Part shown: positions 1 through 64,000 of the stretch, in pieces
Layout of the letters: the number at the start of each line of letters is the position of its first letter
Position numbering within the stretch: position 1 is the stretch's first letter
Assembly: GCF_031348265.1 (NCBI RefSeq)
Contig: NZ_CP133771.1
Location: 4,216,001 to 4,280,000, forward strand
From: Streptomyces collinus
GTDB taxonomy: Bacteria > Actinomycetota > Actinomycetes > Streptomycetales > Streptomycetaceae
Direction of reading: 5' to 3'
Length of the DNA: 64,000 nt
Notes under the pieces: generated by a model
Database searches by the model: none
What the model was told of the DNA's origin: nothing
Seen by the model: only the letters and a program-made list of their open reading frames with translations
Program-made: the position numbers and the translations under genes

Positions 1-88
1 GGCCGCCACACGCCGTCTTGACGGCCCTTCAATCCGTCGGTACCCCAGAACCAGGGCCGCCGTCCGTGCGGCCTCCTGGAGGTGGCAC

Positions 89-280
89 ATGGCGGCAGCG
101 GCGAGGCACGAGACGCGGGCTCTGCTGCGCGCGCACCTGTCGGCCGCGTCGTCGTACCGGCATCTCACCCGGCACTGCCCGATCTGCCATCACCTGCTGC
201 GGCTGGCGTTGGAGTCCGCGCCGCGTGCGGCCCAGGGCGCGGCCCGGGCCCAGGAGGACGAGAGCCCGGCACCGGCATGA
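89..280 (+). CDS. Small DUF6274-like protein beside bldC
   Basis: A 63-residue basic protein. The ATG is preceded by a good ribosome site (GGAGG at 78-82), which decides the start. It has an N-terminal Ala/Arg/His-rich helix and a compact motif HCPICHHLL (residues 29-37) in which two cysteines and several histidines could bind a metal; this is an inference. The sequence fits the uncharacterised small family (DUF6274) that I recall lying next to bldC in Streptomyces. It reads towards bldC, which is on the other strand, so the two are convergent. Function unknown. No signal peptide or membrane segment is visible. Confidence 0.7.
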   Translation: MAAAARHETRALLRAHLSAASSYRHLTRHCPICHHLLRLALESAPRAAQGAARAQEDESPAPA

Positions 281-448
281 TCCACGAGAGGGCTCAACAC
301 CCGTGCGGAGACGGGCTGCTGGAGGCAGTGGCTTCTCTACAGCACCTCCGGCGGAGCTAACAAGCCGCTTGGTATGTGACGGGTGTCACCGCATGAGTTT
401 TGAAAAGTGCGGTACTTACACCCCGCCTACAAAGGGTCAATTTAATAT

Positions 449-460
449 GTGCAATTGCAC
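449..460. promoter_or_regulatory. 12-bp perfect palindrome in an A+T-rich island
   Basis: GTGCAATTGCAC reads the same on both strands. It lies in a stretch (about 395-460) that is much richer in A+T than its surroundings, in the 462-base gap between the DUF6274-like gene and bldC. Neither gene has its promoter here, because both end on this side. It could be an operator or a nucleoid-protein site; nothing more can be said. Confidence 0.35.
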
Positions 461-556
461 CCTGTCCGGGGTGCCGCACACAGGTGATCCGACACCCCTC
501 CCCAGGCTCCTACAAGGCCGCTCACAGCAGGTGCGACAGATCCACCCCGGGCGCAC

Positions 557-596
557 AAAAAAGATCGCGCTGGACCCGGCGGAGTCCAGCGCGATC
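557..596 (-). terminator. Intrinsic terminator downstream of bldC
   Basis: GATCGCGCTGGAC (563-575) and its exact complement (584-596) form a 13-bp stem with an 8-base loop. Read on the minus strand the hairpin is followed by six T residues (557-562), the classical intrinsic terminator form. It lies about 150 bases after the bldC stop, giving bldC a long 3' untranslated region. Confidence 0.85.
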
Positions 597-742
597 GACG
601 ACGCACCCTGCTGTATGCCTGGAAAGCCTGAACGGCTTGGGCGTGGGGCCTGTTGGGGCAGGACCCCGCGTCGTTTGGAGCTGTGGTCCGGACGCCGCGG
701 CCAGTTGGGGGAACCAGCCGGTTTGCCCGGTTATTCAGTTGT

Positions 743-949
743 TCAGGCCTCGCTGCGCTGCTGCGGGATGCCCGCGAGCAGAGCGCGGACCTCGGCCTCG
801 CGGTAGCGCCGATGCCCGCCGAGCGTGCGGATCGACGTGAGCTTGCCGGCCTTCGCCCACCGCGTGACCGTCTTCGGGTCCACACGGAACATGGTGGCGA
901 CCTCAGCCGGGGTCAGCAGCGGCTCGGCATCAGGGGTGCGAGCGGTCAT
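743..949 (-). CDS. bldC: BldC, MerR-like developmental DNA-binding protein
   Basis: A 68-residue protein made almost entirely of one winged helix-turn-helix of the MerR type: the HTH spans about residues 12-31 (TPAEVATMFRVDPKTVTRW) and the wing carries GGHRRY (about 44-49). It has no effector or coiled-coil dimerisation domain, which is the known feature of BldC. In Streptomyces BldC binds direct repeats cooperatively and keeps the cell in vegetative growth, controlling entry into development. The start is fixed by GAGGAGG just upstream on the minus strand. A small hairpin (966-987) sits in the leader and a strong terminator lies downstream. Length and sequence match the family over the whole protein. 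Confidence 0.97.
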   Translation of the reverse strand: MTARTPDAEPLLTPAEVATMFRVDPKTVTRWAKAGKLTSIRTLGGHRRYREAEVRALLAGIPQQRSEA

Positions 950-965
950 GAGCGGCCTCCTCGGG

Positions 966-987
966 AGAACCGAACCTTCTCGGTTCT
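966..987 (-). promoter_or_regulatory. Hairpin in the bldC leader
   Basis: AGAACCGA (966-973) and TCGGTTCT (980-987) are exact complements with a 6-base loop. The hairpin ends a few bases before the bldC ribosome site, so it could influence translation or be a protein site. No promoter could be placed with certainty in the 600-base gap upstream of bldC. Confidence 0.4.
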
Positions 988-1274
988 TTCCTCTAAATTC
1001 TGCACCTTGACCCGCGTTGCCCGAAATGGCGGACGCGAGTCGAGTCGGTTATAGGACGAACGGCTTGTCCTCGGCACTACAACTACACCATCTGTCCAGC
1101 CGCGTCGGCCAAACCGATGGAATTGCCCCTCCAGGTGTTCATCAGCGACGGAAGCCGATGGACCATGCCATAGCGGACAGTCACACCGCTGTGACGATCA
1201 GTCACAGGGTGATCAGGAAGTCACGAGACCCCCCAAAGCGTGCAATGCTGAGATTCCGCCCATAGTGCAAGACC

Positions 1275-1313
1275 ATAGGACGGAAGGAGCCCTCCCCGGA
1301 CTCCTTGTCCTAT
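1275..1313. promoter_or_regulatory. Strong inverted repeat ATAGGAC...GTCCTAT
   Basis: The left arm is ATAGGAC plus AAGGAG (1275-1281, 1284-1289, two-base bulge). The right arm is CTCCTT plus GTCCTAT (1301-1313). The arms pair over 13 bp with an 11-base loop, and TTTT follows on the plus strand. Another ATAGGAC stands at 1051-1057. The repeat lies between the unknown gene and bldC, both on the minus strand, so it could terminate the upstream transcript or act as an operator for bldC. Confidence 0.45.
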
Positions 1314-1330
1314 TTTGGCATGAGGAGGGG

Positions 1331-1415
1331 CAAGGGACGCAAGAGCCTCGTACGTGTAGTCCGTCACGCTTGGCCTACATGAGAGGTCTGCCCGGATCGG
1401 GCCCTACGTCCCTTG
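1331..1415. other. Possible structured RNA, three-way-junction shape
   Basis: CAAGGGACG (1331-1339) pairs with CGTCCCTTG (1407-1415). Inside lie two smaller hairpins: TGTAG (1355-1359) with CTACA (1375-1379), and GCCCG with CGGGC around 1390-1402. Together they can form a three-way junction. The region 950-1548 has no credible gene. I do not recognise a known riboswitch or sRNA family; this is a structural reading only. Confidence 0.3.
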
Positions 1416-1548
1416 TTGACGAAGCCTCAGGAGACGCACAGCCCGCTTCAGGAACTCGGTGCGAGGACGAAACCCCAAATCGGGCGGTTCGTCAAACGTC
1501 AGTTCGTGACCGAATGCGAGCGGTCTGTACGGACATGAAGGTCAGGGG

Positions 1549-2394
1549 TCAGTTGGCCGACCGCAGATCCCGTACGGAACGCCACCGCTCCACGAGCCGG
1601 GCGTACGCCTCCCCCGCGGCGGCCCCGTCGCCCCTGCGCAGCGCGGCGATGCCCTCGGCCACGTCCGCCGCGGAGTGATCGTCCTCCAGGGCCCCGGCCG
1701 GCACCGCGTGCACGAGGCCGCCGTAGTCCAGCTCCACGAGCGAGCGCGGGTGGAACTCCTCCAGCCAGCGGCCGACGTCCACCAGGCCGTCGATCAGCGG
1801 CCCCTCGTCCATGGCCTCCTTCAGGGCGCGCAGGCCCCGGGCCACCCGCCGCCGGGCCTGGACCATGGGCGTGCGGTAGCGCAGGACGGGCGGGCTGTCG
1901 ACGGAGGCGCCCTTGTCGTACTCGCGCTCCTCGTCGGAGACCAGCACGAACCAGTTGATCGGCACCTGCCAGGTGGCCGTACGGATCCACGGCCGGGCGT
2001 CCGGGTTGATCGCCAGCCAGCGTTCGTAGTCCTGGGAGGCCTGGCGCCGCAGGACGGGCGGCAGGACCGCGTCCATGACCGGCGGGGGCAGCTCCTCGCT
2101 GAGCTCGTCCAGGGCCAGCCAGCCGCGCAGCCGGGTGCGCCAGGGACAGACGCAGACGACGCCGTCGACGTCCAGCACGAAGGCGTCCTCGCTCTCGTGC
2201 ACCGGCACCGCCACCGGCGGGGTGGGGGCCAAGTCGGCCAGGGCGCGCCGGAGTTCGTCCTGGTACGAAGGGCGGTCCGTGCGGCGGGCGTAGCGGGCCC
2301 AGTGGCTGCGCTCCGGCTCGGGGAAGGCGGCCAGCGGTTCGTACACGCGCAGGTAGGTCGCGTAGGGGACGATCACCGAGGTCACCTTGGGCAC
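1549..2394 (-). CDS. Unknown protein between bldC and vdh
   Basis: A 281-residue soluble protein with no signal peptide or membrane span and no domain that I recognise. Trp, Arg and acidic residues are frequent, and there is a short motif [11 protein letters not shown] near the middle. The GTG start at 2394 is chosen because GGGAGGG stands just upstream; the longer reading frame from 2445 adds an unlikely Arg/Ser-rich extension. It is divergent from vdh (gap about 220 bases), so the two may share a regulatory region, and its transcript points towards bldC. The position appears to be conserved in Streptomyces. No function should be assumed. Confidence 0.75.
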
Positions 2395-2617
2395 GCCTGC
2401 TCCCTCCCCCGCGCACCGCCGCGAAAACCTGCTGAACCCACTCACGATCGCGCGGGAAATCTATGCAAATCGTCGCACGGCTGTACTCCGGTCGGAGGTG
2501 ATCCTGTGCACTGTGCGGCCGGCGGGGCCACCAGGCTCTAATCTCATGCTCAACAGTCCCCGCCACCCACACGGGAGCTGGTCTCCACCCGCCGCAACTT
2601 ACTCAGGAGTCACCACA

Positions 2618-3724
2618 GTGACCGACGTAACCGGCGCACCTGCTGATGTACTGCACACCCTGTTCCACTCGGACCAGGGCGGACATGAGCAAGTCGTGCT
2701 CTGCCAGGACCGCGCGAGCGGCCTCAAGGCCGTCATCGCCCTCCACTCCACCGCTCTGGGCCCCGGGCTCGGCGGTACGCGCTTCTACCCGTACGCGAAC
2801 GAGGCCGAGGCCGTCGCCGACGCGCTGAACCTCGCCCGCGGGATGTCGTACAAGAACGCCATGGCCGGTCTCGACCACGGCGGCGGCAAGGCCGTGATCA
2901 TCGGCGACCCGGAGAAGATCAAGACCGAGGAGCTCCTCCTCGCCTACGGCCGGTTCGTCGCCTCCCTGGGCGGGCGCTACGTCACGGCCTGCGACGTCGG
3001 CACGTACGTCGCCGACATGGACGTCGTGGCGCGCGAGTGCCGCTGGACGACCGGCCGCTCGCCGGAGAACGGCGGCGCCGGCGACTCCTCCGTCCTCACC
3101 GCCTACGGCGTCTACCAGGGCATGCGGGCTTCCGCGCAGCATCTGTGGGGCGACCCCTCGCTGCGCGGGAAGCGGGTCGGCATCGCGGGCGTGGGCAAGG
3201 TCGGCCACCACCTGGTGGAGCACCTGCGGGCCGAGGGCGCCGAGGTCGTCATCACGGACGTGCGCGAGGACGCCGTGGGCCGGATCCTCGCCGCACACCC
3301 GACGGGTGTCACGGCCGTCGCCGACACCGCGACCCTGATCCGCGCCGAGGGCCTCGACATCTACGCCCCCTGCGCCCTCGGCGGTGCCCTGAACGACGAC
3401 ACGGTGCCCGCGCTGACCGCCAAGGTGGTCTGCGGCGCCGCCAACAACCAGCTCGCCCACCCGGGCGTGGAGAAGGACCTCGCGGACCGCGGGATCCTCT
3501 ACGCGCCGGACTACGTGGTGAACGCGGGCGGGGTCATCCAGGTCGCCGACGAGCTGCACGGCTTCGACTTCGACCGGTGCAAGGCGAAGGCGTCGAAGAT
3601 CTTCGACACCACGCTGGCCATATTCGCACGTGCGAAGGAGGACGGCATTCCGCCGGCCGCGGCGGCCGACCGGATCGCCGAGCAGCGGATGCACGACGCG
3701 GCCCTGGCCCGCCGGGCGCGCTGA
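2618..3724 (+). CDS. vdh: Valine (branched-chain amino acid) dehydrogenase
   Basis: A 368-residue NAD-dependent oxidative deaminase of the Glu/Leu/Phe/Val dehydrogenase family. It converts valine, leucine or isoleucine to the 2-oxo acid, supplying precursors of branched fatty acids and polyketides. The N-terminal catalytic domain has the substrate lysines in [16 protein letters not shown] (Lys79, Lys91). The Rossmann domain has GIAGVGKVG (about 188-196). The GTG start follows CAGGAG with normal spacing; an upstream in-frame ATG at 2387 is rejected because it would run back through the promoter of the divergent gene. A hairpin terminator follows. Sequence and length match Streptomyces Vdh closely. 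Confidence 0.95.
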
Positions 3725-3762
3725 CTCCGGGCCATCCGGGGCGCCTCGTACGTTTGGCCGGT

Positions 3763-3809
3763 ACCCGCCGGTGGGCAGTTAGAGAGAACTCTCACTTCTA
3801 CCGGCGGGT
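3763..3809 (+). terminator. Hairpin downstream of vdh
   Basis: ACCCGCCGGT (3763-3772) pairs exactly with ACCGGCGGGT (3800-3809). The 27-base loop contains a further small self-complementary piece. It begins 38 bases after the vdh stop and has no T tract, as is common for Streptomyces terminators. Confidence 0.6.
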
Positions 3810-3943
3810 CGACCGCCGATAAGTGGTTAAAATCGCGGTTGACCAGCGAGGACGGGGCGCCTCGAAGGTTCTGGGCGCGGGCACGTCATGCGGGCGACGT
3901 ACCGTATGGGCGCGGGCTCAGGTACCGTGGAAGCCCTACGGAC

Positions 3944-3965
3944 CGGTCTCTCCGCGGAGAGACCG
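3944..3965. promoter_or_regulatory. 22-bp perfect palindrome upstream of the DUF3073 gene
   Basis: The core GGTCTCTCCGCGGAGAGACC (3945-3964) is perfectly self-complementary with no spacer and is extended by one C/G pair on each side. It lies 66 bases before the DUF3073 start codon, in the only gap that can hold that gene's promoter. Its length and symmetry suggest a binding site for a dimeric repressor or activator. Confidence 0.5.
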
Positions 3966-4031
3966 TGCCGGACCATGAACGCGTGTCAAGACTCTGGGGC
4001 CGTCGAGCCCCGTCGTTGAGGGGGTCGAGCC

Positions 4032-4277
4032 ATGGGGCGCGGCCGGGCCAAGGCCAAGCAGACGAAGGTCGCCCGCCAGCTGAAGTACAACAGCGGTGGG
4101 ACTGACCTCTCACGCCTGGCCGAGGAGCTGGGTGCATCGCCTTCGAATCCGCAGCCGCCTAACGGCGAGCCGTTCGAAGACGATGAGGACGACGACCTGT
4201 ACGCACGGTACGCCGACCTCTACGAGGACGACGACGACGAGGACGACCAGTCCTCGCAGCATCGTCGCGGCGCTTGA
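4032..4277 (+). CDS. DUF3073 family small acidic-tailed protein
   Basis: An 81-residue protein with a strongly basic N-terminus (MGRGRAKAKQTKVARQLKY) and a highly acidic C-terminal half with runs of Asp and Glu. This is the signature of the actinobacterial DUF3073 family, whose function is not established; the charge pattern suggests nucleic-acid contact, which is an inference. The ATG is preceded by GAGGGGG at 4017-4023. The gene is convergent with purM, and a strong bidirectional terminator lies between them. A 22-bp palindrome in its upstream region may control it. Confidence 0.85.
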   Translation: MGRGRAKAKQTKVARQLKYNSGGTDLSRLAEELGASPSNPQPPNGEPFEDDEDDDLYARYADLYEDDDDEDDQSSQHRRGA

Positions 4278-4294
4278 CCCTGCACTGAGCACTC

Positions 4295-4326
4295 ACCCGG
4301 TCGGTGACTTCGGTCACCGACCGGGT
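4295..4326. terminator. Bidirectional terminator between DUF3073 gene and purM
   Basis: ACCCGGTCGGTGAC (4295-4308) pairs perfectly with 4313-4326 across a TTCG tetraloop, giving a very stable 14-bp stem between two convergent genes. Confidence 0.85.
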
Positions 4327-4360
4327 TCTGTGCTGCCTGCAAGGTCACGGCCTCCGTGCC

Positions 4361-5428
4361 TCAGCTCGCGTAGTCACCGATCAGGGCGGCACCGGTGGGG
4401 TGCTCGCCCCGGTCCGTGATCTCTCCGGCCACCCAGGCGTCCACGCCGCGGTCGGTGAGGGTCGCCAGGGCCACGTCCACGGACTCCTGGGGCACGATCG
4501 CGATCATGCCGACGCCCATGTTCAGGGTCTTCTCGAGCTCCAGGCGCTCGACGCTGCCCGTCCGGCCGACGAGGTCGAAGATCGGGGCTGGCGTCCACGT
4601 GGAGCGGTCCACGATCGCGTGCAGGCCGTCCGGGATGACCCGCGCCAGGTTGGCCGCGAGCCCGCCGCCGGTGACGTGGCTGAAGGCGTGCACCTCGGTG
4701 GTGCGCATCAGGGCCAGGCAGTCCAGCGAGTAGATCTTCGTCGGCTCCAGCAGCTCCTCGCCGAGGGTGCGGCCGAGTTCCTCGATGTGCGCGTCCAGCG
4801 CCAGGCCCGCCTGGTTCAGCAGGACGTGGCGGACGAGGGAGTACCCGTTCGAGTGAAGCCCGGAGGACGCCATGGCGATCACCGCGTCACCCGTACGGAT
4901 GCGATCCGCGCCGAGCAGCCGGTCGGCCTCCACGACGCCCGTGCCGGCGCCGGCGACGTCGAAGTCGTCCTCGCCCAGCAGGCCCGGGTGCTCGGCCGTC
5001 TCGCCGCCGACCAAGGCGCAGCCGGCGAGCACACAGCCCTCGGCGATGCCCTTGACGATGGCGGCGACCCGCTCGGGGTGGACCTTGCCGACGCAGATGT
5101 AGTCGGTCATGAACAGCGGCTCGGCGCCGCAGACCACGATGTCGTCCATGACCATGGCGACCAGGTCGTGGCCGATGCTGTCGTAAACGCCCAACTGGCG
5201 GGCGATGTCGACCTTGGTGCCGACTCCGTCCGTGGCGGAGACCAGCAGGGGGCGCTCGTAGTTCTTCAGGGCCGAGGCGTCGAAGAGGCCGGCGAAGCCG
5301 CCGAGGCCGCCGAGGACCTCGGGGCGCTGGGCCTTCTTCACCCACTCCTTCATGAGTTCGACGGCGCGGTCGCCCGCTTCGATGTCGACGCCCGCGGCTG
5401 CGTAGCTGGCACCAGTTGTGTCAGGCAT
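4361..5428 (-). CDS. purM: Phosphoribosylformylglycinamidine cyclo-ligase (AIR synthetase)
   Basis: A 355-residue enzyme of de novo purine synthesis that uses ATP to close the imidazole ring of FGAM to give AIR. The family motif TDGVGTKVDIA lies at about residues 66-76, followed by DDIVVCGAEPLF and the C-terminal glycine-rich HVTGGGLAANL region. Length and motifs fit a complete PurM. It lies 44 bases downstream of purF on the same strand and is probably cotranscribed with it, supplying consecutive parts of the pathway with purL/Q/S elsewhere in the window. Confidence 0.97.
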   Translation of the reverse strand: MPDTTGASYAAAGVDIEAGDRAVELMKEWVKKAQRPEVLGGLGGFAGLFDASALKNYERPLLVSATDGVGTKVDIARQLGVYDSIGHDLVAMVMDDIVVCGAEPLFMTDYICVGKVHPERVAAIVKGIAEGCVLAGCALVGGETAEHPGLLGEDDFDVAGAGTGVVEADRLLGADRIRTGDAVIAMASSGLHSNGYSLVRHVLLNQAGLALDAHIEELGRTLGEELLEPTKIYSLDCLALMRTTEVHAFSHVTGGGLAANLARVIPDGLHAIVDRSTWTPAPIFDLVGRTGSVERLELEKTLNMGVGMIAIVPQESVDVALATLTDRGVDAWVAGEITDRGEHPTGAALIGDYAS

Positions 5429-5472
5429 GACGATAAGAACCTTTGTGTCGTACGGCAGGTGTTACGGGCCGT

Positions 5473-7002
5473 CTACGGGCGGCGGATCGCGTCGGCGGCG
5501 GCCGTGGCGGCCGGGCCGGCGGCCAGCTCCGTCTCCAGCAGCTGCTTGCCGAGCAGCTCGGGGTCCGGGAGCTCCATCGGGTACTCGCCGTCGAAGCAGG
5601 CACGGCACAGGTTCGGCTTGGCGATGGTGGTCGCCTCGATCATGCCGTCGATGGAGATGTAGGCCAGGGAGTCGGCGCCCAGGGAGGTGCCGATCTCGTC
5701 GATCGTCATGCCGTTGGCGATGAGCTCGGCGCGGGTGGCGAAGTCGATGCCGAAGAAGCAGGGCCACTTAACGGGCGGCGAGGAGATCCGGATGTGGACC
5801 TCGGCCGCGCCCGCCTCGCGGAGCATGCGGACCAGGGCGCGCTGGGTGTTGCCGCGCACGATCGAGTCGTCGACGACGACCAGGCGCTTGCCCTTGATGA
5901 CTTCCTTCAGCGGGTTCAGCTTCAGGCGGATGCCCAGCTGACGGATGGTCTGCGAGGGCTGGATGAACGTCCGGCCGACGTAGGCGTTCTTGACGAGGCC
6001 GGCGCCGAACGGGATGCCGGAGGCTTCCGCGTAGCCGATCGCCGCGGGCGTGCCCGACTCCGGGGTCGCTATCACCAGGTCGGCCTCGACGGGCGCTTCC
6101 TTGGCGAGCTTGCGGCCCATCTCCACGCGGGAGAGGTACACGTTCCGGCCGGCGATGTCGGTGTCCGGGCGGGCCAGGTACACGTACTCGAAGACACAGC
6201 CCTTGGGCTTCGCTTCCGCGAAGCGGGAGGTGCGCAGGCCGTTCTCGTCGATGGCGACGAACTCGCCCGGCTCGATCTCGCGGACGTAGCTGGCGCCGCA
6301 GATGTCGAGGGCGGCGGACTCGGAGGCGACCACCCAGCCGCGCTCCAGGCGGCCGAGGACCAGCGGGCGGATGCCCTGCGGGTCGCGGGCCGCGTACAGG
6401 GTGTGCTCGTCCATGAAGACGAGCGAGAAGGCTCCCTTGACCTGCGGGAGGACCGCGTGGGCGGCCTCCTCGATGGTCAGCGGCTTGCCGTCCTCGTCGA
6501 CCTGGGCCGCCAAGAGCGCGGTGAGCAGGTCGGTGTCGTTGGTCGCCGCGACGCGCGGGGTGCGGCCGCCTTCCTGCTTGGGCAGATCGGCGACCATCTC
6601 GGCGAGCTGGGCAGTGTTGACCAGATTGCCGTTGTGGCCGAGCGCGATGGATCCGTGTCCGGTCGCGCGGAAGGTCGGCTGGGCGTTCTCCCAGACGGAG
6701 GCACCGGTGGTCGAGTAGCGGGCGTGTCCGACCGCGATGTGACCCTGGAGCGAACCGAGGGAGGTCTCGTCGAATACCTGGGAGACCAGGCCCATGTCCT
6801 TGAAGACGAGGATCTGTGAGCCGTTGCTGACCGCGATTCCCGCGGATTCCTGGCCTCGATGCTGGAGGGCGTAGAGCCCGAAGTACGTGAGCTTGGCGAC
6901 CTCTTCGCCCGGAGCCCAGACACCGAAGACGCCACAAGCGTCCTGGGGGCCCTTCTCACCGGGGAGCAGGTCGTGGTTGAGTCGTCCGTCACCACGTGGC
7001 AC
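5473..7002 (-). CDS. purF: Amidophosphoribosyltransferase
   Basis: A 509-residue first enzyme of purine synthesis, transferring glutamine amide nitrogen to PRPP. It is of the Bacillus type: a 22-residue propeptide precedes the catalytic Cys23 (DA-CGVFGVW). The glutamine amidotransferase domain fills about 23-250 and the PRPP site VVVDDSIVRGNT begins at 375. Four cysteines expected to bind a 4Fe-4S cluster are present: KGCVFEY (about 270), WPCFF (415) and the LCRAC pair (466 and 469). It is followed by purM. Upstream, 63 bases away and on the same strand, is a META-domain lipoprotein, so purF may belong to a longer transcript. Confidence 0.97.
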   Translation of the reverse strand: MPRGDGRLNHDLLPGEKGPQDACGVFGVWAPGEEVAKLTYFGLYALQHRGQESAGIAVSNGSQILVFKDMGLVSQVFDETSLGSLQGHIAVGHARYSTTGASVWENAQPTFRATGHGSIALGHNGNLVNTAQLAEMVADLPKQEGGRTPRVAATNDTDLLTALLAAQVDEDGKPLTIEEAAHAVLPQVKGAFSLVFMDEHTLYAARDPQGIRPLVLGRLERGWVVASESAALDICGASYVREIEPGEFVAIDENGLRTSRFAEAKPKGCVFEYVYLARPDTDIAGRNVYLSRVEMGRKLAKEAPVEADLVIATPESGTPAAIGYAEASGIPFGAGLVKNAYVGRTFIQPSQTIRQLGIRLKLNPLKEVIKGKRLVVVDDSIVRGNTQRALVRMLREAGAAEVHIRISSPPVKWPCFFGIDFATRAELIANGMTIDEIGTSLGADSLAYISIDGMIEATTIAKPNLCRACFDGEYPMELPDPELLGKQLLETELAAGPAATAAADAIRRP

Positions 7003-7065
7003 GCCACCGAGTGTAGGCGAGGTCGACCACTGGTCCGAATTGGGGATACCGGACTTTCCGGTGGA

Positions 7066-7839
7066 TCACCGCTCGGCGACCGCTCGCACACTCGTCCCGT
7101 TTTCGCTGGTCAGCGTGAGGGTTTGGTGATCGACTGCGTACTTCAGCTTCCCGTCGAAAAGGCGCAGCAGGGTCTTCTCGTCGGCCATGAGTGAGTCTTC
7201 GCACATCATTCGGGTCGTGGCCGGGGGGCCGAGGGTGATATGGCCGTCGCTGACCGTGGCCTTGGCGTTCACCTTGTTGCAGCCGAGGCGGCCGGAGACG
7301 GTGCCCTTCTTCTCGTCGAAGGTGAGGTGGGCGCGGCCGTCGGCCTTCGGTGTCGTGACGGTCCACTTGGTGCCGGCCAGCGGGGCGTCCTTCGCCTTGG
7401 TCAGCCGGACGGTGTCGCCGCCGGCGGTGGTGAGGGTGAGGCGGTCGTCGTCCACCTTCGCCTTCAGCTCCTGGTCGGAGAAGGCGCGAGCGAGGGTCTT
7501 CTCGAAGGCCATGGGCTGGTTCTCGCAGGCCATCTCCGTGGCCATGGTCTTGCTGAGCCGGATGCGGTCGCCGTCGACGGTGGCGTCGGCGCCGAATGTG
7601 TTGCAGCCGAAGCTGCCCTCCGCCCTGCCCTTGTCGATGGTCACGTGGGCGCCGGTGGGTGCCTTCTGGGTTTTGCCGTCCGCGGTGACGCTGTCCACGC
7701 TCCACCGCACACCGGTGACCGGCCGCTCGGCACCGACCGAGCCGCTGCCGCTGTCCGCCTTCTCGCTGCCACAGGCCGCCATGAGCGGGACGAGCATGGC
7801 GGCGGCCGTCAGGGTCATGCGCTGCTTCTGCCTGTCCAT
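7066..7839 (-). CDS. Lipoprotein with two META (HslJ-like) domains
   Basis: A 257-residue predicted lipoprotein. A basic start, a hydrophobic stretch and the lipobox LMAAC give the lipidated cysteine at residue 23. The exported part holds two META/HslJ-type repeats (about 40-145 and 150-255). Each repeat has a GCN motif (SFGCNTFGA, RLGCNKVNA) and a later Met-Cys-Glu segment (MACENQPMAFEK, MMCEDSLMADEK), so each copy probably forms one disulphide. META proteins are linked to heat-shock or stress tolerance in other bacteria; the role here is unknown. It lies between an MDMPI-type enzyme gene (37 bases) and purF (63 bases). Confidence 0.85.
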   Translation of the reverse strand: MDRQKQRMTLTAAAMLVPLMAACGSEKADSGSGSVGAERPVTGVRWSVDSVTADGKTQKAPTGAHVTIDKGRAEGSFGCNTFGADATVDGDRIRLSKTMATEMACENQPMAFEKTLARAFSDQELKAKVDDDRLTLTTAGGDTVRLTKAKDAPLAGTKWTVTTPKADGRAHLTFDEKKGTVSGRLGCNKVNAKATVSDGHITLGPPATTRMMCEDSLMADEKTLLRLFDGKLKYAVDHQTLTLTSENGTSVRAVAER

Positions 7840-7876
7840 GCCACTTCGACGGACGACCTGGGGGGATCGGTTCCCC

Positions 7877-8674
7877 TTATTTCATCAGGGGCAGGTAGAC
7901 CGACAGGTCGGCCCGCTCGCCGCTCGCGCTGACCTTGGCGTCCTGGAGTGCCTGCGCCCATTGCGTCCGCCCTGTCGCCAGCCGGATCCAGGTGAGCGGG
8001 TCGGTCTCGACGACGTTCGGCGGGGTGCCCCGGGTGTGCCGCGGCCCCTCCACGCACTGCACCACCGCGTACGGCGGCACCCTCACCTCCGTCGAACCGC
8101 CGGGTGCCTTCGCGGCGAGCGCGTCGGCCAGCAGCCGGGTGCAGGCGGCCAGGGCCTGCCGGTCGCAGGGGATGTCCAGGCCGGGGACGGCGGCGTTGAG
8201 GTCGTCGGTGTGGACGACGAGTTCGACGGTGCGGGTGACGAGGTAGTCGGCGAGGGGCAGGGCGCCGGCGCTGGTGGCGAGCAGCCGGGTGCCGGGGTGG
8301 GCGGCGAGGTCGGCGCAGAAGCGCTCCTCGACGGCCGCGAGGTGGGCGGCCGGGTCGGGGTGCCTCCCGGCCAGCTCGCGGGCGTGGGCGGCGATGTCCG
8401 GGGCGTCGGCCACGATCGCGGCGGGCCAGTCGAGCAGCGTGCCGTCCTGCTTGGCCGGCTCCGGCAGGCCGGTCAGCCGGGACACCGCCGCGAGGCTCAT
8501 CCCGACGTGGGCCACCAGGTCCCGGACGGTCCAGTCCCCCAGCCGGGTGGGCAGGGCGAGCTGCTCGGGGGTGAGTCCGGCGGCAGCGGTCCGTACGTTC
8601 CCGAACTGGGCGAGCACCGCCGTGCGGATCTTGGCGGGGTCGTAGCTGCGGGTGCGCTTCTTGGCCGGTGGCAT
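7877..8674 (-). CDS. MDMPI/DinB-fold mycothiol-type enzyme
   Basis: A 265-residue protein of the maleylpyruvate-isomerase-like family found in mycothiol-making actinobacteria. The N-terminal four-helix bundle (about 20-170) includes LGDWTVRDLVAHVGMSL, with the histidine typical of the DinB-like metal site, and a second histidine in ELVVHTDDLN. The C-terminal part (about 185-260) resembles the small sterol-carrier-like domain of these proteins. The substrate is unknown; many members transfer or remove mycothiol. Only ten bases separate it from the M23 gene upstream, so it is probably part of that operon. Confidence 0.75.
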   Translation of the reverse strand: MPPAKKRTRSYDPAKIRTAVLAQFGNVRTAAAGLTPEQLALPTRLGDWTVRDLVAHVGMSLAAVSRLTGLPEPAKQDGTLLDWPAAIVADAPDIAAHARELAGRHPDPAAHLAAVEERFCADLAAHPGTRLLATSAGALPLADYLVTRTVELVVHTDDLNAAVPGLDIPCDRQALAACTRLLADALAAKAPGGSTEVRVPPYAVVQCVEGPRHTRGTPPNVVETDPLTWIRLATGRTQWAQALQDAKVSASGERADLSVYLPLMK

Positions 8675-8684
8675 GAGGGTCAGC

Positions 8685-9515
8685 CTAGGTGGGGGCTGTG
8701 ACAGACGGAGGCGCCTCGAAGGTCTCCCCGTTCCGGGGCACGCCGATGCCCCGCCAGGTGAAGGGCACGCCCCGGGCCGCGTCCGGGTCCGGGCCGTCCA
8801 TGAGCTGAAAGTGCAGGTGCGGCTCGGAGGAGTTGCCGGAGTTGCCGCAGCGGGCGAGTACCTGCCCGGCCCGCACCCGGTCGCCCGCGCCGACGGTGAG
8901 GGAGCCGCGCCGGAGATGGGCGTAGGCGGCGTAGGTGTCGTTGCCGAGGTCGAGGACGAGGTGGTTGCCGAGGATGCGCCGGACGCCGGCGACCTCTCGC
9001 ACCATTCCTTCGGGAAGCATCAGGTACAGCAGCCCCGGCAGGGAGGTGCGGCTGAGGTGGTCGCGCTGCCGGTCTTCGGCTCGTACGACCGTGGCCTCGG
9101 CGACGGCAAGGACGGGGGCGCCGTACGCCGGGAAGTCCTGGGGGTGGCGGGCGAGCGGCCACAGCCACCGGAAGGCCGGGCGGGCACCCGGCTCGGGCTC
9201 GGCCAGGATGTCGATGGCGAAGGTCTGGCCGTAGCTGTGGACGCCGTGGCTCGGGGTCCGGTCGGCCGGGCTGTTCAGCGCGGACCAGCGGCCGGTGACG
9301 GGCGCGGCGACCTCGACGGGTGCGCGGGCCGCGTCCGCCGTGTCCGGGGCGCCGCCCCACCGGTTCACCAGGAGGATGACGGCGTAGGCCAGGACCACCG
9401 GCAGGAAGTACCAGGGGAAGCCGACCAGTCCGAAGAAGAGGTCGGCTGCCACCAGGCCGAAGAAGACCAGCCACAGAGCGCGGTAGGTCACCATGCCGAG
9501 CTTGCGCGCGGACAT
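8685..9515 (-). CDS. Membrane-anchored M23 (LytM-type) peptidase
   Basis: About 276 residues. Two hydrophobic helices near the N-terminus anchor the protein, followed by an extracytoplasmic M23 domain. Metal ligands are visible in SHGVHSYGQTFAIDI (first His and Asp) and in the HLHFQ motif near the C-terminus, the arrangement of zinc peptidases that cut peptidoglycan cross-links. I prefer the ATG at 9515, preceded by GGGGGA, over an in-frame GTG at 9542. The GTG overlaps the upstream stop as GTGA but has no ribosome site. The upstream neighbour is an ArsR-type regulator that may control it. Confidence 0.8.
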   Translation of the reverse strand: MSARKLGMVTYRALWLVFFGLVAADLFFGLVGFPWYFLPVVLAYAVILLVNRWGGAPDTADAARAPVEVAAPVTGRWSALNSPADRTPSHGVHSYGQTFAIDILAEPEPGARPAFRWLWPLARHPQDFPAYGAPVLAVAEATVVRAEDRQRDHLSRTSLPGLLYLMLPEGMVREVAGVRRILGNHLVLDLGNDTYAAYAHLRRGSLTVGAGDRVRAGQVLARCGNSGNSSEPHLHFQLMDGPDPDAARGVPFTWRGIGVPRNGETFEAPPSVTAPT

Positions 9516-9538
9516 TCCGTCCCCCGGTTCCGTCGGTT

Positions 9539-10039
9539 TCACGGGCGGGCCGTCGCCAGTGCCACCAGGAGCGGTACGACCCGCCCGGGTGGCACCTCGT
9601 GGCGGCCCCGGCCGGTCGTGTGGAGCCAGCCCGTGGCGGTGAGCTGGCGCAGGTGGTGGTAGATCTGGCCGGTCGTGCCGACCTCGTCCAGCTCGGCGAG
9701 TTCGGTGGCGGTGCGCCGGCCGCCGAGGATCTCGCGGAGCAGGCGGATCCGGACCGGGTGGCCGAGCGCCGCGAACGACTCGGCGGCCGTCGTCCAGTCG
9801 CCCTCCAGCAGGTCTTCCGTGAGGGTGGTCATCTGCCAGGAGTACTCCTCGCCCGTCGGCAGGCCCACGGAACCGGTGTAGAGGACACCGCCGTCGGCCA
9901 CCCCCGCCTCGGACAGCTGCTCCCTCAGCCCGTTCAGAGCCCAGAAGTCGCCCCCGTCGATGCGGGGGTCGGCCAGCCGGGCGCCTTCGAGGGCCATCAG
10001 ACGGCGTTCGAGGTTCGTGACGCGCTGCTCCAGGCCCAT
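9539..10039 (-). CDS. ArsR-type winged-helix regulator
   Basis: A 166-residue regulator. The N-terminus is a short predicted coiled coil (LEQRVTNLERRLMALE). The C-terminal winged helix carries LGHPVRIRLLREILGG and EVGTTGQIYHHLRQL, the latter being the recognition helix of ArsR-like repressors. No metal-binding cysteine pair is present, so it is not a classical metal sensor. The ATG at 10039 follows GGAGGAGCGAGG; an upstream ATG at 10060 is possible. It heads a same-strand run of six genes ending in purF and purM. An inverted repeat just upstream (10070-10085) is a likely autoregulatory operator. Confidence 0.8.
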   Translation of the reverse strand: MGLEQRVTNLERRLMALEGARLADPRIDGGDFWALNGLREQLSEAGVADGGVLYTGSVGLPTGEEYSWQMTTLTEDLLEGDWTTAAESFAALGHPVRIRLLREILGGRRTATELAELDEVGTTGQIYHHLRQLTATGWLHTTGRGRHEVPPGRVVPLLVALATARP

Positions 10040-10069
10040 TCCTCGCTCCTCCATATCCATTCTTCGATT

Positions 10070-10085
10070 TTACGGAACTACGTAA
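10070..10085 (-). promoter_or_regulatory. Candidate operator of the ArsR-type gene
   Basis: TTACG-gaacta-CGTAA is an inverted repeat in a locally A+T-rich stretch, 10-31 bases upstream of the possible starts. Position and form fit an ArsR-family autoregulatory site. Confidence 0.5.
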
Positions 10086-10097
10086 TCACACACAAGA

Positions 10098-10163
10098 GCC
10101 CGGGCGCACGCATCCGCCCGGGCACAGCGAAGCCCCCGCCCGGCGGACCGGGCGGGGGCTTCG
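10098..10163 (-). terminator. Tandem hairpins after purL
   Basis: Two consecutive hairpins. GCCCGGGCG (10098-10106) pairs with 10115-10123. A 16-bp perfect stem lies at 10128-10143 with 10148-10163 across a CGGA loop. The second starts ten bases after the purL stop on the minus strand and should stop purL transcription before the ArsR-type gene promoter. Confidence 0.8.
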
Positions 10164-10173
10164 GAGCGGTTGC

Positions 10174-12432
10174 CTACTTCAGCAGTGCCGGGATCGTGCC
10201 CTCGTGCGTCTCGCGCAGCTCGGACAGGGTGAGCGCGAACTCGCCCTGGACGTCCACGGTGTCGCCGTCGACGACACCGATGCGGGTGACCGGCAGGCCC
10301 CGCGCACCGCACATGTCGTTGAAGCGGACCTCTTCGGAGCGCGGCACGGCCACGACCGCGCGGCCCGCCGACTCGGAGAAGAGGAAGGTGAAGGCGTCCA
10401 GACCGTCCGGGACGATCAGGCGGGCGCCCTTCTCCCCCAGCAGCGCCGACTCGACAACCGCCTGGATCAGACCGCCGTCGGACAGGTCGTGAGCGGAGTC
10501 GATCATGCCGTCGCGGGACGCGGAGATCAGGATCTCGGCGAGCAGCCGCTCGCGCTCCAGGTCGACCTTGGGCGGCAGGCCGCCGAGGTGGTCGTGCACG
10601 ACCTGCGACCAGGCCGAGCCGCCGAACTCCTCACGCGTGTCGCCGAGGAGGTAGAGCAGCTGCCCCTCCTCCTGGAAGGCGACCGGCGTGCGGCGGGCCA
10701 CGTCGTCGATGACGCCGAGGACCGCGACGACCGGGGTCGGGTGGATGGCGGCCTCGCCCGTCTGGTTGTAGAGCGAGACGTTGCCGCCGGTCACCGGGGT
10801 GCCGAGCTGCAGGCAGCCGTCCGCCAGACCGCGCACGGCCTCCGCGAACTGCCACATCACCGCCGGGTCCTCGGGCGAACCGAAGTTCAGGCAGTCGGAG
10901 ACGGCGAGCGGCTTGGCGCCGGTGGTGGCGACGTTGCGGTACGCCTCCGCCAGGGCCAGCTGGGCGCCGTGATACGGGTCGAGCTTGGCGTACCGGCCGT
11001 TGCCGTCCGTGGCGATGGCCACGCCGAGGCCGGTCTCCTCGTCGATCCGGATCATGCCGGAGTCCTCGGGCTGGGCGAGGACGGTGTTGCCCTGCACGAA
11101 GTGGTCGTACTGGCTGGTGATCCAGGACTTGGAGGCCTGGTTCGGGGAGCCGACCAGCTTCAGGACCTGGTCCTTCAGCTCCTCGGACGTCTCCGGCCGG
11201 GGCAGCTTGTTCGCGTCGTCGGCCTGGAGCTCGTCCTGCCAGGACGGGCGGGCGTAGGGGCGCTCGTAGACCGGGCCCTCGTGCGCGACCGTGCGCGGGT
11301 CGACGTCGACGATCTTGCCGCCGTGCCAGTAGATCTCCAGGCGGTCGCCGTCGGTCACCTCACCGATGACGGTGGCGATGACGTCCCACTTCTCGCAGAT
11401 CTCCAGGAAGCGGTCGACCTTCTCCGGCTCGACGACCGCGCACATGCGTTCCTGCGACTCGCTCATGAGGATCTCCTCGGGCGAGAGCGTGGAGTCGCGC
11501 AGCGGGACGTCGTCCAGGGTGACGCGCATGCCGCCGGAGCCGTTGGAGGCCAGCTCGGAGGTGGCGCAGGACAGGCCCGCCGCGCCGAGGTCCTGGATGC
11601 CGACGACCAGCTTCTCGGCGAAGGCCTCCAGGGTGCACTCGATGAGGAGCTTCTCCTGGAAGGGGTCGCCGACCTGGACGGCCGGGCGCTTGCTCGGCTT
11701 GGCGTCGTCGAAGGTCTCGGAGGCCAGGATCGAGGCGCCGCCGATGCCGTCGCCACCGGTCCGGGCCCCGTAGAGGATGACCTTGTTGCCCGCGCCGGAG
11801 GCCTTCGCGAGGTGGATGTCCTCGTGCCGCATGACGCCGATGGCACCGGCGTTGACCAGCGGGTTGCCCTGGTAGCAGGCGTCGAAGACGACCTCGCCGC
11901 CGATGTTGGGCAGGCCCAGGCAGTTGCCGTAGCCGCCGATGCCCGCGACGACGCCCGGCAGGACGCGCTTGGTGTCGGGGTGGTCGGCGGCGCCGAAGCG
12001 CAGCGGGTCGACGACCGCGACCGGGCGGGCGCCCATGGCGATGATGTCGCGGACGATGCCGCCGACGCCGGTGGCCGCGCCCTGGTAGGGCTCCACGTAG
12101 GAGGGGTGGTTGTGCGACTCCACCTTGAAGGTGACCGCGTAGCCCTGGCCGACGTCGACGACACCGGCGTTCTCGCCGATGCCCACGAGCATCGCGTCGG
12201 ACTCGGGGGCCTTCTCGCCGAACTGGCGCAGGTGCACCTTGCTGCTCTTGTACGAGCAGTGCTCCGACCACATCACCGAGTACATGGCGAGCTCGGCCCC
12301 GGTGGGCCGGCGGCCGAGGATCTCCACGACCCGCTCGTACTCGTCCTTCTTCAGGCCCAGTTCGGCCCAGGGCAGCTCGACGTCGGGGGTCGCGGCCGCG
12401 TGCTCGACCGTGTCCAGAGGCGTCCGGCTCAT
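10174..12432 (-). CDS. purL: Phosphoribosylformylglycinamidine synthase, PurL subunit
   Basis: A 752-residue small-type PurL, the ATP-dependent ring-nitrogen-adding subunit of FGAM synthase, working with PurQ (glutaminase) and PurS. The catalytic histidine region [10 protein letters not shown] (about 56-65) and [19 protein letters not shown] (107-125) are intact, followed by the two AIR-synthetase-like halves. The start ATG at 12432 overlaps the purQ stop as ATGA, showing translational coupling. The frame is open further upstream inside purQ, but this is not used. A tandem-hairpin terminator follows. Confidence 0.97.
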
Positions 12433-13109
12433 GCGTTGACCAGCTTCTTGAGGATCGAGGTGAAGAACGGGAGGCCGTCGGTACGACCCGTACCGATCAG
12501 CGGCTCGACGGCGTGCTCGGGGTGCGGCATGAGACCGACCACGTTCCCGGCCTCGTTGGTGACGCCGGCGATGTCCCGCTGGGAGCCGTTCGGGTTGAAG
12601 TCGAGGTACCGGAAGGCGACACGGCCCTCGGCCTCCAGCTTGTCGAGCGTGTACGCGTCGGCGACGTACTGCCCGTCGTTGTTCTTCAGCGGGATGTGGA
12701 TCTCCTGGCCGGCCGTGTAGTCGGTGGTCCAGGAGGTCTCGGCGTTCTCCACGCGCAGCTTCTGGTCGCGGCAGATGAAGTGCAGGTGGTCGTTGCGCAG
12801 CATCGTGCCCGGCAGCAGATGGGCCTCGGTGAGGATCTGGAAGCCGTTGCAGATGCCGAGCACCGGCAGACCGGCCTTCGCCTGCTCCAGCAGGGGCTCC
12901 ATCACCGGCGAGAAACGGGCGATGGCCCCGGCGCGCAGATAGTCGCCGTAGGAGAAACCACCGCACAGCACCACGGCGTCGACCTGCTTGAGGTCTTTGT
13001 CCTTGTGCCACAGGGCGACCGGTTCGGCGCCCGCGACCCGGATCGCGCGCTGGGTGTCACGGTCGTCCAGACTGCCGGGAAAAGTGACGACGCCAATACG
13101 AGCGGTCAC
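12429..13109 (-). CDS. purQ: Phosphoribosylformylglycinamidine synthase, glutaminase subunit
   Basis: A 226-residue class I glutamine amidotransferase that supplies ammonia to PurL. The nucleophile is Cys87 in LGICNGFQ, and the His and Glu of the triad are in MPHPEHA (His196, Glu198). It starts with GTG overlapping the purS stop (GTGA) and ends overlapping purL (ATGA), so purS, purQ and purL are one tightly coupled unit. Confidence 0.97.
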
Positions 13110-13369
13110 TTCACGGCCTCCGCGACTTCCTCGACGCGGATCGTGAAGTCCTCGATCACGGTGTTCGCGAGGAAGGACTCCGCAAGATCATGAATGCGGG
13201 CGAGGGCGGCCTCGTCGACCGGCCCGTCAACTTCCAGTTCGAAACGCTTTCCCTGGCGGACGTCCGAGATCCCGTCGAAACCCAGCCGCGGCAGTGCGCG
13301 CTGCACCGCCTGGCCCTGGGGGTCGAGGATCTCCGGCTTGAGCATGACGTCGACTACGACGCGTGCCAC
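13106..13369 (-). CDS. purS: Phosphoribosylformylglycinamidine synthase, PurS subunit
   Basis: An 87-residue small subunit that bridges PurL and PurQ. The sequence [18 protein letters not shown] at the start and [10 protein letters not shown] in the middle are typical of PurS. Two GTG codons are available (13375 and 13369). The second is chosen because CGGGAG lies at the right distance before it and because the family begins with ARVVVDV. It is divergent from the lsrL gene, with about 270 bases between them. Confidence 0.93.
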
Positions 13370-13442
13370 TGGCACTCCCGGTGTGTGGTGCTGAGCAGGT
13401 TCCTTCAGACTACCCGGACAAAATTTCTACGCGCGTTGACTT

Positions 13443-13454
13443 GTAGGAAACTAC
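13443..13454. promoter_or_regulatory. Inverted repeat in the purS upstream region
   Basis: GTAG-gaaa-CTAC lies in an A+T-rich stretch (about 13418-13455) about 75-85 bases before purS and well before lsrL. The A+T-rich run itself could be an Lsr2-type binding site or hold the purS promoter. The exact promoter cannot be assigned. Confidence 0.3.
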
Positions 13455-13580
13455 GTGACCGCCATCACGATCCGGCATCGACGGGCCCACGCACGAAATT
13501 TTCAGGAAAGATTCCGGATCGACACCCGGCACCCATTGCCTTCTGACACGCGGAAGGATTTAGTCGGGCTTCACAATGCA

Positions 13581-13616
13581 TTGCCAGGCACTGTACAAAT
13601 GAATTGGCAAAGTGCC
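13581..13616 (+). promoter_or_regulatory. Interleaved hexamer repeats upstream of lsrL
   Basis: TTGCCAGGCACT (13581-13592) and TGGCAAAGTGCC (13605-13616) contain the hexamers TTGCCA and GGCACT once on each strand. The RNA can form either of two mutually exclusive hairpins, and the DNA can act as two inverted sites. They end 20 bases before the lsrL start codon. Confidence 0.4.
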
Positions 13617-13636
13617 GCATGAAGGGACCGATATTC

Positions 13637-13954
13637 GTGGCGCAGAAGGTCGTGGTCACTCTCTTTGACGACATCGACGGCTCGGAAGCGACGGAAACGA
13701 TCGCCTTCGGACTGGACGGCAAGTCGTACGAGATCGACCTGAGCGAAGTCAACGCCGGAGAACTGCGGCAGGCGCTCGCGCCCTACGTGGAGGCCGGCCG
13801 CAAGCGGTCCCGCTCGGGCAAGGCCTACCGGCAGACGGAGGTCGCCCCCGACCCGTCGGCCGTGCGCGCCTGGGCCCAGGCCAACAAGATGGAGGTCCCC
13901 GCGCGCGGGCGCATCCCCAAGAGGGTCTACGAGGCGTTCACCGCCGCGCAGTGA
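13637..13954 (+). CDS. lsrL: Lsr2-family nucleoid protein, LsrL-like
   Basis: A 105-residue Lsr2 family protein: an N-terminal oligomerisation domain (AQKVVVTLFDDIDGSEATE, then a beta-strand/helix pair to about residue 60), a basic linker, and a C-terminal DNA-binding helix pair with the A+T minor-groove motif ARGRIP near residue 95. Lsr2 proteins coat A+T-rich DNA and silence foreign and secondary-metabolite genes. Streptomyces carries two copies; the one beside purS is the LsrL paralogue. The GTG start is chosen because GAAGGGA precedes it and the family begins AQKVVV. An in-frame ATG at 13619 is less likely. Confidence 0.9.
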   Translation: MAQKVVVTLFDDIDGSEATETIAFGLDGKSYEIDLSEVNAGELRQALAPYVEAGRKRSRSGKAYRQTEVAPDPSAVRAWAQANKMEVPARGRIPKRVYEAFTAAQ

Positions 13955-14008
13955 CGGCCCGCCGAGCCCGGCCCCACGGCCGGCCACCCGCCCCTCGCGG
14001 CAACCGAC

Positions 14009-14039
14009 TTGCGCAGCCCCGGGGCTGATCAGCTAGAGT
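14009..14039 (+). promoter_or_regulatory. Probable housekeeping-type promoter of the tRNA-Gly genes
   Basis: TTGCGC (14009-14014) and TAGAGT (14034-14039) are 19 bases apart and lie 50 bases before the first tRNA. They fit a vegetative sigma factor promoter moderately well. Confidence 0.45.
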
Positions 14040-14088
14040 CTGGAGCACGCCGAGGGGCGAGGCCGAAAGGCCCAGCTCACGGAAACAT

Positions 14089-14160
14089 GCGGGTGTAGTT
14101 CAGTAGTAGAACATCCCCCTTCCAGGGGGAAGGCGCAGTGTGCGATTCCTGTCACCCGCT
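14089..14160 (+). tRNA. tRNA-Gly(UCC), abnormal D- and T-loops
   Basis: The cloverleaf has a perfect 7-bp acceptor stem (GCGGGTG with CACCCGC), a GTTC/GAAC D stem, and a 5-bp anticodon stem with loop CTTCCAG, so the anticodon is TCC and the amino acid glycine. The D loop is AGTAGTA, with A where the first of the invariant GG should be. The T arm lacks GTTC; it reads GCAGT-GTGC-GATTC and pairs over only four of five positions. The neighbouring tRNA-Gly(GCC) has normal GG and GTTC. The changes affect exactly the bases that join the D and T loops. Similar losses are known in staphylococcal glycine tRNAs dedicated to cell-wall bridges. Confidence 0.9.
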
Positions 14161-14241
14161 CTGCATCGCCGTACCGGCCACTGTCGTGGATCAGGTAGGC
14201 TGGTGCCCGCACCGGTCAGTGAAAGCTGATCGGGAGCACAT

Positions 14242-14314
14242 GCGGACGTAGCTCAGTTGGTAGAGCGCAACCTTGCCAAGGTTGAGGTCGCGAGTTCGAA
14301 CCTCGTCGTCCGCT
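14242..14314 (+). tRNA. tRNA-Gly(GCC)
   Basis: Acceptor stem GCGGACG with CGTCCGC, D loop with GTTGGTA, anticodon loop TTGCCAA (anticodon GCC), and a normal T loop GTTCGAA. It is canonical throughout. It lies 81 bases after the abnormal tRNA-Gly(UCC) and is followed by a strong terminator. Confidence 0.96.
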
Positions 14315-14321
14315 CGGGAAT

Positions 14322-14353
14322 GAAGACCCCGGTCCATCAGGACCGGGGTCTTC
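14322..14353 (+). terminator. Terminator after tRNA-Gly
   Basis: GAAGACCCCGGTCC (14322-14335) pairs perfectly with 14340-14353 across an ATCA loop, followed by a T-rich stretch. Confidence 0.85.
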
Positions 14354-14445
14354 TTCGTGTTCCCGAGCGTTCGTCTGACATTTGTCATGCCGAATGATGA
14401 CACCGCGCACTGCTTCCGGGCCCGCACGGCCGGGACGCTTGAATC

Positions 14446-15417
14446 ATGGAAACCAACGGACACGAACACGTGATTGAGGTCACTGACCTGCGACGTGTGT
14501 ACGGGGGCGGGTTCGAGGCGGTACGCGGAATCAGCTTTTCCGTCCGACGCGGGGAGGTCTTCGCGCTGCTCGGCACCAACGGCGCGGGCAAGACCTCCAC
14601 CGTCGAACTCCTGGAGGGACTCGCCACACCTGCCGGCGGACGGGTACGGGTCCTCGGGCACGACCCGTACACCGAACGGGCCGCCGTACGGCCCCGCACC
14701 GGCGTGATGCTCCAGGAAGGCGGCTTCCCCTCCGAGCTCACCGTCGCGGAGACCGCGCGGATGTGGGCGGGATGCGTGAGCGGCGCACGGCCCCCCGCGG
14801 AGGTGCTGGCGCTGGTCGGCCTGGAGACGAAGGCCGGCACCCGGGTCAAGCAGCTCTCCGGCGGCCAGCGGCGCCGCCTCGACCTGGCGCTCGCCCTGCT
14901 CGGCGATCCCGAGGTGCTCTTCCTCGACGAACCGACCACCGGGCTGGACGCCGAAGGCCGCCGGGCCACCTGGGAGTTGGTGAGCGCGCTGCGCGACGGC
15001 GGGACGACGGTGCTGCTGACCACGCACTACCTGGAGGAGGCCGAGCACCTCGCCGACCGGCTCGCGATCATGCACGACGGCCGGATCGCCACCACCGGGA
15101 CACCGGCCGAGGTGACCGCCGCGGAACCTTCGCGGATCTCCTTCGAACTGCCAGACGGCTACTTCGTCGGCGACCTCCCGCCGCTCGGCGAGCTGGGCGT
15201 GGCCGGGCACGAGACCGACGGCCGGATCGTCCGGCTCCGCACCCGCGAACTGCAGCGGACGGCCACCGAGCTGCTGGTGTGGGCCGCGCAGGCCGGAGTG
15301 GAGCTGCGCCGCCTGGACGTGCGCTCGGCCTCCCTGGAGGAGGCGTTCCTCGGGATCGCCAAGAACGTCTCGGCGGAGCAGGCCACGGGAATGACGACGA
15401 AGGAGTACGCGGCATGA
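14446..15417 (+). CDS. ABC exporter ATP-binding protein
   Basis: A 323-residue ABC ATPase of the drug/daunorubicin-type exporter group. Walker A is GTNGAGKTS (43-51), with the Q-loop in VMLQEGG (about 90), the signature LSGGQRRRLD (about 142), Walker B VLFLDEPTTGLD (about 160) and the H-loop in LLTTHYLEEAE. The C-terminal domain (about 225-320) is typical of this subgroup. The stop overlaps the permease start (ATGA). The operon continues with a histidine kinase and response regulator, so the exporter probably has its own sensing system. The substrate is unknown. Confidence 0.92.
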   Translation: METNGHEHVIEVTDLRRVYGGGFEAVRGISFSVRRGEVFALLGTNGAGKTSTVELLEGLATPAGGRVRVLGHDPYTERAAVRPRTGVMLQEGGFPSELTVAETARMWAGCVSGARPPAEVLALVGLETKAGTRVKQLSGGQRRRLDLALALLGDPEVLFLDEPTTGLDAEGRRATWELVSALRDGGTTVLLTTHYLEEAEHLADRLAIMHDGRIATTGTPAEVTAAEPSRISFELPDGYFVGDLPPLGELGVAGHETDGRIVRLRTRELQRTATELLVWAAQAGVELRRLDVRSASLEEAFLGIAKNVSAEQATGMTTKEYAA

Positions 15418-16217
15418 GCGCCACACGGACGACGCCCCGGCCGGCCACGGCGACGACGACCCCGCTGAGCCGGATGGCCGCTCTCGCCCGCGCCGAACTG
15501 GTCCTGCTGGGGCGGACCAGGGGCGCGCTCGTCGCCGCGCTGTTCGTGCCGCTGGTGATGCCGGTCAGCGTGCGGTCGGCGGCGGAGGAGATGGACCTCG
15601 CCGGGGCGGGGCTGAGCACCGGCACGCTGGTACTGCCCGCCGCGGTCGGCTTCTCCCTGCTGTTCGCCGTCTACTCGGTGCTCGTCGGCGTGTTCGTCGT
15701 CCGGCGTGAGGAGCTGGTTCTCAAGCGGCTGCGCACCGGTGAGCTGCGGGACGCCGAGATCCTGACCGGCTCCGCCCTGCCGGCCGTCCTGACCGGTCTG
15801 GCGCAGTGTCTGCTGCTGACGGTGGGCTGCGTCGCCCTGCTGGACCTGACCGCGCCGTCGGCGCCCCATCTGGTCGTGCTCGGCCTGCTGTTGGGGCTCG
15901 TGATGTGCTCCGCCCTCGCCGCGGCCACCGCGAGTTTCACCCGGACCGGCGAGAGCGCCCAGGCCACGCCCATGCCGCTGCTGCTGGTCTCGATGATCGG
16001 CTCCGGCATGTTCGTACCGCTGGAGCTGCTGCCGGACCGGGTGGCCTCCTTCTGCGAGCTGCTGCCGCTGACGCCCGTCGTCACGCTGGTGCGCGGCGGC
16101 TGGGCCGGGAATCTCTCCGGGTACGAGGCGCTGGGCGCTCTCGCGACCGCGATGGCCTGGATCCTCATCGCGGTGTTTGCTGTACGGCGGTGGTTCCGCT
16201 GGGAACCGCGGCGCTGA
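15414..16217 (+). CDS. ABC-2 type permease
   Basis: A 267-residue membrane protein with about six hydrophobic spans and a short hydrophilic N-terminus rich in Thr and Pro. It is the membrane partner of the preceding ATPase, with which its start overlaps (ATGA). A conserved-looking segment around FVPLELLPD near the fifth span fits ABC-2 permeases. With the ATPase it should form a homodimeric exporter for a hydrophobic or amphipathic compound. Confidence 0.88.
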   Translation: MSATRTTPRPATATTTPLSRMAALARAELVLLGRTRGALVAALFVPLVMPVSVRSAAEEMDLAGAGLSTGTLVLPAAVGFSLLFAVYSVLVGVFVVRREELVLKRLRTGELRDAEILTGSALPAVLTGLAQCLLLTVGCVALLDLTAPSAPHLVVLGLLLGLVMCSALAAATASFTRTGESAQATPMPLLLVSMIGSGMFVPLELLPDRVASFCELLPLTPVVTLVRGGWAGNLSGYEALGALATAMAWILIAVFAVRRWFRWEPRR

Positions 16218-16239
16218 CCGGAGGGGGAGTGACGGGCCG

Positions 16240-17523
16240 ATGCGCACGCCGGGCAGGTGGTGGCGGCACAAGAGCACGCCGGAGAAGGTCGAGACGTACA
16301 CGCGGTGGTCGTTCCACTTCTTCGCGGTGATGGAGTTCTTCTCCGTCGGGGTCACGTCCGTGGCCCCGCTCGGTGCACGGCTGGGCAGTGCCGTGATGCT
16401 GGTGGTGGCCGTGCACGCCGGTCTCTGCTTCGTGACCGTCTCCCGGGCGATCGACTGGACACGAGGCCGCAGGCCCCAGCCCACCGGGCTGCTGTGGACA
16501 CTGGCCTCCGTCACCGCCACCATCGCCGTCGTCGCGCTCGGCATCGCCGAGCACGGGCCCCGGGGCGAGGACGTCGACACCGCCGCCGGTGGCGTCTTCG
16601 GCGTGATCCTGATCTTCGGTCCCGGCATCATCGCGCTCGGCGTCCGCGACCGGCGGCGCGCGTTCGCCATCGCGGGCGGCTTCGCGGCAGGCGCCTGGAC
16701 CGTGGCGTTCGCGCTCGGCGCCCCCCTGCTCACGGCGCTTCTCACGGCACTGATCGTGCTGACCGGCGGCGTGTTCATCGCTTTCACGGCGGTCTTCTCG
16801 ATCTGGCTGCTGAACGCCGTCTACCAACTCGACGAGGCCCGAGAGACCCGGATCCGGCTCGCCGTCGCCGAGGAGCGGCTGAGGTTCGGGCGGGATCTGC
16901 ACGACGTCATGGGGCGCAACCTGGCCGTGATCGCCCTCAAGAGCGAGCTGGCCGTGCAGCTGGCCCAGCGGGGGCGGCCGGAGGCCGTGACACAGATGGT
17001 CGAGGTGCAGCGGCTCGCGCAGGAGTCGCAGCGCGAGGTGCGGGAGGTCGTGCGCGGCTACCGGGAAGCCGACCTCGGCTCGGAACTCACCGGTGCGCAA
17101 GGGGTGCTGGCGGCGGCCGGCATCGACTGCACGGTCGGCGGGGCACCGGTGGCCGGGCTGCCGGGCGCGGTGCAGTCCGCCCTGGGGTGGGTGGTGCGGG
17201 AGGCCGCGACGAACGTCCTGCGGCATGGGGACGCACGGCGGTGTGCGGTGCGGTTGCAGGTGCTGGAGGGGCGTGTGGTGTTGTCCGTGGAGAACGACGG
17301 GGTGAGCGAGGCGGGGAAGGAGCCCGGGGCCGGACCGCCCGGTTCGGGGCTCGCCGGGCTGCGGGAACGCCTGGCGGAGATCGAGGGGACGCTGGAGGCC
17401 GGCCCGGCGGGGCGCGGGCTGTTCCGGCTGACGGCGGAGATCCCGCTGCCGGCACCGTCCGCCCCTCCCGGCGCCGCCCCGGCCGTCGTCGCATCGCGCC
17501 CTGTGAGTGAGGTCACCTCGTGA
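16240..17523 (+). CDS. Sensor histidine kinase, HisKA_3 type
   Basis: A 427-residue kinase. The first 195 residues hold about six hydrophobic spans without a large extracellular loop, so it probably senses the membrane or an intramembrane signal, as kinases paired with ABC exporters often do. The phosphoacceptor is His221 in GRDLHDVMGRNL. The ATPase domain has the N-box VVREAATNVLRHG (about 323-335) and a G-box in GSGLAGLRERL. GGAGGGGGAG precedes the ATG at slightly long spacing. The stop overlaps the regulator start as GTGA. Confidence 0.9.
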   Translation: MRTPGRWWRHKSTPEKVETYTRWSFHFFAVMEFFSVGVTSVAPLGARLGSAVMLVVAVHAGLCFVTVSRAIDWTRGRRPQPTGLLWTLASVTATIAVVALGIAEHGPRGEDVDTAAGGVFGVILIFGPGIIALGVRDRRRAFAIAGGFAAGAWTVAFALGAPLLTALLTALIVLTGGVFIAFTAVFSIWLLNAVYQLDEARETRIRLAVAEERLRFGRDLHDVMGRNLAVIALKSELAVQLAQRGRPEAVTQMVEVQRLAQESQREVREVVRGYREADLGSELTGAQGVLAAAGIDCTVGGAPVAGLPGAVQSALGWVVREAATNVLRHGDARRCAVRLQVLEGRVVLSVENDGVSEAGKEPGAGPPGSGLAGLRERLAEIEGTLEAGPAGRGLFRLTAEIPLPAPSAPPGAAPAVVASRPVSEVTS

Positions 17524-18140
17524 CGGCCGTGGAACCCATCCGGCTCCTGCTCGCCGATGACGAGCACCTCATCCGCGGGGCGCTCGCCGCGCTGCTGTCG
17601 CTGGAGGACGACCTGGTCGTCGTCGCCGAAGCGGCCACCGGGCCCGAGGCGATGGCGATGGCCCGGGCACACAAGCCCGATGTCGCCGTGCTGGACCTCC
17701 AGATGCCCGGGGCCGACGGTGTGAAGGTCGCCACATCGCTGCGGGCCGAACTGCCCGGCTGCCGGGTCCTCATCGTCACCAGTCACGGGCGGCCCGGCCA
17801 CCTGAAGCGGGCGCTGGCGGCGGGGGTGCGGGGCTTCGTGCCCAAGACCGTGAGCGCGCAGCGGCTTGCCGAGCTCATCCGTACGGTGCACGCCGGGAAC
17901 CGGTACGTCGACCCGGAGTTGGCCGCCGACGCGATCGCCGCCGGGGACTCGCCGCTGACCGCGCGGGAGGCCGAGGTCCTGGAACTGGCCGCCGACGGGG
18001 CGCCCGTCGCGGAGATCGCCGAGCGGGCCGCGCTGTCGCAGGGGACCGTACGGAACTATCTGTCGTCGGCGGTGTCGAAGCTCGGTGCGGAGAACCGGCA
18101 TGCGGCCGTGCGGCTCGCGCGGGAGCGAGGTTGGGTATAG
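17520..18140 (+). CDS. NarL/LuxR-type response regulator
   Basis: A 206-residue two-component regulator. The receiver domain has acidic residues in LLADDEH, the phosphorylation site Asp59 in VAVLDLQMPG, a Ser-rich switch VTSHGR and Lys in FVPKTVS. The C-terminal LuxR helix-turn-helix spans about 140-200 (LTAREAEVLELAADGAPVAEI). It is translationally coupled to the kinase (GTGA) and most likely controls the ABC genes upstream. Confidence 0.93.
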   Translation: MTAVEPIRLLLADDEHLIRGALAALLSLEDDLVVVAEAATGPEAMAMARAHKPDVAVLDLQMPGADGVKVATSLRAELPGCRVLIVTSHGRPGHLKRALAAGVRGFVPKTVSAQRLAELIRTVHAGNRYVDPELAADAIAAGDSPLTAREAEVLELAADGAPVAEIAERAALSQGTVRNYLSSAVSKLGAENRHAAVRLARERGWV

Positions 18141-18162
18141 TGGTTCTCGCGCCACGGCGCAT

Positions 18163-18235
18163 GCGAACGTAGCTCAGTTGGTAGAGCGCAACCTTGCCAA
18201 GGTTGAGGTCGCGAGTTCGAACCTCGTCGTTCGCT
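18163..18235 (+). tRNA. tRNA-Gly(GCC), second copy
   Basis: Nearly identical to the copy at 14242-14314, differing in a compensated acceptor pair (GCGAACG with CGTTCGC). The anticodon loop is TTGCCAA and D and T loops are normal. It lies 22 bases after the response-regulator gene and is followed by a terminator. Confidence 0.96.
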
Positions 18236-18237
18236 CC

Positions 18238-18266
18238 AAGGCCCCCCGGTTCCGGCCGGGGGGCTT
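18238..18266. terminator. Terminator between tRNA-Gly and purC
   Basis: AAGGCCCCCCGG pairs with CCGGGGGGCTT across a six-base loop, followed by TTCTTC on the plus strand. It lies between convergent transcription units and can serve both. Confidence 0.8.
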
Positions 18267-18283
18267 CTTCGTGCGCTACTTCC

Positions 18284-19183
18284 TCACGCCCAGCTCGTGC
18301 CGGTCAGGCGCTCGTACGCCTCGACGTACTTGGCGCGGGTGGCGTCGACGACCTGCTGCGGCAGGGCGGGCGGGGGCTGCTCGCTCTTGCGGTCCCAGCC
18401 CGACTCCGGCGAGGTCAGCCAGTCCCGGACGAACTGCTTGTCGTACGACGGCTGCGCACGGCCCGGCTGCCACTGGTCGGCCGGCCAGAAGCGGGAGGAG
18501 TCCGCGGTGAGGACCTCGTCCGCGAGGACCAGGTCGTCGCCGTCGAAGCCGAACTCGAACTTGGTGTCCGCGAGGATGATGCCCCGCTCGCGGGCGATGT
18601 CGCGGCCCCGGGAGTAGACGGCGAGGGTCGCCTGGCGCAGCCGGGCCGCGGTGTCCGCGCCGACCTGGCGGGCGACCTCCTCGTAGGAGACGTTCTCGTC
18701 GTGCTCGCCGACGGCGGCCTTGGTGGCGGGGGTGAAGATCGGGGCGGGCAGTTCACTGCCGTCGGTCAGGCCCTCCGGCAGGGCGAGGCCGCAGACCGTG
18801 CGGGTCTCGTCGTACTCGGCGAGGCCCGAGCCGGTGAGGTAGCCGCGGGCCACGCACTCCACGGGCACCATCTGCAGCGACTTGCAGATCAGGGTGCGAC
18901 CCGCCCAGTCGGCGGGGGCGCCCGCGGGCAGTTCCGTGCTCAGGACGTGGTTCGGGACGAGGTCGGCGAGCCGGTCGAACCACCACAGGGAGAGCTGGGT
19001 GAGGATCCGGCCCTTGTCGGGGATCTCGGTCGGCAGCACCCAGTCGTAGGCGGACATGCGGTCGCTGGCGACCATCACGAGGTCGCCCGCCTCGTTGCGG
19101 TACAGCTCGCGCACCTTGCCGGTGTGCAGATGTACCAGGCCCGGAACCTGGATCGGCTCGGGCTTTTCGACGAATCCGGACAC
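18284..19183 (-). CDS. purC: SAICAR synthetase
   Basis: A 299-residue enzyme that joins aspartate to CAIR with ATP in purine synthesis. The N-terminus has GKVRELYRN, the phosphate-binding loop of PurC, followed by SDRMSAYDWVLPTEIPDKG, VPVECVARGYLTGSGL and IILADTKFEFG, all family motifs. It is the longer single-domain PurC form seen in actinobacteria. Upstream on the same strand, 69 bases away, is a DMFase-like gene. Confidence 0.97.
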   Translation of the reverse strand: MSGFVEKPEPIQVPGLVHLHTGKVRELYRNEAGDLVMVASDRMSAYDWVLPTEIPDKGRILTQLSLWWFDRLADLVPNHVLSTELPAGAPADWAGRTLICKSLQMVPVECVARGYLTGSGLAEYDETRTVCGLALPEGLTDGSELPAPIFTPATKAAVGEHDENVSYEEVARQVGADTAARLRQATLAVYSRGRDIARERGIILADTKFEFGFDGDDLVLADEVLTADSSRFWPADQWQPGRAQPSYDKQFVRDWLTSPESGWDRKSEQPPPALPQQVVDATRAKYVEAYERLTGTSWA

Positions 19184-19252
19184 GGTGCCTCCCCGTGGTT
19201 CTGTCCAAGTGGCTCGATTCTCCCGTATCCGGGCCTGATCACGGACAGTGGG

Positions 19253-20728
19253 TCAGTCGCGTTTGCAGATGCGGTCCAGGAGATTGGCGGTGGCTCGCTG
19301 GATGCGCGGGTCGACGTGGCCGGGGCGGTCCAGGGCCGGGGACCAGGCGAACGTTCCTGCCGCGAAGACCCAGGCGCCGGAGGGGGCGCGGTAGAGGGAC
19401 GTCTCCTGGTGGCGGAGGACGCCCTCCTTGTCGTTATACGGGGAGTGGGCGAGCAGCATGCGCTCCTCGTGCTCGGGCAGCTGGGTGCGCGGGAAGTAGC
19501 GGTCGGCCTCGCCCGCCACCAGGTTCTCGATCTCGTCGCCCTCGTGCGCCCCGGTCGCCTCCCACAGCCAGTGCCCGGCGTTACGCACGATCAGCGGGTG
19601 CGGCTCGGGGACGGGCCCGCCGTACTGGATGCCCAGGAGCTGCTGCTCCGCCCGGTCGATCTCCCGCCACAGCACCGGCTTGCCCGGGCCCCGGCGCTTG
19701 CGGCAGGTCAGCAGCCGGTCGGGGACGCCGGACGGGGAGGGGCCGAGCTCCACCTGCCAGTACATGGAGTTGGCGGAGAGGAAGACCAGCGAGGTGCCGG
19801 CGTCGCGGGCCAGCTCCACGGCGCGGCGCATGTCCGCCGACCAGTACTCGTCGTGGCCCGGGAAGACCAGTCCCCGGTAGCGGGCCGGGTCGACGCGGCC
19901 CGCGTGCAGGTCTACGGCGCCGGCGTAGGCGACGTCGTAGCCGTAGCGCTCGGCCCAGCGGATGAAGTCGTAGGCGTGACCGACGTGGAGGGGCAGGCCT
20001 GCGCCCGCGTACGGGCGGTCGAAGGAGACCGTCGTGGCGGCCCCGGACTCGCCGAGCAGCCGGCCCTTCTCGTCCCAGGCGTGGTAGAGGCTGGCGCCGG
20101 TGCGGCCGTCCTCCGGGTAGAGGTTGTAGGCCTGCCAGGTGACGTCGGGCAGCACGAGCAGCAGGTCGGCGGGCTGGTCGTGGCGGACGGTGAAGGGGAC
20201 GTGCGAGCGGTAGCCGTCGGCGGTGGTGAGGACGGCGACGTACGCGCCGACGTTCCAGTACGACGGGACCTGGAGCCGCCAGGACAGCCACCAGTGGTGG
20301 CAGGAGACCGTGCGGTCCGCGGTGAGCGGCGCGGGCTGGACGATGCCGGACAGGCGCGGGCTCGTGGTGATCTTCGCGGCGCCGTCACCGCCGTAGTGGC
20401 CGATGCGGTAGATGTCGACGGCGAACTGCTGGGGCGGGTCGACGGTGATGTGGAAGTCGATGGCCTCGCCGGGCGCGACCGCGCCGGTGGAGGTGAAGCC
20501 CTTGATCTGACGGTGGACGTCGTCGGCCGCGCGGGGGCCGCCCGAGCGGCTGCCCTTCTTCGACGGGTGGGGGGCGTCCTGGTCCACGTACCAGGGGACG
20601 ACCTGGCCCGAGTCGTCGAAGTACGTCACGTTGCCGCGCAGCCACGGAACGGGGCCCTGCCCGAAGGGATCCGTCACGGCGTGCGCCAGCGCTCCCGACT
20701 CCCAGCGGCGGATCTGCTCCGAACCCAT
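19253..20728 (-). CDS. N,N-dimethylformamidase beta-subunit-like protein
   Basis: A 491-residue soluble protein related to the large subunit of dimethylformamidase. It has an N-terminal beta-sandwich region (about 60-180: FTSTGAVAPGEAIDFHITVDPP, IYRIGHYGG) and a C-terminal alpha/beta domain with VLPDVTWQAYN, FDRPYAGAG, VFPGHDEYWSADMRR and SANSMYWQ. The last two segments hold the His, Asp/Glu and Asn residues typical of the family. The small partner subunit is not present nearby, so the true substrate is unknown; it may be any amide. ATG at 20728 follows GGGGAGGGGAAG. There is no signal peptide. Confidence 0.8.
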   Translation of the reverse strand: MGSEQIRRWESGALAHAVTDPFGQGPVPWLRGNVTYFDDSGQVVPWYVDQDAPHPSKKGSRSGGPRAADDVHRQIKGFTSTGAVAPGEAIDFHITVDPPQQFAVDIYRIGHYGGDGAAKITTSPRLSGIVQPAPLTADRTVSCHHWWLSWRLQVPSYWNVGAYVAVLTTADGYRSHVPFTVRHDQPADLLLVLPDVTWQAYNLYPEDGRTGASLYHAWDEKGRLLGESGAATTVSFDRPYAGAGLPLHVGHAYDFIRWAERYGYDVAYAGAVDLHAGRVDPARYRGLVFPGHDEYWSADMRRAVELARDAGTSLVFLSANSMYWQVELGPSPSGVPDRLLTCRKRRGPGKPVLWREIDRAEQQLLGIQYGGPVPEPHPLIVRNAGHWLWEATGAHEGDEIENLVAGEADRYFPRTQLPEHEERMLLAHSPYNDKEGVLRHQETSLYRAPSGAWVFAAGTFAWSPALDRPGHVDPRIQRATANLLDRICKRD

Positions 20729-20765
20729 GGTTGCTTCCCCTCCCCTTGCCCCCGTGGTGGTGCCT

Positions 20766-20806
20766 GCCGGTGTGCTGTGTGCCGGTGTGGTGTGTGCGGT
20801 GTTCTG
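20766..20806. repeat. Short 15-bp tandem repeat upstream of DMFase-like gene
   Basis: GCCGGTGTGCTGTGT (20766-20780) is followed by GCCGGTGTGGTGTGT and a partial third copy. The units lie in the 228-base gap upstream of the DMFase-like gene, where its promoter must be. No further feature is visible in this gap. Confidence 0.5.
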
Positions 20807-20956
20807 CGGTGGGTGCGATGCCTTCGTGCCTATGTGCTTGTCGTATGTCGCAAGCCCTTGCCCTGTGCGCGAACGGTCCCAGCACATCACATAACGCGCG
20901 CACTTCGTCACTGTTCGTTTTGAATTGGCCAGAACCGGAAGTGAGTGCTCCGGTGG

Positions 20957-22768
20957 TCAGCCGAGACGGACGGGCTTCTCCGGGCGTATGCCGAGCTGGG
21001 AGAGCCAGACCCGCAGGGGCGTGGCGTCGCCGTCCTCGATGAGGGTGAGGACCTTGGGTGCCAGATCGGCCGTGCGCTCGCCGTCGATCAGGAGGGTCGG
21101 GCCGTCCAGCCAGTCCAGGCCGGGGGTCGCGCCGGCAGTGTCCATCGCGGCGCAGCAGACCATCGCGGTGAGGTGGTCGGCGAGCAGCTCCCTGGCCGTG
21201 CGCGGGGGCTGGAGGGGGAACAGGGGCAGAGCCCGGTCGTCCCAGAGCGCCGCGGCGTCGGAGGCAGGGGCCGGCGAGGCGGGCGACGGGGCCGCCGGGG
21301 AGGGGGCGGCCTCCTCACGGGCCAGTTCCGCGCTGAGCCGGGCGGCGAGCGTAGCGCTGGGGGCCGTCGTACCGGAGAGGTCCTCGTCGTCGAGGGGGTC
21401 CGGTGCGCCGGGGGCCTGGGGCGGGGTGGTGTCCGGCCCCGAGGCGGCCGGGACTCCTGCGGGGCTGTCGGCCGGGGTGGTCCCAGCCGCCGTCCGTGCG
21501 GTGCCCGGGTCCGCCAGGTGGTCGAGGACGCGGGACAGGGTGGGGGCGCCGGTCGCGGGGGCCGCGGGGCCGGGGGCGGGGCGCACGCCCATGGTGTCCA
21601 GGACGCGGTGCAGCCGGGCCGCGTCGAGGCGCCACTTGCGGTCGACGACCTCGTCCGGATACTCGCTCCAGTCCACCGGCGACCAGTCGGGCCCCGATCC
21701 GGCCGGGCCGCCGTGGAAGAGGAGGGAGGCGGCCTCGTCGACCGTGCCCGGCTCCTCCAGCAGGTCGCAGGCGGGCCGCTCGCCGAGCCGGGACGCGAAA
21801 CCCTCCGCCAGGCGGTCGCGCCGCGACAGCTCCGTGAGCGCCGCGACCACACCGGCGTCCAGCCGGGACGGCCAGCGGCCCATCCGCCAGGCGGGCAGCG
21901 CGACCCGGGTCAGCAGCCGGTCCCAGCCCGCGTACGCCAGGCCCACCTGCTCCTGGGCGACGATCCGCAGCCCGTAATCCACAGCCTGTGCACGCTCCGC
22001 GGCCGCGGCGGCCACGCCCCGCTCCATCTCGGCGGCATGAACGCGGCAACTGCGCAGCAGCAGCCGGGCGACCCAGCCGACCCCGGCGAGCACCGCCCGC
22101 GAGACCGGCTCGCGGCGGGCCGCCGAGGCCACAGCCACCGCGGCGTCCAGGCCCCGGACGAAGCGCCGGGCGGCGGCTATGTCCGGATGGGCCGAGGGGC
22201 CCGTACCGGCGATGACCGGGGCGAGGACCGCGCGCAGCTCGCCGACCCGCATCCACCACAGGAACGGGGAGCCGATGACGAGGACCGGCGCGACGGGGTG
22301 CCGGCGGTGTGCCTGCTTGCCCGCTCCCGCTATGTCGTGGTGCTTCTCGGCCGGGGGCGGGCCGTGAGCCGGGTGCGTGCGGTCCTCCAGCCAGCTGTCG
22401 CAGTCCGGGGTGAGCGCTATCGCCGAGGGCGCGGGGACGTCGAGACGATCGGCGAGGTCGCGCACCATCCGGTACAGGTCGGGAGCCGCCTCCTCGGTGA
22501 CCGGGACGGTCGGGCTCATGGCGGGCCGGGCCCGGGCGACGACCAGGGCGACCCCGGCGGCGGAGAGCAGCACGAGGACCGCGAACGGCGTCAGCACCCA
22601 GCGGGCCGTGTCCCAGACAGGGCCCTCCAGACGGTCGCCGGCGGCGCCCGCGAGCAGGATCACGGCGACGGCGGCCGGCAGCAGGGCGACGGCCAGGGCA
22701 CGGCTGCGGATGCGCAGCACGGCCAGTGCCCGTGCCCGCGCGGCCTGCGCGCCTGCTTCCACACCCAT
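20957..22768 (-). CDS. Membrane protein resembling an M48 peptidase without its active site
   Basis: About 603 residues. Two hydrophobic helices near the N-terminus (about 20-75 of this model) are followed by a soluble region. There, PVLVIGSPFLW...GELRAVLAPVIAGTG matches in pattern the M48 segment that normally ends in a HExxH zinc motif, but the His and Glu are replaced. The C-terminal half contains a Pro/Ala-rich linker and a final globular piece. The start is uncertain: ATG at 22768 is used, while GTG at 22777 or 22789 is possible. It may be a pseudoenzyme; this rests on pattern recognition, not on a search. Confidence 0.65.
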   Translation of the reverse strand: MGVEAGAQAARARALAVLRIRSRALAVALLPAAVAVILLAGAAGDRLEGPVWDTARWVLTPFAVLVLLSAAGVALVVARARPAMSPTVPVTEEAAPDLYRMVRDLADRLDVPAPSAIALTPDCDSWLEDRTHPAHGPPPAEKHHDIAGAGKQAHRRHPVAPVLVIGSPFLWWMRVGELRAVLAPVIAGTGPSAHPDIAAARRFVRGLDAAVAVASAARREPVSRAVLAGVGWVARLLLRSCRVHAAEMERGVAAAAAERAQAVDYGLRIVAQEQVGLAYAGWDRLLTRVALPAWRMGRWPSRLDAGVVAALTELSRRDRLAEGFASRLGERPACDLLEEPGTVDEAASLLFHGGPAGSGPDWSPVDWSEYPDEVVDRKWRLDAARLHRVLDTMGVRPAPGPAAPATGAPTLSRVLDHLADPGTARTAAGTTPADSPAGVPAASGPDTTPPQAPGAPDPLDDEDLSGTTAPSATLAARLSAELAREEAAPSPAAPSPASPAPASDAAALWDDRALPLFPLQPPRTARELLADHLTAMVCCAAMDTAGATPGLDWLDGPTLLIDGERTADLAPKVLTLIEDGDATPLRVWLSQLGIRPEKPVRLG

Positions 22769-22993
22769 TCCGGTCACTACCGACCTCACGCCCTCCCCGT
22801 TGACCTGATGCTGCCCTTGCTCACTCCCCCACTGTGGCACCCGCCACTGACATCGCAATGCCGGTGGGCCAAGTGCCGGAACGCTTGCGCCGCACCCTAG
22901 TTGGGGCTTCGGCCCCCGTCAGCCGGATAGGGCATCGGTCACTCGATGGAATGGCTTTGGGGAGAGGTGGATGACGGAAAGCGAGCATCAGGC

Positions 22994-23107
22994 CCCCACC
23001 TCCCGCATACTTCCGGCCCCGCTCCTCGCGTCGTTCCGGCCCCGCTCCCCACATATTTCCGGCGCCACTCCTCGCATACTTCCGCCCCGCCCTTCGCATG
23101 CGTCAGG
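22994..23107. repeat. Five-unit 23-bp tandem repeat array
   Basis: Units begin at 22994, 23017, 23040, 23063 and 23085. The general form is CCCCGCTCCTCGCATAC plus TTCCGG, with several substitutions and one deletion. The array ends inside the purD terminator. It fills most of the gap between the M48-like gene and purD. Confidence 0.8.
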
Positions 23108-23137
23108 CCCCGGATCCTGAGACGGATCCGGGGCCTG
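23104..23137 (-). terminator. Terminator of purD
   Basis: CAGGCCCCGGATCC (23104-23117) pairs perfectly with 23124-23137 across a six-base loop, 48 bases after the purD stop on the minus strand. Confidence 0.85.
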
Positions 23138-23184
23138 CGGGGTTCATCGGCGGCGGGGTGGTTTCCCCGCTTCGCGTGGGCCGG

Positions 23185-24435
23185 TTACGCGCCCGCCGCC
23201 TTCGCGGCGATGTCCGTGCGGTGCTGGGCGCCGTCGAGGCGGATGCGGCCGACGGCCGTGTAGGCGCGGTCGCGGGCCTCGGTGAGGTCCTCGCCGGTGG
23301 CCGTCACGGACAGGACGCGGCCGCCCGCGCTGACGACGGCGTCCCCCTCCTGCCGGGTCCCGGCGTGCAGCACGTACGCGTGCGGGGCGTCCTGGGCAGC
23401 GACCTCGTCGAGACCGGTGATGGGGTCGCCGGTGCGCGGGGTGCCGGGGTAGTTGTGCGAGGCGACGACGACGGTCACGGCCGCGTCGTCGCTCCAGCGC
23501 AGCGGCTCCAGGTGGGCGAGGTTGCCGGTGGCGGCGGCCATCAGCAGCCCGGCCAGCGGCGTCTTGAGCCGGGCCAGGACGACCTGGGTCTCGGGGTCGC
23601 CGAACCGGGCGTTGAACTCGATCACGCGGACACCGCGGGAGGTGATCGCGAGACCGGCGTAGAGAAGGCCGGAGAACGGGGTGCCGCGCCGCTGCATCTC
23701 GTCCACGGTGGGCTGCAGCACGGTCTGCAGCACCTCGTCGACCAGCTTCGGGTCGGCCCACGGCAGCGGGGAGTACGCGCCCATGCCGCCGGTGTTGGGA
23801 CCCTCGTCGCCGTCCAGCGCGCGCTTGAAGTCCTGGGCGGGCTGGAGCGGGACGACCGTCTCGCCGTCGGTGACGGCGAACAGGGAGACCTCCGGGCCGT
23901 CGAGGTACTCCTCGATGACCACGCGCTCGCAGGCCGCCGCGTGGGCCCGGGCCGCTTCGAGGTCGTCGGTGACGACGACACCCTTGCCCGCGGCGAGCCC
24001 GTCGTCCTTGACGACGTAGGGGGGCCCGAAGGCGTCGAGGGCCGTGTCGGCCTCTTCCGGTGTGGTGCAGACGTACGACCGGGCCGTGGGCACCTCGGCC
24101 GCCGCCATGACGTCCTTCGCGAAGGCCTTGGAGCCTTCCAGCTGCGCGGCCCGGCCGGACGGGCCGAAGACGGGGATGCCCGCCTCGCGCACGGCGTCGG
24201 CGACACCGGCGACCAGCGGGGCCTCCGGGCCGACGACCACCAGCTCCGCGCCGAGACGGGTGGCCAGCGCGGTGACGGCGGCGCCGTCCAGGGCGTCGAC
24301 CTGGTGCAGCTCGGCGACCTCGGCGATGCCGGCGTTGCCGGGGGCGCAGTGCAGCGCGGTGACATCGGGGTCGTGGGACAGGGAGTGGCACAGGGCGTGT
24401 TCGCGGGCGCCGCTGCCGATGACGAGGACCTTCAC
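23185..24435 (-). CDS. purD: Phosphoribosylamine-glycine ligase (GAR synthetase)
   Basis: A 416-residue ATP-grasp enzyme of purine synthesis joining glycine to phosphoribosylamine. The N-terminal [14 protein letters not shown] is the classical PurD start. The ATP-grasp part has [14 protein letters not shown] and [13 protein letters not shown], and the metal/substrate region has [12 protein letters not shown]. Complete at both ends. It reads in the same direction as dnaX, which lies 92 bases upstream. Confidence 0.97.
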
Positions 24436-24527
24436 GGGGTCAGCCTAACGGGAGGCGCCGGGTTCCCTTTGTGCGGGCCGCCGAGGGGAGGGGGGATCTT
24501 GAGCTGGAGGTTCCTCCAAGGAGGGGG

Positions 24528-27014
24528 CTATTCGTTCGTGAACTCCTCGACCACCGTCGCTCCCAGCTCCCTCACGATCAGCTCCTGGCCGGAGAGGGCC
24601 GACTCGTCGAGGTCCGGGTCGTCGTCCTCCGGGATGTCCTCCTCGACGGAGACGTGACGCGGCAGTGGGGCGGAGGGCTGGGGGACGGAGGCGGCCGGGG
24701 CGGGGGCCGGGGTGGCTGCGGGAGCGGGGCCGCCCGACTGCTGGGCGGGGGTGGCCGGGGGAGCCGGCTGGGACGGGGCGGGGCGCTGGGCCGTCGCCGT
24801 ACCGCCGCCGGGGTTGTAGCCGCCGCCACCGCCACCGCTGGTGTAGCCGCCACCGCCACCGAAACCGGAGGGGCCGCCGCCGGGCGCCGGGGGCGGCCCG
24901 GAGCCGCCCGAGGGGTCGACGATCGCCTCGATCTTCCACTGGACGTTGAACTGCTCGCCCAGCGCCTGCCGCAGCACGTCCTCGCTGCCACTGCTCAGGA
25001 AGTTGTCCCGGGCTCCGGCGTTGACGAAGCCGAGCTGGAGGGTCGTGCCGTCGAAGCCGGCCACCTGGGCGTTCTGACTGAGCAGGATCCAGGTGAAGCG
25101 CCGGCGGTTCTTGACCGCGTCCAGGATGTTCGGCCAGAGCATGCGGGGGTCGAGATGGCCGCCGCCGGTGGGAGCGGGGGCAGCGGCGGGGGCGGGAGCC
25201 GATGCCGCCGGAGGCTGCGCCGCCGGGGGGGTGCTGGGGGCGGGGGTGTTCGCCGGTGGGGTATTCGCCGGTGGGGTATTCGCCGGTGGGGTGTTCGAGG
25301 CGGGCGCGCCCGGGGCGGCCGTGGGCCAGCCACCGGGGCGACGGCCGCCGCTGCCGGCGGAGGCGGCGGTGGGCCAGGCGCCGGGAGCGGGCTGGGCCGG
25401 GGCGGGCTGGGTCTCCTGGACGGGGGCGGTGGCGCCGGTTGCTTCGGGGTCGGCGTGTCCCGGAGGCGGGGTGGCCGGTGCCGACGGCGGCGCGCTCTGG
25501 GCCGGCGACGACTGGGGCACGCCCTGACCCGCGGCCGGAGGGGCGGAGCCGGGCGCGGCCGCCGTAGGGCCGCCACCGCTGCCGGACATGGCGCCGCCGC
25601 TGCCGGGCCCTGCGCCGCTGCCGGCGGGCCCCGCGCCGCTGGTGGCCGGTGCTCCGGTCGCGCGGACCGCCGCGCGGGCCGCCGCCGGGCCACCGCCTGC
25701 CGGCACCGGACCGCCACCGCCTGCCGCCACCGGACCGCCGCCACCCGCAGGCACCGGACCGGCCTGGGCCGGAGCGGGAGCCGCTCCCCCATGGCCCTCC
25801 GGGCCGGGCACGTAACCCATGGCGGGCATGCCGGACGGGCCGCCCGCGGAGTAGTTCACGCCGCGCTCGATCCGGTCGAGGCGGGCCATCACGGAGCGCT
25901 CGTCGCCGTAGGCGGCGGGGAGCAGGACGCGGGCGCAGATCAGTTCGAGCTGGAGACGGGGCGAGTTGGCGCCGCGCATCTCGGTGAGGCCCTCGTTGAC
26001 GAGGTCGGCGGCGCGGCTCAGCTCCGCGGGGCCGAAGGTGCCGGCCTGGGCCTGCATGCGCTCGATCACATCGGCGGGGGCGTCGATGAGCCCCTTCTCC
26101 GCCGCGTCCGGGACGGCGGCGAGGATCACCAGGTCACGCAGCCGCTCCAGGAGGTCGGCGACGAAACGGCGGGGGTCGTTCCCGCCCTCGATCACGCGGT
26201 CGACGACCTCGAAGGCCGCGGCTCCGTCACCGGTGGCGAAGGCCTCGACGACGGAGTCGAGGAGGGAACCCTCGGTGTATCCGAGCAGGGCGGTGGCCAT
26301 GGTGTAGGTCACACCGTCCGCCGCGGCGCCCGCGAGGAGCTGGTCCATGACGGACATCGAGTCACGCACGGACCCGCCGCCGGCCCGCACGACGAGCGGG
26401 AGCACGCCGTCCTCGACCGGGATCGTCTCCTTCTGGCACACCTGTCCGAGGTACTCCCGGAGGGTGCCGGGGGGGACGAGCCGGAAGGGGTAGTGGTGGG
26501 TCCGGGACCGGATCGTCCCGATGACCTTCTCGGGCTCGGTGGTCGCGAAGATGAACTTGAGGTGCTCCGGCGGCTCCTCGACGACCTTCAGCAGCGCGTT
26601 GAAGCCGGCCGACGTGACCATGTGGGCCTCGTCGATGATGTAGATCTTGTACCGGCTGCGGGCGGGCCCGAAGAAGGCCTTCTCACGCAGGTCACGGGCG
26701 TCGTCCACGCCACCGTGGGACGCGGCGTCGATCTCGATGACGTCGATGGAGCCGGGGCCGTTGCGCGCGAGGTCCTGACAGGACTGGCACTCACCGCAGG
26801 GCGTCGGCGTGGGCCCCTGCTCGCAGTTCAGGCAGCGGGCCAGGATGCGGGCGCTGGTCGTCTTGCCGCAGCCGCGCGGCCCGCTGAACAGGTACGCGTG
26901 GTTGACCCGGTTGTTCCGCAGCGCCTGCTGCAGCGGGTCGGTGACATGCTCCTGCCCGATGACCTCGGCGAAGGTCTCGGGGCGGTAGCGGCGGTACAGA
27001 GCGAGAGACGACAC
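24528..27014 (-). CDS. dnaX: DNA polymerase III gamma/tau subunit
   Basis: An 828-residue clamp-loader ATPase. The GTG start gives SSLALYRRYRPETF, as in other Streptomyces. Walker A is GPRGCGKTT (about 45-53). The zinc module is CLNC followed by C-x8-C-x2-C, the Walker B is IIDEAH and sensor 1 is FIFATTEP. After domain III comes a long Pro/Ala/Gly-rich linker (about 410-640), including a 15-bp coding repeat that gives NTPPA units, and then a tau-like C-terminal domain. It is tau-length; I see no A-rich slippery site that would make gamma. No good ribosome site is visible before the start. Confidence 0.95.
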   Translation of the reverse strand: MSSLALYRRYRPETFAEVIGQEHVTDPLQQALRNNRVNHAYLFSGPRGCGKTTSARILARCLNCEQGPTPTPCGECQSCQDLARNGPGSIDVIEIDAASHGGVDDARDLREKAFFGPARSRYKIYIIDEAHMVTSAGFNALLKVVEEPPEHLKFIFATTEPEKVIGTIRSRTHHYPFRLVPPGTLREYLGQVCQKETIPVEDGVLPLVVRAGGGSVRDSMSVMDQLLAGAAADGVTYTMATALLGYTEGSLLDSVVEAFATGDGAAAFEVVDRVIEGGNDPRRFVADLLERLRDLVILAAVPDAAEKGLIDAPADVIERMQAQAGTFGPAELSRAADLVNEGLTEMRGANSPRLQLELICARVLLPAAYGDERSVMARLDRIERGVNYSAGGPSGMPAMGYVPGPEGHGGAAPAPAQAGPVPAGGGGPVAAGGGGPVPAGGGPAAARAAVRATGAPATSGAGPAGSGAGPGSGGAMSGSGGGPTAAAPGSAPPAAGQGVPQSSPAQSAPPSAPATPPPGHADPEATGATAPVQETQPAPAQPAPGAWPTAASAGSGGRRPGGWPTAAPGAPASNTPPANTPPANTPPANTPAPSTPPAAQPPAASAPAPAAAPAPTGGGHLDPRMLWPNILDAVKNRRRFTWILLSQNAQVAGFDGTTLQLGFVNAGARDNFLSSGSEDVLRQALGEQFNVQWKIEAIVDPSGGSGPPPAPGGGPSGFGGGGGYTSGGGGGGYNPGGGTATAQRPAPSQPAPPATPAQQSGGPAPAATPAPAPAASVPQPSAPLPRHVSVEEDIPEDDDPDLDESALSGQELIVRELGATVVEEFTNE
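25245..25298 (-). repeat. 15-bp coding tandem repeat in dnaX
   Basis: Three almost identical 15-base units (from 25245, 25260 and 25275) and part of a fourth encode the repeating peptide NTPPA in the low-complexity linker of DnaX. Units differ at single positions. Confidence 0.85.
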
Positions 27015-27112
27015 GCATACGAGGTTATAGGCGCCCACTGACATCGGGCCCGGCCCGGACCCGGTCGGGAGATCCACGTCGAAGATCCGGTCGGGGGATC
27101 TGGGCCGGCAAC

Positions 27113-27213
27113 GCAGGCGCCCCCCACGCACCCGCCAGAGCCGACCTACCCTTGCTGCCTTCCGGCCCTGGGGGAGTTCAGTCAGATAGCGCCGCGTGAG
27201 GGGCTGCGCCAAG
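27113..27213 (-). ncRNA. ffs: Signal recognition particle RNA (4.5S type)
   Basis: The minus strand contains CCAGGGCCGGAAGGCAGCAA, the conserved apical loop of bacterial SRP RNA that binds Ffh. The flanks GCCCCTCACGC and GCGTGGGGGGC pair to close the long hairpin, extended by GGCGC/GCGCC. The ends are approximate. It lies about 100 bases upstream of dnaX on the same strand, its usual place in Streptomyces. Confidence 0.9.
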
Positions 27214-27280
27214 GTTACCTGATGTCGGGGGTGGTGAACGAGTTCGCGAGCACTCCTCTCGGTCATGTAATGTTCCCAGC

Positions 27281-27365
27281 GGAGGATTCGCCTAGAGGCC
27301 TAGGGCGCACGCTTGGAAAGCGTGTTGGGGGCAACCCCTCACGAGTTCGAATCTCGTATCCTCCG
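27281..27365 (+). tRNA. tRNA-Ser(GGA)
   Basis: An 85-base class II tRNA with acceptor GGAGGAT/ATCCTCC, anticodon stem ACGCT/AGCGT with loop TGGAAAG region (anticodon GGA), a long variable arm GTTGGGGGCAACCCCTC, and a normal T loop GTTCGAATC. A very strong terminator follows. Confidence 0.95.
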
Positions 27366-27387
27366 CCAGTGCCTCACCGGGCACGAT

Positions 27388-27425
27388 GTCGAAGGGCCCC
27401 ACCGTTCGCGGTGGGGCCCTTCGAC
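27388..27425 (+). terminator. Terminator after tRNA-Ser(GGA)
   Basis: A perfect 17-bp stem (27388-27404 with 27409-27425) closed by a TTCG tetraloop. Confidence 0.88.
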
Positions 27426-27798
27426 GTTGTCCGTCTCAGTTCGTTTTCGGGAGCTCCCACCGTCGACTCCGGGACATCGCATCCTCCCGTGTCGACCATC
27501 GTGCACCCGAGCACCCCCACGAGCCACCAGAGAGCCGATCCCCGGATCGTGGAACTCTTCCCGCGCCTCAGCGGCACGACGAGAGCACCACGCCGCAGCA
27601 CCGACCCGGGACTGAGGCAGGGGACGCATGGCTGGTCGTCAAACGCAGATCGGCACGCTCGCTCCGACTGTCCGCTCGGCGCGCGCGACGGCCCAAGGGT
27701 GCCTACTCTTGAGTCGCAGCCGCCAGGCACGCAGGGGGGATTCCCGCATTGAGCGGGTGGCGGTCCAACCCCCTACGCACGAGAAGGCGGTCCCAATA
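27426..27798. other. Gap with no clear gene before the CMD-like gene
   Basis: About 370 bases without a convincing coding frame. Long open frames here are antisense or out of frame with the gene that follows. It must contain the promoter of the CMD-like gene, but no clear -10/-35 pair stands out. Confidence 0.4.
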
Positions 27799-28155
27799 GT
27801 GGCTACTGCATCTGAAACTCCGGTGCTCGACACGATCGCCGCCATGACGATCGATTCCATCGAGCGCTGCCACATGGATGAGCGGACGCTCATCCTCGCC
27901 CGCATTTCCGCACTCGTGGCCATGGACGCACCGGCGATCTCCTACCTGGCCCACATCAACCCCGCGATCAAGGCCGAGTTCACGGTCGAGCAGCTACAAG
28001 ACCTGCTCGTCGCGATCGCTCCCGTCGTGGGTACAGCACGCGTCATGTCGGCCGCAGGCCACATCGCCCAGGCGTTCGGTGTCGCGCTCGCCCTGGCCGA
28101 GAGCGAAGCCGAAGCCATCGCTCAGGCGGAAGCGGACAGCCGTACGGCCTCCTAG
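27799..28155 (+). CDS. Carboxymuconolactone-decarboxylase-like small protein
   Basis: A 118-residue all-helical protein. The segment ARISALVAMDAPAISYLAHINPA followed by QLQDLLVAIAPVVGTARVMSAAGHIAQAFG has the pattern of the CMD/AhpD fold. The Cys-x-x-Cys pair that gives AhpD its peroxidase function is absent, so it is not an alkyl-hydroperoxide reductase partner. The C-terminus is Ala/Glu-rich. The GTG start at 27799 follows GAGAAGGCGG; the frame is open further upstream but that part has poor coding character. Function unknown. Confidence 0.75.
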   Translation: MATASETPVLDTIAAMTIDSIERCHMDERTLILARISALVAMDAPAISYLAHINPAIKAEFTVEQLQDLLVAIAPVVGTARVMSAAGHIAQAFGVALALAESEAEAIAQAEADSRTAS

Positions 28156-28361
28156 GACAACCCCACACTGCCGCTCGCTAAGAGCAGAGCAGTACAGCGG
28201 GCACCCCGGCCACCGCCAACCGCCCCGAGCGGAGGGTGTGCCGGGGCAGCCACAGTTCATCGTGTTCGGCACTCCCGGCCCTGGCCTCGAACCGGGCGCC
28301 CGGTGGGCACTGGACCCGGGGGCTCCTGATCCAGGAACCTCACCGCTACGGCCCGGCCCGT

Positions 28362-28724
28362 ATGCCTGCCGAGGTGGCGCGTGCATGGCGCGGGCCAGGC
28401 TGGCACGCCCCGTTCGACCCCGTCGCGCCTTCCGTGCGAACGGCGTCCGTCACCCCGCCGGAGGTCGACCACGAGGCAGCGGAGGGGCTGGGCGCGGAGT
28501 GCCGACGGCTGCTGCCCTCGGCCACCAAGACGGCACGGATCGGCGCCGACCTCACCGCCGTCGTCACGGGCACACCGTCCGCGCGGCCGGCCTCACTCCT
28601 GGTCTCCGTCGCCGACCGGGAGACCAACGGCACGGCATCGGCCCCGGCCTCAGCTGGCCGCCGCTCCAGTGCCGGCTCCGCGCGGCACCGGCGCGAAGAG
28701 CGTCATGAGCCCGTGCCGGAATGA
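28362..28724 (+). CDS. Doubtful small ORF, possible gene remnant
   Basis: A frame of about 120 residues with moderate G/C third-position bias from ATG at 28362 to the stop at 28724. The translated product is rich in Arg, Ala and Thr and matches nothing I recognise. There is no clear ribosome site. It may be a short accessory gene or a decayed piece, since it lies in a patch where gene content looks variable. Confidence 0.25.
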   Translation: MPAEVARAWRGPGWHAPFDPVAPSVRTASVTPPEVDHEAAEGLGAECRRLLPSATKTARIGADLTAVVTGTPSARPASLLVSVADRETNGTASAPASAGRRSSAGSARHRREERHEPVPE

Positions 28725-28738
28725 AGGCAAGATGGTAT

Positions 28739-28776
28739 CGATAGCGATACTATCTCTGTCGATACTATTGCTATCG
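28739..28776 (+). promoter_or_regulatory. Repeat-rich operator before the AAA/DUF234 gene
   Basis: An outer inverted repeat CGATAGC (28739-28745) with GCTATCG (28770-28776) encloses two direct copies of CGATACTAT (28745-28753 and 28760-28768, 15 bases apart). The stretch is strikingly A+T-rich for this genome and ends directly at the ribosome site of the next gene, so it must overlap the promoter or leader. Confidence 0.6.
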
Positions 28777-28787
28777 GGAGACTTGCC

Positions 28788-30209
28788 TTGCGTCGTTTCA
28801 TCGGGCGGGACCGCGAACTGAGCTTGCTCGGCAACGCCTTGCAGACGGTGCACGATGCAGTCGGGTCGGTGAAACCGGGGCAGTGCATCCTTGTTCGAGG
28901 GAGGCGGCGGGTCGGCAAGTCCAGCCTCGTCGAGGAGTTCCTCCGGCGTACTGAGACGCCGTACCTCTTCTTCACCGCAGCGGGCGGCACGGCGGAGGAC
29001 GAACTGACGGAGCTGCTCGACGCCGTCGCAAGATCCACCCTGCCGGAGCGGGGACTGTTCGCGGAGGAGACCCCGACGCAGTGGAACGCGGCGTTGAGGC
29101 TGCTCGCGGAGATCCTTCCCGACGACAGCCCGAGCGTGGTCGTCCTCGACGAGGTTCCCTATCTCATGGACCGCATCGACGCCTTCGAGGGCATGCTTCA
29201 GCGGGCATGGGACCGGCTGCTCAGCCGCAAGCCGGTGCTTCTCCTCCTGGTCGGGTCTGATCTGTCGATGATGGAGGCGCTGAACAGCTACGACCGTCCC
29301 TTTCACCAGCGGGGCGGGGAAATGATCGTGGGGCCCCTGAACCCGGCCGACATCGGCGAGATGCTCGGCCTGTCTCCAGCGGCCACGTTCGACGCCGCTC
29401 TGATCACGGGGGGTCTCCCCCTGATCTGCGCCGAGTGGCGGGCCGGAGCGGATGTCTGGGAGTTCCTCCGCGACTCGCTGGACAACCCGATCTCGGCGCT
29501 GCTGGTCTCCGCCGAACGCTCAATGGCAGCGGAGTTCCCACCGCAGGCGATGAGCAGGGAGGTCCTGCGGGCCATCGGATCCGGGGAGCGAACCTTCACC
29601 AACATCGCTCGCGCCGCCGGCGGCATCGCCCACACCACGCTCACCCGGGCCACCGACGTCCTGACCGAGAAGAGAGTCGTGGCCACCGAGCTGCCGCTCT
29701 CGCTGAGGCCGTCGAAAGAACGCCGCTACCGGGTGGCCGACCCCTACCTGCGCTTCTGGCTCGCGTTTCTGGACCCGCACATGGCGGAGATCGAGCGGAT
29801 GCGGGGAGATCTCACGCTGAGCCGGATCAAGGAGCAGTGGACGAGCTGGCGGGGCCGCGCGGTCGAGCCCCTGATCCGGGACTCCCTGGCCCGTCTCCTG
29901 CCCGACGGGCTTCTGCCCGCCGCCCCGGCGATCGGCGGGTACTGGACCCGCAGCAACGACGTCGAAATCGACTTGGTAGGCGCCGACCGGCAGCCGGTGG
30001 CCAAGCGGTTGCTCTTTCTCGGCTCGGTCAAGTGGCTGGAGAACTCCGCGTTCGACAGCCACGACCTGGCCGCGCTGCAGAAGCACCGGGCAGCGGTCAC
30101 CGACGAGCCGGTACCGCTCGTAGCGGTCTCCCGCAGCGGGGTCGATTGCTCCGGCCTTCAGGCGGTGTACGGTCCCGAGGAACTGCTCAGCGCTTGGCTC
30201 AGGGCATGA
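28788..30209 (+). CDS. AAA-family ATPase with DUF234-type C-terminal domain
   Basis: A 473-residue protein. The N-terminal STAND/AAA-like ATPase has FIGRDREL, Walker A GRRRVGKSS (38-46) and Walker B VVVLDE (117-122). A winged-helix part follows (about 245-300). The C-terminal DUF234-like domain has YRVADPYLRFW and, near 385-415, NDVEIDLVG and GSVKW, which resemble the acidic and lysine positions of a restriction-endonuclease-like fold. Family members are common in archaea and scattered in bacteria; no function is established. The TTG start is supported by GGGAG seven bases upstream. Its sporadic occurrence suggests transfer (inference). Confidence 0.8.
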   Translation: MRRFIGRDRELSLLGNALQTVHDAVGSVKPGQCILVRGRRRVGKSSLVEEFLRRTETPYLFFTAAGGTAEDELTELLDAVARSTLPERGLFAEETPTQWNAALRLLAEILPDDSPSVVVLDEVPYLMDRIDAFEGMLQRAWDRLLSRKPVLLLLVGSDLSMMEALNSYDRPFHQRGGEMIVGPLNPADIGEMLGLSPAATFDAALITGGLPLICAEWRAGADVWEFLRDSLDNPISALLVSAERSMAAEFPPQAMSREVLRAIGSGERTFTNIARAAGGIAHTTLTRATDVLTEKRVVATELPLSLRPSKERRYRVADPYLRFWLAFLDPHMAEIERMRGDLTLSRIKEQWTSWRGRAVEPLIRDSLARLLPDGLLPAAPAIGGYWTRSNDVEIDLVGADRQPVAKRLLFLGSVKWLENSAFDSHDLAALQKHRAAVTDEPVPLVAVSRSGVDCSGLQAVYGPEELLSAWLRA

Positions 30210-30259
30210 GCGGGAACTGAACCCCGGTGGTTGCAGTTCTGGTTGCATCCGCCGCACGC

Positions 30260-30604
30260 TCATGCCTTTTTCGCGGTGGCCCTTTGTGTGCTCCTGCTGC
30301 GTCCCGCAGGGGTGGGCGTGTTCTTCCGCTGGGGCTTTTCCGTGCGGGTCTCGGTTCGTGGGGGCGTCGCCCGCGCAGGGGCGGTCTTCCACTTCAGTTC
30401 GATCTCCAGCTCGATCTCACCGCCGCCGATCTCGATCTCCAGCTCGCTCTGGAGGTCGTCGGGGATCCGGAGGCCCAGCGTCCCGGGGCCGAGGTCCAGC
30501 TCGGCGTCCCCGCCTTCCCTCAGGGCGTCCGCGAGGGCCGTGAGCTGGTCGGCGGCCTCCTGGCGTGACAGCGAACGCTTCTGCTCGAACGTGAGGTCCT
30601 TCAT
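30260..30604 (-). CDS. Amphi-Trp domain protein
   Basis: A 114-residue protein. The first 75 residues (KDLTFEQKRSLSRQEAADQLTALADALR, then a beta-rich part ending ELEIELKWKT) match the amphi-Trp domain. The tail is basic and rich in Lys, Arg, Thr and Pro. The ATG follows CGGAGGG. It is convergent with the AAA/DUF234 gene. The domain's biochemical role is not known. Confidence 0.8.
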   Translation of the reverse strand: MKDLTFEQKRSLSRQEAADQLTALADALREGGDAELDLGPGTLGLRIPDDLQSELEIEIGGGEIELEIELKWKTAPARATPPRTETRTEKPQRKNTPTPAGRSRSTQRATAKKA

Positions 30605-30704
30605 GGGGCCCTCCGGTATGGCATAGAAGACTGGATACATACCATTTTGGCGCGATATGCGGACCGGGATGACCTCCTGCGGAACGGCCGCGGCCGAGCC
30701 GGGT

Positions 30705-31112
30705 TCAGTCCTGGTGGCCCACAAGGGAGAGCCGCACCCTCACACCCTCCACCTCCGAGGTCCACGGCGTACCGCTTTCCACGGCCCGGCGCCCCTCGTC
30801 GAGCATCGCGCCACGCACCCTCAGCACCGAGTCCATGAGCCTGAGCCACTGCCACTCGGCGGCGAAGGCGCGCCTGGAACGCTCCGCCGAGCCGATCAGC
30901 CACCCGGCGGCCTCGTCCACGCTCTCGACGGTCTGCGCGGCCCTCCCGACCCCTTCGAAGTCCCACGTCATCCACACGGCCACGGCACCAATGTCCAGCC
31001 ACCCGGGGCCGATCGCACCCCGGGGCGCCGGCCACGCCGCGAAACCGTCGGCGGTCAGCCACCCGCCTCCGGACCCCAGTGCTCGGGCCCCACTCCGCGC
31101 CAGTCGATCCAC
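30705..31112 (-). CDS. Small unknown protein
   Basis: Up to 135 residues, Trp-rich (WLTADGFAAWP, WMTWDF, WLIGSAERS, EWQWLRLMDS), soluble, with no recognised domain. The only ATG/GTG/TTG candidate is GTG at 31112, which overlaps the upstream gene by 58 bases. A shorter form starting close to residue 18 with a rare codon is possible, because a GGAGG lies there. It is one of three small same-strand unknown genes in a row. Confidence 0.5.
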   Translation of the reverse strand: MDRLARSGARALGSGGGWLTADGFAAWPAPRGAIGPGWLDIGAVAVWMTWDFEGVGRAAQTVESVDEAAGWLIGSAERSRRAFAAEWQWLRLMDSVLRVRGAMLDEGRRAVESGTPWTSEVEGVRVRLSLVGHQD

Positions 31113-31279
31113 GGCACCTCCGCCACGTCCGCCGGGTCGATCTCCAGTCCGGCGCGGCGGAGGAATTCCGCGACGTCGACGACGTTGTGGGCGAGTCCGA
31201 GGATCTCGCCGTCCACGCGGACGCGCCGGCCGCCCGAGGGCGACGGCGGATGCACGATCACACGTATCGGTCCGGACAT
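31055..31279 (-). CDS. Small unknown protein
   Basis: A 74-residue protein (starts SGPIRVIVHPPSPSGGRRVRV) with a beta-strand-rich first half and an acidic second half. No known domain is recognised. The ATG at 31279 has GAAGG a few bases upstream. The end overlaps the next gene's reading frame, suggesting coupled expression. Confidence 0.5.
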   Translation of the reverse strand: MSGPIRVIVHPPSPSGGRRVRVDGEILGLAHNVVDVAEFLRRAGLEIDPADVAEVPWIDWRGVGPEHWGPEAGG

Positions 31280-31323
31280 GCCTTCAGGATCGTCCGTGAC
31301 GTACGGTCCCGCAGGCCGGCGCG

Positions 31324-31557
31324 TCATCGGGGGAGCCGCTCGCTCACGTCCCCGGCCATCCGCCCCAGCTCCCGCAGCTCCCACCACGCCGCCGGACTCG
31401 GCCGTCGCTGCTGCCAGTAGGGGTGGAAGAACGCCTGAGCCGACAGCAGGTACAGACGCCGGCGCAGCTCGGTGCGGCCGGGCCGATCGGCGAGCTGCCG
31501 GTACGTGGCACTCCACTCCCGTTGCGCCCGGACGAGGTCGTCGGGAAACGTTCGCAT
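31324..31557 (-). CDS. Small unknown protein, RTFPDDL family
   Basis: A 77-residue protein starting MRTFPDDLVRAQREWSATY, followed by an Arg-rich helix and HPYWQQRR. I recall short Streptomyces proteins with this start, found often near mobile or accessory genes, but no function is assigned. The ATG is at 31557; a TTG 12 bases upstream is also in frame. No clear ribosome site is visible. Confidence 0.55.
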   Translation of the reverse strand: MRTFPDDLVRAQREWSATYRQLADRPGRTELRRRLYLLSAQAFFHPYWQQRRPSPAAWWELRELGRMAGDVSERLPR

Positions 31558-31680
31558 GGCCGAATTCAATCATGTGTTCGATTTTTCGAGCCAGTGCGAC
31601 CCTCCTCCGAGGTCTCGGTTCGGGCACCGGACGTGGACAGCCGCAGCGCGAGGGGCCCGAGTAGGCGCATACTGAGGCCA

Positions 31681-31902
31681 ATGACAAAGCCTGCTGCTCC
31701 CAAGCGTCACTTGCCTACCAGCCCCTTCAAGGCGCCGGTCGCCCCCGCTCCCAAGCACTTCGCCGTGGGTGACCAGGTCACGCACGACATGTACGGGCTC
31801 GGCCGGGTCATCGGCATCGAGGACGGGATCGCCGCGCTCGTCGACTTCGGTTCGGCGCAGATGCGGATCCTGAGCCCCTACGCCAAGATGACCAAGCTGT
31901 AG
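31681..31902 (+). CDS. Small Tudor/SH3-like protein (UvrD-tail or CarD-like fold)
   Basis: A 73-residue protein whose core GDQVTHDMYGLGRVIGIEDG...ALVDFGSAQMRIL...YAKMTKL closely follows the pattern of the C-terminal Tudor-like domain of UvrD/PcrA helicases and CarD-type RNA-polymerase-interacting domains. It is preceded by a basic Pro-rich tail. It could bind RNA polymerase or nucleic acids; this is an inference from the fold pattern. It ends with TAG, and an open frame of good coding quality continues in the same phase. Confidence 0.75.
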   Translation: MTKPAAPKRHLPTSPFKAPVAPAPKHFAVGDQVTHDMYGLGRVIGIEDGIAALVDFGSAQMRILSPYAKMTKL

Positions 31903-31968
31903 GACCTCCGTGCCCGGTCGGGGCACGCCTGGCCCTGCCTCGGGCCAGTAACCGAAAAGAGACCTCTC

Positions 31969-32157
31969 ATCGAACCGACTTCGCTGTTCTCCGCCGTGGA
32001 AGGGCAGCCGAGCCTTTCCAGCGCGGCGTCGCCGACTCCGGCGACCAACCCCTTCCAGGCCCCCGACTTCGGGGAGGCCGAAAGCTTCCCTCTCGTCGAG
32101 GACATGCCGGAGCAGCCCGCCGCGACCAGGCGTCCGGCGCGCCGCAGGGCCGCCTAG
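31969..32157 (+). CDS. Short ORF without a usual start codon, in phase with the preceding gene
   Basis: From the TAG of the Tudor-like gene to a second TAG at 32155-32157 the same frame stays open with strong coding bias (PTPATNPFQAPDFGEAESFPL; basic end RRPARRRAA). No ATG, GTG or TTG occurs before GTG at 31996. The listed start is an ATC (31969), the most natural beginning of the conserved-looking part. Choices are a rare ATC start, a GTG start giving 53 residues, or stop-codon readthrough. Confidence 0.4.
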   Translation: MEPTSLFSAVEGQPSLSSAASPTPATNPFQAPDFGEAESFPLVEDMPEQPAATRRPARRRAA

Positions 32158-32194
32158 CTCCCCTCTGCGGTCTCCCCTCTACGGCCCGGTCCGG

Positions 32195-32680
32195 TCAGGC
32201 CTCGCGGTCCGGTCCGATCTCGCGGTCCGACGCCGGCCAGACGTACGGCAAGTCGTCCGGGACCCCCGGGAAGAGGGACGCGTACGTCGTGGGGTCCTTG
32301 CGGACCAGCGCCGAGCGGTGGCTCTCGTGGAAGGGACCGTCGCCCAGCCAGGGCGGGAGTTCGCCCTCGGCGGCCAGGTGCGGCTGGTCGCGGATCGGGG
32401 CGTGGGGACGGGCCGCCGCCAAGTCGGCCACGAGCGTCGCCGCGCACGTGTCCTGGTGGCCCTGTTCGCGCCAGACGCGGCAGATCTCCAGGCCGTAGCG
32501 GACCAGCGCCTCCTCGTAGCCGTGCCACATCTTCACGGCCGGGTGGCGGCGCCAGCCGTAGCCGGGGACCACCAGGCCGCGCAGGACCTGCAGGGCCTCG
32601 ACGCGCTGCTTGCCGAGCCGGCGGCGGTCGAGGGACAGGGCCGTCGTACGGAAGTCCGGGTAGGGCAGAAAGGTCTGCAT
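32195..32680 (-). CDS. MSMEG_6728-family protein
   Basis: A 161-residue protein beginning MQTFLPYPDFRTTALSLDRRRLGKQRVEALQVLRG and continuing with GWRRHPAVKMWHGYEEAL and the DQPHLAAE region. This matches the actinobacterial/bacteriophage MSMEG_6728 family, whose members are often annotated as pyrimidine-dimer DNA glycosylase-like; a nucleic-acid role is plausible but not shown. The ATG is chosen because the family begins here. It is downstream of the DUF4383 gene on the same strand. Confidence 0.75.
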   Translation of the reverse strand: MQTFLPYPDFRTTALSLDRRRLGKQRVEALQVLRGLVVPGYGWRRHPAVKMWHGYEEALVRYGLEICRVWREQGHQDTCAATLVADLAAARPHAPIRDQPHLAAEGELPPWLGDGPFHESHRSALVRKDPTTYASLFPGVPDDLPYVWPASDREIGPDREA

Positions 32681-32697
32681 GCGGTCGCCGGTGCTCC

Positions 32698-33153
32698 TTA
32701 CCGTGCGTCGGTGCGCGCGCCGCGCCGCCGGCCGAGGGCGAGCGCCAGGCCGATCATGGCGATGCCCAGGACGAAGTGGAGCCAGTCGTCCGCGGTGTTC
32801 AGCGGGACGAAGTTGGCGTCGCTGTCGTGGCCGACGGACAGGCCGTACACCCACAGCACCAGGTAGACCGCGCCGCCGACCAGCAGATACGAGTACGCCC
32901 CCGCGGCCGTGCCGGCGAGCATCAGACCGGCGAGGCCGTACGCCAGGTGCACCAGGTTGTGCAGGATCGAGACCTGGAACACGCCGAACAGTTCGGCGCC
33001 CGACTCGTGGGAGGCGAACTCCAGCGAGCCGTAGTCGGTGGTGATGCCCGGGATGAAGCCCAGCACGCCGACCACGAGGAAGACGAGGCCGAGCAGCAGG
33101 GCGGCCTGCCGGACGGGGGCGCGGGCGGCCCGGTGAGACGCGGGTGTGGTCAT
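32698..33153 (-). CDS. DUF4383 membrane protein
   Basis: A 151-residue protein with four hydrophobic spans, containing GFIPGITTDYGSLEFASHESGAELFGVFQVSILHNLVHLAYGLAGL, the DUF4383 signature with conserved His in HNLVHL. Function unknown. Two starts are possible: ATG at 33153, or GTG at 33171, which overlaps the stop of the upstream phosphatase gene as GTGA. Either way the two genes are probably cotranscribed. Confidence 0.8.
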   Translation of the reverse strand: MTTPASHRAARAPVRQAALLLGLVFLVVGVLGFIPGITTDYGSLEFASHESGAELFGVFQVSILHNLVHLAYGLAGLMLAGTAAGAYSYLLVGGAVYLVLWVYGLSVGHDSDANFVPLNTADDWLHFVLGIAMIGLALALGRRRGARTDAR

Positions 33154-33167
33154 GGCCGGTGGCTCTT

Positions 33168-35648
33168 TCACGCGGGGGACAGGGTCTGTTCCGCCCAGAT
33201 GGTCTTGCCCGTGGCGCTCTGGCGGGTGCCCCAGCGCTCGGTCAGATGGGCGACGAGGAGCAGGCCTCGGCCGCCCTCGTCATAGGTACGGGCCCGCCGC
33301 AGGTGGGGAGCGGTGCTGCCGCCGTCGGACACCTCGCAGATCAGGGTCGTGTCGTGGATCAGGCGGAGCTGGACCGGCGGCTGGGCGTGCCGGATGGCGT
33401 TGGTGACGAGCTCGCTGACGACCAGCTCCGTGACGAACGCGGCGTCGGAGAGCCCCCACCGCTCCAGTTGCGCCACCACGTCCTTGCGGGTCTGCGCGAC
33501 CGCGGACGGGTCGGACGGCACCGCCCAAGTGGCGACCTGCCGCGCGTCGAGCGCGCGGGTCCGGGCGATGAGCAGGGCCACGTCGTCGGCCGGGCGCTGC
33601 GGCAGCAGGTCGGCGAGGACCGTGTCGCACAGGGCGTCCAGCGAGGCCGCCGGGCGGGCCAGGGCCGCCCGCAGCCGGTCGACGCCGGTGTCGAGGTCCC
33701 GGTCGGGGGTCTCGATCAGGCCGTTGGTGTAGAGGGCGAGCAGGCTGCCCTCGGGAAGGACGACCTCGGTGGCCTCGTACGGCAGGCCGCCCACGCCGAG
33801 CGGGGGCGTCGCCGGGAGCCCGACGAGGTCGACGGTGCCCCGGGGGCCGACCACGGCCGGCACGGGATGCCCGGCCCCGGCGAAGCAGCAGTGCCGCGTC
33901 ACCGGGTCGTAGACGGCGTACAGGCAGGTGGCCCCGACGTCGCCCGAGGTCCCCGCGGAGCCCGCTGCCGCCCGCTCGCCGTCGCTCTCCTCCTCCTGGC
34001 TCAGACGGGCGACCAGGTCGTCGAGGTGGGTCAGCAGCTCGTCGCACGGCAGATCGATGTCGGCCAGCGTGCGGACCGCCGTACGCAGCCGACCCATGGT
34101 CGCCGACGCGACCAGCCCGTGGCCGACCACGTCTCCGACGACCAGCGCCACCCGCGCGCCCGAGAGGGGGATGACGTCGAACCAGTCCCCGCCGACACCG
34201 GCCTGCCCGCCCGCGGGGAGGTAGCGGGAGGCGACCTCGACGGCCGCCTGCCGGGGCAGCCTCCGCGGCAGCAGGCTGCGCTGGAGCGTGACCGCCGTGG
34301 CGCGCTCGCGGGTGTAGCGGCGGGCGTTGTCGATGCTGACCGCGGCCCGGGCGGCCAGTTCTCCGGCCAGGACCAGGTCGTCGTGCCCGAAGGGCTCCTG
34401 GTTGCGGTGCCGGACGAAGAAGGCGACGCCGAGGGTGGTGCCGCGGGCGGCCAGCGGCACGGTCATCACGGAGTGGATGCCGAACGCCCGGACCCGGGCG
34501 GCACGGGCCGGGTCGCGGGCGAGCCAGGCGGTGAACCCCGTGTCGCTCACCTCGTGCAGGGCGGGGCGTCCGGTGCGCAGGCTCTCGAAGTGCAACGAGC
34601 CCGCCGGGTAGGAGCCCACCGCGCCGGCCGCCACGACCGACTCCGGGGCGTCCGGCGTCACCGACCGCACGGCGGTCCGTCGCAGCAGCAGCGGCCCCTC
34701 CGCCGGAACCGCAGGTACGGGCGGCTCGGGTGCGTCGTCCAGCGCGGCCAGCAGATCGACGCTGACGAAGTCGGCCAGCGCCGGGACGGTCACGTCCGCC
34801 AGTTCCTGGGCCGTGCGGGTCACGTCGAGCGTGCTGCCGATGCGGCGGCTCGCCTCGGCGATCAGCTGGAGGCGCTTGCGCGCCCAGAACTGCTCCGTCA
34901 TGTCGTGCGCCGACAGGCAGACGCCCTGGACGGTGCCCTCGTGGTCGCGCAGCGCCGACATGAAGACCGACCAGGCGTGCTCGCGGCTCTCGCCGGGGGC
35001 GCGCAGGTAGTTCTCCTGGTACTCCGGCTCGCCGGTCCGCAGCACCCGGGCCATGCCGCGTTCCGCCCGCAGGCCGGCGCCGTCGTCGACGATCTCGGAC
35101 ACGCGCAGGCCCCGCATCTCCTCCTCGGTGAGCGCCGTGGCGCGCTCCATGTCGGCGTTGGCCCGGCGCAGCCGGAGCCGGGTGTCGTAGATCGCCTGGG
35201 CGCAGCACGGGGACTGGGCGAAGCTCCAGCTCACGAGGGAGTCGTCGAGACCGGCCGGTGGCTGCCGGTCGGTCAGGGCGGAGACGATGAGCCAGGCGGG
35301 GGCGTCGGCGCCGGGTGGTCTGTGGTGGGCGAGGATCCTGACCGTCAGCTTCCGGCCGTCACGGTGCCGCAGCGCGATGTCGCCGTTCCAGCGGGGCAGC
35401 TCGGCGAGCGTGGGCAGACCGCCCCGCACCGGGATCGGCTCGGCCAGCAGATCCGCGGCACGGTGGCCGGTCAGCTGCCCGGCCGAGTACCCGAGGAGCC
35501 GTTCGGCGCCCGCGTTCCAGCCGGTCACGGTGCCGTGTTCGTCGAGGGTGACACGGGCCGTGAGGGCTGCGCCGACGAGGGCTTCGAGGGCTTCGGGTTC
35601 CTCTCCGGCCGGCCGGGTGGCCCGGCCGAAGGTGGCGGGCTGGTCCAT
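33168..35648 (-). CDS. PAS-GAF-PP2C phosphatase with HATPase domain
   Basis: An 826-residue signalling protein. PAS-like domains occur at about 25-120 and 145-265. The second is followed by a GAF domain (about 275-440: FVSVDLLAAL, HSVMTVPLAARG). The SpoIIE/RsbU-type PP2C phosphatase spans about 460-690 (GGDWFDVIPL, VVGDVVGHGL, GHPVPAVVG, ADDVALLIAR). An RsbW-like HATPase lies at the C-terminus (LVVSELVTNAIRHA, DGGSTAPHLR, GRGLLLV). Such proteins dephosphorylate STAS antagonists and may act as their own kinase, governing alternative sigma factors. A STAS gene lies elsewhere in the window (61263). Confidence 0.92.
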   Translation of the reverse strand: MDQPATFGRATRPAGEEPEALEALVGAALTARVTLDEHGTVTGWNAGAERLLGYSAGQLTGHRAADLLAEPIPVRGGLPTLAELPRWNGDIALRHRDGRKLTVRILAHHRPPGADAPAWLIVSALTDRQPPAGLDDSLVSWSFAQSPCCAQAIYDTRLRLRRANADMERATALTEEEMRGLRVSEIVDDGAGLRAERGMARVLRTGEPEYQENYLRAPGESREHAWSVFMSALRDHEGTVQGVCLSAHDMTEQFWARKRLQLIAEASRRIGSTLDVTRTAQELADVTVPALADFVSVDLLAALDDAPEPPVPAVPAEGPLLLRRTAVRSVTPDAPESVVAAGAVGSYPAGSLHFESLRTGRPALHEVSDTGFTAWLARDPARAARVRAFGIHSVMTVPLAARGTTLGVAFFVRHRNQEPFGHDDLVLAGELAARAAVSIDNARRYTRERATAVTLQRSLLPRRLPRQAAVEVASRYLPAGGQAGVGGDWFDVIPLSGARVALVVGDVVGHGLVASATMGRLRTAVRTLADIDLPCDELLTHLDDLVARLSQEEESDGERAAAGSAGTSGDVGATCLYAVYDPVTRHCCFAGAGHPVPAVVGPRGTVDLVGLPATPPLGVGGLPYEATEVVLPEGSLLALYTNGLIETPDRDLDTGVDRLRAALARPAASLDALCDTVLADLLPQRPADDVALLIARTRALDARQVATWAVPSDPSAVAQTRKDVVAQLERWGLSDAAFVTELVVSELVTNAIRHAQPPVQLRLIHDTTLICEVSDGGSTAPHLRRARTYDEGGRGLLLVAHLTERWGTRQSATGKTIWAEQTLSPA

Positions 35649-35797
35649 GATCGGTCATCTCACTCTCGGGGAAATCAGCCATGACCCCGGACATGCACAG
35701 ATATCACCCGGTTTACCCCGATTACGTCGGCTATCACCGTGACGCCCCCGCCGGGAGACAGAGCCTGCCGCCGCCCGGCCCGGGTAATCGCTCCCCC

Positions 35798-36838
35798 ATG
35801 GGTCAGATCCTGGTGGGCACGTGTTCCTGGACCGACCGGGCGCTGGTGGCCGGCGGCTGGTATCCCCCGGGGCGGCGGGACGCCGAGGGGCGGTTACGGC
35901 ACTACGCCGAGCGGTTCCCGGTCGTCGAGGTCGACGCCTCCTACTACGCGCTGCCGAGCGAGCGGAACAGCCGGTTGTGGGCCGAGCGGACACCGGACGG
36001 GTTCGTGTTCGACGTGAAGGCGTTCTCGCTGCTCACCGGGCATCCCACCCGGGAGGCCGTGATGCCGGACGGGCTGCGGGCGGAGCACCGGGATCCGGCG
36101 GTGCTCGATCAGGTGTGGGCCCGGTTCGCGGCCGGGATCGAGCCGCTGCGGGAGGCCGGGCGGCTCGGGAGCGTGCTGTTCCAGTTCCCGCCGTGGTTCC
36201 GGCCCGGGCAGCGGGCGGAGGCGTTCCTCCGGGAATGCGCCGGGCGGACCGAAGGCTGGCCGCTCGCCGTCGAGTTCCGGCACCCCTCCTGGTGGGAGCC
36301 GGGGCAGGACGAGGCGACGGGCGCGCTGCTCACCCGGCTCGGCATGGCCGCGGTGGCCGTCGACATGACGCAGAGGCTCGCCTCCTCCGTCCCACCGGTC
36401 ACGCCCGTGACCTCGCCCCGGCTGTCCGTCGTCCGCTTCCACGGCCGCAGCACCGCCTGGGGCTCCGGCAGCAAGGAGGACCGGTTCCGCCACGCGTACG
36501 GCGAGGACGAACTCGCCGAGTGGCTGCCCCGGGTGCTCCGGCTGGCCGAACGGACCGAGCAGGTCCACGTCCTGTTCAACAACTGCTGCGGCGACGCCGC
36601 CGTCAGCGCCGCCGAGACCATGACACGGCTCCTCGACGAGGCCCGGCCGACGGGCGACGCCCCGCCGCCGGACGACGCGCCACCGGCGGACCACGTACCA
36701 CCGGCCGAAGCCCCACCGTCGACGGCGGCGCGGTTGCCTAGGGCTCGACCCGCACCCGGCGTTCCACCGACACCTGGTCCACGTCCGACACCCGCACGGT
36801 CGTCTTCATCGTCCAGTTCCCGGCGAGCGGCAGGTTGA
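35798..36838 (+). CDS. DUF72 protein with overrunning C-terminus
   Basis: A 346-residue TIM-barrel-like DUF72 protein. Typical segments are LVGTCSWTD, RFPVVEVDASYYALPS, FDVKAFSLLTGH, VLFQFPPWF, AVEFRHPSWW and HVLFNNCCGDAAV. The usual family ends soon after the last segment. Here the reading frame continues with a Pro/Ala/Ser-rich tail that overlaps the convergent CopCD gene by 101 bases. The ATG at 35798 fits the family start. It is divergent from the PP2C gene (about 150 bases). Function unknown, possibly nucleic-acid related. Confidence 0.85.
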   Translation: MGQILVGTCSWTDRALVAGGWYPPGRRDAEGRLRHYAERFPVVEVDASYYALPSERNSRLWAERTPDGFVFDVKAFSLLTGHPTREAVMPDGLRAEHRDPAVLDQVWARFAAGIEPLREAGRLGSVLFQFPPWFRPGQRAEAFLRECAGRTEGWPLAVEFRHPSWWEPGQDEATGALLTRLGMAAVAVDMTQRLASSVPPVTPVTSPRLSVVRFHGRSTAWGSGSKEDRFRHAYGEDELAEWLPRVLRLAERTEQVHVLFNNCCGDAAVSAAETMTRLLDEARPTGDAPPPDDAPPADHVPPAEAPPSTAARLPRARPAPGVPPTPGPRPTPARSSSSSSSRRAAG

Positions 36839-38642
36839 CGGAGTTGGTGCTCCAGTAGCCGCCCCGGTCGGCGAGTTCGGCGTCGATCGGGCCGATCTTG
36901 CGGGAGGGCAGGGTGAAGGTGACGCGGACCTCGGGGATCACCACCAGGCCCGTGTCGGAGCCGTAGACGACGGCCTGGACGCCGTTCTCGCCGACGCGGG
37001 CCGGGTCCAGGGTGACCTGCACCTTTCCGCTTCCGGTCACGGAATCCGTGCCCGTGTCGAAGGGCACGGTGATCTCGGTCGTGGGCGGCAGCGCGCCCAC
37101 CGGGGCCTGCTGGGCCGCCTCGGCCTGGGCCCGGCTCGGAAGGGTTCCCGTGAGCACGGTCGTGATCATCAGCACCACGGCGGCGACGGCCACTTCGACC
37201 AGGACGGAGCGGCGCAGGCGGCGCCGGATGCCGGGGTCGACGGATCCGGCCCCCGGCCCCGCCGGGCCATCGAGCGACTCCGGCTCCCCGCGCGACTCCG
37301 CCTCTTCGGACGTCCCCGGTTCGCCCGTCCCGGGCCCCTCGGCGGCTTCGCGGCCTCCCGCGGGCGCGCCGACCGGCTGCGGGACCGGCGCCGGTACGGC
37401 CGCCCGGGCCGCGACCGCCGGTGCCGCGATCCGCGCCGTCCAGCGCCGCGAGTACCCGGCCACCAGCAACAGCACGGCCACCCCGGCCAGTTTGGCGAGC
37501 AGCAGACGGCCGTACGACGTGCCGGACAGCGCGGAGAGGGAGCCGAGTCCGCGCCAGGACTGGTAGAAGCCCGTGACGGCCAGGACGGTCACCGAGGCGA
37601 AGGCGATCCGGGAGAAGCGGGGCACGACCTCCACCAGGTCGTCGCCGGACGAGCGGCGCAGGGTCAGCAGCAGCGCCACGAGGCCGCCCAGCCAGACGCC
37701 GGTCGCCAGCAGGTGCACCACGGACGACGTCATCGCCGCCGGCACCTGGATCCCGGCGGAGGCGTGCTCGGCCGCCGCCCAGGTCAGGGCCAGGGCCGTC
37801 GCCAGGGCCGTGCCGATCGCCAGGGCGACGGGCCGTTTCACGGTGTCGCGGCGCCTGGACAGCCCGATCAGGAAGGCGGCGGTCAGCAAAAGGACGAGCA
37901 GCCGGGCGAGCAGGGCCAGGCCGGGGCGGCCGGTCAGGGTGCGGCCGAGGGCGGAGGCGTCGAAGGCCGCGGCGGGGCCCGTGCCCGCCTCGTAGGGGGC
38001 GCGCAGCAGGAGCAGGACGGCCGTCGAGCCCAGCAGCGTCCACCAGGCCGCCACGAGCGGCCGGCGCAGCGGGGAGGTGTGCGCGGGGCGGCACAGCAGG
38101 GCGAACGCCGCCGTGCCGACGAGCAGCGCGGCGGCGAGGTAGGCGAGGTAGCGGGCGGCGTCGTAGAGGCCGCGGGTGAGCGGGTCCTCGGTCGGGCCCG
38201 TGTCGATCTGGCCGGTGGTCGCGGACCGTTTCCCCACGGAGAAGCTGAAGGCGCCGGAGACGGGGTGGCTGTCGGCGGAGACGACCCGCCAGGCCACGGT
38301 GTACGTGCCCTCGGCGAGCTTGCCGGGCAGGCCGATCCGGGCCGTGTCGGAGCGGCCGTCCGCGTGCGTGGCCTCGCCGGTGTGGACCCGGCGCTGGTCG
38401 GGGCCGAACACCCGGAAGGAGTCGTCGAGCAGGCCCACGGACTCGGTGAAGGTCAGGGTGACGTGGCGAGGGGCCCTTTGGACGACGGATCCGTCGTCGG
38501 GGTCGGTGCTGCGCAGGGCGGCGTGGGCGGAGGCGGGGGCTGCTCCGGCGAGGAGCAGGACCAGCACGGTGCCCAGCAGCACCAGGGCTTGGCAGCGCCG
38601 GGGGTGTCCGGCATTGCGATCCTCGTTCCGCCGTTGGTCCAC
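36738..38642 (-). CDS. CopC-CopD copper-resistance fusion protein
   Basis: A 634-residue protein. A signal peptide ends at about 40 (AGAAPASA-HAALRSTDPDDGS). The mature N-terminus is a CopC beta-barrel with the copper ligand His directly after the cleavage site and a second His in VVSADSHPVSGAFSF. CopD follows with about eight spans (about 150-410). A Pro/Gly/Glu-rich linker, one more span and a C-terminal beta domain (about 530-634, VPFDTGTDSVTGSGKVQVTLDP) complete it. Role: copper uptake or tolerance in the envelope. The GTG start follows CGGAGAG. The last 101 bases overlap the DUF72 gene on the other strand. Confidence 0.92.
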   Translation of the reverse strand: MDQRRNEDRNAGHPRRCQALVLLGTVLVLLLAGAAPASAHAALRSTDPDDGSVVQRAPRHVTLTFTESVGLLDDSFRVFGPDQRRVHTGEATHADGRSDTARIGLPGKLAEGTYTVAWRVVSADSHPVSGAFSFSVGKRSATTGQIDTGPTEDPLTRGLYDAARYLAYLAAALLVGTAAFALLCRPAHTSPLRRPLVAAWWTLLGSTAVLLLLRAPYEAGTGPAAAFDASALGRTLTGRPGLALLARLLVLLLTAAFLIGLSRRRDTVKRPVALAIGTALATALALTWAAAEHASAGIQVPAAMTSSVVHLLATGVWLGGLVALLLTLRRSSGDDLVEVVPRFSRIAFASVTVLAVTGFYQSWRGLGSLSALSGTSYGRLLLAKLAGVAVLLLVAGYSRRWTARIAAPAVAARAAVPAPVPQPVGAPAGGREAAEGPGTGEPGTSEEAESRGEPESLDGPAGPGAGSVDPGIRRRLRRSVLVEVAVAAVVLMITTVLTGTLPSRAQAEAAQQAPVGALPPTTEITVPFDTGTDSVTGSGKVQVTLDPARVGENGVQAVVYGSDTGLVVIPEVRVTFTLPSRKIGPIDAELADRGGYWSTNSVNLPLAGNWTMKTTVRVSDVDQVSVERRVRVEP

Positions 38643-38718
38643 GTGGCTCTCCGGGGTCGGGCTGGACGGCTCCGGTTATGTACGGACGGGATCGGTGTAG
38701 CGCTCAACGGGATGGGGG

Positions 38719-39198
38719 CTAAGGGGCGGGCCGGGACAGTCTCGCGATCCCGGCCGCCTCCGCCGGATAGCGTGCGGTCAGCTCCGCCGCGTCCCCGTGT
38801 TCGTAGCCCGCGAAGGTGAAGCCCGGGGCCATCGTGCAGCCGAACAGGGTCCATGAGCCGCCCGCTGCCACCCTGCCGCCCATCCACGTGCCCGCCGGGA
38901 CCGTGAACTGGACGTGCTGGCCCCGCAGGACGTCCGGTCCGAGCACCACCGTGCGCGTGGTGCCGTCCGGGGCGAGCAGGAGGAGCTCCAGGGGGTCGCC
39001 CCGGTAGAAGTGCCAGATCTCGTCGGTCGGCAGGCGGTGGAGGGCGGAGAAGTCGTCCGCCGTCAGGAGCGCCACGATCGCCGTGCCCTCCGGCCTGCCG
39101 TCGGGGCGTTCGGGCCCGGCCCAGGTCTGGCGGAACAGGCCGCCCTCGCTCGGGATCGGCTCCAGGCCGTAGTGGGCGATGAGGTCCTCGGGGGTCAC
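38719..39198 (-). CDS. Cupin DUF985 protein
   Basis: A 159-residue single-domain beta-barrel: TPEDLIAHYGLEPIPSEGGLF, then DEIWHFYRGDPLELLLL, GGSWTLFGCTMAPGFTFAGYE. This is the DUF985 cupin family. The barrel keeps one His in WHFYRG, and the other usual metal positions are partly changed. The GTG start overlaps the GNAT stop (GTGA), placing it third in an acylase > GNAT > cupin operon behind an iron box. Confidence 0.85.
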   Translation of the reverse strand: MTPEDLIAHYGLEPIPSEGGLFRQTWAGPERPDGRPEGTAIVALLTADDFSALHRLPTDEIWHFYRGDPLELLLLAPDGTTRTVVLGPDVLRGQHVQFTVPAGTWMGGRVAAGGSWTLFGCTMAPGFTFAGYEHGDAAELTARYPAEAAGIARLSRPAP

Positions 39199-39803
39199 CC
39201 GGGGAACATTAGCTCCCGGTCGAGGAAGGCGAGCTGGGCCTTCTTCTCCGGCAGGTACACGTCCGGCAGGTCGATCTCCGGCAGGACCACCACCGGGCCC
39301 GGAGCGAAGCCGAGTCCGAGGAAACGGGCGACCGCCTTCTCGTTGCGCACGTCCGGGTCGACCACGACCCGCCGGCGGTTCAGTCCGAGCAGGACGTACG
39401 CGGCGACGACCGCCACGAGCCGGGCGGTCCAGCCGGGTTGTCCGCCGCCCGGCCCCGCGGGGGCCAGCAGCAGGTGGACTCCGATGTCGCCGGGGCGGAC
39501 GTCGTAGCACTCGCTGACGCGGTCGGCCTCCGGCTCGTAGGTCTGCAGGAGCGCGACCGGCTCGCCGTCCCGGACGACGAGGTGGGCGTGGTGGGTGTCG
39601 AGCGCGGCCATGTGGGCGTAGACGGCGGCGACCTGTTGTTCGGTCAGCTCGGTCATGCCCCAGAAGGCGGCCCGCTCCTCGCCGACCCAGCGGTGGATCA
39701 CGGCGGCGTCGGCCCCGGGGTCGAGCGGCAGGACGCGGACGGCGCCGAAGCCGTCGACCACCTGCTCGTGGACGGGCGTGCGGGAGGAGTACGGGTCAGA
39801 CAT
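39195..39803 (-). CDS. GNAT acyltransferase of the siderophore-biosynthesis type
   Basis: A 202-residue GNAT enzyme related in pattern to IucB/RhbD/MbtK, which acylate hydroxylamine or lysine groups during siderophore synthesis: HRWVGEERAAFWGM near the N-terminus, CYDVRPGDIGVHLLLAP, and RRRVVVDPDVRNEKAVARFLGLGF. It overlaps the acylase gene by eight bases and the cupin gene by four. An iron box upstream of the acylase gene should make the operon iron-regulated. No NRPS or NIS synthetase is in the window, so it may modify an existing siderophore. Confidence 0.85.
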   Translation of the reverse strand: MSDPYSSRTPVHEQVVDGFGAVRVLPLDPGADAAVIHRWVGEERAAFWGMTELTEQQVAAVYAHMAALDTHHAHLVVRDGEPVALLQTYEPEADRVSECYDVRPGDIGVHLLLAPAGPGGGQPGWTARLVAVVAAYVLLGLNRRRVVVDPDVRNEKAVARFLGLGFAPGPVVVLPEIDLPDVYLPEKKAQLAFLDRELMFPG

Positions 39804-41883
39804 CGCGTTCCTTCTTCATCTTGGTCCAGTCGGTGACGACCGGGACGAGGTCTCCGGCGAGCCACAGGGGGAGCTGGTCGCGGTGGTGGGGCGAGCCGGG
39901 GACGCCCGAGGCTCCGAGCGGGACCACCCAGCGGCTGTCCTCGCGCCGGGCCAGGTCCCAGACGTACCGGGCGGCCGGGCCCCGGGCGGCGCGGTCGGTG
40001 AGGCCCGGCACGCCCGAAGTGCACAGCACGCAGTCGTGGTCGCCGGACAGCCCCGGTTCGTCGTACGGCTGCTCCGGCTCCAGCACACGCCAGGGGGCGA
40101 GGCGGTGGGTGTCACCCCAGACACCGGCCGGCGGGCGCAGGGCCACTTCCTCGATCGCCGCGCGAACGGCCGCCGGGCGGTCGACGCCGAACAGTTCCCC
40201 GGCCCGCAGCAGGTGTTCGAGGGCGAAGCCGACCCGGGGGACGAGGGCCAGCCAGGGCTGGAACACCTCCGGGTACACCGGTGGGGTGGTGAGCGCGGCG
40301 AACGCCGGGTGCGCCGCGAGCCGCCGTACGACCGCTGCGCGCACCGCCGCGTACAGGGCCGCGTCGGCGCTGCCGGAGTCCATGCGGCGGTCCCAGCCGA
40401 GGAGGCGGTCCCGGAGGACCGAGGCCTCGGGGGTGAGGCCGTCGAGGGCGGCGAGACGGTCCAGGAGGGAGGAGGCGGACGCCAGATGGGTGTCCGTGTG
40501 GATCGCGGGCATGTCGGCGGCGGACCAGCGCTCCTTGCCCGCGAGCAGCGCGGCGATGCGGTCGGCGCGGTGCGGCGGGGCGAACTCGACGCCGAGGGGG
40601 GCGGCCGGGCCGCGCTGGTTGGCCATGACGGCGACGCCGTCGGTGAGCCCGGCGCGCGGCGTCTCCTGCCAGCCCCGCCACTCGTGGCCGGGCTCCCACG
40701 CGGGCACCACCCGCAGGGAGTTGGCCTCCGCGCGCAGCGGCACCCGCCCGGCGACGCGGTGCAGGACGCCGCCCTCGGTGTCGGCGGCCTGGACGACGTT
40801 GACCGGCTCGGCCCAGCGGTCGAAGGCCCGGTCCACGTCGGCGACCCGGCGGGCCCGCAGCAGCGGCAGCAGGGCGGCGAAGCCGAGGTCGCCGGTGACG
40901 CGGGGCGGGTAGCGCAGGCTGATCGCCACGGGCAGGCCGGAGGGGTCGGCCGGGTCGCCGTCCAGGCCCTCGGGCCCGCCGATGATCACCGGGCCGCGGC
41001 CGGTCTCGATCACCTCGGCCTCGACCGGGTCCTCGCCCGCCACCTCGACGGTCTCGGTGTGCCGGGCCGCCCGCCGCCAGACGCCGTCCGGGTCGAGGGC
41101 CTCCACCCCGGCGCCGGTGCGCCGCAGACGCTCGCGGTAGAGGTCCTGGTAGTCGGACATGGCGTTGGTGATGGCCCAGGCGACTGTGCCGGTGTGCCCG
41201 AAGTGGGCGATGCCGGGGACACCGGGGACGGCCAGGCCCACGACGTCGAACTCCGGGCAGGACAGGTGGATCTGCTGGTACACGCCCGGGTCCTCGATCC
41301 AGCGGTGGGGGTCACCGGCGATGACCGCCTGCCCGGTGACGGTCCGCTCGCCGCCGACCAGCCAGCCGTTGCTGCCGGAGGTGCCGGGGCCGTCGGCGGC
41401 GAAGAGGCCGATGGCGTCCGCGCCCAGGTGTGCGGCGACCTGCTCGCGCCAGAGCTTGGCCGGGAATCCGGCGAAGAGGATGTGGGTGGCGAGCCAGACG
41501 CCGAGCGGGGTCCAGGGCTCCCAGCGGCCGGGGGTGAGACCGGTGCGGGCGAACTCGGGGGCGGTGCCGCCGGCCAGACCTTCGTTGACCCCGTCGACGT
41601 ACGCGCGCACCCACCGCGCCGTCTCGGGGTCCCGTCTCTCCAGGTCCGCGAAGCAGCGTCGGGCGGTGTCGTCGAGCCGCGCCCGTCTCGCGAACCGGTC
41701 CCAGGCCAGGGCGCTCCCGCCGAGGAAGGACGCCGAGGTGCCCTGCGCCCGGTGGCGCTCGACCTCCAGCTGCCAGGCCCGGTCGCGGGCGGTGACGAGG
41801 CCCTGGGCGTGGGCGAGTCCGGCCGCGCTGCCCGCGCGCAGATGCGGAATGCCCCAGGCATCACGGTAGATCTCGGTGGTCAC
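39796..41883 (-). CDS. Penicillin-acylase-family Ntn hydrolase, apparently cytoplasmic
   Basis: A 695-residue Ntn hydrolase. The N-terminal part has YRDAWGIPHLRAGS and AHAQGLVTARDRAWQLE (alpha chain). The predicted autocleavage site is Gly170-Ser171 in TSGSNGWLVGGE, with Ser171 as nucleophile. Later come AGDPHR and the beta-chain GHTGTVAWAITN. Unlike most family members it begins directly with the alpha chain, with no signal peptide. The family removes acyl groups from penicillins, homoserine lactones or lipopeptide precursors; PvdQ does so for pyoverdine. First gene of the operon behind the iron box. Confidence 0.88.
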   Translation of the reverse strand: MTTEIYRDAWGIPHLRAGSAAGLAHAQGLVTARDRAWQLEVERHRAQGTSASFLGGSALAWDRFARRARLDDTARRCFADLERRDPETARWVRAYVDGVNEGLAGGTAPEFARTGLTPGRWEPWTPLGVWLATHILFAGFPAKLWREQVAAHLGADAIGLFAADGPGTSGSNGWLVGGERTVTGQAVIAGDPHRWIEDPGVYQQIHLSCPEFDVVGLAVPGVPGIAHFGHTGTVAWAITNAMSDYQDLYRERLRRTGAGVEALDPDGVWRRAARHTETVEVAGEDPVEAEVIETGRGPVIIGGPEGLDGDPADPSGLPVAISLRYPPRVTGDLGFAALLPLLRARRVADVDRAFDRWAEPVNVVQAADTEGGVLHRVAGRVPLRAEANSLRVVPAWEPGHEWRGWQETPRAGLTDGVAVMANQRGPAAPLGVEFAPPHRADRIAALLAGKERWSAADMPAIHTDTHLASASSLLDRLAALDGLTPEASVLRDRLLGWDRRMDSGSADAALYAAVRAAVVRRLAAHPAFAALTTPPVYPEVFQPWLALVPRVGFALEHLLRAGELFGVDRPAAVRAAIEEVALRPPAGVWGDTHRLAPWRVLEPEQPYDEPGLSGDHDCVLCTSGVPGLTDRAARGPAARYVWDLARREDSRWVVPLGASGVPGSPHHRDQLPLWLAGDLVPVVTDWTKMKKERDV

Positions 41884-41918
41884 GCCGGGTCTCCTCTTTC
41901 CTTCGGGTCGGGATTTCT

Positions 41919-41937
41919 TTAGGTTAGGCTTGCCTAA
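41919..41937. promoter_or_regulatory. Iron box (DmdR1/IdeR-type operator)
   Basis: TTAGGTTAGGCTTGCCTAA matches the 19-bp actinobacterial iron-box consensus (TTAGGTTAGGCTcaCCTAA) at 17 of 19 positions. It lies in the 98-base gap between the divergent acylase operon (minus) and the siderophore-interacting protein gene (plus), and can repress both when iron is plentiful. Confidence 0.93.
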
Positions 41938-41981
41938 GTCACAGCTGTGGCCGGAATCGTACGCGAAGGGGCGGAAAAGCG

Positions 41982-42704
41982 ATGGGGCAGGGGCGGGGTT
42001 GGGAGGGCGCGGTCCTCAGACTGATGCGCGGCAAGGACTTCGAGTTCACGGTGACGGACGTCGAGGACGTCACCCCGGAGTACCGGCGGCTGCGCTTCAC
42101 CGACGGCGGTCTGCTCGCCGCCACCGGAGTGCACCCCACCATGTGGGTACGGCTGTGGTTCGACAACGCGGGCAAACCGCACCAGCGGGCCTACACCCTG
42201 GTCGACCCGGACGCCGAGGCCGGCACCTTCCAGCTGGAGTTCGCCCTGCACGAGGGGTGCGCCAGCGACTGGGCCAGGGCGGCGAAACCGGGCGACACGA
42301 TCGAGGCGACCGTCCAGGGCACCGGCTTCGAGCACCCGAGCCCCGCGCCCTCGCACGTCTTCGCCGTCGGCGACCCGGCCTCGCTCCCGGCCATCAACTC
42401 CCTCCTGGACGCCCTGGGCTCCGCCCCCGCCACCGTCTGGTTCGAGGGCGGCGACGACGACCTGCCGTTCCGCACCGACCCGGACCGGCACGAGCTGCGC
42501 AAGGTGCCGCGCCAGGACTCCGGCGCGCACCTCGTCGACCGGGTGAAGGCGGACCTGCCCGGCCTGCTCCGGGAGACGGCCGACCCGTACGTCTGGATCG
42601 CCTGCGACACCGCGACGACCCGTGCCCTCGGGGCGTACGTCCGCAAGGAACTGGGCCTGCCCAGGCAGCGGGTGCACGCGCTGGGGTACTGGCGGGCGAC
42701 CTGA
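41982..42704 (+). CDS. Siderophore-interacting protein (ferric-siderophore reductase)
   Basis: A 240-residue flavin-dependent reductase of the ViuB/SIP family. The FAD-binding domain has LRFTDGGLL, QRAYTLVDPDAEAGTFQLEFALHEG (RxYT motif) and GDTIEATVQGTGF. The C-terminal NAD(P)H-type domain has VFAVGDPASLPAINSLLDAL and VWIACDTATTRALGAYVRKELG. It releases iron from imported siderophores by reduction in the cytosol. It starts 45 bases after the iron box. Confidence 0.93.
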   Translation: MGQGRGWEGAVLRLMRGKDFEFTVTDVEDVTPEYRRLRFTDGGLLAATGVHPTMWVRLWFDNAGKPHQRAYTLVDPDAEAGTFQLEFALHEGCASDWARAAKPGDTIEATVQGTGFEHPSPAPSHVFAVGDPASLPAINSLLDALGSAPATVWFEGGDDDLPFRTDPDRHELRKVPRQDSGAHLVDRVKADLPGLLRETADPYVWIACDTATTRALGAYVRKELGLPRQRVHALGYWRAT

Positions 42705-42740
42705 GCGGCGGCCGGGCCCGCCCCGGGGGATGATCGGGGC

Positions 42741-43334
42741 ATGGACGTCACACTTCACCTCGCCCAGGATCCCGAGGCCGACGCGCTGCTCGGCCGCAGC
42801 CCGCTCGCCGCGCTGGTCGGCATGCTGCTGGACCAGCAGGTTCCGATGGAGTGGGCGTTCAAGGGCCCGGCGACGATCGCCCAGCGGCTCGGCGGCGACG
42901 ACCTGGACGCGCACGAGATCGCCGCGCACGAGCCGGAGGCCTTCGCCGCGCTGCTGTCCCAGAAGCCGGCGGTGCACCGCTACCCGGGCTCCATGGCCAA
43001 GCGGATCCAGCAGCTGTGCCAGTACCTCGTCGAGCACTACGACGGCGACGCCGAGGCCGTCTGGAAGGACGCCGGCACCGGCAAGGACCTGCTGAAGCGG
43101 CTCGCGGAACTGCCCGGCTTCGGCAAGCAGAAGGCCCAGATCTTCCTCGCCCTCCTCGGCAAGCAGCTCGGGGTGCGGCCCACGGGCTGGCGCGAGGCGG
43201 CGGGCTCCTACGGCGAGCCGGACTCGTTCCGCTCGGTCGCCGACATCACCGGCCCCGAATCGCTGGTCAAGGTCCGGGCCCACAAGCAGGAGATGAAGGC
43301 AGCGGCCAAGGCGTCCAAGGCGGGCGGAAAGTAG
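42741..43334 (+). CDS. HhH-GPD-type base-excision protein
   Basis: A 197-residue DNA-repair-like protein: LHLAQDPEADALLGRSPLAALVGMLLDQQVPMEWAF at the start and the helix-hairpin-helix LKRLAELPGFGKQKAQIFLALLGKQLG (about 112-136), followed by a basic tail. This is the short actinobacterial HhH-GPD group. The catalytic Asp of glycosylases after the HhH is not obvious, so activity is uncertain. It is 36 bases after the SIP gene and may be cotranscribed. Confidence 0.85.
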   Translation: MDVTLHLAQDPEADALLGRSPLAALVGMLLDQQVPMEWAFKGPATIAQRLGGDDLDAHEIAAHEPEAFAALLSQKPAVHRYPGSMAKRIQQLCQYLVEHYDGDAEAVWKDAGTGKDLLKRLAELPGFGKQKAQIFLALLGKQLGVRPTGWREAAGSYGEPDSFRSVADITGPESLVKVRAHKQEMKAAAKASKAGGK

Positions 43335-43547
43335 CCGCCGCGCCTCCGGCGGCGGGTAGGACGCGAGCACCGGTCGGCCGGCCCGGGCGGGTGGCCGCCG
43401 GCGGTGAAGCGTGGCCGATGCGGGGCGGCTGCACGCCTGGCCCGCCCGAGGGGGGCGCGGGCAAGCGGCGAGCCGCGGCCGCACCGACGCCGCCCTTCCG
43501 GCGCTGAGCGCTCGGCCGCCGGCCGCAGGTTCGCCCAGAGCCACCGG

Positions 43548-43728
43548 CTAGGTCGTGTCCGCAAAGTCCCGTCGTCCGCCCGGAGGGCGGGCCCCGCGGC
43601 GTCTGGTGCGTGCTCTCGGTGCGCCGGGCGGAGTCCCTCGTACTGGATGTACTTGGGGCTTCGTCCGGTGCGGCGAGAGTGCGTGCCAGGCGTCGCGGGG
43701 CAGGCGGGACTTTGCGGACACGGCCTAG
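43548..43728. mobile_element. 181-bp MITE-like palindromic element with CTAG duplication
   Basis: Terminal inverted repeats GTCGTGTCCGCAAAGTCCCG (43552-43571) and its complement at 43705-43724 match at 19 of 20 positions. They are flanked by CTAG on both sides (43548-43551, 43725-43728), a likely target duplication. The interior is also an imperfect palindrome centred near 43640 (GTAC-tggat-GTAC). There is no transposase. I recall the terminal sequence as recurrent in Streptomyces genomes. Confidence 0.85.
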
Positions 43729-44244
43729 CAGCGGGCACGCGAGACGGCGGCGTCGGCCCGCAGCCGGAACGTCCGCCATAGCCGGATACGGGCATCGAAC
43801 TCCTGGCCGCCCGAAGCCACCCGCGAGCAGGCTGCGGCCAAGGGACACGGGCCTCGGGCCGCTGACCCGAGGTCACCAGGCCACCGGCAAGCAGGGCATC
43901 GAGTCCTGGCCCACAGGGCCCCCGAGCAGCAGCATGCACCCCGGGCACCCGCACCGGCCCCGACACGTCGGTGTCATTCGGCCGGCCCGGCTCAGGTGGC
44001 AGCTGCCTGCGGTGCGAACCCAGCATGAACCATGAGCGAGCCACCCGACGGCTCCCCCAGGAGCCCGGAGCACGACGCCTCCGACATACGACGCCCCGCA
44101 CCCTCGGACCCGCGCCGCGGGGAAGCGGGAGGCGTGAGGACCCGGTGTCCCGGCACCACCCGGCTCCTCACCGGCTTGGGCCGAGCGAGCGGATCTCGCG
44201 GACTGCGGGATGAGCCGCGCGGACCGCGGGGGGAATGACGTCCC
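43729..44244. other. Gap with no convincing gene
   Basis: About 515 bases without a frame that I would call. An open frame 44032-44238 (+) has acceptable codon use at its start but no match and no ribosome site. Other frames are shadows. It may be decayed sequence behind the MITE. Confidence 0.35.
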
Positions 44245-44577
44245 GTGGCCCCCGAACCGCAGCCGGAACCCCGCGGCCCCCGCCGGCACATCTGGCTGCG
44301 GGTGCTCGTCCTGCTGCTCGCCCTGCTCGTACCGGGCGCCCACGCCGAGGCCATGACGGGACCGACGGCGACCGTCTCCGGCGAGAGCACCACCGTCGAG
44401 TGCGACCTCCTCGACACGGCCCTGCGCCCACCGGCCCGGGGCGTCCGCCGCACCGCCGCTCCGCCGGCCCCCGCCCCGCTCCCCGGGCCCGCCCACACCG
44501 CACGGCTCCCCCTGCCCGTCCCGGCGGACCCGCCGTACGACCCCCGTCCCCTGCGTTCCGAGGTCCTGCGCTGCTGA
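44245..44577 (+). CDS. Small secreted or membrane-anchored protein, unknown
   Basis: A 110-residue protein with a basic N-terminus (EPRGPRRHIWLR) followed by a hydrophobic helix (VLVLLLALLVPGAHA) that looks like a signal peptide ending at AHA, then a Pro/Ala-rich mature part with a single Cys pair (ECDLL..., VLRC). It starts with GTG. Unknown function; the codon use is strongly G/C-ending, which supports it as a gene. Confidence 0.55.
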   Translation: MAPEPQPEPRGPRRHIWLRVLVLLLALLVPGAHAEAMTGPTATVSGESTTVECDLLDTALRPPARGVRRTAAPPAPAPLPGPAHTARLPLPVPADPPYDPRPLRSEVLRC

Positions 44578-44650
44578 CCAGACCGGCCCGGCCCCGGTCC
44601 GTCCGTCCCGCACGGAACCAGAACGACGAGGAACGACGAGGAACCCAGCC

Positions 44651-44830
44651 ATGCTCCAGGACCCGTACGCGGTCATGCGCGCCCTCCTGCGCGCGGAAGC
44701 CGCCCGCAGCGCCCCCAAGCCCCATCCTCACCCCCACTCCCCCTCCCAGCCGGACTCCCGGAAGCCGCCGCAGCCCCCGGAGGGGAAGGGACAGGGGCAG
44801 AAGCAGGGGCAGGGAAGAGATCGCGGCTGA
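44651..44830 (+). CDS. 59-residue small protein, unknown
   Basis: ATG at 44651 opens a 59-codon frame: a helical start LQDPYAVMRALLRAEAARS followed by a His/Pro/Ser-rich and then Gln/Gly/Lys-rich tail. A duplicated ten-base unit GAACGACGAG lies just before it and supplies a GAGGAA ribosome site. It is convergent with the HerA-like gene. Too short for firm judgement. Confidence 0.45.
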   Translation: MLQDPYAVMRALLRAEAARSAPKPHPHPHSPSQPDSRKPPQPPEGKGQGQKQGQGRDRG

Positions 44831-44915
44831 CGCAACCCGCGCGGCGGAGGCGCGCACGCCTCCGCCGCCCCCATCGACTCCGCCCCGTGGCACACCGCCT
44901 CCGCCGCGCGGCCGC

Positions 44916-46517
44916 CTACCGCCTGCGCCGGCCCGAACGCCGTGCCGTGCCGAACAGTGATCGGGTGATCTCCCGGCCGATCTGTGTCCCCACCGACCGG
45001 GCCAGCGACCTGAAGACGCCGCTCTCGGCCACCCGCTCCGCCATGGACTGCTGTTCCTCGGCCCGCCCACCCCGCCCGGGGGCGGCGTCCAGCATCTCGT
45101 CGGGCCCCTTGGCCCCCCGACCCCGCTCCAGCCGCTCGTACGCCGACTCCCGGTCCACGGCGCGGGCGTACCGCTCGTACAGCGGCGACCCGGCCACGGC
45201 CCGCTCCAGGGCGTCCTGCCCGAGCGGGCCCATCAGGGACTCGGGCGCCCGCAGCCGGGTCGCGGCGACGGGAGTCGGCGCGCCCTTCTCGCTCAGCACC
45301 GTCACGACCGCCTCGCCCGTCCCCAGGTTGGTCAGCACCTCTTCGAGGTCGTAGGGCGACTTGGGGAAGGTCTTCACCGTGGCGTTCAGGGCCTTCTGGT
45401 CGTCGGGCGTGAAGGCCCGCAGCGCGTGCTGGACGCGGTTGCCGAGCTGGGCGAGGACGTCGGCGGGAACGTCCTTCGGGGTCTGCGTCACGAAGAAGAC
45501 CCCGACCCCTTTCGAGCGAATCAGGCGCACGGTCTGCGTGAGCGACTCCAGGAACGCCTCGGAGGCGTCGTCGAAGAGCAGGTGCGCCTCGTCCAGGAAG
45601 AACACCAGGCGCGGCTTGTCGACGTCGCCCAGCTCGGGCAGGTCGTGGAAGAGATCGGCGAGCAGCCACATCAGAAAGGTCGAGAACAGCTGCGGCCGCT
45701 CCTGTACGGCGCTCAGCTCCAGGACGGAGACCACGCCCCGCCCGTCCTCCGCGGTCCGCAGCAGCTCACCCGTGTCGAACTCCGGCTCCCCGAAGAACCC
45801 GGACGCGCCCTGCGCCTCGAAGGCGGTGAGGGACCGCAGGATCACCCCGGCCGTGGCCGCCGACAGACCGCCGACGGTCTTCAGCTCCGACTTGCCCTCG
45901 TCCGAGGTCAGGAAGGTCACGACCGCCCTGAGGTCCTTGAGGTCGATCAGTTCCAGACCCTTGCTGTCGGCGTAGTGGAAGACCAGCGCGAGGGACTGCT
46001 CCTGCGTCCGGTTCAGCCGCAGCACCTTGGACAGCAGCAGCGGGCCGAACCCGGTGACCGTCGCCCGGACGGGGATGCCGCGCCCGATGCCGCCCAGGGC
46101 GTAGTACTCGGCCGGGAACCCGGTCGCCGTCCAGCGCTGGTGGACGTCCGCGGCCCGGCCCTCGACCCGCGTGTCCGGGTGGCCCGGCGCGGCGATCCCG
46201 GACAGGTCCCCCTTGATGTCGGCGAGGAAGACCGGCACGCCCTGGGCGGACAGCTGCTCGGCGATCAGCTGGAGCGTCTTGGTCTTGCCGGTGCCGGTGG
46301 CGCCGGCGACCAGCCCGTGGCGGTTGAGCATCGCCAGCGGCACCCGGACCTGCGCGTCCGGCAGGCACTGTCCGTCCCACAGCAGGGCGCCCAGATGGAG
46401 GGCCGGGCCGGAGAAGGCGTAGCCGGAGGCGATCCGCAGGGCCTCCTGGGGAAGGGCGGCGGCGCGCGCGGACACCTCCGGGGCGGAGGCCGACGGCATG
46501 GTCTCGCGGTCCGGCAT
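44916..46517 (-). CDS. HerA-like (DUF853) P-loop ATPase
   Basis: A 533-residue motor ATPase of the HerA/FtsK superfamily. Walker A is GATGTGKTKT (72-81), Walker B FFLDEAHLLF (about 305), with the Gln-containing FVTQTPKDVP sensor segment and a basic C-terminal tail. The family is annotated as helicase HerA-like; no NurA nuclease partner is visible nearby, which bacterial DUF853 proteins also lack. The ATG at 46517 is used; Met7 is an alternative. It is divergent from a small unknown gene. Confidence 0.9.
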   Translation of the reverse strand: MPDRETMPSASAPEVSARAAALPQEALRIASGYAFSGPALHLGALLWDGQCLPDAQVRVPLAMLNRHGLVAGATGTGKTKTLQLIAEQLSAQGVPVFLADIKGDLSGIAAPGHPDTRVEGRAADVHQRWTATGFPAEYYALGGIGRGIPVRATVTGFGPLLLSKVLRLNRTQEQSLALVFHYADSKGLELIDLKDLRAVVTFLTSDEGKSELKTVGGLSAATAGVILRSLTAFEAQGASGFFGEPEFDTGELLRTAEDGRGVVSVLELSAVQERPQLFSTFLMWLLADLFHDLPELGDVDKPRLVFFLDEAHLLFDDASEAFLESLTQTVRLIRSKGVGVFFVTQTPKDVPADVLAQLGNRVQHALRAFTPDDQKALNATVKTFPKSPYDLEEVLTNLGTGEAVVTVLSEKGAPTPVAATRLRAPESLMGPLGQDALERAVAGSPLYERYARAVDRESAYERLERGRGAKGPDEMLDAAPGRGGRAEEQQSMAERVAESGVFRSLARSVGTQIGREITRSLFGTARRSGRRRR

Positions 46518-46623
46518 ATTCAGGCCCCTGTTCCCGGTTCGTTCCGCCTTGTGGTGATTTTTTCAGCGTCGCACTCGCCCGCCATGGCTGCGCCCGGAAG
46601 GTCTTGACCGGTAGGCTTTCCGT

Positions 46624-46920
46624 GTGATCTTCAAGCGCATCGGAAACGGCCGGCCGTACCCCGACCACGGCCGGGAAAGCACCCGGCAGTGGGCGGACGT
46701 CGCGCCGCGCCCGGTCCGCCTCGATCAGCTCGTGACGACCAAGGGTCAGCTCGATCTGGAAACACTGCTCGCCGAGGACTCCACGTTCTACGGCGACCTC
46801 TTCGCGCACGTCGTGAAGTGGCAGGGCGACCTGTACCTGGAGGACGGGCTGCACCGCGCGGTGCGGGCGGCGCTCCAGCAGCGCCAGGTGCTGCACGCGC
46901 GCGTGCTCGAACTGGACTGA
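46624..46920 (+). CDS. Conserved 98-residue actinobacterial protein
   Basis: IFKRIGNGRPYPDHGRESTRQWADVAPRPVRLDQLVTTKGQLDL is followed by DSTFYGDLFAHVVKWQGDLYLEDGLHRAVRAALQQRQVLHARVLEL. It is a compact alpha/beta protein with a GTG start. I recall it as widely conserved next to this region, sometimes labelled VapB-like. No toxin partner is present, so a toxin-antitoxin role is not supported by the context. Confidence 0.8.
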   Translation: MIFKRIGNGRPYPDHGRESTRQWADVAPRPVRLDQLVTTKGQLDLETLLAEDSTFYGDLFAHVVKWQGDLYLEDGLHRAVRAALQQRQVLHARVLELD

Positions 46921-47017
46921 TCCCCGCCGGTCGCGGGTTGGCCCTTTCGGGTTCCGCCGGGCGACATCGAATGATCATCTAGTAGGCATCGCCGCCCGGG
47001 CGCACTACGCTGCGCTC

Positions 47018-47659
47018 ATGAGCATGCTGACTCCCCCCGGCATGGGCGGCAAGTACCGCATCAAGGGCAACAAGCACCCCCGGATGCGCCGGCCCCGGCG
47101 GCGCGGCAGGCTCGTCGTCCTGACCGTCGCGTCCGTCGTCGTCCTCGGCGTGGGCGGCTGGGGCACGCTGCAGCTCATCGACGTTTTCACCGGCGGTGGC
47201 AAGAAGGCTTCGGCGGCCGGTGACGGGACGGACTGCGGCACCACGACCAAGGCGAGCCCCTCGCCCAGCGCCAAGCCCCTGCCCCAGCCGCGCACGATCA
47301 CCGTCAACGTCCTCAACGCCACCACCCGCGGCGGTCTGGCGAAGAAGACGGCCGACGAGCTGAAGAAGCGCGGCTTCAAGATCGGCGACGTGGGCAACGC
47401 GACCGAGCAGTACGACAAGAAGGTCAAGGGCACCGGTCTGCTGCTCGGCCCCGCCGCCGCGCTCGACACCTCGCTGCCCGTGCTCGGCACCCAGCTCCCG
47501 GGCGCCGAACGGCGTACCGAGGCGGCCCGCAAGGGCGCCGCCGTCGACCTCGTGATCGGGGACGGCTTCAAGGAGCTGGCGAAGAAGCCGGACGCCGACC
47601 GGGCACTGACGAAGCTCGCCACGCCCGAGCCGGCGCCCACGACGAAGAAGGGCTGCTGA
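47018..47659 (+). CDS. Membrane-anchored LytR_C domain protein
   Basis: A 213-residue protein: basic cytoplasmic head (KHPRMRRPRRRGR), one transmembrane helix (about 31-53), a Thr/Ser/Pro linker and an extracytoplasmic LytR C-terminal domain (about 95-190: TITVNVLNATTRGGLAKKTADELKKRGFKIGDVGNA, then VDLVIGDGF). LytR_C domains accompany cell-wall glycopolymer transferases, but the catalytic LCP domain is absent here. ATG at 47018 (MSMLTPPGMGGKYRIKG). Confidence 0.88.
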   Translation: MSMLTPPGMGGKYRIKGNKHPRMRRPRRRGRLVVLTVASVVVLGVGGWGTLQLIDVFTGGGKKASAAGDGTDCGTTTKASPSPSAKPLPQPRTITVNVLNATTRGGLAKKTADELKKRGFKIGDVGNATEQYDKKVKGTGLLLGPAAALDTSLPVLGTQLPGAERRTEAARKGAAVDLVIGDGFKELAKKPDADRALTKLATPEPAPTTKKGC

Positions 47660-47673
47660 GAGGCCCCTCCGGC

Positions 47674-48309
47674 CTACTCGGCCGCCCCGTACATGCGGTC
47701 GCCCGCGTCGCCGAGGCCCGGGACGATGTAGCCGTGCTCGTTCAGGTGCTCGTCGACCGAGGCGGTCACGACCGTCACCGGCGTGCCCGCGAGCTCGCGC
47801 TCCATGATCTCGACGCCCTCCGGGGCGGCCAGCAGCACCACCGCGGTCACGTCGTCGGCGCCGCGCCGGATCAGCTCCTGGATCGCCGCGACCAGCGTGC
47901 CGCCGGTGGCGAGCATCGGGTCGAGCACGTACACCTGACGCCCCGACAGGTCCTCCGGCATCCGCGTCGCGTACGTGGAGGCCTGGAGCGTCTCCTCGTT
48001 GCGGATCATGCCGAGGAAGCCCACCTCGGCGGTCGGCAGCAGCCGGACCATGCCGTCCAGCATGCCGAGCCCGGCCCGCAGGATCGGCACCACCAGCGGG
48101 CGCGGGTGGGACAGCTTGACGCCCGTGGTCCGCGCGACCGGCGTCTGGATGTCGACCTGTTCGGTGCGCACGTCACGCGTGGCCTCGTAGGCGAGCAGGG
48201 TGACCAGCTCGTCGGCGAGACGGCGGAAGGTCGCGGAGTCGGTGCGCTGGTCGCGCAGCGTGGTGAGCTTGTGGGCGACCAGAGGGTGGTCGACGACGTG
48301 GAGACGCAT
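47674..48309 (-). CDS. upp: Uracil phosphoribosyltransferase
   Basis: A 211-residue pyrimidine-salvage enzyme making UMP from uracil and PRPP. It starts [23 protein letters not shown]; the PRPP site is in [18 protein letters not shown] and the uracil-binding end in [17 protein letters not shown]. All family motifs are present. It is convergent with the LytR_C gene, only 14 bases apart. Confidence 0.97.
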
Positions 48310-48432
48310 GTCCACAACATTAACCGGGCGGGGTACCCCGGACCGCACGGCGAGCCCGCCGTCCGGCCCTCACCCGGTCACCGGCGTCAAACGGCCCGTC
48401 CGGGGGAAGGCGGAAGGGACGGACTGGGGGTG

Positions 48433-48675
48433 GTGAACCTGATGCCCGACCGGAAATTCCGAGACGATCCGTCGCCGCGCACGCGGCCGGGGACGGGCCC
48501 GGAGCCCGACCTGACGAACGGGACCGACGAGTCCGACGCCGAGCGCCGCCGGCGTCGCGCCCGGTTCCTGCGCGATCTGGCGGAGGCCCGGGAGCTGCGC
48601 GACCGCGTCCAGCCGCGCCGCGCCAAGACGGCCCGGCTGCGGCACGCCATGCGCATGCGCACCTTCCGCTGGTAG
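48433..48675 (+). CDS. Small arginine-rich protein
   Basis: About 80 residues: an acidic/Pro-rich first half (PSPRTRPGTGPEPDLTNGTDESDAE) and a very basic helical second half (RRRRRARFLRDLAEARELRD, RRAKTARLRHAMRMRTFRW), suggesting nucleic-acid contact. The start may be GTG at 48433 or ATG at 48442. It is divergent from upp. Unknown function. Confidence 0.65.
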   Translation: MNLMPDRKFRDDPSPRTRPGTGPEPDLTNGTDESDAERRRRRARFLRDLAEARELRDRVQPRRAKTARLRHAMRMRTFRW

Positions 48676-48951
48676 GAAACGGGTGGGAGATCCCCCGGCA
48701 AAGATCACGAACCGCGCGGCGATTGTCGCGGGTGACCGTGCGTGGAGCGGGGCAAAGCCGCGTACGATCCGCAGGTGGCGGCAACGGGCGTGTGAAGGGA
48801 ACTGCTCAACACAGGGAGCCGAAGACGTCCCCTGAACGCCTTGTTTCTGCCACGATTCCGAGTGGGTGGGGCTCGGACGAGCACTCCCCGCCCGTAACCT
48901 CCGCCGGGGGGACCCCCAACCGGCACGCCTAAGACCAGTGGGAGAGTCACG

Positions 48952-49494
48952 GTGTACTTCGCCGCACTGCTCGCGCGCACCGAAGACGGGTGGGAAGCGA
49001 GCGACACAGAGCTCGACGATGTGGAGACCCTGTCGGATCTGGCCGACCTGGCCCGTGAAGCCTCCCCCGACGAGGACACGGTGCTCGTGCTCATCGAGCA
49101 GGAGGACGCCTGGTTCGGGGTCGTCCGCGTGGACGGCGAGGAGGACCCTCGCATCTACGTCTCGGACGCCGCCGCCGCTGCCCGCAGCAGCTACGGCGAG
49201 ATCCTGCTCACCGACGAGCTGCTGGGCCGCGATCCGGACGACGGGGACGACCTCGACGCCCTCGACCTCGACGGCACCGAGGACGGTGAATCCGACGAGG
49301 ACGACGATGACGCCGAGGACGGCGCCGGGCCCGCCGGCTCCGCCGAGTCCGTGCCGCACGGCCCGGTCGGCGACGCCCTGATCCTCGACGACCTCGGCGT
49401 GAGCGAGAAGGAACTGCGCCTGATGTCGACGGAAGCCGTCACCGAGATCGCCGAGTCCCTGGGCGCCTCGGAGACCCTGGAGACCGTCCGCTGA
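48952..49494 (+). CDS. TadA-associated acidic protein
   Basis: A 180-residue acidic protein starting YFAALLARTEDGWEASDTELDDVETLSDLADLAR, with a central Asp/Glu-rich stretch (about 95-125) and a short C-terminal helical part (DDLGVSEKELRLMSTEAVTEIAESLG). The family occurs directly upstream of tadA in actinobacteria and is annotated as tRNA-adenosine-deaminase-associated; its action is not known. GTG start. Confidence 0.88.
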   Translation: MYFAALLARTEDGWEASDTELDDVETLSDLADLAREASPDEDTVLVLIEQEDAWFGVVRVDGEEDPRIYVSDAAAAARSSYGEILLTDELLGRDPDDGDDLDALDLDGTEDGESDEDDDDAEDGAGPAGSAESVPHGPVGDALILDDLGVSEKELRLMSTEAVTEIAESLGASETLETVR

Positions 49495-49550
49495 CCGGTC
49501 GTACCACCGCGGGGCCGCCGGATCCGGTCCGTGACCCCTGGCGGCCCGCG

Positions 49551-49982
49551 ATGCGACTCGCCCTGGACGAGGCCGCCGAGGCCGTCCGGGGCGGGGACGT
49601 CCCCGTCGGCGCCGTCGTCCTGGCCCCGGACGGCGCGACCGTGCTCGCGGCCGGGCACAACGAACGCGAGGCCGGCGGCGATCCGACGGCCCACGCGGAG
49701 CTCCTCGCCCTGCGGCGGGCCGCGGCCGCCCTCGGCGCGTGGCGGCTCGCCGGCTGCACCCTCGTGGTCACGCTGGAGCCCTGCACGATGTGCGCGGGCG
49801 CGATCCAGCAGTCCCGCGTCGACCGGCTCGTCTACGGCGCCCGCGACGAGAAGGCGGGCGCGGCCGGTTCCCTCTGGGATCTGGTCCGCGACCGGCGGCT
49901 CAACCACCGGCCCGAGGTGATCGAGGGCGTGCTCGCCGAGGAGTGCGCCGGGCTGCTCACGGCGTTCTTCCGGGGCCGCTGA
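49551..49982 (+). CDS. tadA: tRNA-specific adenosine deaminase
   Basis: A 143-residue enzyme that makes inosine at the wobble base of tRNA-Arg(ACG). The zinc site is complete: His48 and the proton-shuttle Glu50 in TAHAELLAL, and Cys78/Cys81 in EPCTMCAG. The listed ATG is the first ordinary start, but the conserved helix DPWRPAMRLALDEA begins upstream of it in the same frame. The only initiator-like codon there is CTG at 49491, overlapping the previous stop as CTGA. The real protein may therefore be about 20 residues longer. Confidence 0.92.
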   Translation: MRLALDEAAEAVRGGDVPVGAVVLAPDGATVLAAGHNEREAGGDPTAHAELLALRRAAAALGAWRLAGCTLVVTLEPCTMCAGAIQQSRVDRLVYGARDEKAGAAGSLWDLVRDRRLNHRPEVIEGVLAEECAGLLTAFFRGR

Positions 49983-50027
49983 ATACCGATTTCAAAGCAT
50001 GCGGCTCCTTGCTGTAAGGTCTCCCTC

Positions 50028-50112
50028 GGTAGCGTGTCCGAGCGGCCGAAGGAGCTCGCCTCGAAAGCGAGTGTGGCGCAAGTCACCGAGGGTTCAAATC
50101 CCTCCGCTACCG
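50028..50112 (+). tRNA. tRNA-Ser(CGA), integration target
   Basis: An 85-base class II tRNA: acceptor GGTAGCG/CGCTACC, anticodon loop CTCGAAA (anticodon CGA), long variable arm, T loop GTTCAAATC. Its 3' part (from 50059) is repeated exactly at 51945-51999, so it served as the attachment site of an integrative element and remains intact. Confidence 0.95.
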
Positions 50113-50113
50113 C
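50059..50113. repeat. Left attachment repeat (att), 55 bp
   Basis: The 3' half of tRNA-Ser(CGA), from the anticodon arm to one base past the discriminator. It is identical in all 55 bases to 51945-51999. Confidence 0.93.
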
Positions 50114-50265
50114 AGGTAGACGAAGGGTCCGGCTCGATGAGCCGGACCCTTCGCGCGTCTCCGTCTCAGTTCCCGTCTCGATTGAGCTTCTCCCATCCGG
50201 CGGGCGTCTTGTCTCCGGCCGCGACAGGAGGCTCAGTCGATCCGAGTGTGTGAACGGGCTTCGTC

Positions 50266-50991
50266 TCAGCCGTCGGCCTGCCGGGCGAACTGTCCCCACG
50301 CAACGATCTTGGGTCTGGGTACGTAGCCGTTCACGTCCTCTACCGAGAGGACTAGTGCAAACGGTTCGGAGGTGTCGATACGTCGGGTGAGCTGCCTGGC
50401 GAAGTCCGGGGACAGGACAGCGGGTGCAGCCATGGTGGCCGGGTAGGCGCAACCTGCCATCATGATCAATCTACTGCGGGGCTCAAAGGGGTTCCAGGCA
50501 AAAATCACTAGTGCATGATCCTGCTCAACTTCTCCACTCGCACCCCTCGCCTCACCGAAGGACGCACTGCCATCTCGGGCCACGATCCTGTAATGGTCGC
50601 CAACGATTTGAAATGCGTATGGTGCATCCAATCTGCTCGCATACGTCTTCCATACCTCGTTCATCGCCGGCCCCCCGATGACGACTAGGTTGTCATCCGC
50701 ATGTCCAGCCATGTTGAAGTCAGACGACCTCACAGTTCCGATCGAATGGATCTTGAGATCCCGGGTGAGACTGAGGCGGATGTTCATGGCTGCCAGGGCA
50801 TCCGCCTCGAAGAGCGTTCTTCTGTCACGTGCAGTGCCAACTACAGCAGTCACAGGCGCGTGACGCTCTATGCGGCACAGGCGAGCGACCGGACGGCGGT
50901 TGCGGTAGTACGTAAGGACAGTGCGAGCCAGCAATCCGATCAAAAAAGCTATCAGCGAGGCCGCTAGATTGATCGCAAGATCAAGTGACAC
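50266..50991 (-). CDS. Membrane-anchored cargo protein of the integrative element
   Basis: A 241-residue protein with one N-terminal transmembrane helix (LAINLAASLIAFLIGLLARTVLTYY), a basic stop-transfer and a soluble domain. The domain contains NLVVIGGPAMNEVWKTY, DHYRIVARDG, HALVIFAWNPFEPRSRLIMMAGCAYPAT and EPFALVLSVED. I recall this IGGP...NPF...AG pattern from uncharacterised actinobacterial proteins, often beside regulatory or ATPase domains; no function is known to me. The codons use A and T in the third position far more than all neighbours, a sign of foreign origin. GTG start. Confidence 0.7.
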   Translation of the reverse strand: MSLDLAINLAASLIAFLIGLLARTVLTYYRNRRPVARLCRIERHAPVTAVVGTARDRRTLFEADALAAMNIRLSLTRDLKIHSIGTVRSSDFNMAGHADDNLVVIGGPAMNEVWKTYASRLDAPYAFQIVGDHYRIVARDGSASFGEARGASGEVEQDHALVIFAWNPFEPRSRLIMMAGCAYPATMAAPAVLSPDFARQLTRRIDTSEPFALVLSVEDVNGYVPRPKIVAWGQFARQADG

Positions 50992-51172
50992 GGCTTACTC
51001 TCCCCCGATTCATTCTTCGACACCGCACCAGTGGCACCCCAGCTCGGTGCGTGCCAGTAAGCATGACTGACCCGCACTGAGCTGAGAAGACCGCTAGTAG
51101 GCCAGCAGTACCGAAGCGACCCGCTCATAAGCGGACGTGCCCATATGGGCAGATAAGCCTGCCATCACTGCT

Positions 51173-51944
51173 TCATTGGGGGAGTACGACTGAACTGGCA
51201 GACTGCCTGTCGTCGTCATTCGAACCGTCGACCGGCTTCCAAATGAGCCCGTCGACCCGTTGTGCGACGTCGCTCCGGACGGAGTCCACCATGTGTTGGT
51301 ACCGCGCGGCCATGGCCGTGGTGTGGTCGACCAGCCCATGAGCCCCATCACGGCCCGCTCTGAGACGCCAAGGATCAAGGGGACTGTGGCGGCGGAATGA
51401 CGAGCGTCGTGCAGGCGGCCGTCTCGTACCCTCGCGTCGTCAAGCAATTCCTTCCAGTCGTCGTAGTCCGTTCGGGGTGATGTGCCTCGCCTGGTCGGCG
51501 TAGCGAAGAGCCATCCTTCGTCTGCCCAATGAGGGCCGGCCGCGGCGCGTTCGGCCTGCTGCTTGGCCTGGTGGGTGCGCAGCAAGTCCACGAGTTGCCC
51601 GGGCAGCCCCACGGCGCGCCGTCCGGCGCGAGACTTTGTGTCGGCCGTCTCCGGATTGGTCCGCTGACGCTGCGGGCAGTAGCCGGCTTTCCTGCCGCAG
51701 GTGTCGCCGCACCCGTGGGCGTAACGCGGCCGGCGGCGACTCCGCCGGACCATCAGGACGCCCCGGTCAAGATCGACGTCCGCCCACCTGAGGCCAAGCG
51801 CCTCGCCTTGGCGTAGTCCGAGGGCAAGCGCGACGGCCCAGCGCGCGGAGTTACGCCGACTGTCCGCCGCGCGCAACAACCGCTGCACCTCGTCAACCGT
51901 GAGGCTGAACGACTTAGAACGTCCCTCTGACCAGCACGAACAGA
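51173..51944 (-). pseudogene. Truncated, frameshifted tyrosine integrase
   Basis: It holds the catalytic half of a phage/AICE-type tyrosine recombinase. The first Arg is in ALGLRQGEALGLRW, and the His-x-x-Arg is in LHDARHSAAT. After LMGWST the frame is shifted; in the next frame the sequence continues correctly as MAARYQHMVDSVRSDVAQRVDGL, with the nucleophile Tyr in RYQHM. A one-base insertion near ACCACACCACGG (about 51320) explains this. The N-terminal DNA-binding half is missing, cut off by the right attachment repeat. It should be inactive. Confidence 0.88.
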
Positions 51945-51999
51945 CCTCGAAAGCGAGTGTGGCGCAAGTCACCGAGGGTTCAAATCCCTCCGCTACCGC
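51945..51999. repeat. Right attachment repeat (att), 55 bp
   Basis: An exact copy of tRNA-Ser positions 50059-50113. It is followed by chromosomal sequence that leads to the small membrane protein gene. Confidence 0.93.
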
Positions 52000-52114
52000 T
52001 TGAGAAGGGCCCCGTCGACAGACGGGGCCCTTCGTGCGATCAGCCTCTTCGTGTGCTCGGCCCTTCGTGCGATCATGTGCGCTGCATGGGACACCAGTGA
52101 CAGGGGAGGCCGCG

Positions 52115-52291
52115 ATGGCGGTGAACGCGAAGAAGGTCGCCGTCTACGCCGTTGTGGTCTTCGCGTTGTACGTGATCATCACGGACCCGAGAACGGCGGC
52201 CGACTACGTCCTCATAGGGTTCCAGGGCATATCGGACGCCGCCGGGGCGCTCGGCGACTTCGCCACGTGGGTCGCAAAGGGAGGAAAGTGA
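52115..52291 (+). CDS. Small membrane protein
   Basis: A 58-residue protein with a basic start (AVNAKKV), one transmembrane helix (AVYAVVVFALYVIIT) and a mildly amphipathic C-terminus. The ATG follows GGGGAGG, a strong ribosome site. The stop TGA overlaps a GTG just before the Dabb gene, so the two are coupled. Unknown function. Confidence 0.75.
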   Translation: MAVNAKKVAVYAVVVFALYVIITDPRTAADYVLIGFQGISDAAGALGDFATWVAKGGK

Positions 52292-52584
52292 TGATCCGCC
52301 ATCTGGTGCTCTTCAGGCTCAACGAGGGCGTCGAGCGCGACGACACACGGGTCGTGAAGGGCGTCGAGGCCTTCCGCGCGCTGGAGGGCACGATCCCCGG
52401 GATCCGCTTCTGGGAGCTCGGCTGGAACGTCAGCGACCGCCCCATCGCATACGACTTCGCCATCAACTCCGCCTTCGACGACGCGGAGGCGCTGCGGCGG
52501 TACGTGGAGCACCCGGACCACCAGGCGGGTGTCGCGCTGTGGCGGGAGTTCGCCACGTGGGTGATCGCGGACTACGAGTTCTGA
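52291..52584 (+). CDS. Dabb (stress-responsive A/B barrel) protein
   Basis: A 97-residue ferredoxin-like barrel: MIRHLVLFRLNEGVERDD, IPGIRFWELGWNVSDRPIAYDFAINSAFDDAEALRRYVEHPDHQ. His4 and the final YVEHPDH segment are typical. These dimeric proteins have mixed roles, including heme or polyketide handling; the exact role is unknown. GGGAGG precedes both ATG 52291 and an alternative GTG 52288. Confidence 0.88.
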   Translation: MIRHLVLFRLNEGVERDDTRVVKGVEAFRALEGTIPGIRFWELGWNVSDRPIAYDFAINSAFDDAEALRRYVEHPDHQAGVALWREFATWVIADYEF

Positions 52585-52608
52585 TCCCCGGCCGGTCCGG
52601 TCGCTTCG

Positions 52609-52635
52609 AGCCCCCTGTCAGTGCGACAGGGGGCT
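52609..52635 (+). terminator. Terminator after the Dabb gene
   Basis: AGCCCCCTGTC (52609-52619) pairs perfectly with GACAGGGGGCT (52625-52635) across a five-base loop; T-rich sequence follows. Confidence 0.85.
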
Positions 52636-52696
52636 TCTGTGTGACATGAGTTCATTTATGCGCCATTCATCCCTCAACACGTAGTTATGGGGTGCT

Positions 52697-52709
52697 TGCA
52701 CACAGTGCA
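52697..52709 (+). promoter_or_regulatory. Inverted repeat upstream of sigF
   Basis: TGCAC-aca-GTGCA lies in a notably A+T-rich stretch (about 52640-52780), 77 bases before the sigF start. It is a candidate site for a developmental regulator. The sigF promoter must be in this region but is not assignable. Confidence 0.4.
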
Positions 52710-52785
52710 CATGTCTTGTGATGCTATGACCGCTTTTGATGGAAGAGTTGAACGATGAGTTGAAGATGACGAGGTGGAGTTGACC

Positions 52786-53631
52786 GTGCTGGCCAGTACC
52801 GCACCTCAGGCACCCACCTCGGAAACCCCGGAAGCCGCGGAAACCGCCCCGCCCGCTCCCCAGCGGAGCCGCGGGGCCGACACCCGCGCTCTCACCCAGG
52901 TCCTCTTCGCGCAGCTCAAGGAGCTCCAGCCGGGCACCTCGGAGCACGACCGCGTACGCGGGGCGCTCATCGAGGCCAATCTCCCGCTCGTGCGCTACGC
53001 GGCCGCCCGGTTCCGCTCCCGCAACGAGCCGATGGAGGACGTCGTCCAGGTCGGCACCATCGGGCTCATCAACGCCATCGACCGCTTCGACCCGGACCGG
53101 GGCGTGCAGTTCCCGACGTTCGCGATGCCGACGGTCGTCGGCGAGATCAAGCGGTACTTCCGCGACAACGTCCGCACGGTCCACGTGCCGCGCCGGCTGC
53201 ACGAGCTGTGGGTGCAGGTCAACAGCGCGACGGAGGACCTGACCACCTCCTTCGGGCGCACCCCGACAACCTCGGAGATCGCCGCGCGGCTGCGCATCAC
53301 CGAGGACGAGGTGCTGTCCTGCATCGAGGCCGGGCGGTCGTACCACGCGACCTCCCTGGAGGCCGCGCAGGAGGGCGACGGGCTGCCGGGGCTGCTGGAC
53401 CGGCTCGGCTACGAGGACCCCGCGCTGGACGGCGTGGAGCACCGGGATCTCGTACGGCACCTGCTCGTTCAGCTGCCCGAGCGCGAACAGCGGATCCTGC
53501 TGCTGCGGTACTACAGCAATCTCACCCAGTCCCAGATCTCCGCGGAGCTCGGCGTCTCGCAGATGCACGTGTCGCGGCTACTCGCGCGTAGCTTCCAGAG
53601 GTTGCGGTCTGCGAACCGCATTGACGCGTAA
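52786..53631 (+). CDS. sigF: Sporulation sigma factor SigF
   Basis: A 281-residue SigB/SigF-family RNA-polymerase sigma factor. After a Pro/Ala/Thr-rich head come region 2 ([56 protein letters not shown]), region 3 ([19 protein letters not shown]) and region 4 with helix-turn-helix [21 protein letters not shown]. Known in Streptomyces to act late in sporulation (spore wall and pigment). Position and N-terminus fit SigF, followed by its paralogue SigN. GTG at 52786 follows AGGTGGAG; GTG at 52774 is an alternative. Confidence 0.9.
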
Positions 53632-53753
53632 CCGCAAACGCGAGCGAGAGGTCACCGCGAGGAGCGAATCGCTCATCAGGGCGGTTGCCGACAGTTGAAT
53701 GCCGAAAAGCCGTCAGACCCCCTGTTTGCAGGGCGTATTCGCGTCTCAGATGT

Positions 53754-53788
53754 CGACATGTCACTACAGCGTGTTGCCGACATGTGAC
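53754..53788 (+). promoter_or_regulatory. Paired CGACATGTSAC sites upstream of sigN
   Basis: CGACATGTCAC (53754-53764) and CGACATGTGAC (53778-53788) are 11-base near-identical direct repeats 24 bases apart, about two helix turns. The pair also forms an inverted repeat ATGTCAC...GTGACAT. They lie about 110 bases before sigN, in the gap after sigF. Confidence 0.5.
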
Positions 53789-53898
53789 ATTCTGCGGGAA
53801 GCGCGTTTGCCAGAGCTCCGGCTCCGGTATTCAGGTGAAGGCTGCGTTCCTCAGACGGGAGCGTCCGCCGCGACCGTCCGCGACCCAAAGGGGGTGGC

Positions 53899-54801
53899 AT
53901 GTCCGCAGAACAGGGCAGCTCGAAGGTGCTCACGCTCGCGGAGAGCGAGTCAGCTCCCCATGCTCTCGACTCACTCGACCCCATCGATGAGGCTCCGGCC
54001 CTCGTGGCCGAGCCCGTCCCGGTCCTTCCGACCGCGGGCGCCATCGACACCCGCACCCTGTCCCGCTCCCTGTTCCTGCGGCTGGCCGCGCTCGACGAGG
54101 ACAGCCCCGAGCGTGCGTACGTCCGTGACACGCTCATCGAGCTCAACCTCCCGCTCGTGCGGTACGCCGCCGCGCGGTTCCGGTCCCGGAACGAGCCGAT
54201 GGAGGACATCGTCCAGGTCGGCACGATCGGGCTGATCAAGGCGATCGACCGGTTCGACTGCGAACGGGGCGTGGAGTTCCCGACGTTCGCGATGCCGACG
54301 GTGGTCGGGGAGATCAAGCGGTTCTTCCGCGACACCTCGTGGTCGGTGCGGGTGCCGCGCAGACTGCAGGAGCTGCGGCTCGCTCTGACCAAGGCCAGTG
54401 ACGAGCTCTCGCAGAAGCTGGACCGGTCGCCGACGGTGACCGAACTGGCCGCCGTGCTCGGGGTGTCCGAGGAGGACGTCGTCGACGGGCTGGCGGTGGG
54501 GAACGCGTACACCGCGTCCTCGCTGGACTCGCCGGCCCCGGAGGACGACGGTGGCGAGGGGTCGCTGGCGGACCGGCTGGGGTACGAGGACACCGCGCTG
54601 GAGGGTGTGGAGTACCGGGAGTCCCTGAAGCCGCTGCTGGCGAAGCTGCCGCCTCGTGAGCGGCGGATCATCATGCTGCGGTTCTTCGCGAACATGACGC
54701 AGTCGCAGATCGGCGAGGAGGTCGGCATCTCGCAGATGCACGTCTCCCGGCTGCTGACCCGGACGCTGGCGCAGCTCCGGGAAGGCCTGATCTCGGACTG
54801 A
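53899..54801 (+). CDS. sigN: Sigma factor SigN
   Basis: A 300-residue SigB/SigF-family sigma factor, a paralogue of the preceding gene over regions 2-4 ([78 protein letters not shown]). The N-terminal 45 residues are unrelated to those of SigF. In S. coelicolor SigN lies directly after SigF and functions in aerial development. The ATG follows AAAGGGGGTGG. A separate promoter region of 267 bases precedes it. Confidence 0.9.
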
Positions 54802-54823
54802 CGGAGTCCTGACGGAAGGCTGG

Positions 54824-54850
54824 GGCGCGGTCGTTGGGACCGCGCCTTTT
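54824..54850 (+). terminator. Terminator of sigN
   Basis: GGCGCGGTC (54824-54832) pairs perfectly with GACCGCGCC (54838-54846), followed by TTTT. Confidence 0.85.
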
Positions 54851-54910
54851 GCCTGCTCCTCCGGCGGTGGGGGCGCGCGTTCGCTTCGCCTTCTCGCCGG
54901 GTGGTGGGTC

Positions 54911-55022
54911 GGGGCCGCGCCGGGGGGTGTCCGTCCTCGGAACGGCGCGATGAGGTCGGATACCGACTAACCGTCCGTTGACGCGCCAACCGCTGCGGGC
55001 GGACACCCCCCGACACGGCCCC
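54911..55022. other. Nested palindromic structure downstream of sigN
   Basis: CGGGGGGTGTCCG (54921-54933) pairs with 55000-55012, and GGGGCCG (54911-54917) with CGGCCCC (55016-55022). Within the enclosed 66 bases are GGCGCG/CGCGCC and GTCGG-ata-CCGAC. The whole could fold as one long branched RNA or is a DNA element. The 400-base gap holds no gene. Confidence 0.5.
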
Positions 55023-55109
55023 TTGCGTACGACGGCGGGTGCGGGAGCGTCGTGGCTGCCGCACCCCGCTGCGGGCATGCGTGCCGCTAGGGCGGCACGG
55101 GTGGGCGAT

Positions 55110-55153
55110 GGGGGTCCCCCCTGTTCGAGCGGAGCCGAGAGCTTGGGGGAGGC
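55110..55153. repeat. REP-like Streptomyces intergenic repeat
   Basis: TGGGGGTCCCCCC followed by a TTCGAGCGGAGCCGAGAG hairpin and TGGGGGAGG. I recall this form as scattered in hundreds of copies in Streptomyces intergenic regions. Confidence 0.6.
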
Positions 55154-55218
55154 ACCCCGCTACGCCGGGCTGCGGACCCACCCGGCCTCAGCCGCTACGC
55201 CCCGTGCAGCCGTACGCG

Positions 55219-55416
55219 TTACGCCAGTGCCAGCCAGGCCACGGCCGCGACGATCGCTACCGCGGCGATGACGCCGAGGATGAGGCCGATGCGCGGGCCG
55301 CCGCTGGAGGAGGCCGCTGCCTGTCGGCCCTGCGGGGCCTCGTCGACGAACGCGCGGAACATCTGGGTGCTGCCGGCGGGGTCGTGATTGCCCTGCGGGG
55401 CCTGGTTGTTAGCCAT
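55219..55416 (-). CDS. Small single-span membrane protein
   Basis: A 65-residue protein: hydrophilic N-terminus (NNQAPQGNHDPAGSTQMFRAFVDEAPQG), a Ser/Gly linker and a C-terminal hydrophobic helix (IGLILGVIAAVAIVAAVAWLALA), so probably tail-anchored. ATG at 55416. It is divergent from the MarR gene. Unknown function. Confidence 0.7.
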   Translation of the reverse strand: MANNQAPQGNHDPAGSTQMFRAFVDEAPQGRQAAASSSGGPRIGLILGVIAAVAIVAAVAWLALA

Positions 55417-55531
55417 GGCCCGAGACCCTAGCGAAAACGGCGGGGCTCCCCAAGTGGGGGTTGGGGTTCCGATTGGGGCCGAGCGACCCGTACCGGCGGG
55501 CACGTCACCTGCACGTTTACTCCCGCAATAC

Positions 55532-55615
55532 TTGCCTTTGCCAACTTTTTGGTTCCGCACCCTCCTCTTTTATTTGCCTTCAGCAACCAACAGCTCTTAC
55601 GGTTGCCCTAAGCAA
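55532..55615 (+). promoter_or_regulatory. Three TTGC-N5-GCAA operator copies before marR
   Basis: TTGCctttgCCAA (55532-55544, one mismatch), TTGCcttcaGCAA (55574-55586) and TTGCcctaaGCAA (55603-55615). The last ends just before the MarR ribosome site. The stretch is A+T-rich and must hold the promoter, so self-repression by the MarR protein is likely. Confidence 0.75.
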
Positions 55616-55632
55616 CGAAAGCGGGAGGTGTC

Positions 55633-56121
55633 ATGGCCGAACAGGCGCAGTACGAAGAGCTGGTCCGCCAGTTCAGCGCCTTCGGCGCCGTGAAGCGGGA
55701 GCTCGGCCGAATCATGCCGGCCGAGTGCCCCGGCGGGTCGGCGGCCGTCCTGACGCTGCTGGGACGCCACGGCGACATGCGCATGAGCAAGCTCGCCGAG
55801 CTGCTGGCGGTGGACATGTCGGTCACCAGCCGCCACGTCGCGCACGTCGTGGACCGGGGCTGGATCGAGCGCTCCCCCGACCCCGCGGACAAACGCTCAC
55901 GCATCCTGCGCCTCACACCCGCGGGCCATACACAGCTCGACGAGCTGTCCCGGCGGACCACCGAGGTCCTCGCCCAGCGCCTGAGCGACTGGTCCGACGA
56001 GGACGTCGGCCGACTCACGAGCCTCATGGCGCGGCTGAGGGAGAGCTTCGACTGCCGGCCCGGGCCCCGGGCCGCACCGCCCGCTTTCGACCAGACCACC
56101 CGTACACCCGCAAGCACGTAA
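55633..56121 (+). CDS. MarR-family regulator
   Basis: A 162-residue winged-helix regulator: GSAAVLTLLGRHGDMRMSKLAELLAVDMSVTSRHVAHVVDRGWIERSPDPADKRSRILRLTPAG carries the HTH and the DKR wing. The ATG follows GGGAGG. It is 13 bases upstream of the MFS gene and preceded by three copies of a palindrome, so it probably represses the MarR > MFS > YceI operon and is released by a small molecule. Confidence 0.92.
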   Translation: MAEQAQYEELVRQFSAFGAVKRELGRIMPAECPGGSAAVLTLLGRHGDMRMSKLAELLAVDMSVTSRHVAHVVDRGWIERSPDPADKRSRILRLTPAGHTQLDELSRRTTEVLAQRLSDWSDEDVGRLTSLMARLRESFDCRPGPRAAPPAFDQTTRTPAST

Positions 56122-56134
56122 GAGAAGGAAGCCC

Positions 56135-58672
56135 ATGGCAACGACCACACCAGCCGGTGTGCGGGCTCATGCCAAGCACGGGGGAGGCTCCCACGGCTCC
56201 TCCGGCGACGGCGCTCCGATGACGCACCGGCAGATCATGGAGGCCCTCACCGGCCTTCTGCTCGGCATGTTCGTCGCGATCCTGTCGTCGACGATCGTCT
56301 CCAACGCCCTGCCCCGGATCATCAGCGACCTCGGCGGCGGCCAGAGCGCCTACACCTGGGTCGTGACCGCGTCCCTGCTGACGATGACCGCGTCCACCCC
56401 GCTGTGGGGCAAGCTCGCCGACCTGTTCTCCAAGAAGCTGCTGATCCAGTTCGCGCTGGTCATCTTCGTGCTGGGTTCGGCGGCGGCCGGCATGTCCCAG
56501 AACCCGGGCATGCTCATCACCTTCCGCGCGGTCCAGGGCATCGGCATGGGCGGTCTGTCCGCGCTGGCCCAGATCATCATGGCGGCGATGATCTCGCCGC
56601 GTGAGCGCGGCCGCTACAACGGCTATCTCGGCGCCACCTTCGCCACCGCCATGGTCGGCGGTCCGCTGGTCGGCGGTGTCATCACCGACACCGACTGGCT
56701 GGGCTGGCGCTGGTGCTTCTACGTCGGCGTGCCCTTCGCCGTGATCGCCCTGATCGTGCTGCAGAAGACCCTGCACCTGCCCGTGGTCAAGCGGAAGGTC
56801 AAGGTCGACTGGGCCGGCGCCTTCTTCATCACGGCGGCCGTCTGCCTGCTGCTGGTCTGGGTCACCTTCGCCGGTGACAAGTACGACTGGGTGTCCTGGC
56901 AGACGTACGCGATGGTCGGCGGTTCGCTGGCGCTGCTGGCGGTGTTCGTCCTCGTCGAGGCGAAGGCGAGCGAGCCGATCATCCCGCTGCGGCTGTTCCG
57001 CAACCGCACCATCGCGCTGGCCTCGCTGGCCTCGCTGTTCGTCGGTGTCGCGATGTTCGCGGGGACCGTCTTCTTCAGCCAGTACTTCCAGCTGGCCCGC
57101 GACAAGTCGCCGACGATGTCCGGCGTCATGACGATCCCGATGATCGCGGGTCTGTTCATCTCCTCCACCGTCTCCGGCCAGGTCATCACCCGGACCGGGC
57201 GCTGGAAGGGCTGGCTGGTCGGCGGCGGCGTGCTGGTGACCGCGGGCCTGGGCCTGCTGGGCACGATCCGGTACGACACCGAGTACTGGCACATAGCGAT
57301 CTTCATGGCGCTGCTGGGTCTCGGCATCGGCATGATGATGCAGAACCTGGTGCTGTGCACGCAGAACCAGGTGGCCCCCACCGACCTGGGCGCGGCCAGC
57401 TCCACGGTGACGTTCTTCCGGTCGCTCGGCGGTGCGGTGGGCGTCTCCGCCCTGGGCGCGGTCCTGGCCACGCGGATCACCGACTACGTCAAGGACGGCC
57501 TGGCCGACCTCGGCCCGAAGGGCGCGGCCCTCGGCCACGCCGGCACGGGCGAGGGCAACATCCCCGACCTGAGCGCGATGCCCGCGCCGATCCGCACCGT
57601 CGTGGAGAGCGCCTACGGCCACGGTGTCGCGGACGTGTTCCTCTACTCGGCCCCGCTGGCGCTGCTCGCGCTGCTGGTGTCGCTGTTCATCAAGGAGGTC
57701 CCGTTGAAGACGAAGGGCGGGCTGGCGCAGGCCGCCGACACGGAGACGCCGGCCGTGGCTCCGGCCGAAGTCGCCGTCGAGGCCGCCGAAGCGGAGAAGG
57801 CCGTGCCGAGCTGGGCCGTGGCCGAGACCGGGGCCGCCGACGGGACCGGGCCCGAGGGGACGCAGCGGCTCGCCGCCGTCGCCACGGCGGCGCGTGCCGA
57901 GGAGGCCTCCGGTGGTGTCCCGGTCCGCGGATTCGTCCGCGGCAACGAGTCCGCGCCCGTGCCGCAGGCCGCCGTCACGCTGATCTCGCTGGCCGGGCGC
58001 CAGCTGGGCCGGTCCGTGGCGCAGGCCGACGGCTCGTACGCCGTGGACGCCCCGGGCTCCGGTTCGTACGTGCTGATCGCCTCCGCCGACGGCTTCCAGC
58101 CGCAGGCGTCCACGGTCGTGGTGAACGGCGAGCCGGTCGCCTACGACATCCTGCTCAGCGGCACCAGCGGGCTGACCGGCCTGGTGCGAGCCGCCGAGAG
58201 CGGGCAGCCGGTCAAGGACGCCATGGTCATCGTGACGGATGTGCGGGGCGACCTGCTGGCCAACGGGACCACGGGCGAGCAGGGCGAGTTCTCCTTCGCC
58301 GAGCTGGTGCCGGGGGCGGTGACCATTGCGGTGAACGCCGCCGGGTACCGGCCGCGTGCCCTGCCCGTCGAGGTGGGCGGCACCGGGGTCACCCGGGTCG
58401 AGATCGACCTGGACTCGGGCGCCAGCGTCCAGGGTGTCGTCCGCGCACCGCACGGGCCGCTGGCCGACGCCCGGGTCACGCTGGTCGACCAGGCGGGCAA
58501 CGTCGTCGGCTCGGCCACGACCGGGACGGACGGGGCGTACGCCTTCACCGACCTGGACGGCGGCGAGTACACCGTCATCGCCACGGGCTACCCGCCGGTG
58601 GCCACCGCCCTGACGGTCACGGGCGCCGGCACCGACGCCCACGACATCGAACTCGCCCACCCCGGCGAGTAG
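56135..58672 (+). CDS. MFS (DHA2) exporter fused to three carboxypeptidase-regulatory-like domains
   Basis: An 845-residue protein. Residues 30-525 form a 14-span DHA2 drug/H+ antiporter (LSSTIVSNALPRIISDLGG, GKLADLFSKK, VQGIGMGGLSALAQI, GPLVGGVI motif C). A charged linker (about 530-590) leads to three beta-sandwich repeats of the CarboxypepD_reg type, at about 595-670, 675-755 and 760-843. Each has the pattern G-x-V...A-x-V-x-L...G-x-Y/F-x-F/V...L...Y-x-I-A-x-G(F/Y). The C-terminus of a 14-span MFS protein is cytoplasmic, an odd place for these domains. Second in the MarR operon. Confidence 0.92.
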   Translation: MATTTPAGVRAHAKHGGGSHGSSGDGAPMTHRQIMEALTGLLLGMFVAILSSTIVSNALPRIISDLGGGQSAYTWVVTASLLTMTASTPLWGKLADLFSKKLLIQFALVIFVLGSAAAGMSQNPGMLITFRAVQGIGMGGLSALAQIIMAAMISPRERGRYNGYLGATFATAMVGGPLVGGVITDTDWLGWRWCFYVGVPFAVIALIVLQKTLHLPVVKRKVKVDWAGAFFITAAVCLLLVWVTFAGDKYDWVSWQTYAMVGGSLALLAVFVLVEAKASEPIIPLRLFRNRTIALASLASLFVGVAMFAGTVFFSQYFQLARDKSPTMSGVMTIPMIAGLFISSTVSGQVITRTGRWKGWLVGGGVLVTAGLGLLGTIRYDTEYWHIAIFMALLGLGIGMMMQNLVLCTQNQVAPTDLGAASSTVTFFRSLGGAVGVSALGAVLATRITDYVKDGLADLGPKGAALGHAGTGEGNIPDLSAMPAPIRTVVESAYGHGVADVFLYSAPLALLALLVSLFIKEVPLKTKGGLAQAADTETPAVAPAEVAVEAAEAEKAVPSWAVAETGAADGTGPEGTQRLAAVATAARAEEASGGVPVRGFVRGNESAPVPQAAVTLISLAGRQLGRSVAQADGSYAVDAPGSGSYVLIASADGFQPQASTVVVNGEPVAYDILLSGTSGLTGLVRAAESGQPVKDAMVIVTDVRGDLLANGTTGEQGEFSFAELVPGAVTIAVNAAGYRPRALPVEVGGTGVTRVEIDLDSGASVQGVVRAPHGPLADARVTLVDQAGNVVGSATTGTDGAYAFTDLDGGEYTVIATGYPPVATALTVTGAGTDAHDIELAHPGE

Positions 58673-58761
58673 TACGGACCCCGGCCCGTGGCAGGGGGGC
58701 GCGCTCTGAGCGGAGGTGCGCCCCCTGTCGCGGGCCGGTTTCTTTCTGAGGAGCAGTTGAG

Positions 58762-59583
58762 ATGGGACTGACCGCGAGGATCCGCACCCGGGACGGATGG
58801 GCCGTGTCGCACGCGGTCGTCACGGTGGCGGACATGACCGGTGCGCAGGTGCTGCGGGCCGAGGCCGACGCGGAGGGCGCCGTGCGGGACGCGACGCCGA
58901 TGGAGGCAGGGGCGTACACCGTCATCGTCACGGCGGTGGGCTATGCGCCCGCGGCCTCCAGCGTGATCGTCACGGCGAGCGGCCGGGCCGAGGTCGGCTC
59001 GGTGACGCTGGCGCGGCAGGGCGGCACCGAGCTGCCGCCGCCCGGGCCGTGGACCGTCGACCCGGTGCACTCCAGCGTGGCCGCCGTGGCCCAGCACCTG
59101 GGCATCTCCAGCGTGCACGGCCGGTTCACGGAGTTCTCCGGCTCGATCGAGATCGCCCCGGACGACGTCACCAAGTCGCGTGTGGAGGCGGTGATCCGGG
59201 CCGCTTCCATCGACACGGGCAACGGCATGCGCGACGGGCACCTGAAGTCGCCGGACTTCCTCGATGCCGAGCGGTTCCCGGAGATCACCTTCCGGTCGAC
59301 GGGGCTGACGGCGGCCGGGCCCGACCGGTGGACCGTCCACGGCGAGCTGGGCATGCACGGGGTCGTCCGGCCCGTGGACCTTGATCTGGCCTACCTCGGC
59401 ACGGGTCCGGACCCCTGGGGCGGCACCCGGGCGGCGTTCCGCGCGACGACCGAACTGCACCGCGAGGACTTCGCGATGAACTACAACCAGGTCCTCCAGG
59501 CGGGCATCGCCGCGATCGGCACGACGCTCAAGGTGGAGCTGGACATCCAGGCCGTGCAGGGCGAGTCACTTCCGGCGGTGTGA
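58762..59583 (+). CDS. Carboxypeptidase-regulatory-like domain fused to YceI
   Basis: A 273-residue protein. The N-terminal beta-sandwich (about 1-85, VTVADMTGAQVLRAEADAEGAV, GAYTVIVTAVGYAP) is of the same type as the three on the MFS protein. The C-terminal YceI lipocalin-like barrel (about 95-270) has WTVDPVHSSV, HLKSPDFLDAERFPEITFRS and GELGMHGVVRPV. YceI proteins bind isoprenoid-type lipids. There is no signal peptide, unlike E. coli YceI. It follows the MFS gene by 89 bases and overlaps the end of the convergent ANTAR gene by 18 bases. Confidence 0.9.
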   Translation: MGLTARIRTRDGWAVSHAVVTVADMTGAQVLRAEADAEGAVRDATPMEAGAYTVIVTAVGYAPAASSVIVTASGRAEVGSVTLARQGGTELPPPGPWTVDPVHSSVAAVAQHLGISSVHGRFTEFSGSIEIAPDDVTKSRVEAVIRAASIDTGNGMRDGHLKSPDFLDAERFPEITFRSTGLTAAGPDRWTVHGELGMHGVVRPVDLDLAYLGTGPDPWGGTRAAFRATTELHREDFAMNYNQVLQAGIAAIGTTLKVELDIQAVQGESLPAV

Positions 59584-60267
59584 GTCCGGGGCGGACACCC
59601 GCGCCACCAACTGGCTGCACAGGTCCCGCAGCTTGACGTTCCGGTCCTGCGAGACCCGGCGCAGCCGCTCCAGCGCGATCCGTGCGTCGATGCGCTCCCT
59701 GGCCATCAGGATGCCTACCGCCTGGTCGATGACGCTGCGGGAGAGCAGCGCGGTGCGCACATCGGCCGCCGACTGGCGCCGGCGTTCGATCCGCAGCGCC
59801 ACGTCGATCGCGTCCCCGGCCCGGGCCGCGAAGGCACGGGCCGCGTCCCGGCCCGTGTCCAGCGCCCCGGCCCGCACCCCGTAGTAGTTGAGCGCGGCGC
59901 CGCTCTCGCCCTCGACGGCGACCGGCACCGCCAGCACACAGCGGACGCCGGTGGAGAGCGCGTACTGCGCGTACGACGGCCAGCGGGACTCCTCGGCGAG
60001 ATCCGGGGTGTACTGCTCCTCGCCGGTCTCGGCCGCGTCCACGCAGGGCCCCGAGCCGTTCTCGTACTGGCGCAGGTCCAGGCCGCTGGGCATGCCGTCG
60101 CTGCCGGCCAGGGTGAGCAGCCGGCCGGCGCGGCGCACGGTGATGCTGCACGCCTCGGCGCCGGGCACTTCCTGCACCGCGCGGTCGGTCAGATCGCGCA
60201 GCAGGGTGTCGAGACCGCTGCTGCGCACCATCGCCTGGTCCAGCGTGTCGGACGCTTCGGAGCTCAT
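59566..60267 (-). CDS. GAF-ANTAR regulator
   Basis: A 233-residue protein with a GAF domain (about 10-150; GPCVDAAETGEEQYTPDLAEESRWPSYAQYALSTGVRCVLAVPV) and a C-terminal three-helix ANTAR domain (about 165-225; SRSVIDQAVGILMARERIDARIALERLRRVSQDRNVKLRDL). ANTAR domains bind paired RNA hairpins and prevent termination. ATG at 60267. It lies directly downstream of a second protein of the same type. Confidence 0.9.
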   Translation of the reverse strand: MSSEASDTLDQAMVRSSGLDTLLRDLTDRAVQEVPGAEACSITVRRAGRLLTLAGSDGMPSGLDLRQYENGSGPCVDAAETGEEQYTPDLAEESRWPSYAQYALSTGVRCVLAVPVAVEGESGAALNYYGVRAGALDTGRDAARAFAARAGDAIDVALRIERRRQSAADVRTALLSRSVIDQAVGILMARERIDARIALERLRRVSQDRNVKLRDLCSQLVARVSAPDSHRRK

Positions 60268-60324
60268 GACCGTACGGGTATCCCGTCACCGGCCGGACAC
60301 GCCCCCGACGTAATCCACCTCACT

Positions 60325-61029
60325 TCAGGGGGTGTTGTGCGCCCCGACGATCCTGCGGGCGAGGTCGCGCAGTTTCACGTTCTCCCGCTGGGAGGCCCGC
60401 ACCAGGCTCTCGAAGGCCGCCGACGCGTCGATGCCCTGGCGTTCCATGAGGATGCCGGTCGCCTGGCCGATCAGGTCCCTGGTGTGCATGGCCTCGGTGA
60501 GCTGCTCGCGTACGGTCGCCGAGTCCAGGGCGATGCTGACGTGCGCGCTGAACAGCCGGCCGACGCGCGTGGCCTCCTCGTCGAAGGCGCCCGGTTTGCG
60601 CGCGTAGGCCGTGAGGACGGTCAGCCGGCGCCGGTCGGCGCGCAGTCTCAGCGACAGCGCCGAGCGCAGGCCCAGGGCCGCCAGCACGTCCCAGCCGTCG
60701 TCCGCCTCGCTGTCCGTTATCTGCGCGACCGGGCTGTTCCACAACTGGTCCCACAGCCCGTGCTGTTCGCGGCCGGTGTAGCGGGACTCGGCGGAGCGCA
60801 CGACCTCGTCGGTCCAGGCGAGCGCGCGGAGCTTGTTGCCGCGCTCGATCACGGAGATGCCGGCGTGCTCGGCGCCCGGCATGAGATGCACCGCCAGCCG
60901 GACCGCCGTGCGCAGGGCGCTGTGCGGCGTGAGGGTTTCGTGCAGCTGCTGAGAAGCCACCGTGAGGGCCTCGGCCAGCTCGGCGCCAGCCGGAAAACGG
61001 GGCAAATCAGGAAACTCGGACGCAGCCAC
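60325..61029 (-). CDS. GAF-ANTAR regulator, second copy
   Basis: About 234 residues: GAF-like domain (about 20-160) and ANTAR (about 170-230; TRDLIGQATGILMERQGIDASAAFESLVRASQRENVKLRDLARRIV). The GTG at 61029 has GAAGAGG at good distance; ATG at 61047 is in frame but has no ribosome site. It is 57 bases upstream of its paralogue, so the two are probably cotranscribed. It is divergent from the STAS gene. Confidence 0.88.
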   Translation of the reverse strand: MAASEFPDLPRFPAGAELAEALTVASQQLHETLTPHSALRTAVRLAVHLMPGAEHAGISVIERGNKLRALAWTDEVVRSAESRYTGREQHGLWDQLWNSPVAQITDSEADDGWDVLAALGLRSALSLRLRADRRRLTVLTAYARKPGAFDEEATRVGRLFSAHVSIALDSATVREQLTEAMHTRDLIGQATGILMERQGIDASAAFESLVRASQRENVKLRDLARRIVGAHNTP

Positions 61030-61262
61030 CACGAACCTCTTCGGCATGCACGGCCATGGCCGTGCGCAGGAGAGCTCCGCAGCACATTCCCGACTGCGAG
61101 CACAGGACGGACAGCACTCTAACTGTTCGGTTGCCTCCAAGTGACGCCCGGCCGACGCCGCTGCGGGGCGCTTCCGCCACCGGCCCCCCGCATGGTGGAA
61201 TGGCGCCACGGGTCAGGAAGCGGCCTTACCGGAACCGGACGAACGTCTGCCAGGTGAATGCC

Positions 61263-61616
61263 GTGACCTTCTTCACGATTCCCACAGAACCGCGCGATCT
61301 CCCCGGTCGCGTCCACATCACGATGCCCGCCGAGATCGACTTCTGCAACGCGGCGGAGCTGCTGCCGCTCGTCCTGTCCGCGGCCGGGGCCCGGGACGAC
61401 CGGCTGGAGGTCCTCGTCCTGGACCTGAGCACGACCTCCTTCATGGACTCCCAGGGCGTCCGCCTCATCAACGACGTGCGGCGCCGGCTGCCTCCCGGGG
61501 CCGTGGTGCGTCTGGTGGCCCGGCCGGAGGGGGTCACGGGCCGCATCCTGGAGCTGACCGGCCTGCGGCGGGACGTCCCCGTGTACGACGACCTCGCCGA
61601 AGCCCTGGCGTCGTAG
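61263..61616 (+). CDS. STAS-domain anti-sigma-factor antagonist
   Basis: A 117-residue single STAS domain. The phosphorylatable serine is in SFMDSQGVRLINDVRRRL. GTG at 61263 follows AGGTGA; GTG at 61254 is an alternative. No anti-sigma kinase is adjacent, so its partner may be elsewhere; the PP2C/HATPase protein at 33168 and the many Streptomyces RsbW-like proteins are candidates (inference). Confidence 0.88.
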   Translation: MTFFTIPTEPRDLPGRVHITMPAEIDFCNAAELLPLVLSAAGARDDRLEVLVLDLSTTSFMDSQGVRLINDVRRRLPPGAVVRLVARPEGVTGRILELTGLRRDVPVYDDLAEALAS

Positions 61617-61626
61617 GCTGCCGCAC

Positions 61627-62097
61627 ATGGCACCGAACATCGCGACGAACACCCGCGTCTCCCTGGACGAGTTGCTCGACTTCGTACGCCCCCGGCACCA
61701 CGCGATCCTGCTGACCCGCAGGGCCGACGCCGGCCCCCAGGGCTCCCCGCTGACCTGCGGCGTCGACGACGCCGGCCGGATCGTGGTCTCCACCTACCCG
61801 GAGCGCGCCAAGACCCGCAACGCCAAGCGGGACCCCCGCGTGAGCCTGCTCGTGCTCAGCGACGACTGGAACGGCCCCTGGGTGCAGATCGACGGCACGG
61901 CCGAGGTCGTCGACTCCCCCGACTCCGTCGAACCGCTCGTCGAGTACTACCGGAACATCGCCGGGGAGCACCCGGACTGGGACGAGTACCGCGCGGCCAT
62001 GCTCAAGCAGGGCAAGTCGATCATTCGGATCACGCCGGAGCGGTGGGGGCCGGTGGCGACCGGCGGGTTCCCGGCGCGACTGGTCGAAGGGGAGTAG
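61627..62097 (+). CDS. PPOX-class F420-dependent oxidoreductase-like protein
   Basis: A 156-residue split-barrel flavin/deazaflavin-binding protein: HAILLTRRADAGPQGSPLTCGVDDAGRIVVSTYPERAKTRNAKRDPRVSLLVL, WVQIDGTAEVVD, ITPERWGPVATGGFP. The Lys/Arg-rich TRNAKRDPR segment is typical of F420-binding members. Substrate unknown. Ten bases after the STAS gene; convergent with the TetR gene with one base between stops. Confidence 0.9.
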   Translation: MAPNIATNTRVSLDELLDFVRPRHHAILLTRRADAGPQGSPLTCGVDDAGRIVVSTYPERAKTRNAKRDPRVSLLVLSDDWNGPWVQIDGTAEVVDSPDSVEPLVEYYRNIAGEHPDWDEYRAAMLKQGKSIIRITPERWGPVATGGFPARLVEGE

Positions 62098-62098
62098 G

Positions 62099-62878
62099 TC
62101 AGCCCTCTGCGGCGGCTTCCCGCTCGCGGGTGACCATCGCCTCGATGCCCGCGATCAGCAGTTCCAGCGCGAACTCGAAGTCGCGCTCCAGCATCTCGGC
62201 GACCGTGTCGCCGCCGCGGGCCGCCATGATCTCCCGCGACTCCTTCAGGACGTCGGCGGCCTGCGGGGCGGCGGTCACGGCGCTCAGGGCCTGCTGGAAG
62301 TACTCGTCGACGCTCATGCCGCCGGCCGTGGCCCGGGAGGCGAGGTGGCCCTCCAGGGTGCCGTAGCCGTAGACGAACTGGAAGACGGCCGAGATCGTGC
62401 TCGTCATGCGTTTCGCGGGCAGTCCGGTCCTGCGGACGACGCGCTGGACCACCCGGGAGAACGCCAGGCTGTTGGGGCCGATGTTGAGGAAGACCCCGAC
62501 CAGCGCGGACACCCAGGGGTGCCGCACGAGCAGCGTCCGGTACTCCCGGGCGAGCGCCCGCACCTGGTCCCGCCAGTCCTCGCCGGCGTCCGGATCGGGC
62601 AGCCGCATCCCGCCCATGACCTCGTCCAGGGCCAGTTCGAGCAGGTCGTCCTTGGTGTCGACGTACCAGTAGACGGACATCGCGGTGACGTTCAGCTCGC
62701 CGGCCAGCCGCCGCATCGAGAACTTGGCCAGTCCTTCGGCGTCCAGCAGCCGCACGGTGACCTCGATGATCCGGTCCCGGTCCAGCCCCGAGGGCTGCCC
62801 GCCACCGCGCCGCCGGTGCGCCTTGCCCTCCAGCCAGACGCTGGACCGCGACTGATCCTGCCGGGCGGCTTTCGCCAT
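62099..62878 (-). CDS. TetR-family repressor
   Basis: A 259-residue regulator. The N-terminal HTH is at about 35-80 (DRDRIIEVTVRLLDAEGLAKFSMRRLAGELNVTAMSVYWYVDTKDDLLELALDEV). The ligand-binding domain is of the TetR_C type (WRDQVRALAREYRTLLVRHPW...). It lies 144 bases downstream of the MFS exporter gene on the same strand, so it probably controls that exporter. Confidence 0.92.
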   Translation of the reverse strand: MAKAARQDQSRSSVWLEGKAHRRRGGGQPSGLDRDRIIEVTVRLLDAEGLAKFSMRRLAGELNVTAMSVYWYVDTKDDLLELALDEVMGGMRLPDPDAGEDWRDQVRALAREYRTLLVRHPWVSALVGVFLNIGPNSLAFSRVVQRVVRRTGLPAKRMTSTISAVFQFVYGYGTLEGHLASRATAGGMSVDEYFQQALSAVTAAPQAADVLKESREIMAARGGDTVAEMLERDFEFALELLIAGIEAMVTREREAAAEG

Positions 62879-62916
62879 GGCGCACCTTCCTCGACGTCTT
62901 ACTGCCGATCATGCTA

Positions 62917-62998
62917 GGCGCCCCTCAGGGGCGCGGGACTGTCTCATTGTGCGGCTCCGCCGCGTGGGCGCGATCAACCACAGCGGCGCCGCACGCAC
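62917..62998. repeat. Streptomyces intergenic repeat with GCGCCCCtcaGGGGCGC hairpin
   Basis: The hairpin GCGCCCC-tca-GGGGCGC (62918-62934), followed by CGGGACTGTCTCATTGTGC and a short inverted repeat with GCGGCGCCGC, has the look of a sequence I recall as recurrent between Streptomyces genes. It may terminate the MFS transcript in part. Confidence 0.5.
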
Positions 62999-63022
62999 AC
63001 GACGACCGCACACCCCGAGCTC

Positions 63023-64000
63023 CTAGGCGGACTCTCCCCGCTCAGCTCGCCGAAGCAACGCCGCCGCGACCAGTCCCCCGGCCAGCACGGCAACCGCCCC
63101 CACCAGCTGACTGGTCTCCAGCCCGGAGGCGAACGCGTCGGAGATGCGCGCCTTCTCCTCGGCACTGTCGGCCGCCGCCAGCGCCGCCGGCAACGACGCC
63201 GCGGACACGGCGACCAGCGAGGCGAACCGGGAGTTGAGCACCGCCCCGAGAACGGCGACGCCCAGACCGTTGCCGAACTCCGCGAGCGTCCCGTTGATCC
63301 CCGCTCCCACACCCGCCTTCTCCGGCGGTATCGCGCCCATGATCGCGTTGGCCATCGCCGGCATGGACAGGGCCACACCCGCGCCCATCACGATCAGCCC
63401 GAGCAGCATCCCCCCGTACCCGTGTCCACCGAGCAGCGCGATCGCCGCCAGCCCCGCGGAGACCAGGGTCATGCCGAGCGCGATCGCCGCCGGGGTGCCC
63501 GCCCTGAGCACCAGCTTCGCCCCGACCCCCGTGAAGTTGAGCGCGACGACGGTCAGCGCCAGCGGCGCCGTCCGCAGCCCGGCGTCCAGCGGCTCGTAGC
63601 CGAGGACGAACTGGAGGTGCTGGGTGAGCAGGAACAGCGACCCCGTCATGCCGAACGCCACGAGGATCGCGCCGGCGACCGCGCCCACGAACTTCTGGTT
63701 GCGGAAGAAGTGCATGTCGAGCATCGGGTGCTCGGTCCGCAGCTCCCACAGCACGAACAGGCCGAGCACGACCACGCCGATCAGCGCCGAGACCAGCACC
63801 TGAGCGGAGGTCCAGCCGTGCTCGGGCCCGGTGATGATCGCGTACACGACGGCCGTCATGCCGATGGTCGAGAGCACCGCGCCGAGCAGGTCGGGCCGGT
63901 CACCGGCCTTGTGCTTCGACTCCGGCACCAGCGCGGCGACCGCGACCAGGCCGAGCAGCGCGACCGGGATGTTGATGAGGAAGATCGCGCCCCACCAGAA
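63023..64000 (-). CDS. MFS (DHA2) exporter, C-terminal part, cut by the window edge
   Basis: The frame is open to the last base of the window, and 325 codons are visible: FWWGAIFLINIPVALLGL (the DHA2 signature near span 6), then about eight further spans (SLFLLTQHLQFVLGY, LIVMGAGVALSMPAMANAIMGAIPPEKAGVGAGINGTLAEFGNGLGVAVLGAVL). The N-terminal third and start lie beyond 64000. It probably exports a toxic or secondary-metabolite compound under the control of the TetR protein downstream. It is unrelated to the fused MFS at 56135, having no extra C-terminal domains. Confidence 0.9.
   Translation of the reverse strand, partial: FWWGAIFLINIPVALLGLVAVAALVPESKHKAGDRPDLLGAVLSTIGMTAVVYAIITGPEHGWTSAQVLVSALIGVVVLGLFVLWELRTEHPMLDMHFFRNQKFVGAVAGAILVAFGMTGSLFLLTQHLQFVLGYEPLDAGLRTAPLALTVVALNFTGVGAKLVLRAGTPAAIALGMTLVSAGLAAIALLGGHGYGGMLLGLIVMGAGVALSMPAMANAIMGAIPPEKAGVGAGINGTLAEFGNGLGVAVLGAVLNSRFASLVAVSAASLPAALAAADSAEEKARISDAFASGLETSQLVGAVAVLAGGLVAAALLRRAERGESA

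Follow-up and report, generated by a model that had tools for sequence, protein, structure and literature searches.

A conserved, redundant tRNA-Gly(UCC) of Streptomyces with a bulged T-stem and an A18/G55 elbow, and its possible use as a non-ribosomal glycine donor

The locus and the anatomy of its tRNA-Gly(UCC)

The window analysed here is a stretch of 64,000 nucleotides (C1:4216001-4280000) of a single-contig Streptomyces genome of 8.87 Mb. It contains a tRNA-Gly(UCC) gene, hereafter type 1, that cmscan assigns to the Rfam tRNA family with 53.5 bits, the cut-off being 29. No other Rfam family reached significance, and ARAGORN under default settings made no call at the gene. The position, the perfect acceptor stem and the UCC anticodon given in a preliminary description of this DNA were confirmed, as was the ordinary tRNA-Gly(GCC) gene 81 bases away (Table 1). 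The discriminator U73 (14160) is followed by CTG, and CCA is not encoded. A promoter-like element and a leader of about 45 nucleotides precede the gene, while a terminator-like inverted repeat was found after tRNA-Gly(GCC) and none immediately 3' of type 1. The closest neighbours are the Lsr2-family gene of Table 1 and a gene for an ABC transporter, and no Fem gene adjoins the locus.

Table 1. Features of the type 1 locus (window positions) and the type 2 gene (contig positions)
Feature	Position	Strand	Basis and remarks
Lsr2-family nucleoid protein gene	13637..13954	+	Pfam PF11774, PF23359; upstream neighbour
Promoter-like TTGCGC ... TAGAGT	14009..14039	+	Sequence comparison; conserved upstream of type 1 in other Streptomyces
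GGCC-GAAA-GGCC hairpin in leader	14061..14072	+	Retained in many orthologues
Type 1 tRNA-Gly(UCC)	14089..14160	+	Rfam RF00005 match, own-genome scan, orthologues
Type 1 D loop AGUAGUA	14102..14108	+	Sequence; A18 at 14105 (usual G18), G19 at 14106 retained
Type 1 anticodon UCC	14121..14123	+	Loop C32-U33-UCC-A37-G38
Possible competing hairpin GCGC-AGU-GUGC	14133..14143	+	Minimum-energy fold, pair counts
Type 1 T arm GCAG(U)G-UGCGAUU-CCUGU	14135..14152	+	Bulged U 14139, G55 14142, C56 14143
Ordinary tRNA-Gly(GCC)	14242..14314	+	81 bases 3' of type 1; two-gene pairing conserved
Terminator-like inverted repeat	14322..14356	+	Sequence; after tRNA-Gly(GCC)
Type 2 tRNA-Gly(UCC)-like gene (L058/L161)	C1:3332120-3332189	-	Genome scan

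The D loop reads A14-G-U-A18-G19-U-A, the sole change being at G18, and the T loop reads U54-G55-C56-G-A-U-U, with G55 replacing U55. The replacement of the first of G18-G19 by A and the GTGC in place of GTTC, both described before, are present; the other elbow partners, G19 and C56, are intact. Across the alignment of type 1 orthologues, U33, the anticodon and A37 are invariant. C32-G38 had been considered as a further anomaly and was dropped because tRNA-Pro(GGG) has C32-G38 too, while tRNA-Gly(GCC) and tRNA-Gly(CCC) have U32-A38. The glycine identity set (G1-C72, C2-G71, C35, C36 and U73) is present in type 1 and invariant among aligned orthologues, so that glycyl-tRNA synthetase should charge it, which we regard as likely.

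The T-stem had been reported to lack one pair. A plain five-base-pair stem indeed fails, with only 40% of cells pairing in 25 distinct sequences, but the arm is better read as carrying a bulged U14139, in which case all five pairs form (99.2% of cells), G49.U65, C50-G64 and A51-U63 among them. The U14139 was independently treated as an insertion by cmscan. Such a bulge is unique to type 1, the other 67 of the 68 tRNAs in the genome having an unbroken five-base-pair T-stem. Taken as a whole, the cloverleaf with the bulge has 99.6% of its cells paired in the 25 sequences, and compensated changes were found at 8 pairs, with 40 cells altered on both sides, a number reached in none of 500 shuffles. 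Given that this compensation, located in the D-stem and the anticodon-stem, exceeds that of the shuffles, the type 1 RNA is under selection. The T-stem itself is nearly invariant, its covariation being limited to pair 49-65 (G.U in Streptomyces, A-U in a few relatives) and to one orthologue (L214) in which the bulge position has shifted along with the stem sequence and pairing is retained.

Redundancy and conservation of type 1

Scanning of the genome gave 68 tRNA matches. The glycine tRNAs comprise three GCC genes, one CCC gene, one canonical UCC gene (C1:3022446), type 1 and a second unusual UCC-type gene, type 2. The possibility that type 1 is the sole UCC species, raised in the preliminary description, was ruled out by the canonical gene, which shares with it the anticodon, acceptor identity and discriminator, but has G18, U55, an unbroken T-stem and G51-C63. 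Type 1 is therefore spare for decoding and unneeded for GGA. A canonical UCC tRNA-Gly was present in nearly all of 25 genomes checked inside and next to the family. U54-U55-C56 occurs in 66 of the 68 tRNAs, the two exceptions being type 1 and type 2 (both UGC, both tRNA-Gly(UCC)-type), and all ordinary tRNA-Gly of the genome, among those listed, have G49.U65 and G51-C63.

Type 2 resembles type 1 in its GUGC T loop, A51-U63, glycine identity elements and UCC anticodon, and differs from it in having U37, a perfect T-stem, its own promoter-like -10 element and its own terminator-like repeat. Its U37 is the only pyrimidine at position 37 among the 68 tRNAs, and its anticodon loop has C32-G38. It looks more non-ribosomal than type 1, but its distribution is patchy: in the family sample it occurs in 26 of 160 genomes overall and in about half of the listed Streptomyces, in one to five scattered copies where present and with no shared neighbours of note found. 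Such patchiness rules type 2 out as a general wall donor. Actinobacteria bacterium OV450 (L269) and Streptomyces inusitatus (L308) have yet another kind of GUGC tRNA-Gly(UCC), the third, whose D loop is AACAGCA and whose acceptor is GCGCUGG.

Each of the 101 Streptomyces genomes searched has the type 1 locus followed by tRNA-Gly(GCC), with A18 and G55 together in 70 of the 70 type 1 sequences extracted from them; a G55 T arm was likewise found in 45 of 45 genomes of a second Streptomyces sample that overlaps the first. The two changes are thus fixed together throughout the genus and in most of the family, and the refuting case named in the preliminary description, a normal GG/GTTC in other Streptomyces, did not arise among the copies read. 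Most of the remaining genera of the family also have type 1, and two (g147 and g150) gave no match. After the exclusion of one unrelated tRNA-Gly(CCC) from the 123 loci read, the 122 orthologous copies divide into 115 with A18/G55 (including a 71-mer, L227, counted here though outside the tally), 7 with G18/U55 and none mixed, and G19 is retained in all of them. The G18/U55 copies belong to two deep genera (g138 and g141) in which the bulge is already there, and the elbow swap apparently came after the T-stem bulge. Two or three tandem type 1 copies occur in some genomes (G480:C9:294962-295267, G329:C15, G443:C7 and G502:C1), some with differing yet compensated anticodon stems.

No GUGC tRNA-Gly was seen among the matches listed from the non-Streptomyces genomes of a class sample, which included no non-Streptomyces genus of the family, and GUGC as a general actinobacterial trait was set aside. 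A plasmid search for the type 1 gene gave weak tRNA matches only.

The alignment indicates that the type 1 changes are conserved and no chance event, and conservation together with compensated stems rules out a local mutation. A decaying pseudogene would account for the low score and for the failure of ARAGORN defaults to find type 1; it is refuted by the conserved promoter-like element and leader, the compensatory stem changes and the family-wide invariant anticodon, and retains almost no probability. The anatomy, conservation and redundancy of type 1 are shown by these comparisons.

The T arm raises another possibility, in which U55G lets it refold to a GCRC-AGU-GUGC hairpin and type 1 acts as a switch or sensor instead of delivering glycine. 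The minimum-energy fold has this hairpin in place of the T arm, and its outer pairs form at columns 45-55 in 21 of 25 sequences and at 46-54 in 20 of 25, the failures of 46-54 being exactly the five U55 sequences; the hairpin is present in most G55 copies and complete in no U55 copy. However, tertiary contacts are not part of energy folding, the outer pair is missing from one G55 copy (L198), and the coupling to A18, which also holds in Patescibacteria that have no such hairpin, is better explained by a D-loop/T-loop contact. We consider a regulatory RNA quite improbable.

The A18/G55 elbow outside the Streptomycetaceae

Named genomes were scanned for tRNA-Gly-like genes with GGUGC. The wall tRNAs of Staphylococcus were recovered as a positive control, together with, unexpectedly, many genes from Patescibacteria (L251, L255, L258, L261, L266, L272, L285, L287, L290, L299, L304, L311, L324 and others). 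These resemble type 1 in the D loop (AGUAGUA or AGCAGUA) and in U54-G55-C56, but have no T-stem bulge and are usually the sole tRNA for their anticodon (GCC or UCC). In the 10 Patescibacteria genomes examined, A18 always occurs with G55, and G18 is accompanied by U55 or C55 (two letters at position 18 were not machine-readable). The A18/G55 gene is the sole tRNA-Gly found for its anticodon in 9 of the 10, as judged by a pattern-based search of genomes that are partly incomplete bins, and one genome has A18/G55 on all three tRNA-Gly isoacceptors. Some sister tRNA-Gly of Patescibacteria carry C55 together with G18. Lone GUGC tRNA-Gly-like genes were also seen in Agromyces humi (L268), a member of Planctomycetota (L288), a member of Clostridia (L303), Labilithrix (L312) and Prevotella (L323).

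Where it is the sole tRNA-Gly for its anticodon, the A18/G55 form must serve the ribosome in Patescibacteria. The swap alone therefore implies neither loss of the elbow nor avoidance of EF-Tu in Streptomyces, GUGC is not diagnostic of wall tRNAs, and the earlier view of A18/G55 as a wall hallmark is not supported. A review (PMC4810234) describes psi55 as universally conserved and the G19-C56 pair as a contact site of ribosomal protein L5. No description of an A18/G55 tRNA or of a Streptomyces wall tRNA was found in the papers searched. The S. lividans tRNA gene study of Sedlmeier et al. (1994, J Bacteriol) may have recorded type 1 earlier, so that priority may lie there.

These results bring forward a serious alternative, which we hold to be possible, that type 1 is a redundant but ordinary ribosomal tRNA-Gly(UCC) in which A18/G55 together with G19-C56 forms an alternative working elbow, the bulged U is tolerated, and the extra gene raises capacity or tunes the reading of GGA/GGG. 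That 9 of 10 Patescibacteria genomes have an A18/G55 tRNA-Gly as the sole one for its anticodon is consistent with it, as are the retention of U33, UCC and A37 throughout, the preservation of G19-C56 on the ribosome-contacted face (PMC4810234) and the pairing with an ordinary tRNA-Gly(GCC). On the other hand, the Patescibacteria tRNAs are without the T-stem bulge, which is unique in the Streptomyces genome, a canonical UCC tRNA is already there, and ordinary selection for decoding offers no motive for the fixation of a bulge together with two changes at the elbow.

A possible glycine donor compared with wall tRNAs

The reading that we tentatively place first, though we give it somewhat less than an even chance, is that type 1 is a weak-EF-Tu glycine donor, dual-use or mainly non-ribosomal, and most plausibly for FemX; it stands close to the redundant ribosomal alternative. 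Under this reading the Streptomycetaceae conserve a spare tRNA-Gly(UCC) that would be charged by glycyl-tRNA synthetase, as its identity elements suggest. Its T arm would have become bulged first, with the A18/G55 elbow gained later; the bulge and A51-U63 would make EF-Tu and the ribosome use the tRNA less; and the glycine it carries might, more speculatively, pass to a FemX-type transferase, which adds glycine to LL-Dap in the wall precursor. The change from G51-C63 to A51-U63 has been cited as weakening EF-Tu binding in S. aureus wall tRNAs (PMC4052509), and weaker use of type 1 by EF-Tu is plausible from the bulge and this pair. The FemX-type enzyme as acceptor is a guess.

For the donor reading speak the redundancy, the conservation, the unique T-stem bulge, A51-U63 instead of G51-C63, and the tandem copies in some species. 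Against it, type 1 still looks decodable from its retained G19-C56, U33, UCC and A37; Streptomyces copies retain G49.U65, a strong EF-Tu pair; codon-reading tRNA-Gly of Patescibacteria carry A18/G55; and GUGC tRNA-Gly is absent among the class-sample matches listed from other actinobacterial families. The genome encodes two FemAB-family proteins, in agreement with the FemX-like transferase expected earlier, and FemX/VanK of S. coelicolor has been cited as aminoacyl-tRNA-dependent (PMC4052509). However, FemAB was found in all 19 genomes checked, including those of the genera g150 and g147 that are without type 1, so FemX is not dependent on type 1, and the locus has no Fem gene beside it.

The glycine might also be delivered beyond the wall, either to specialised-metabolism transferases (FemX-like or GNAT) or to another tRNA-dependent enzyme. 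Streptomyces DhpK and Orf11 do use Gly-tRNA and resemble FemABX (PMC12945691), but such pathways are strain-specific while type 1 is in every Streptomyces searched, and the genes closest to it are those for an Lsr2 protein and an ABC transporter, which makes this improbable.

The proposal of a dual-use or wall-dedicated tRNA is thus partly supported: redundancy, conservation and a T-stem that is unusual where EF-Tu reads it stand, and A18/G55 falls away as a hallmark. Its strongest form, a family-wide dedicated non-ribosomal glycine tRNA for the peptidoglycan cross-bridge, shaped by the bulge and then by the coupled A18/G55 swap, with wall tRNAs having arisen a second time and independently of those in Staphylococcus, we consider rather unlikely. 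The partition of glycyl-tRNA between wall and ribosome is best known in Staphylococcus, and type 1 represents a genus-wide, single-gene, deletable candidate with its canonical twin as a control. Strict coupling of the A18/G55 swap in two unrelated groups shows that the G18-psi55 elbow contact, described as universally conserved, has a natural alternative, and GUGC alone is an unsafe mark of wall tRNAs.

In S. aureus, wall tRNAs have UU or CU at positions 18-19, and A49-U65 and A51-U63 replace strong EF-Tu pairs (PMC4052509); one of them is charged and poorly used by EF-Tu (PMC8007984). The Staphylococcus wall-tRNA sequences that we fetched have C37, the D loop AACUUUUA and an unbulged T-stem. 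A tRNA-Gly(UCC) of Intestinimonas butyriciproducens (L250) also has this D loop, C37 and GUGC in a genome with a normal UCC tRNA, and may be a wall-type tRNA from beyond the genus Staphylococcus. The likeness of type 1 to the staphylococcal species, claimed at the outset, holds in part: like the NP tRNA-Gly(UCC) of Staphylococcus it is an extra UCC species, redundant with a normal one, with a GUGC T arm and A51-U63 (PMC4052509, PMC8007984). By contrast, the staphylococcal wall tRNA loses both G18 and G19, whereas type 1 retains G19; it has C37 and an unbulged T-stem, whereas type 1 has the purine A37 and the bulged U; and type 1 in Streptomyces keeps G49.U65 in place of the S. aureus A49-U65 (PMC4052509). 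In its anticodon loop, type 2 is closer to Staphylococcus than type 1 is (U37 versus A37).
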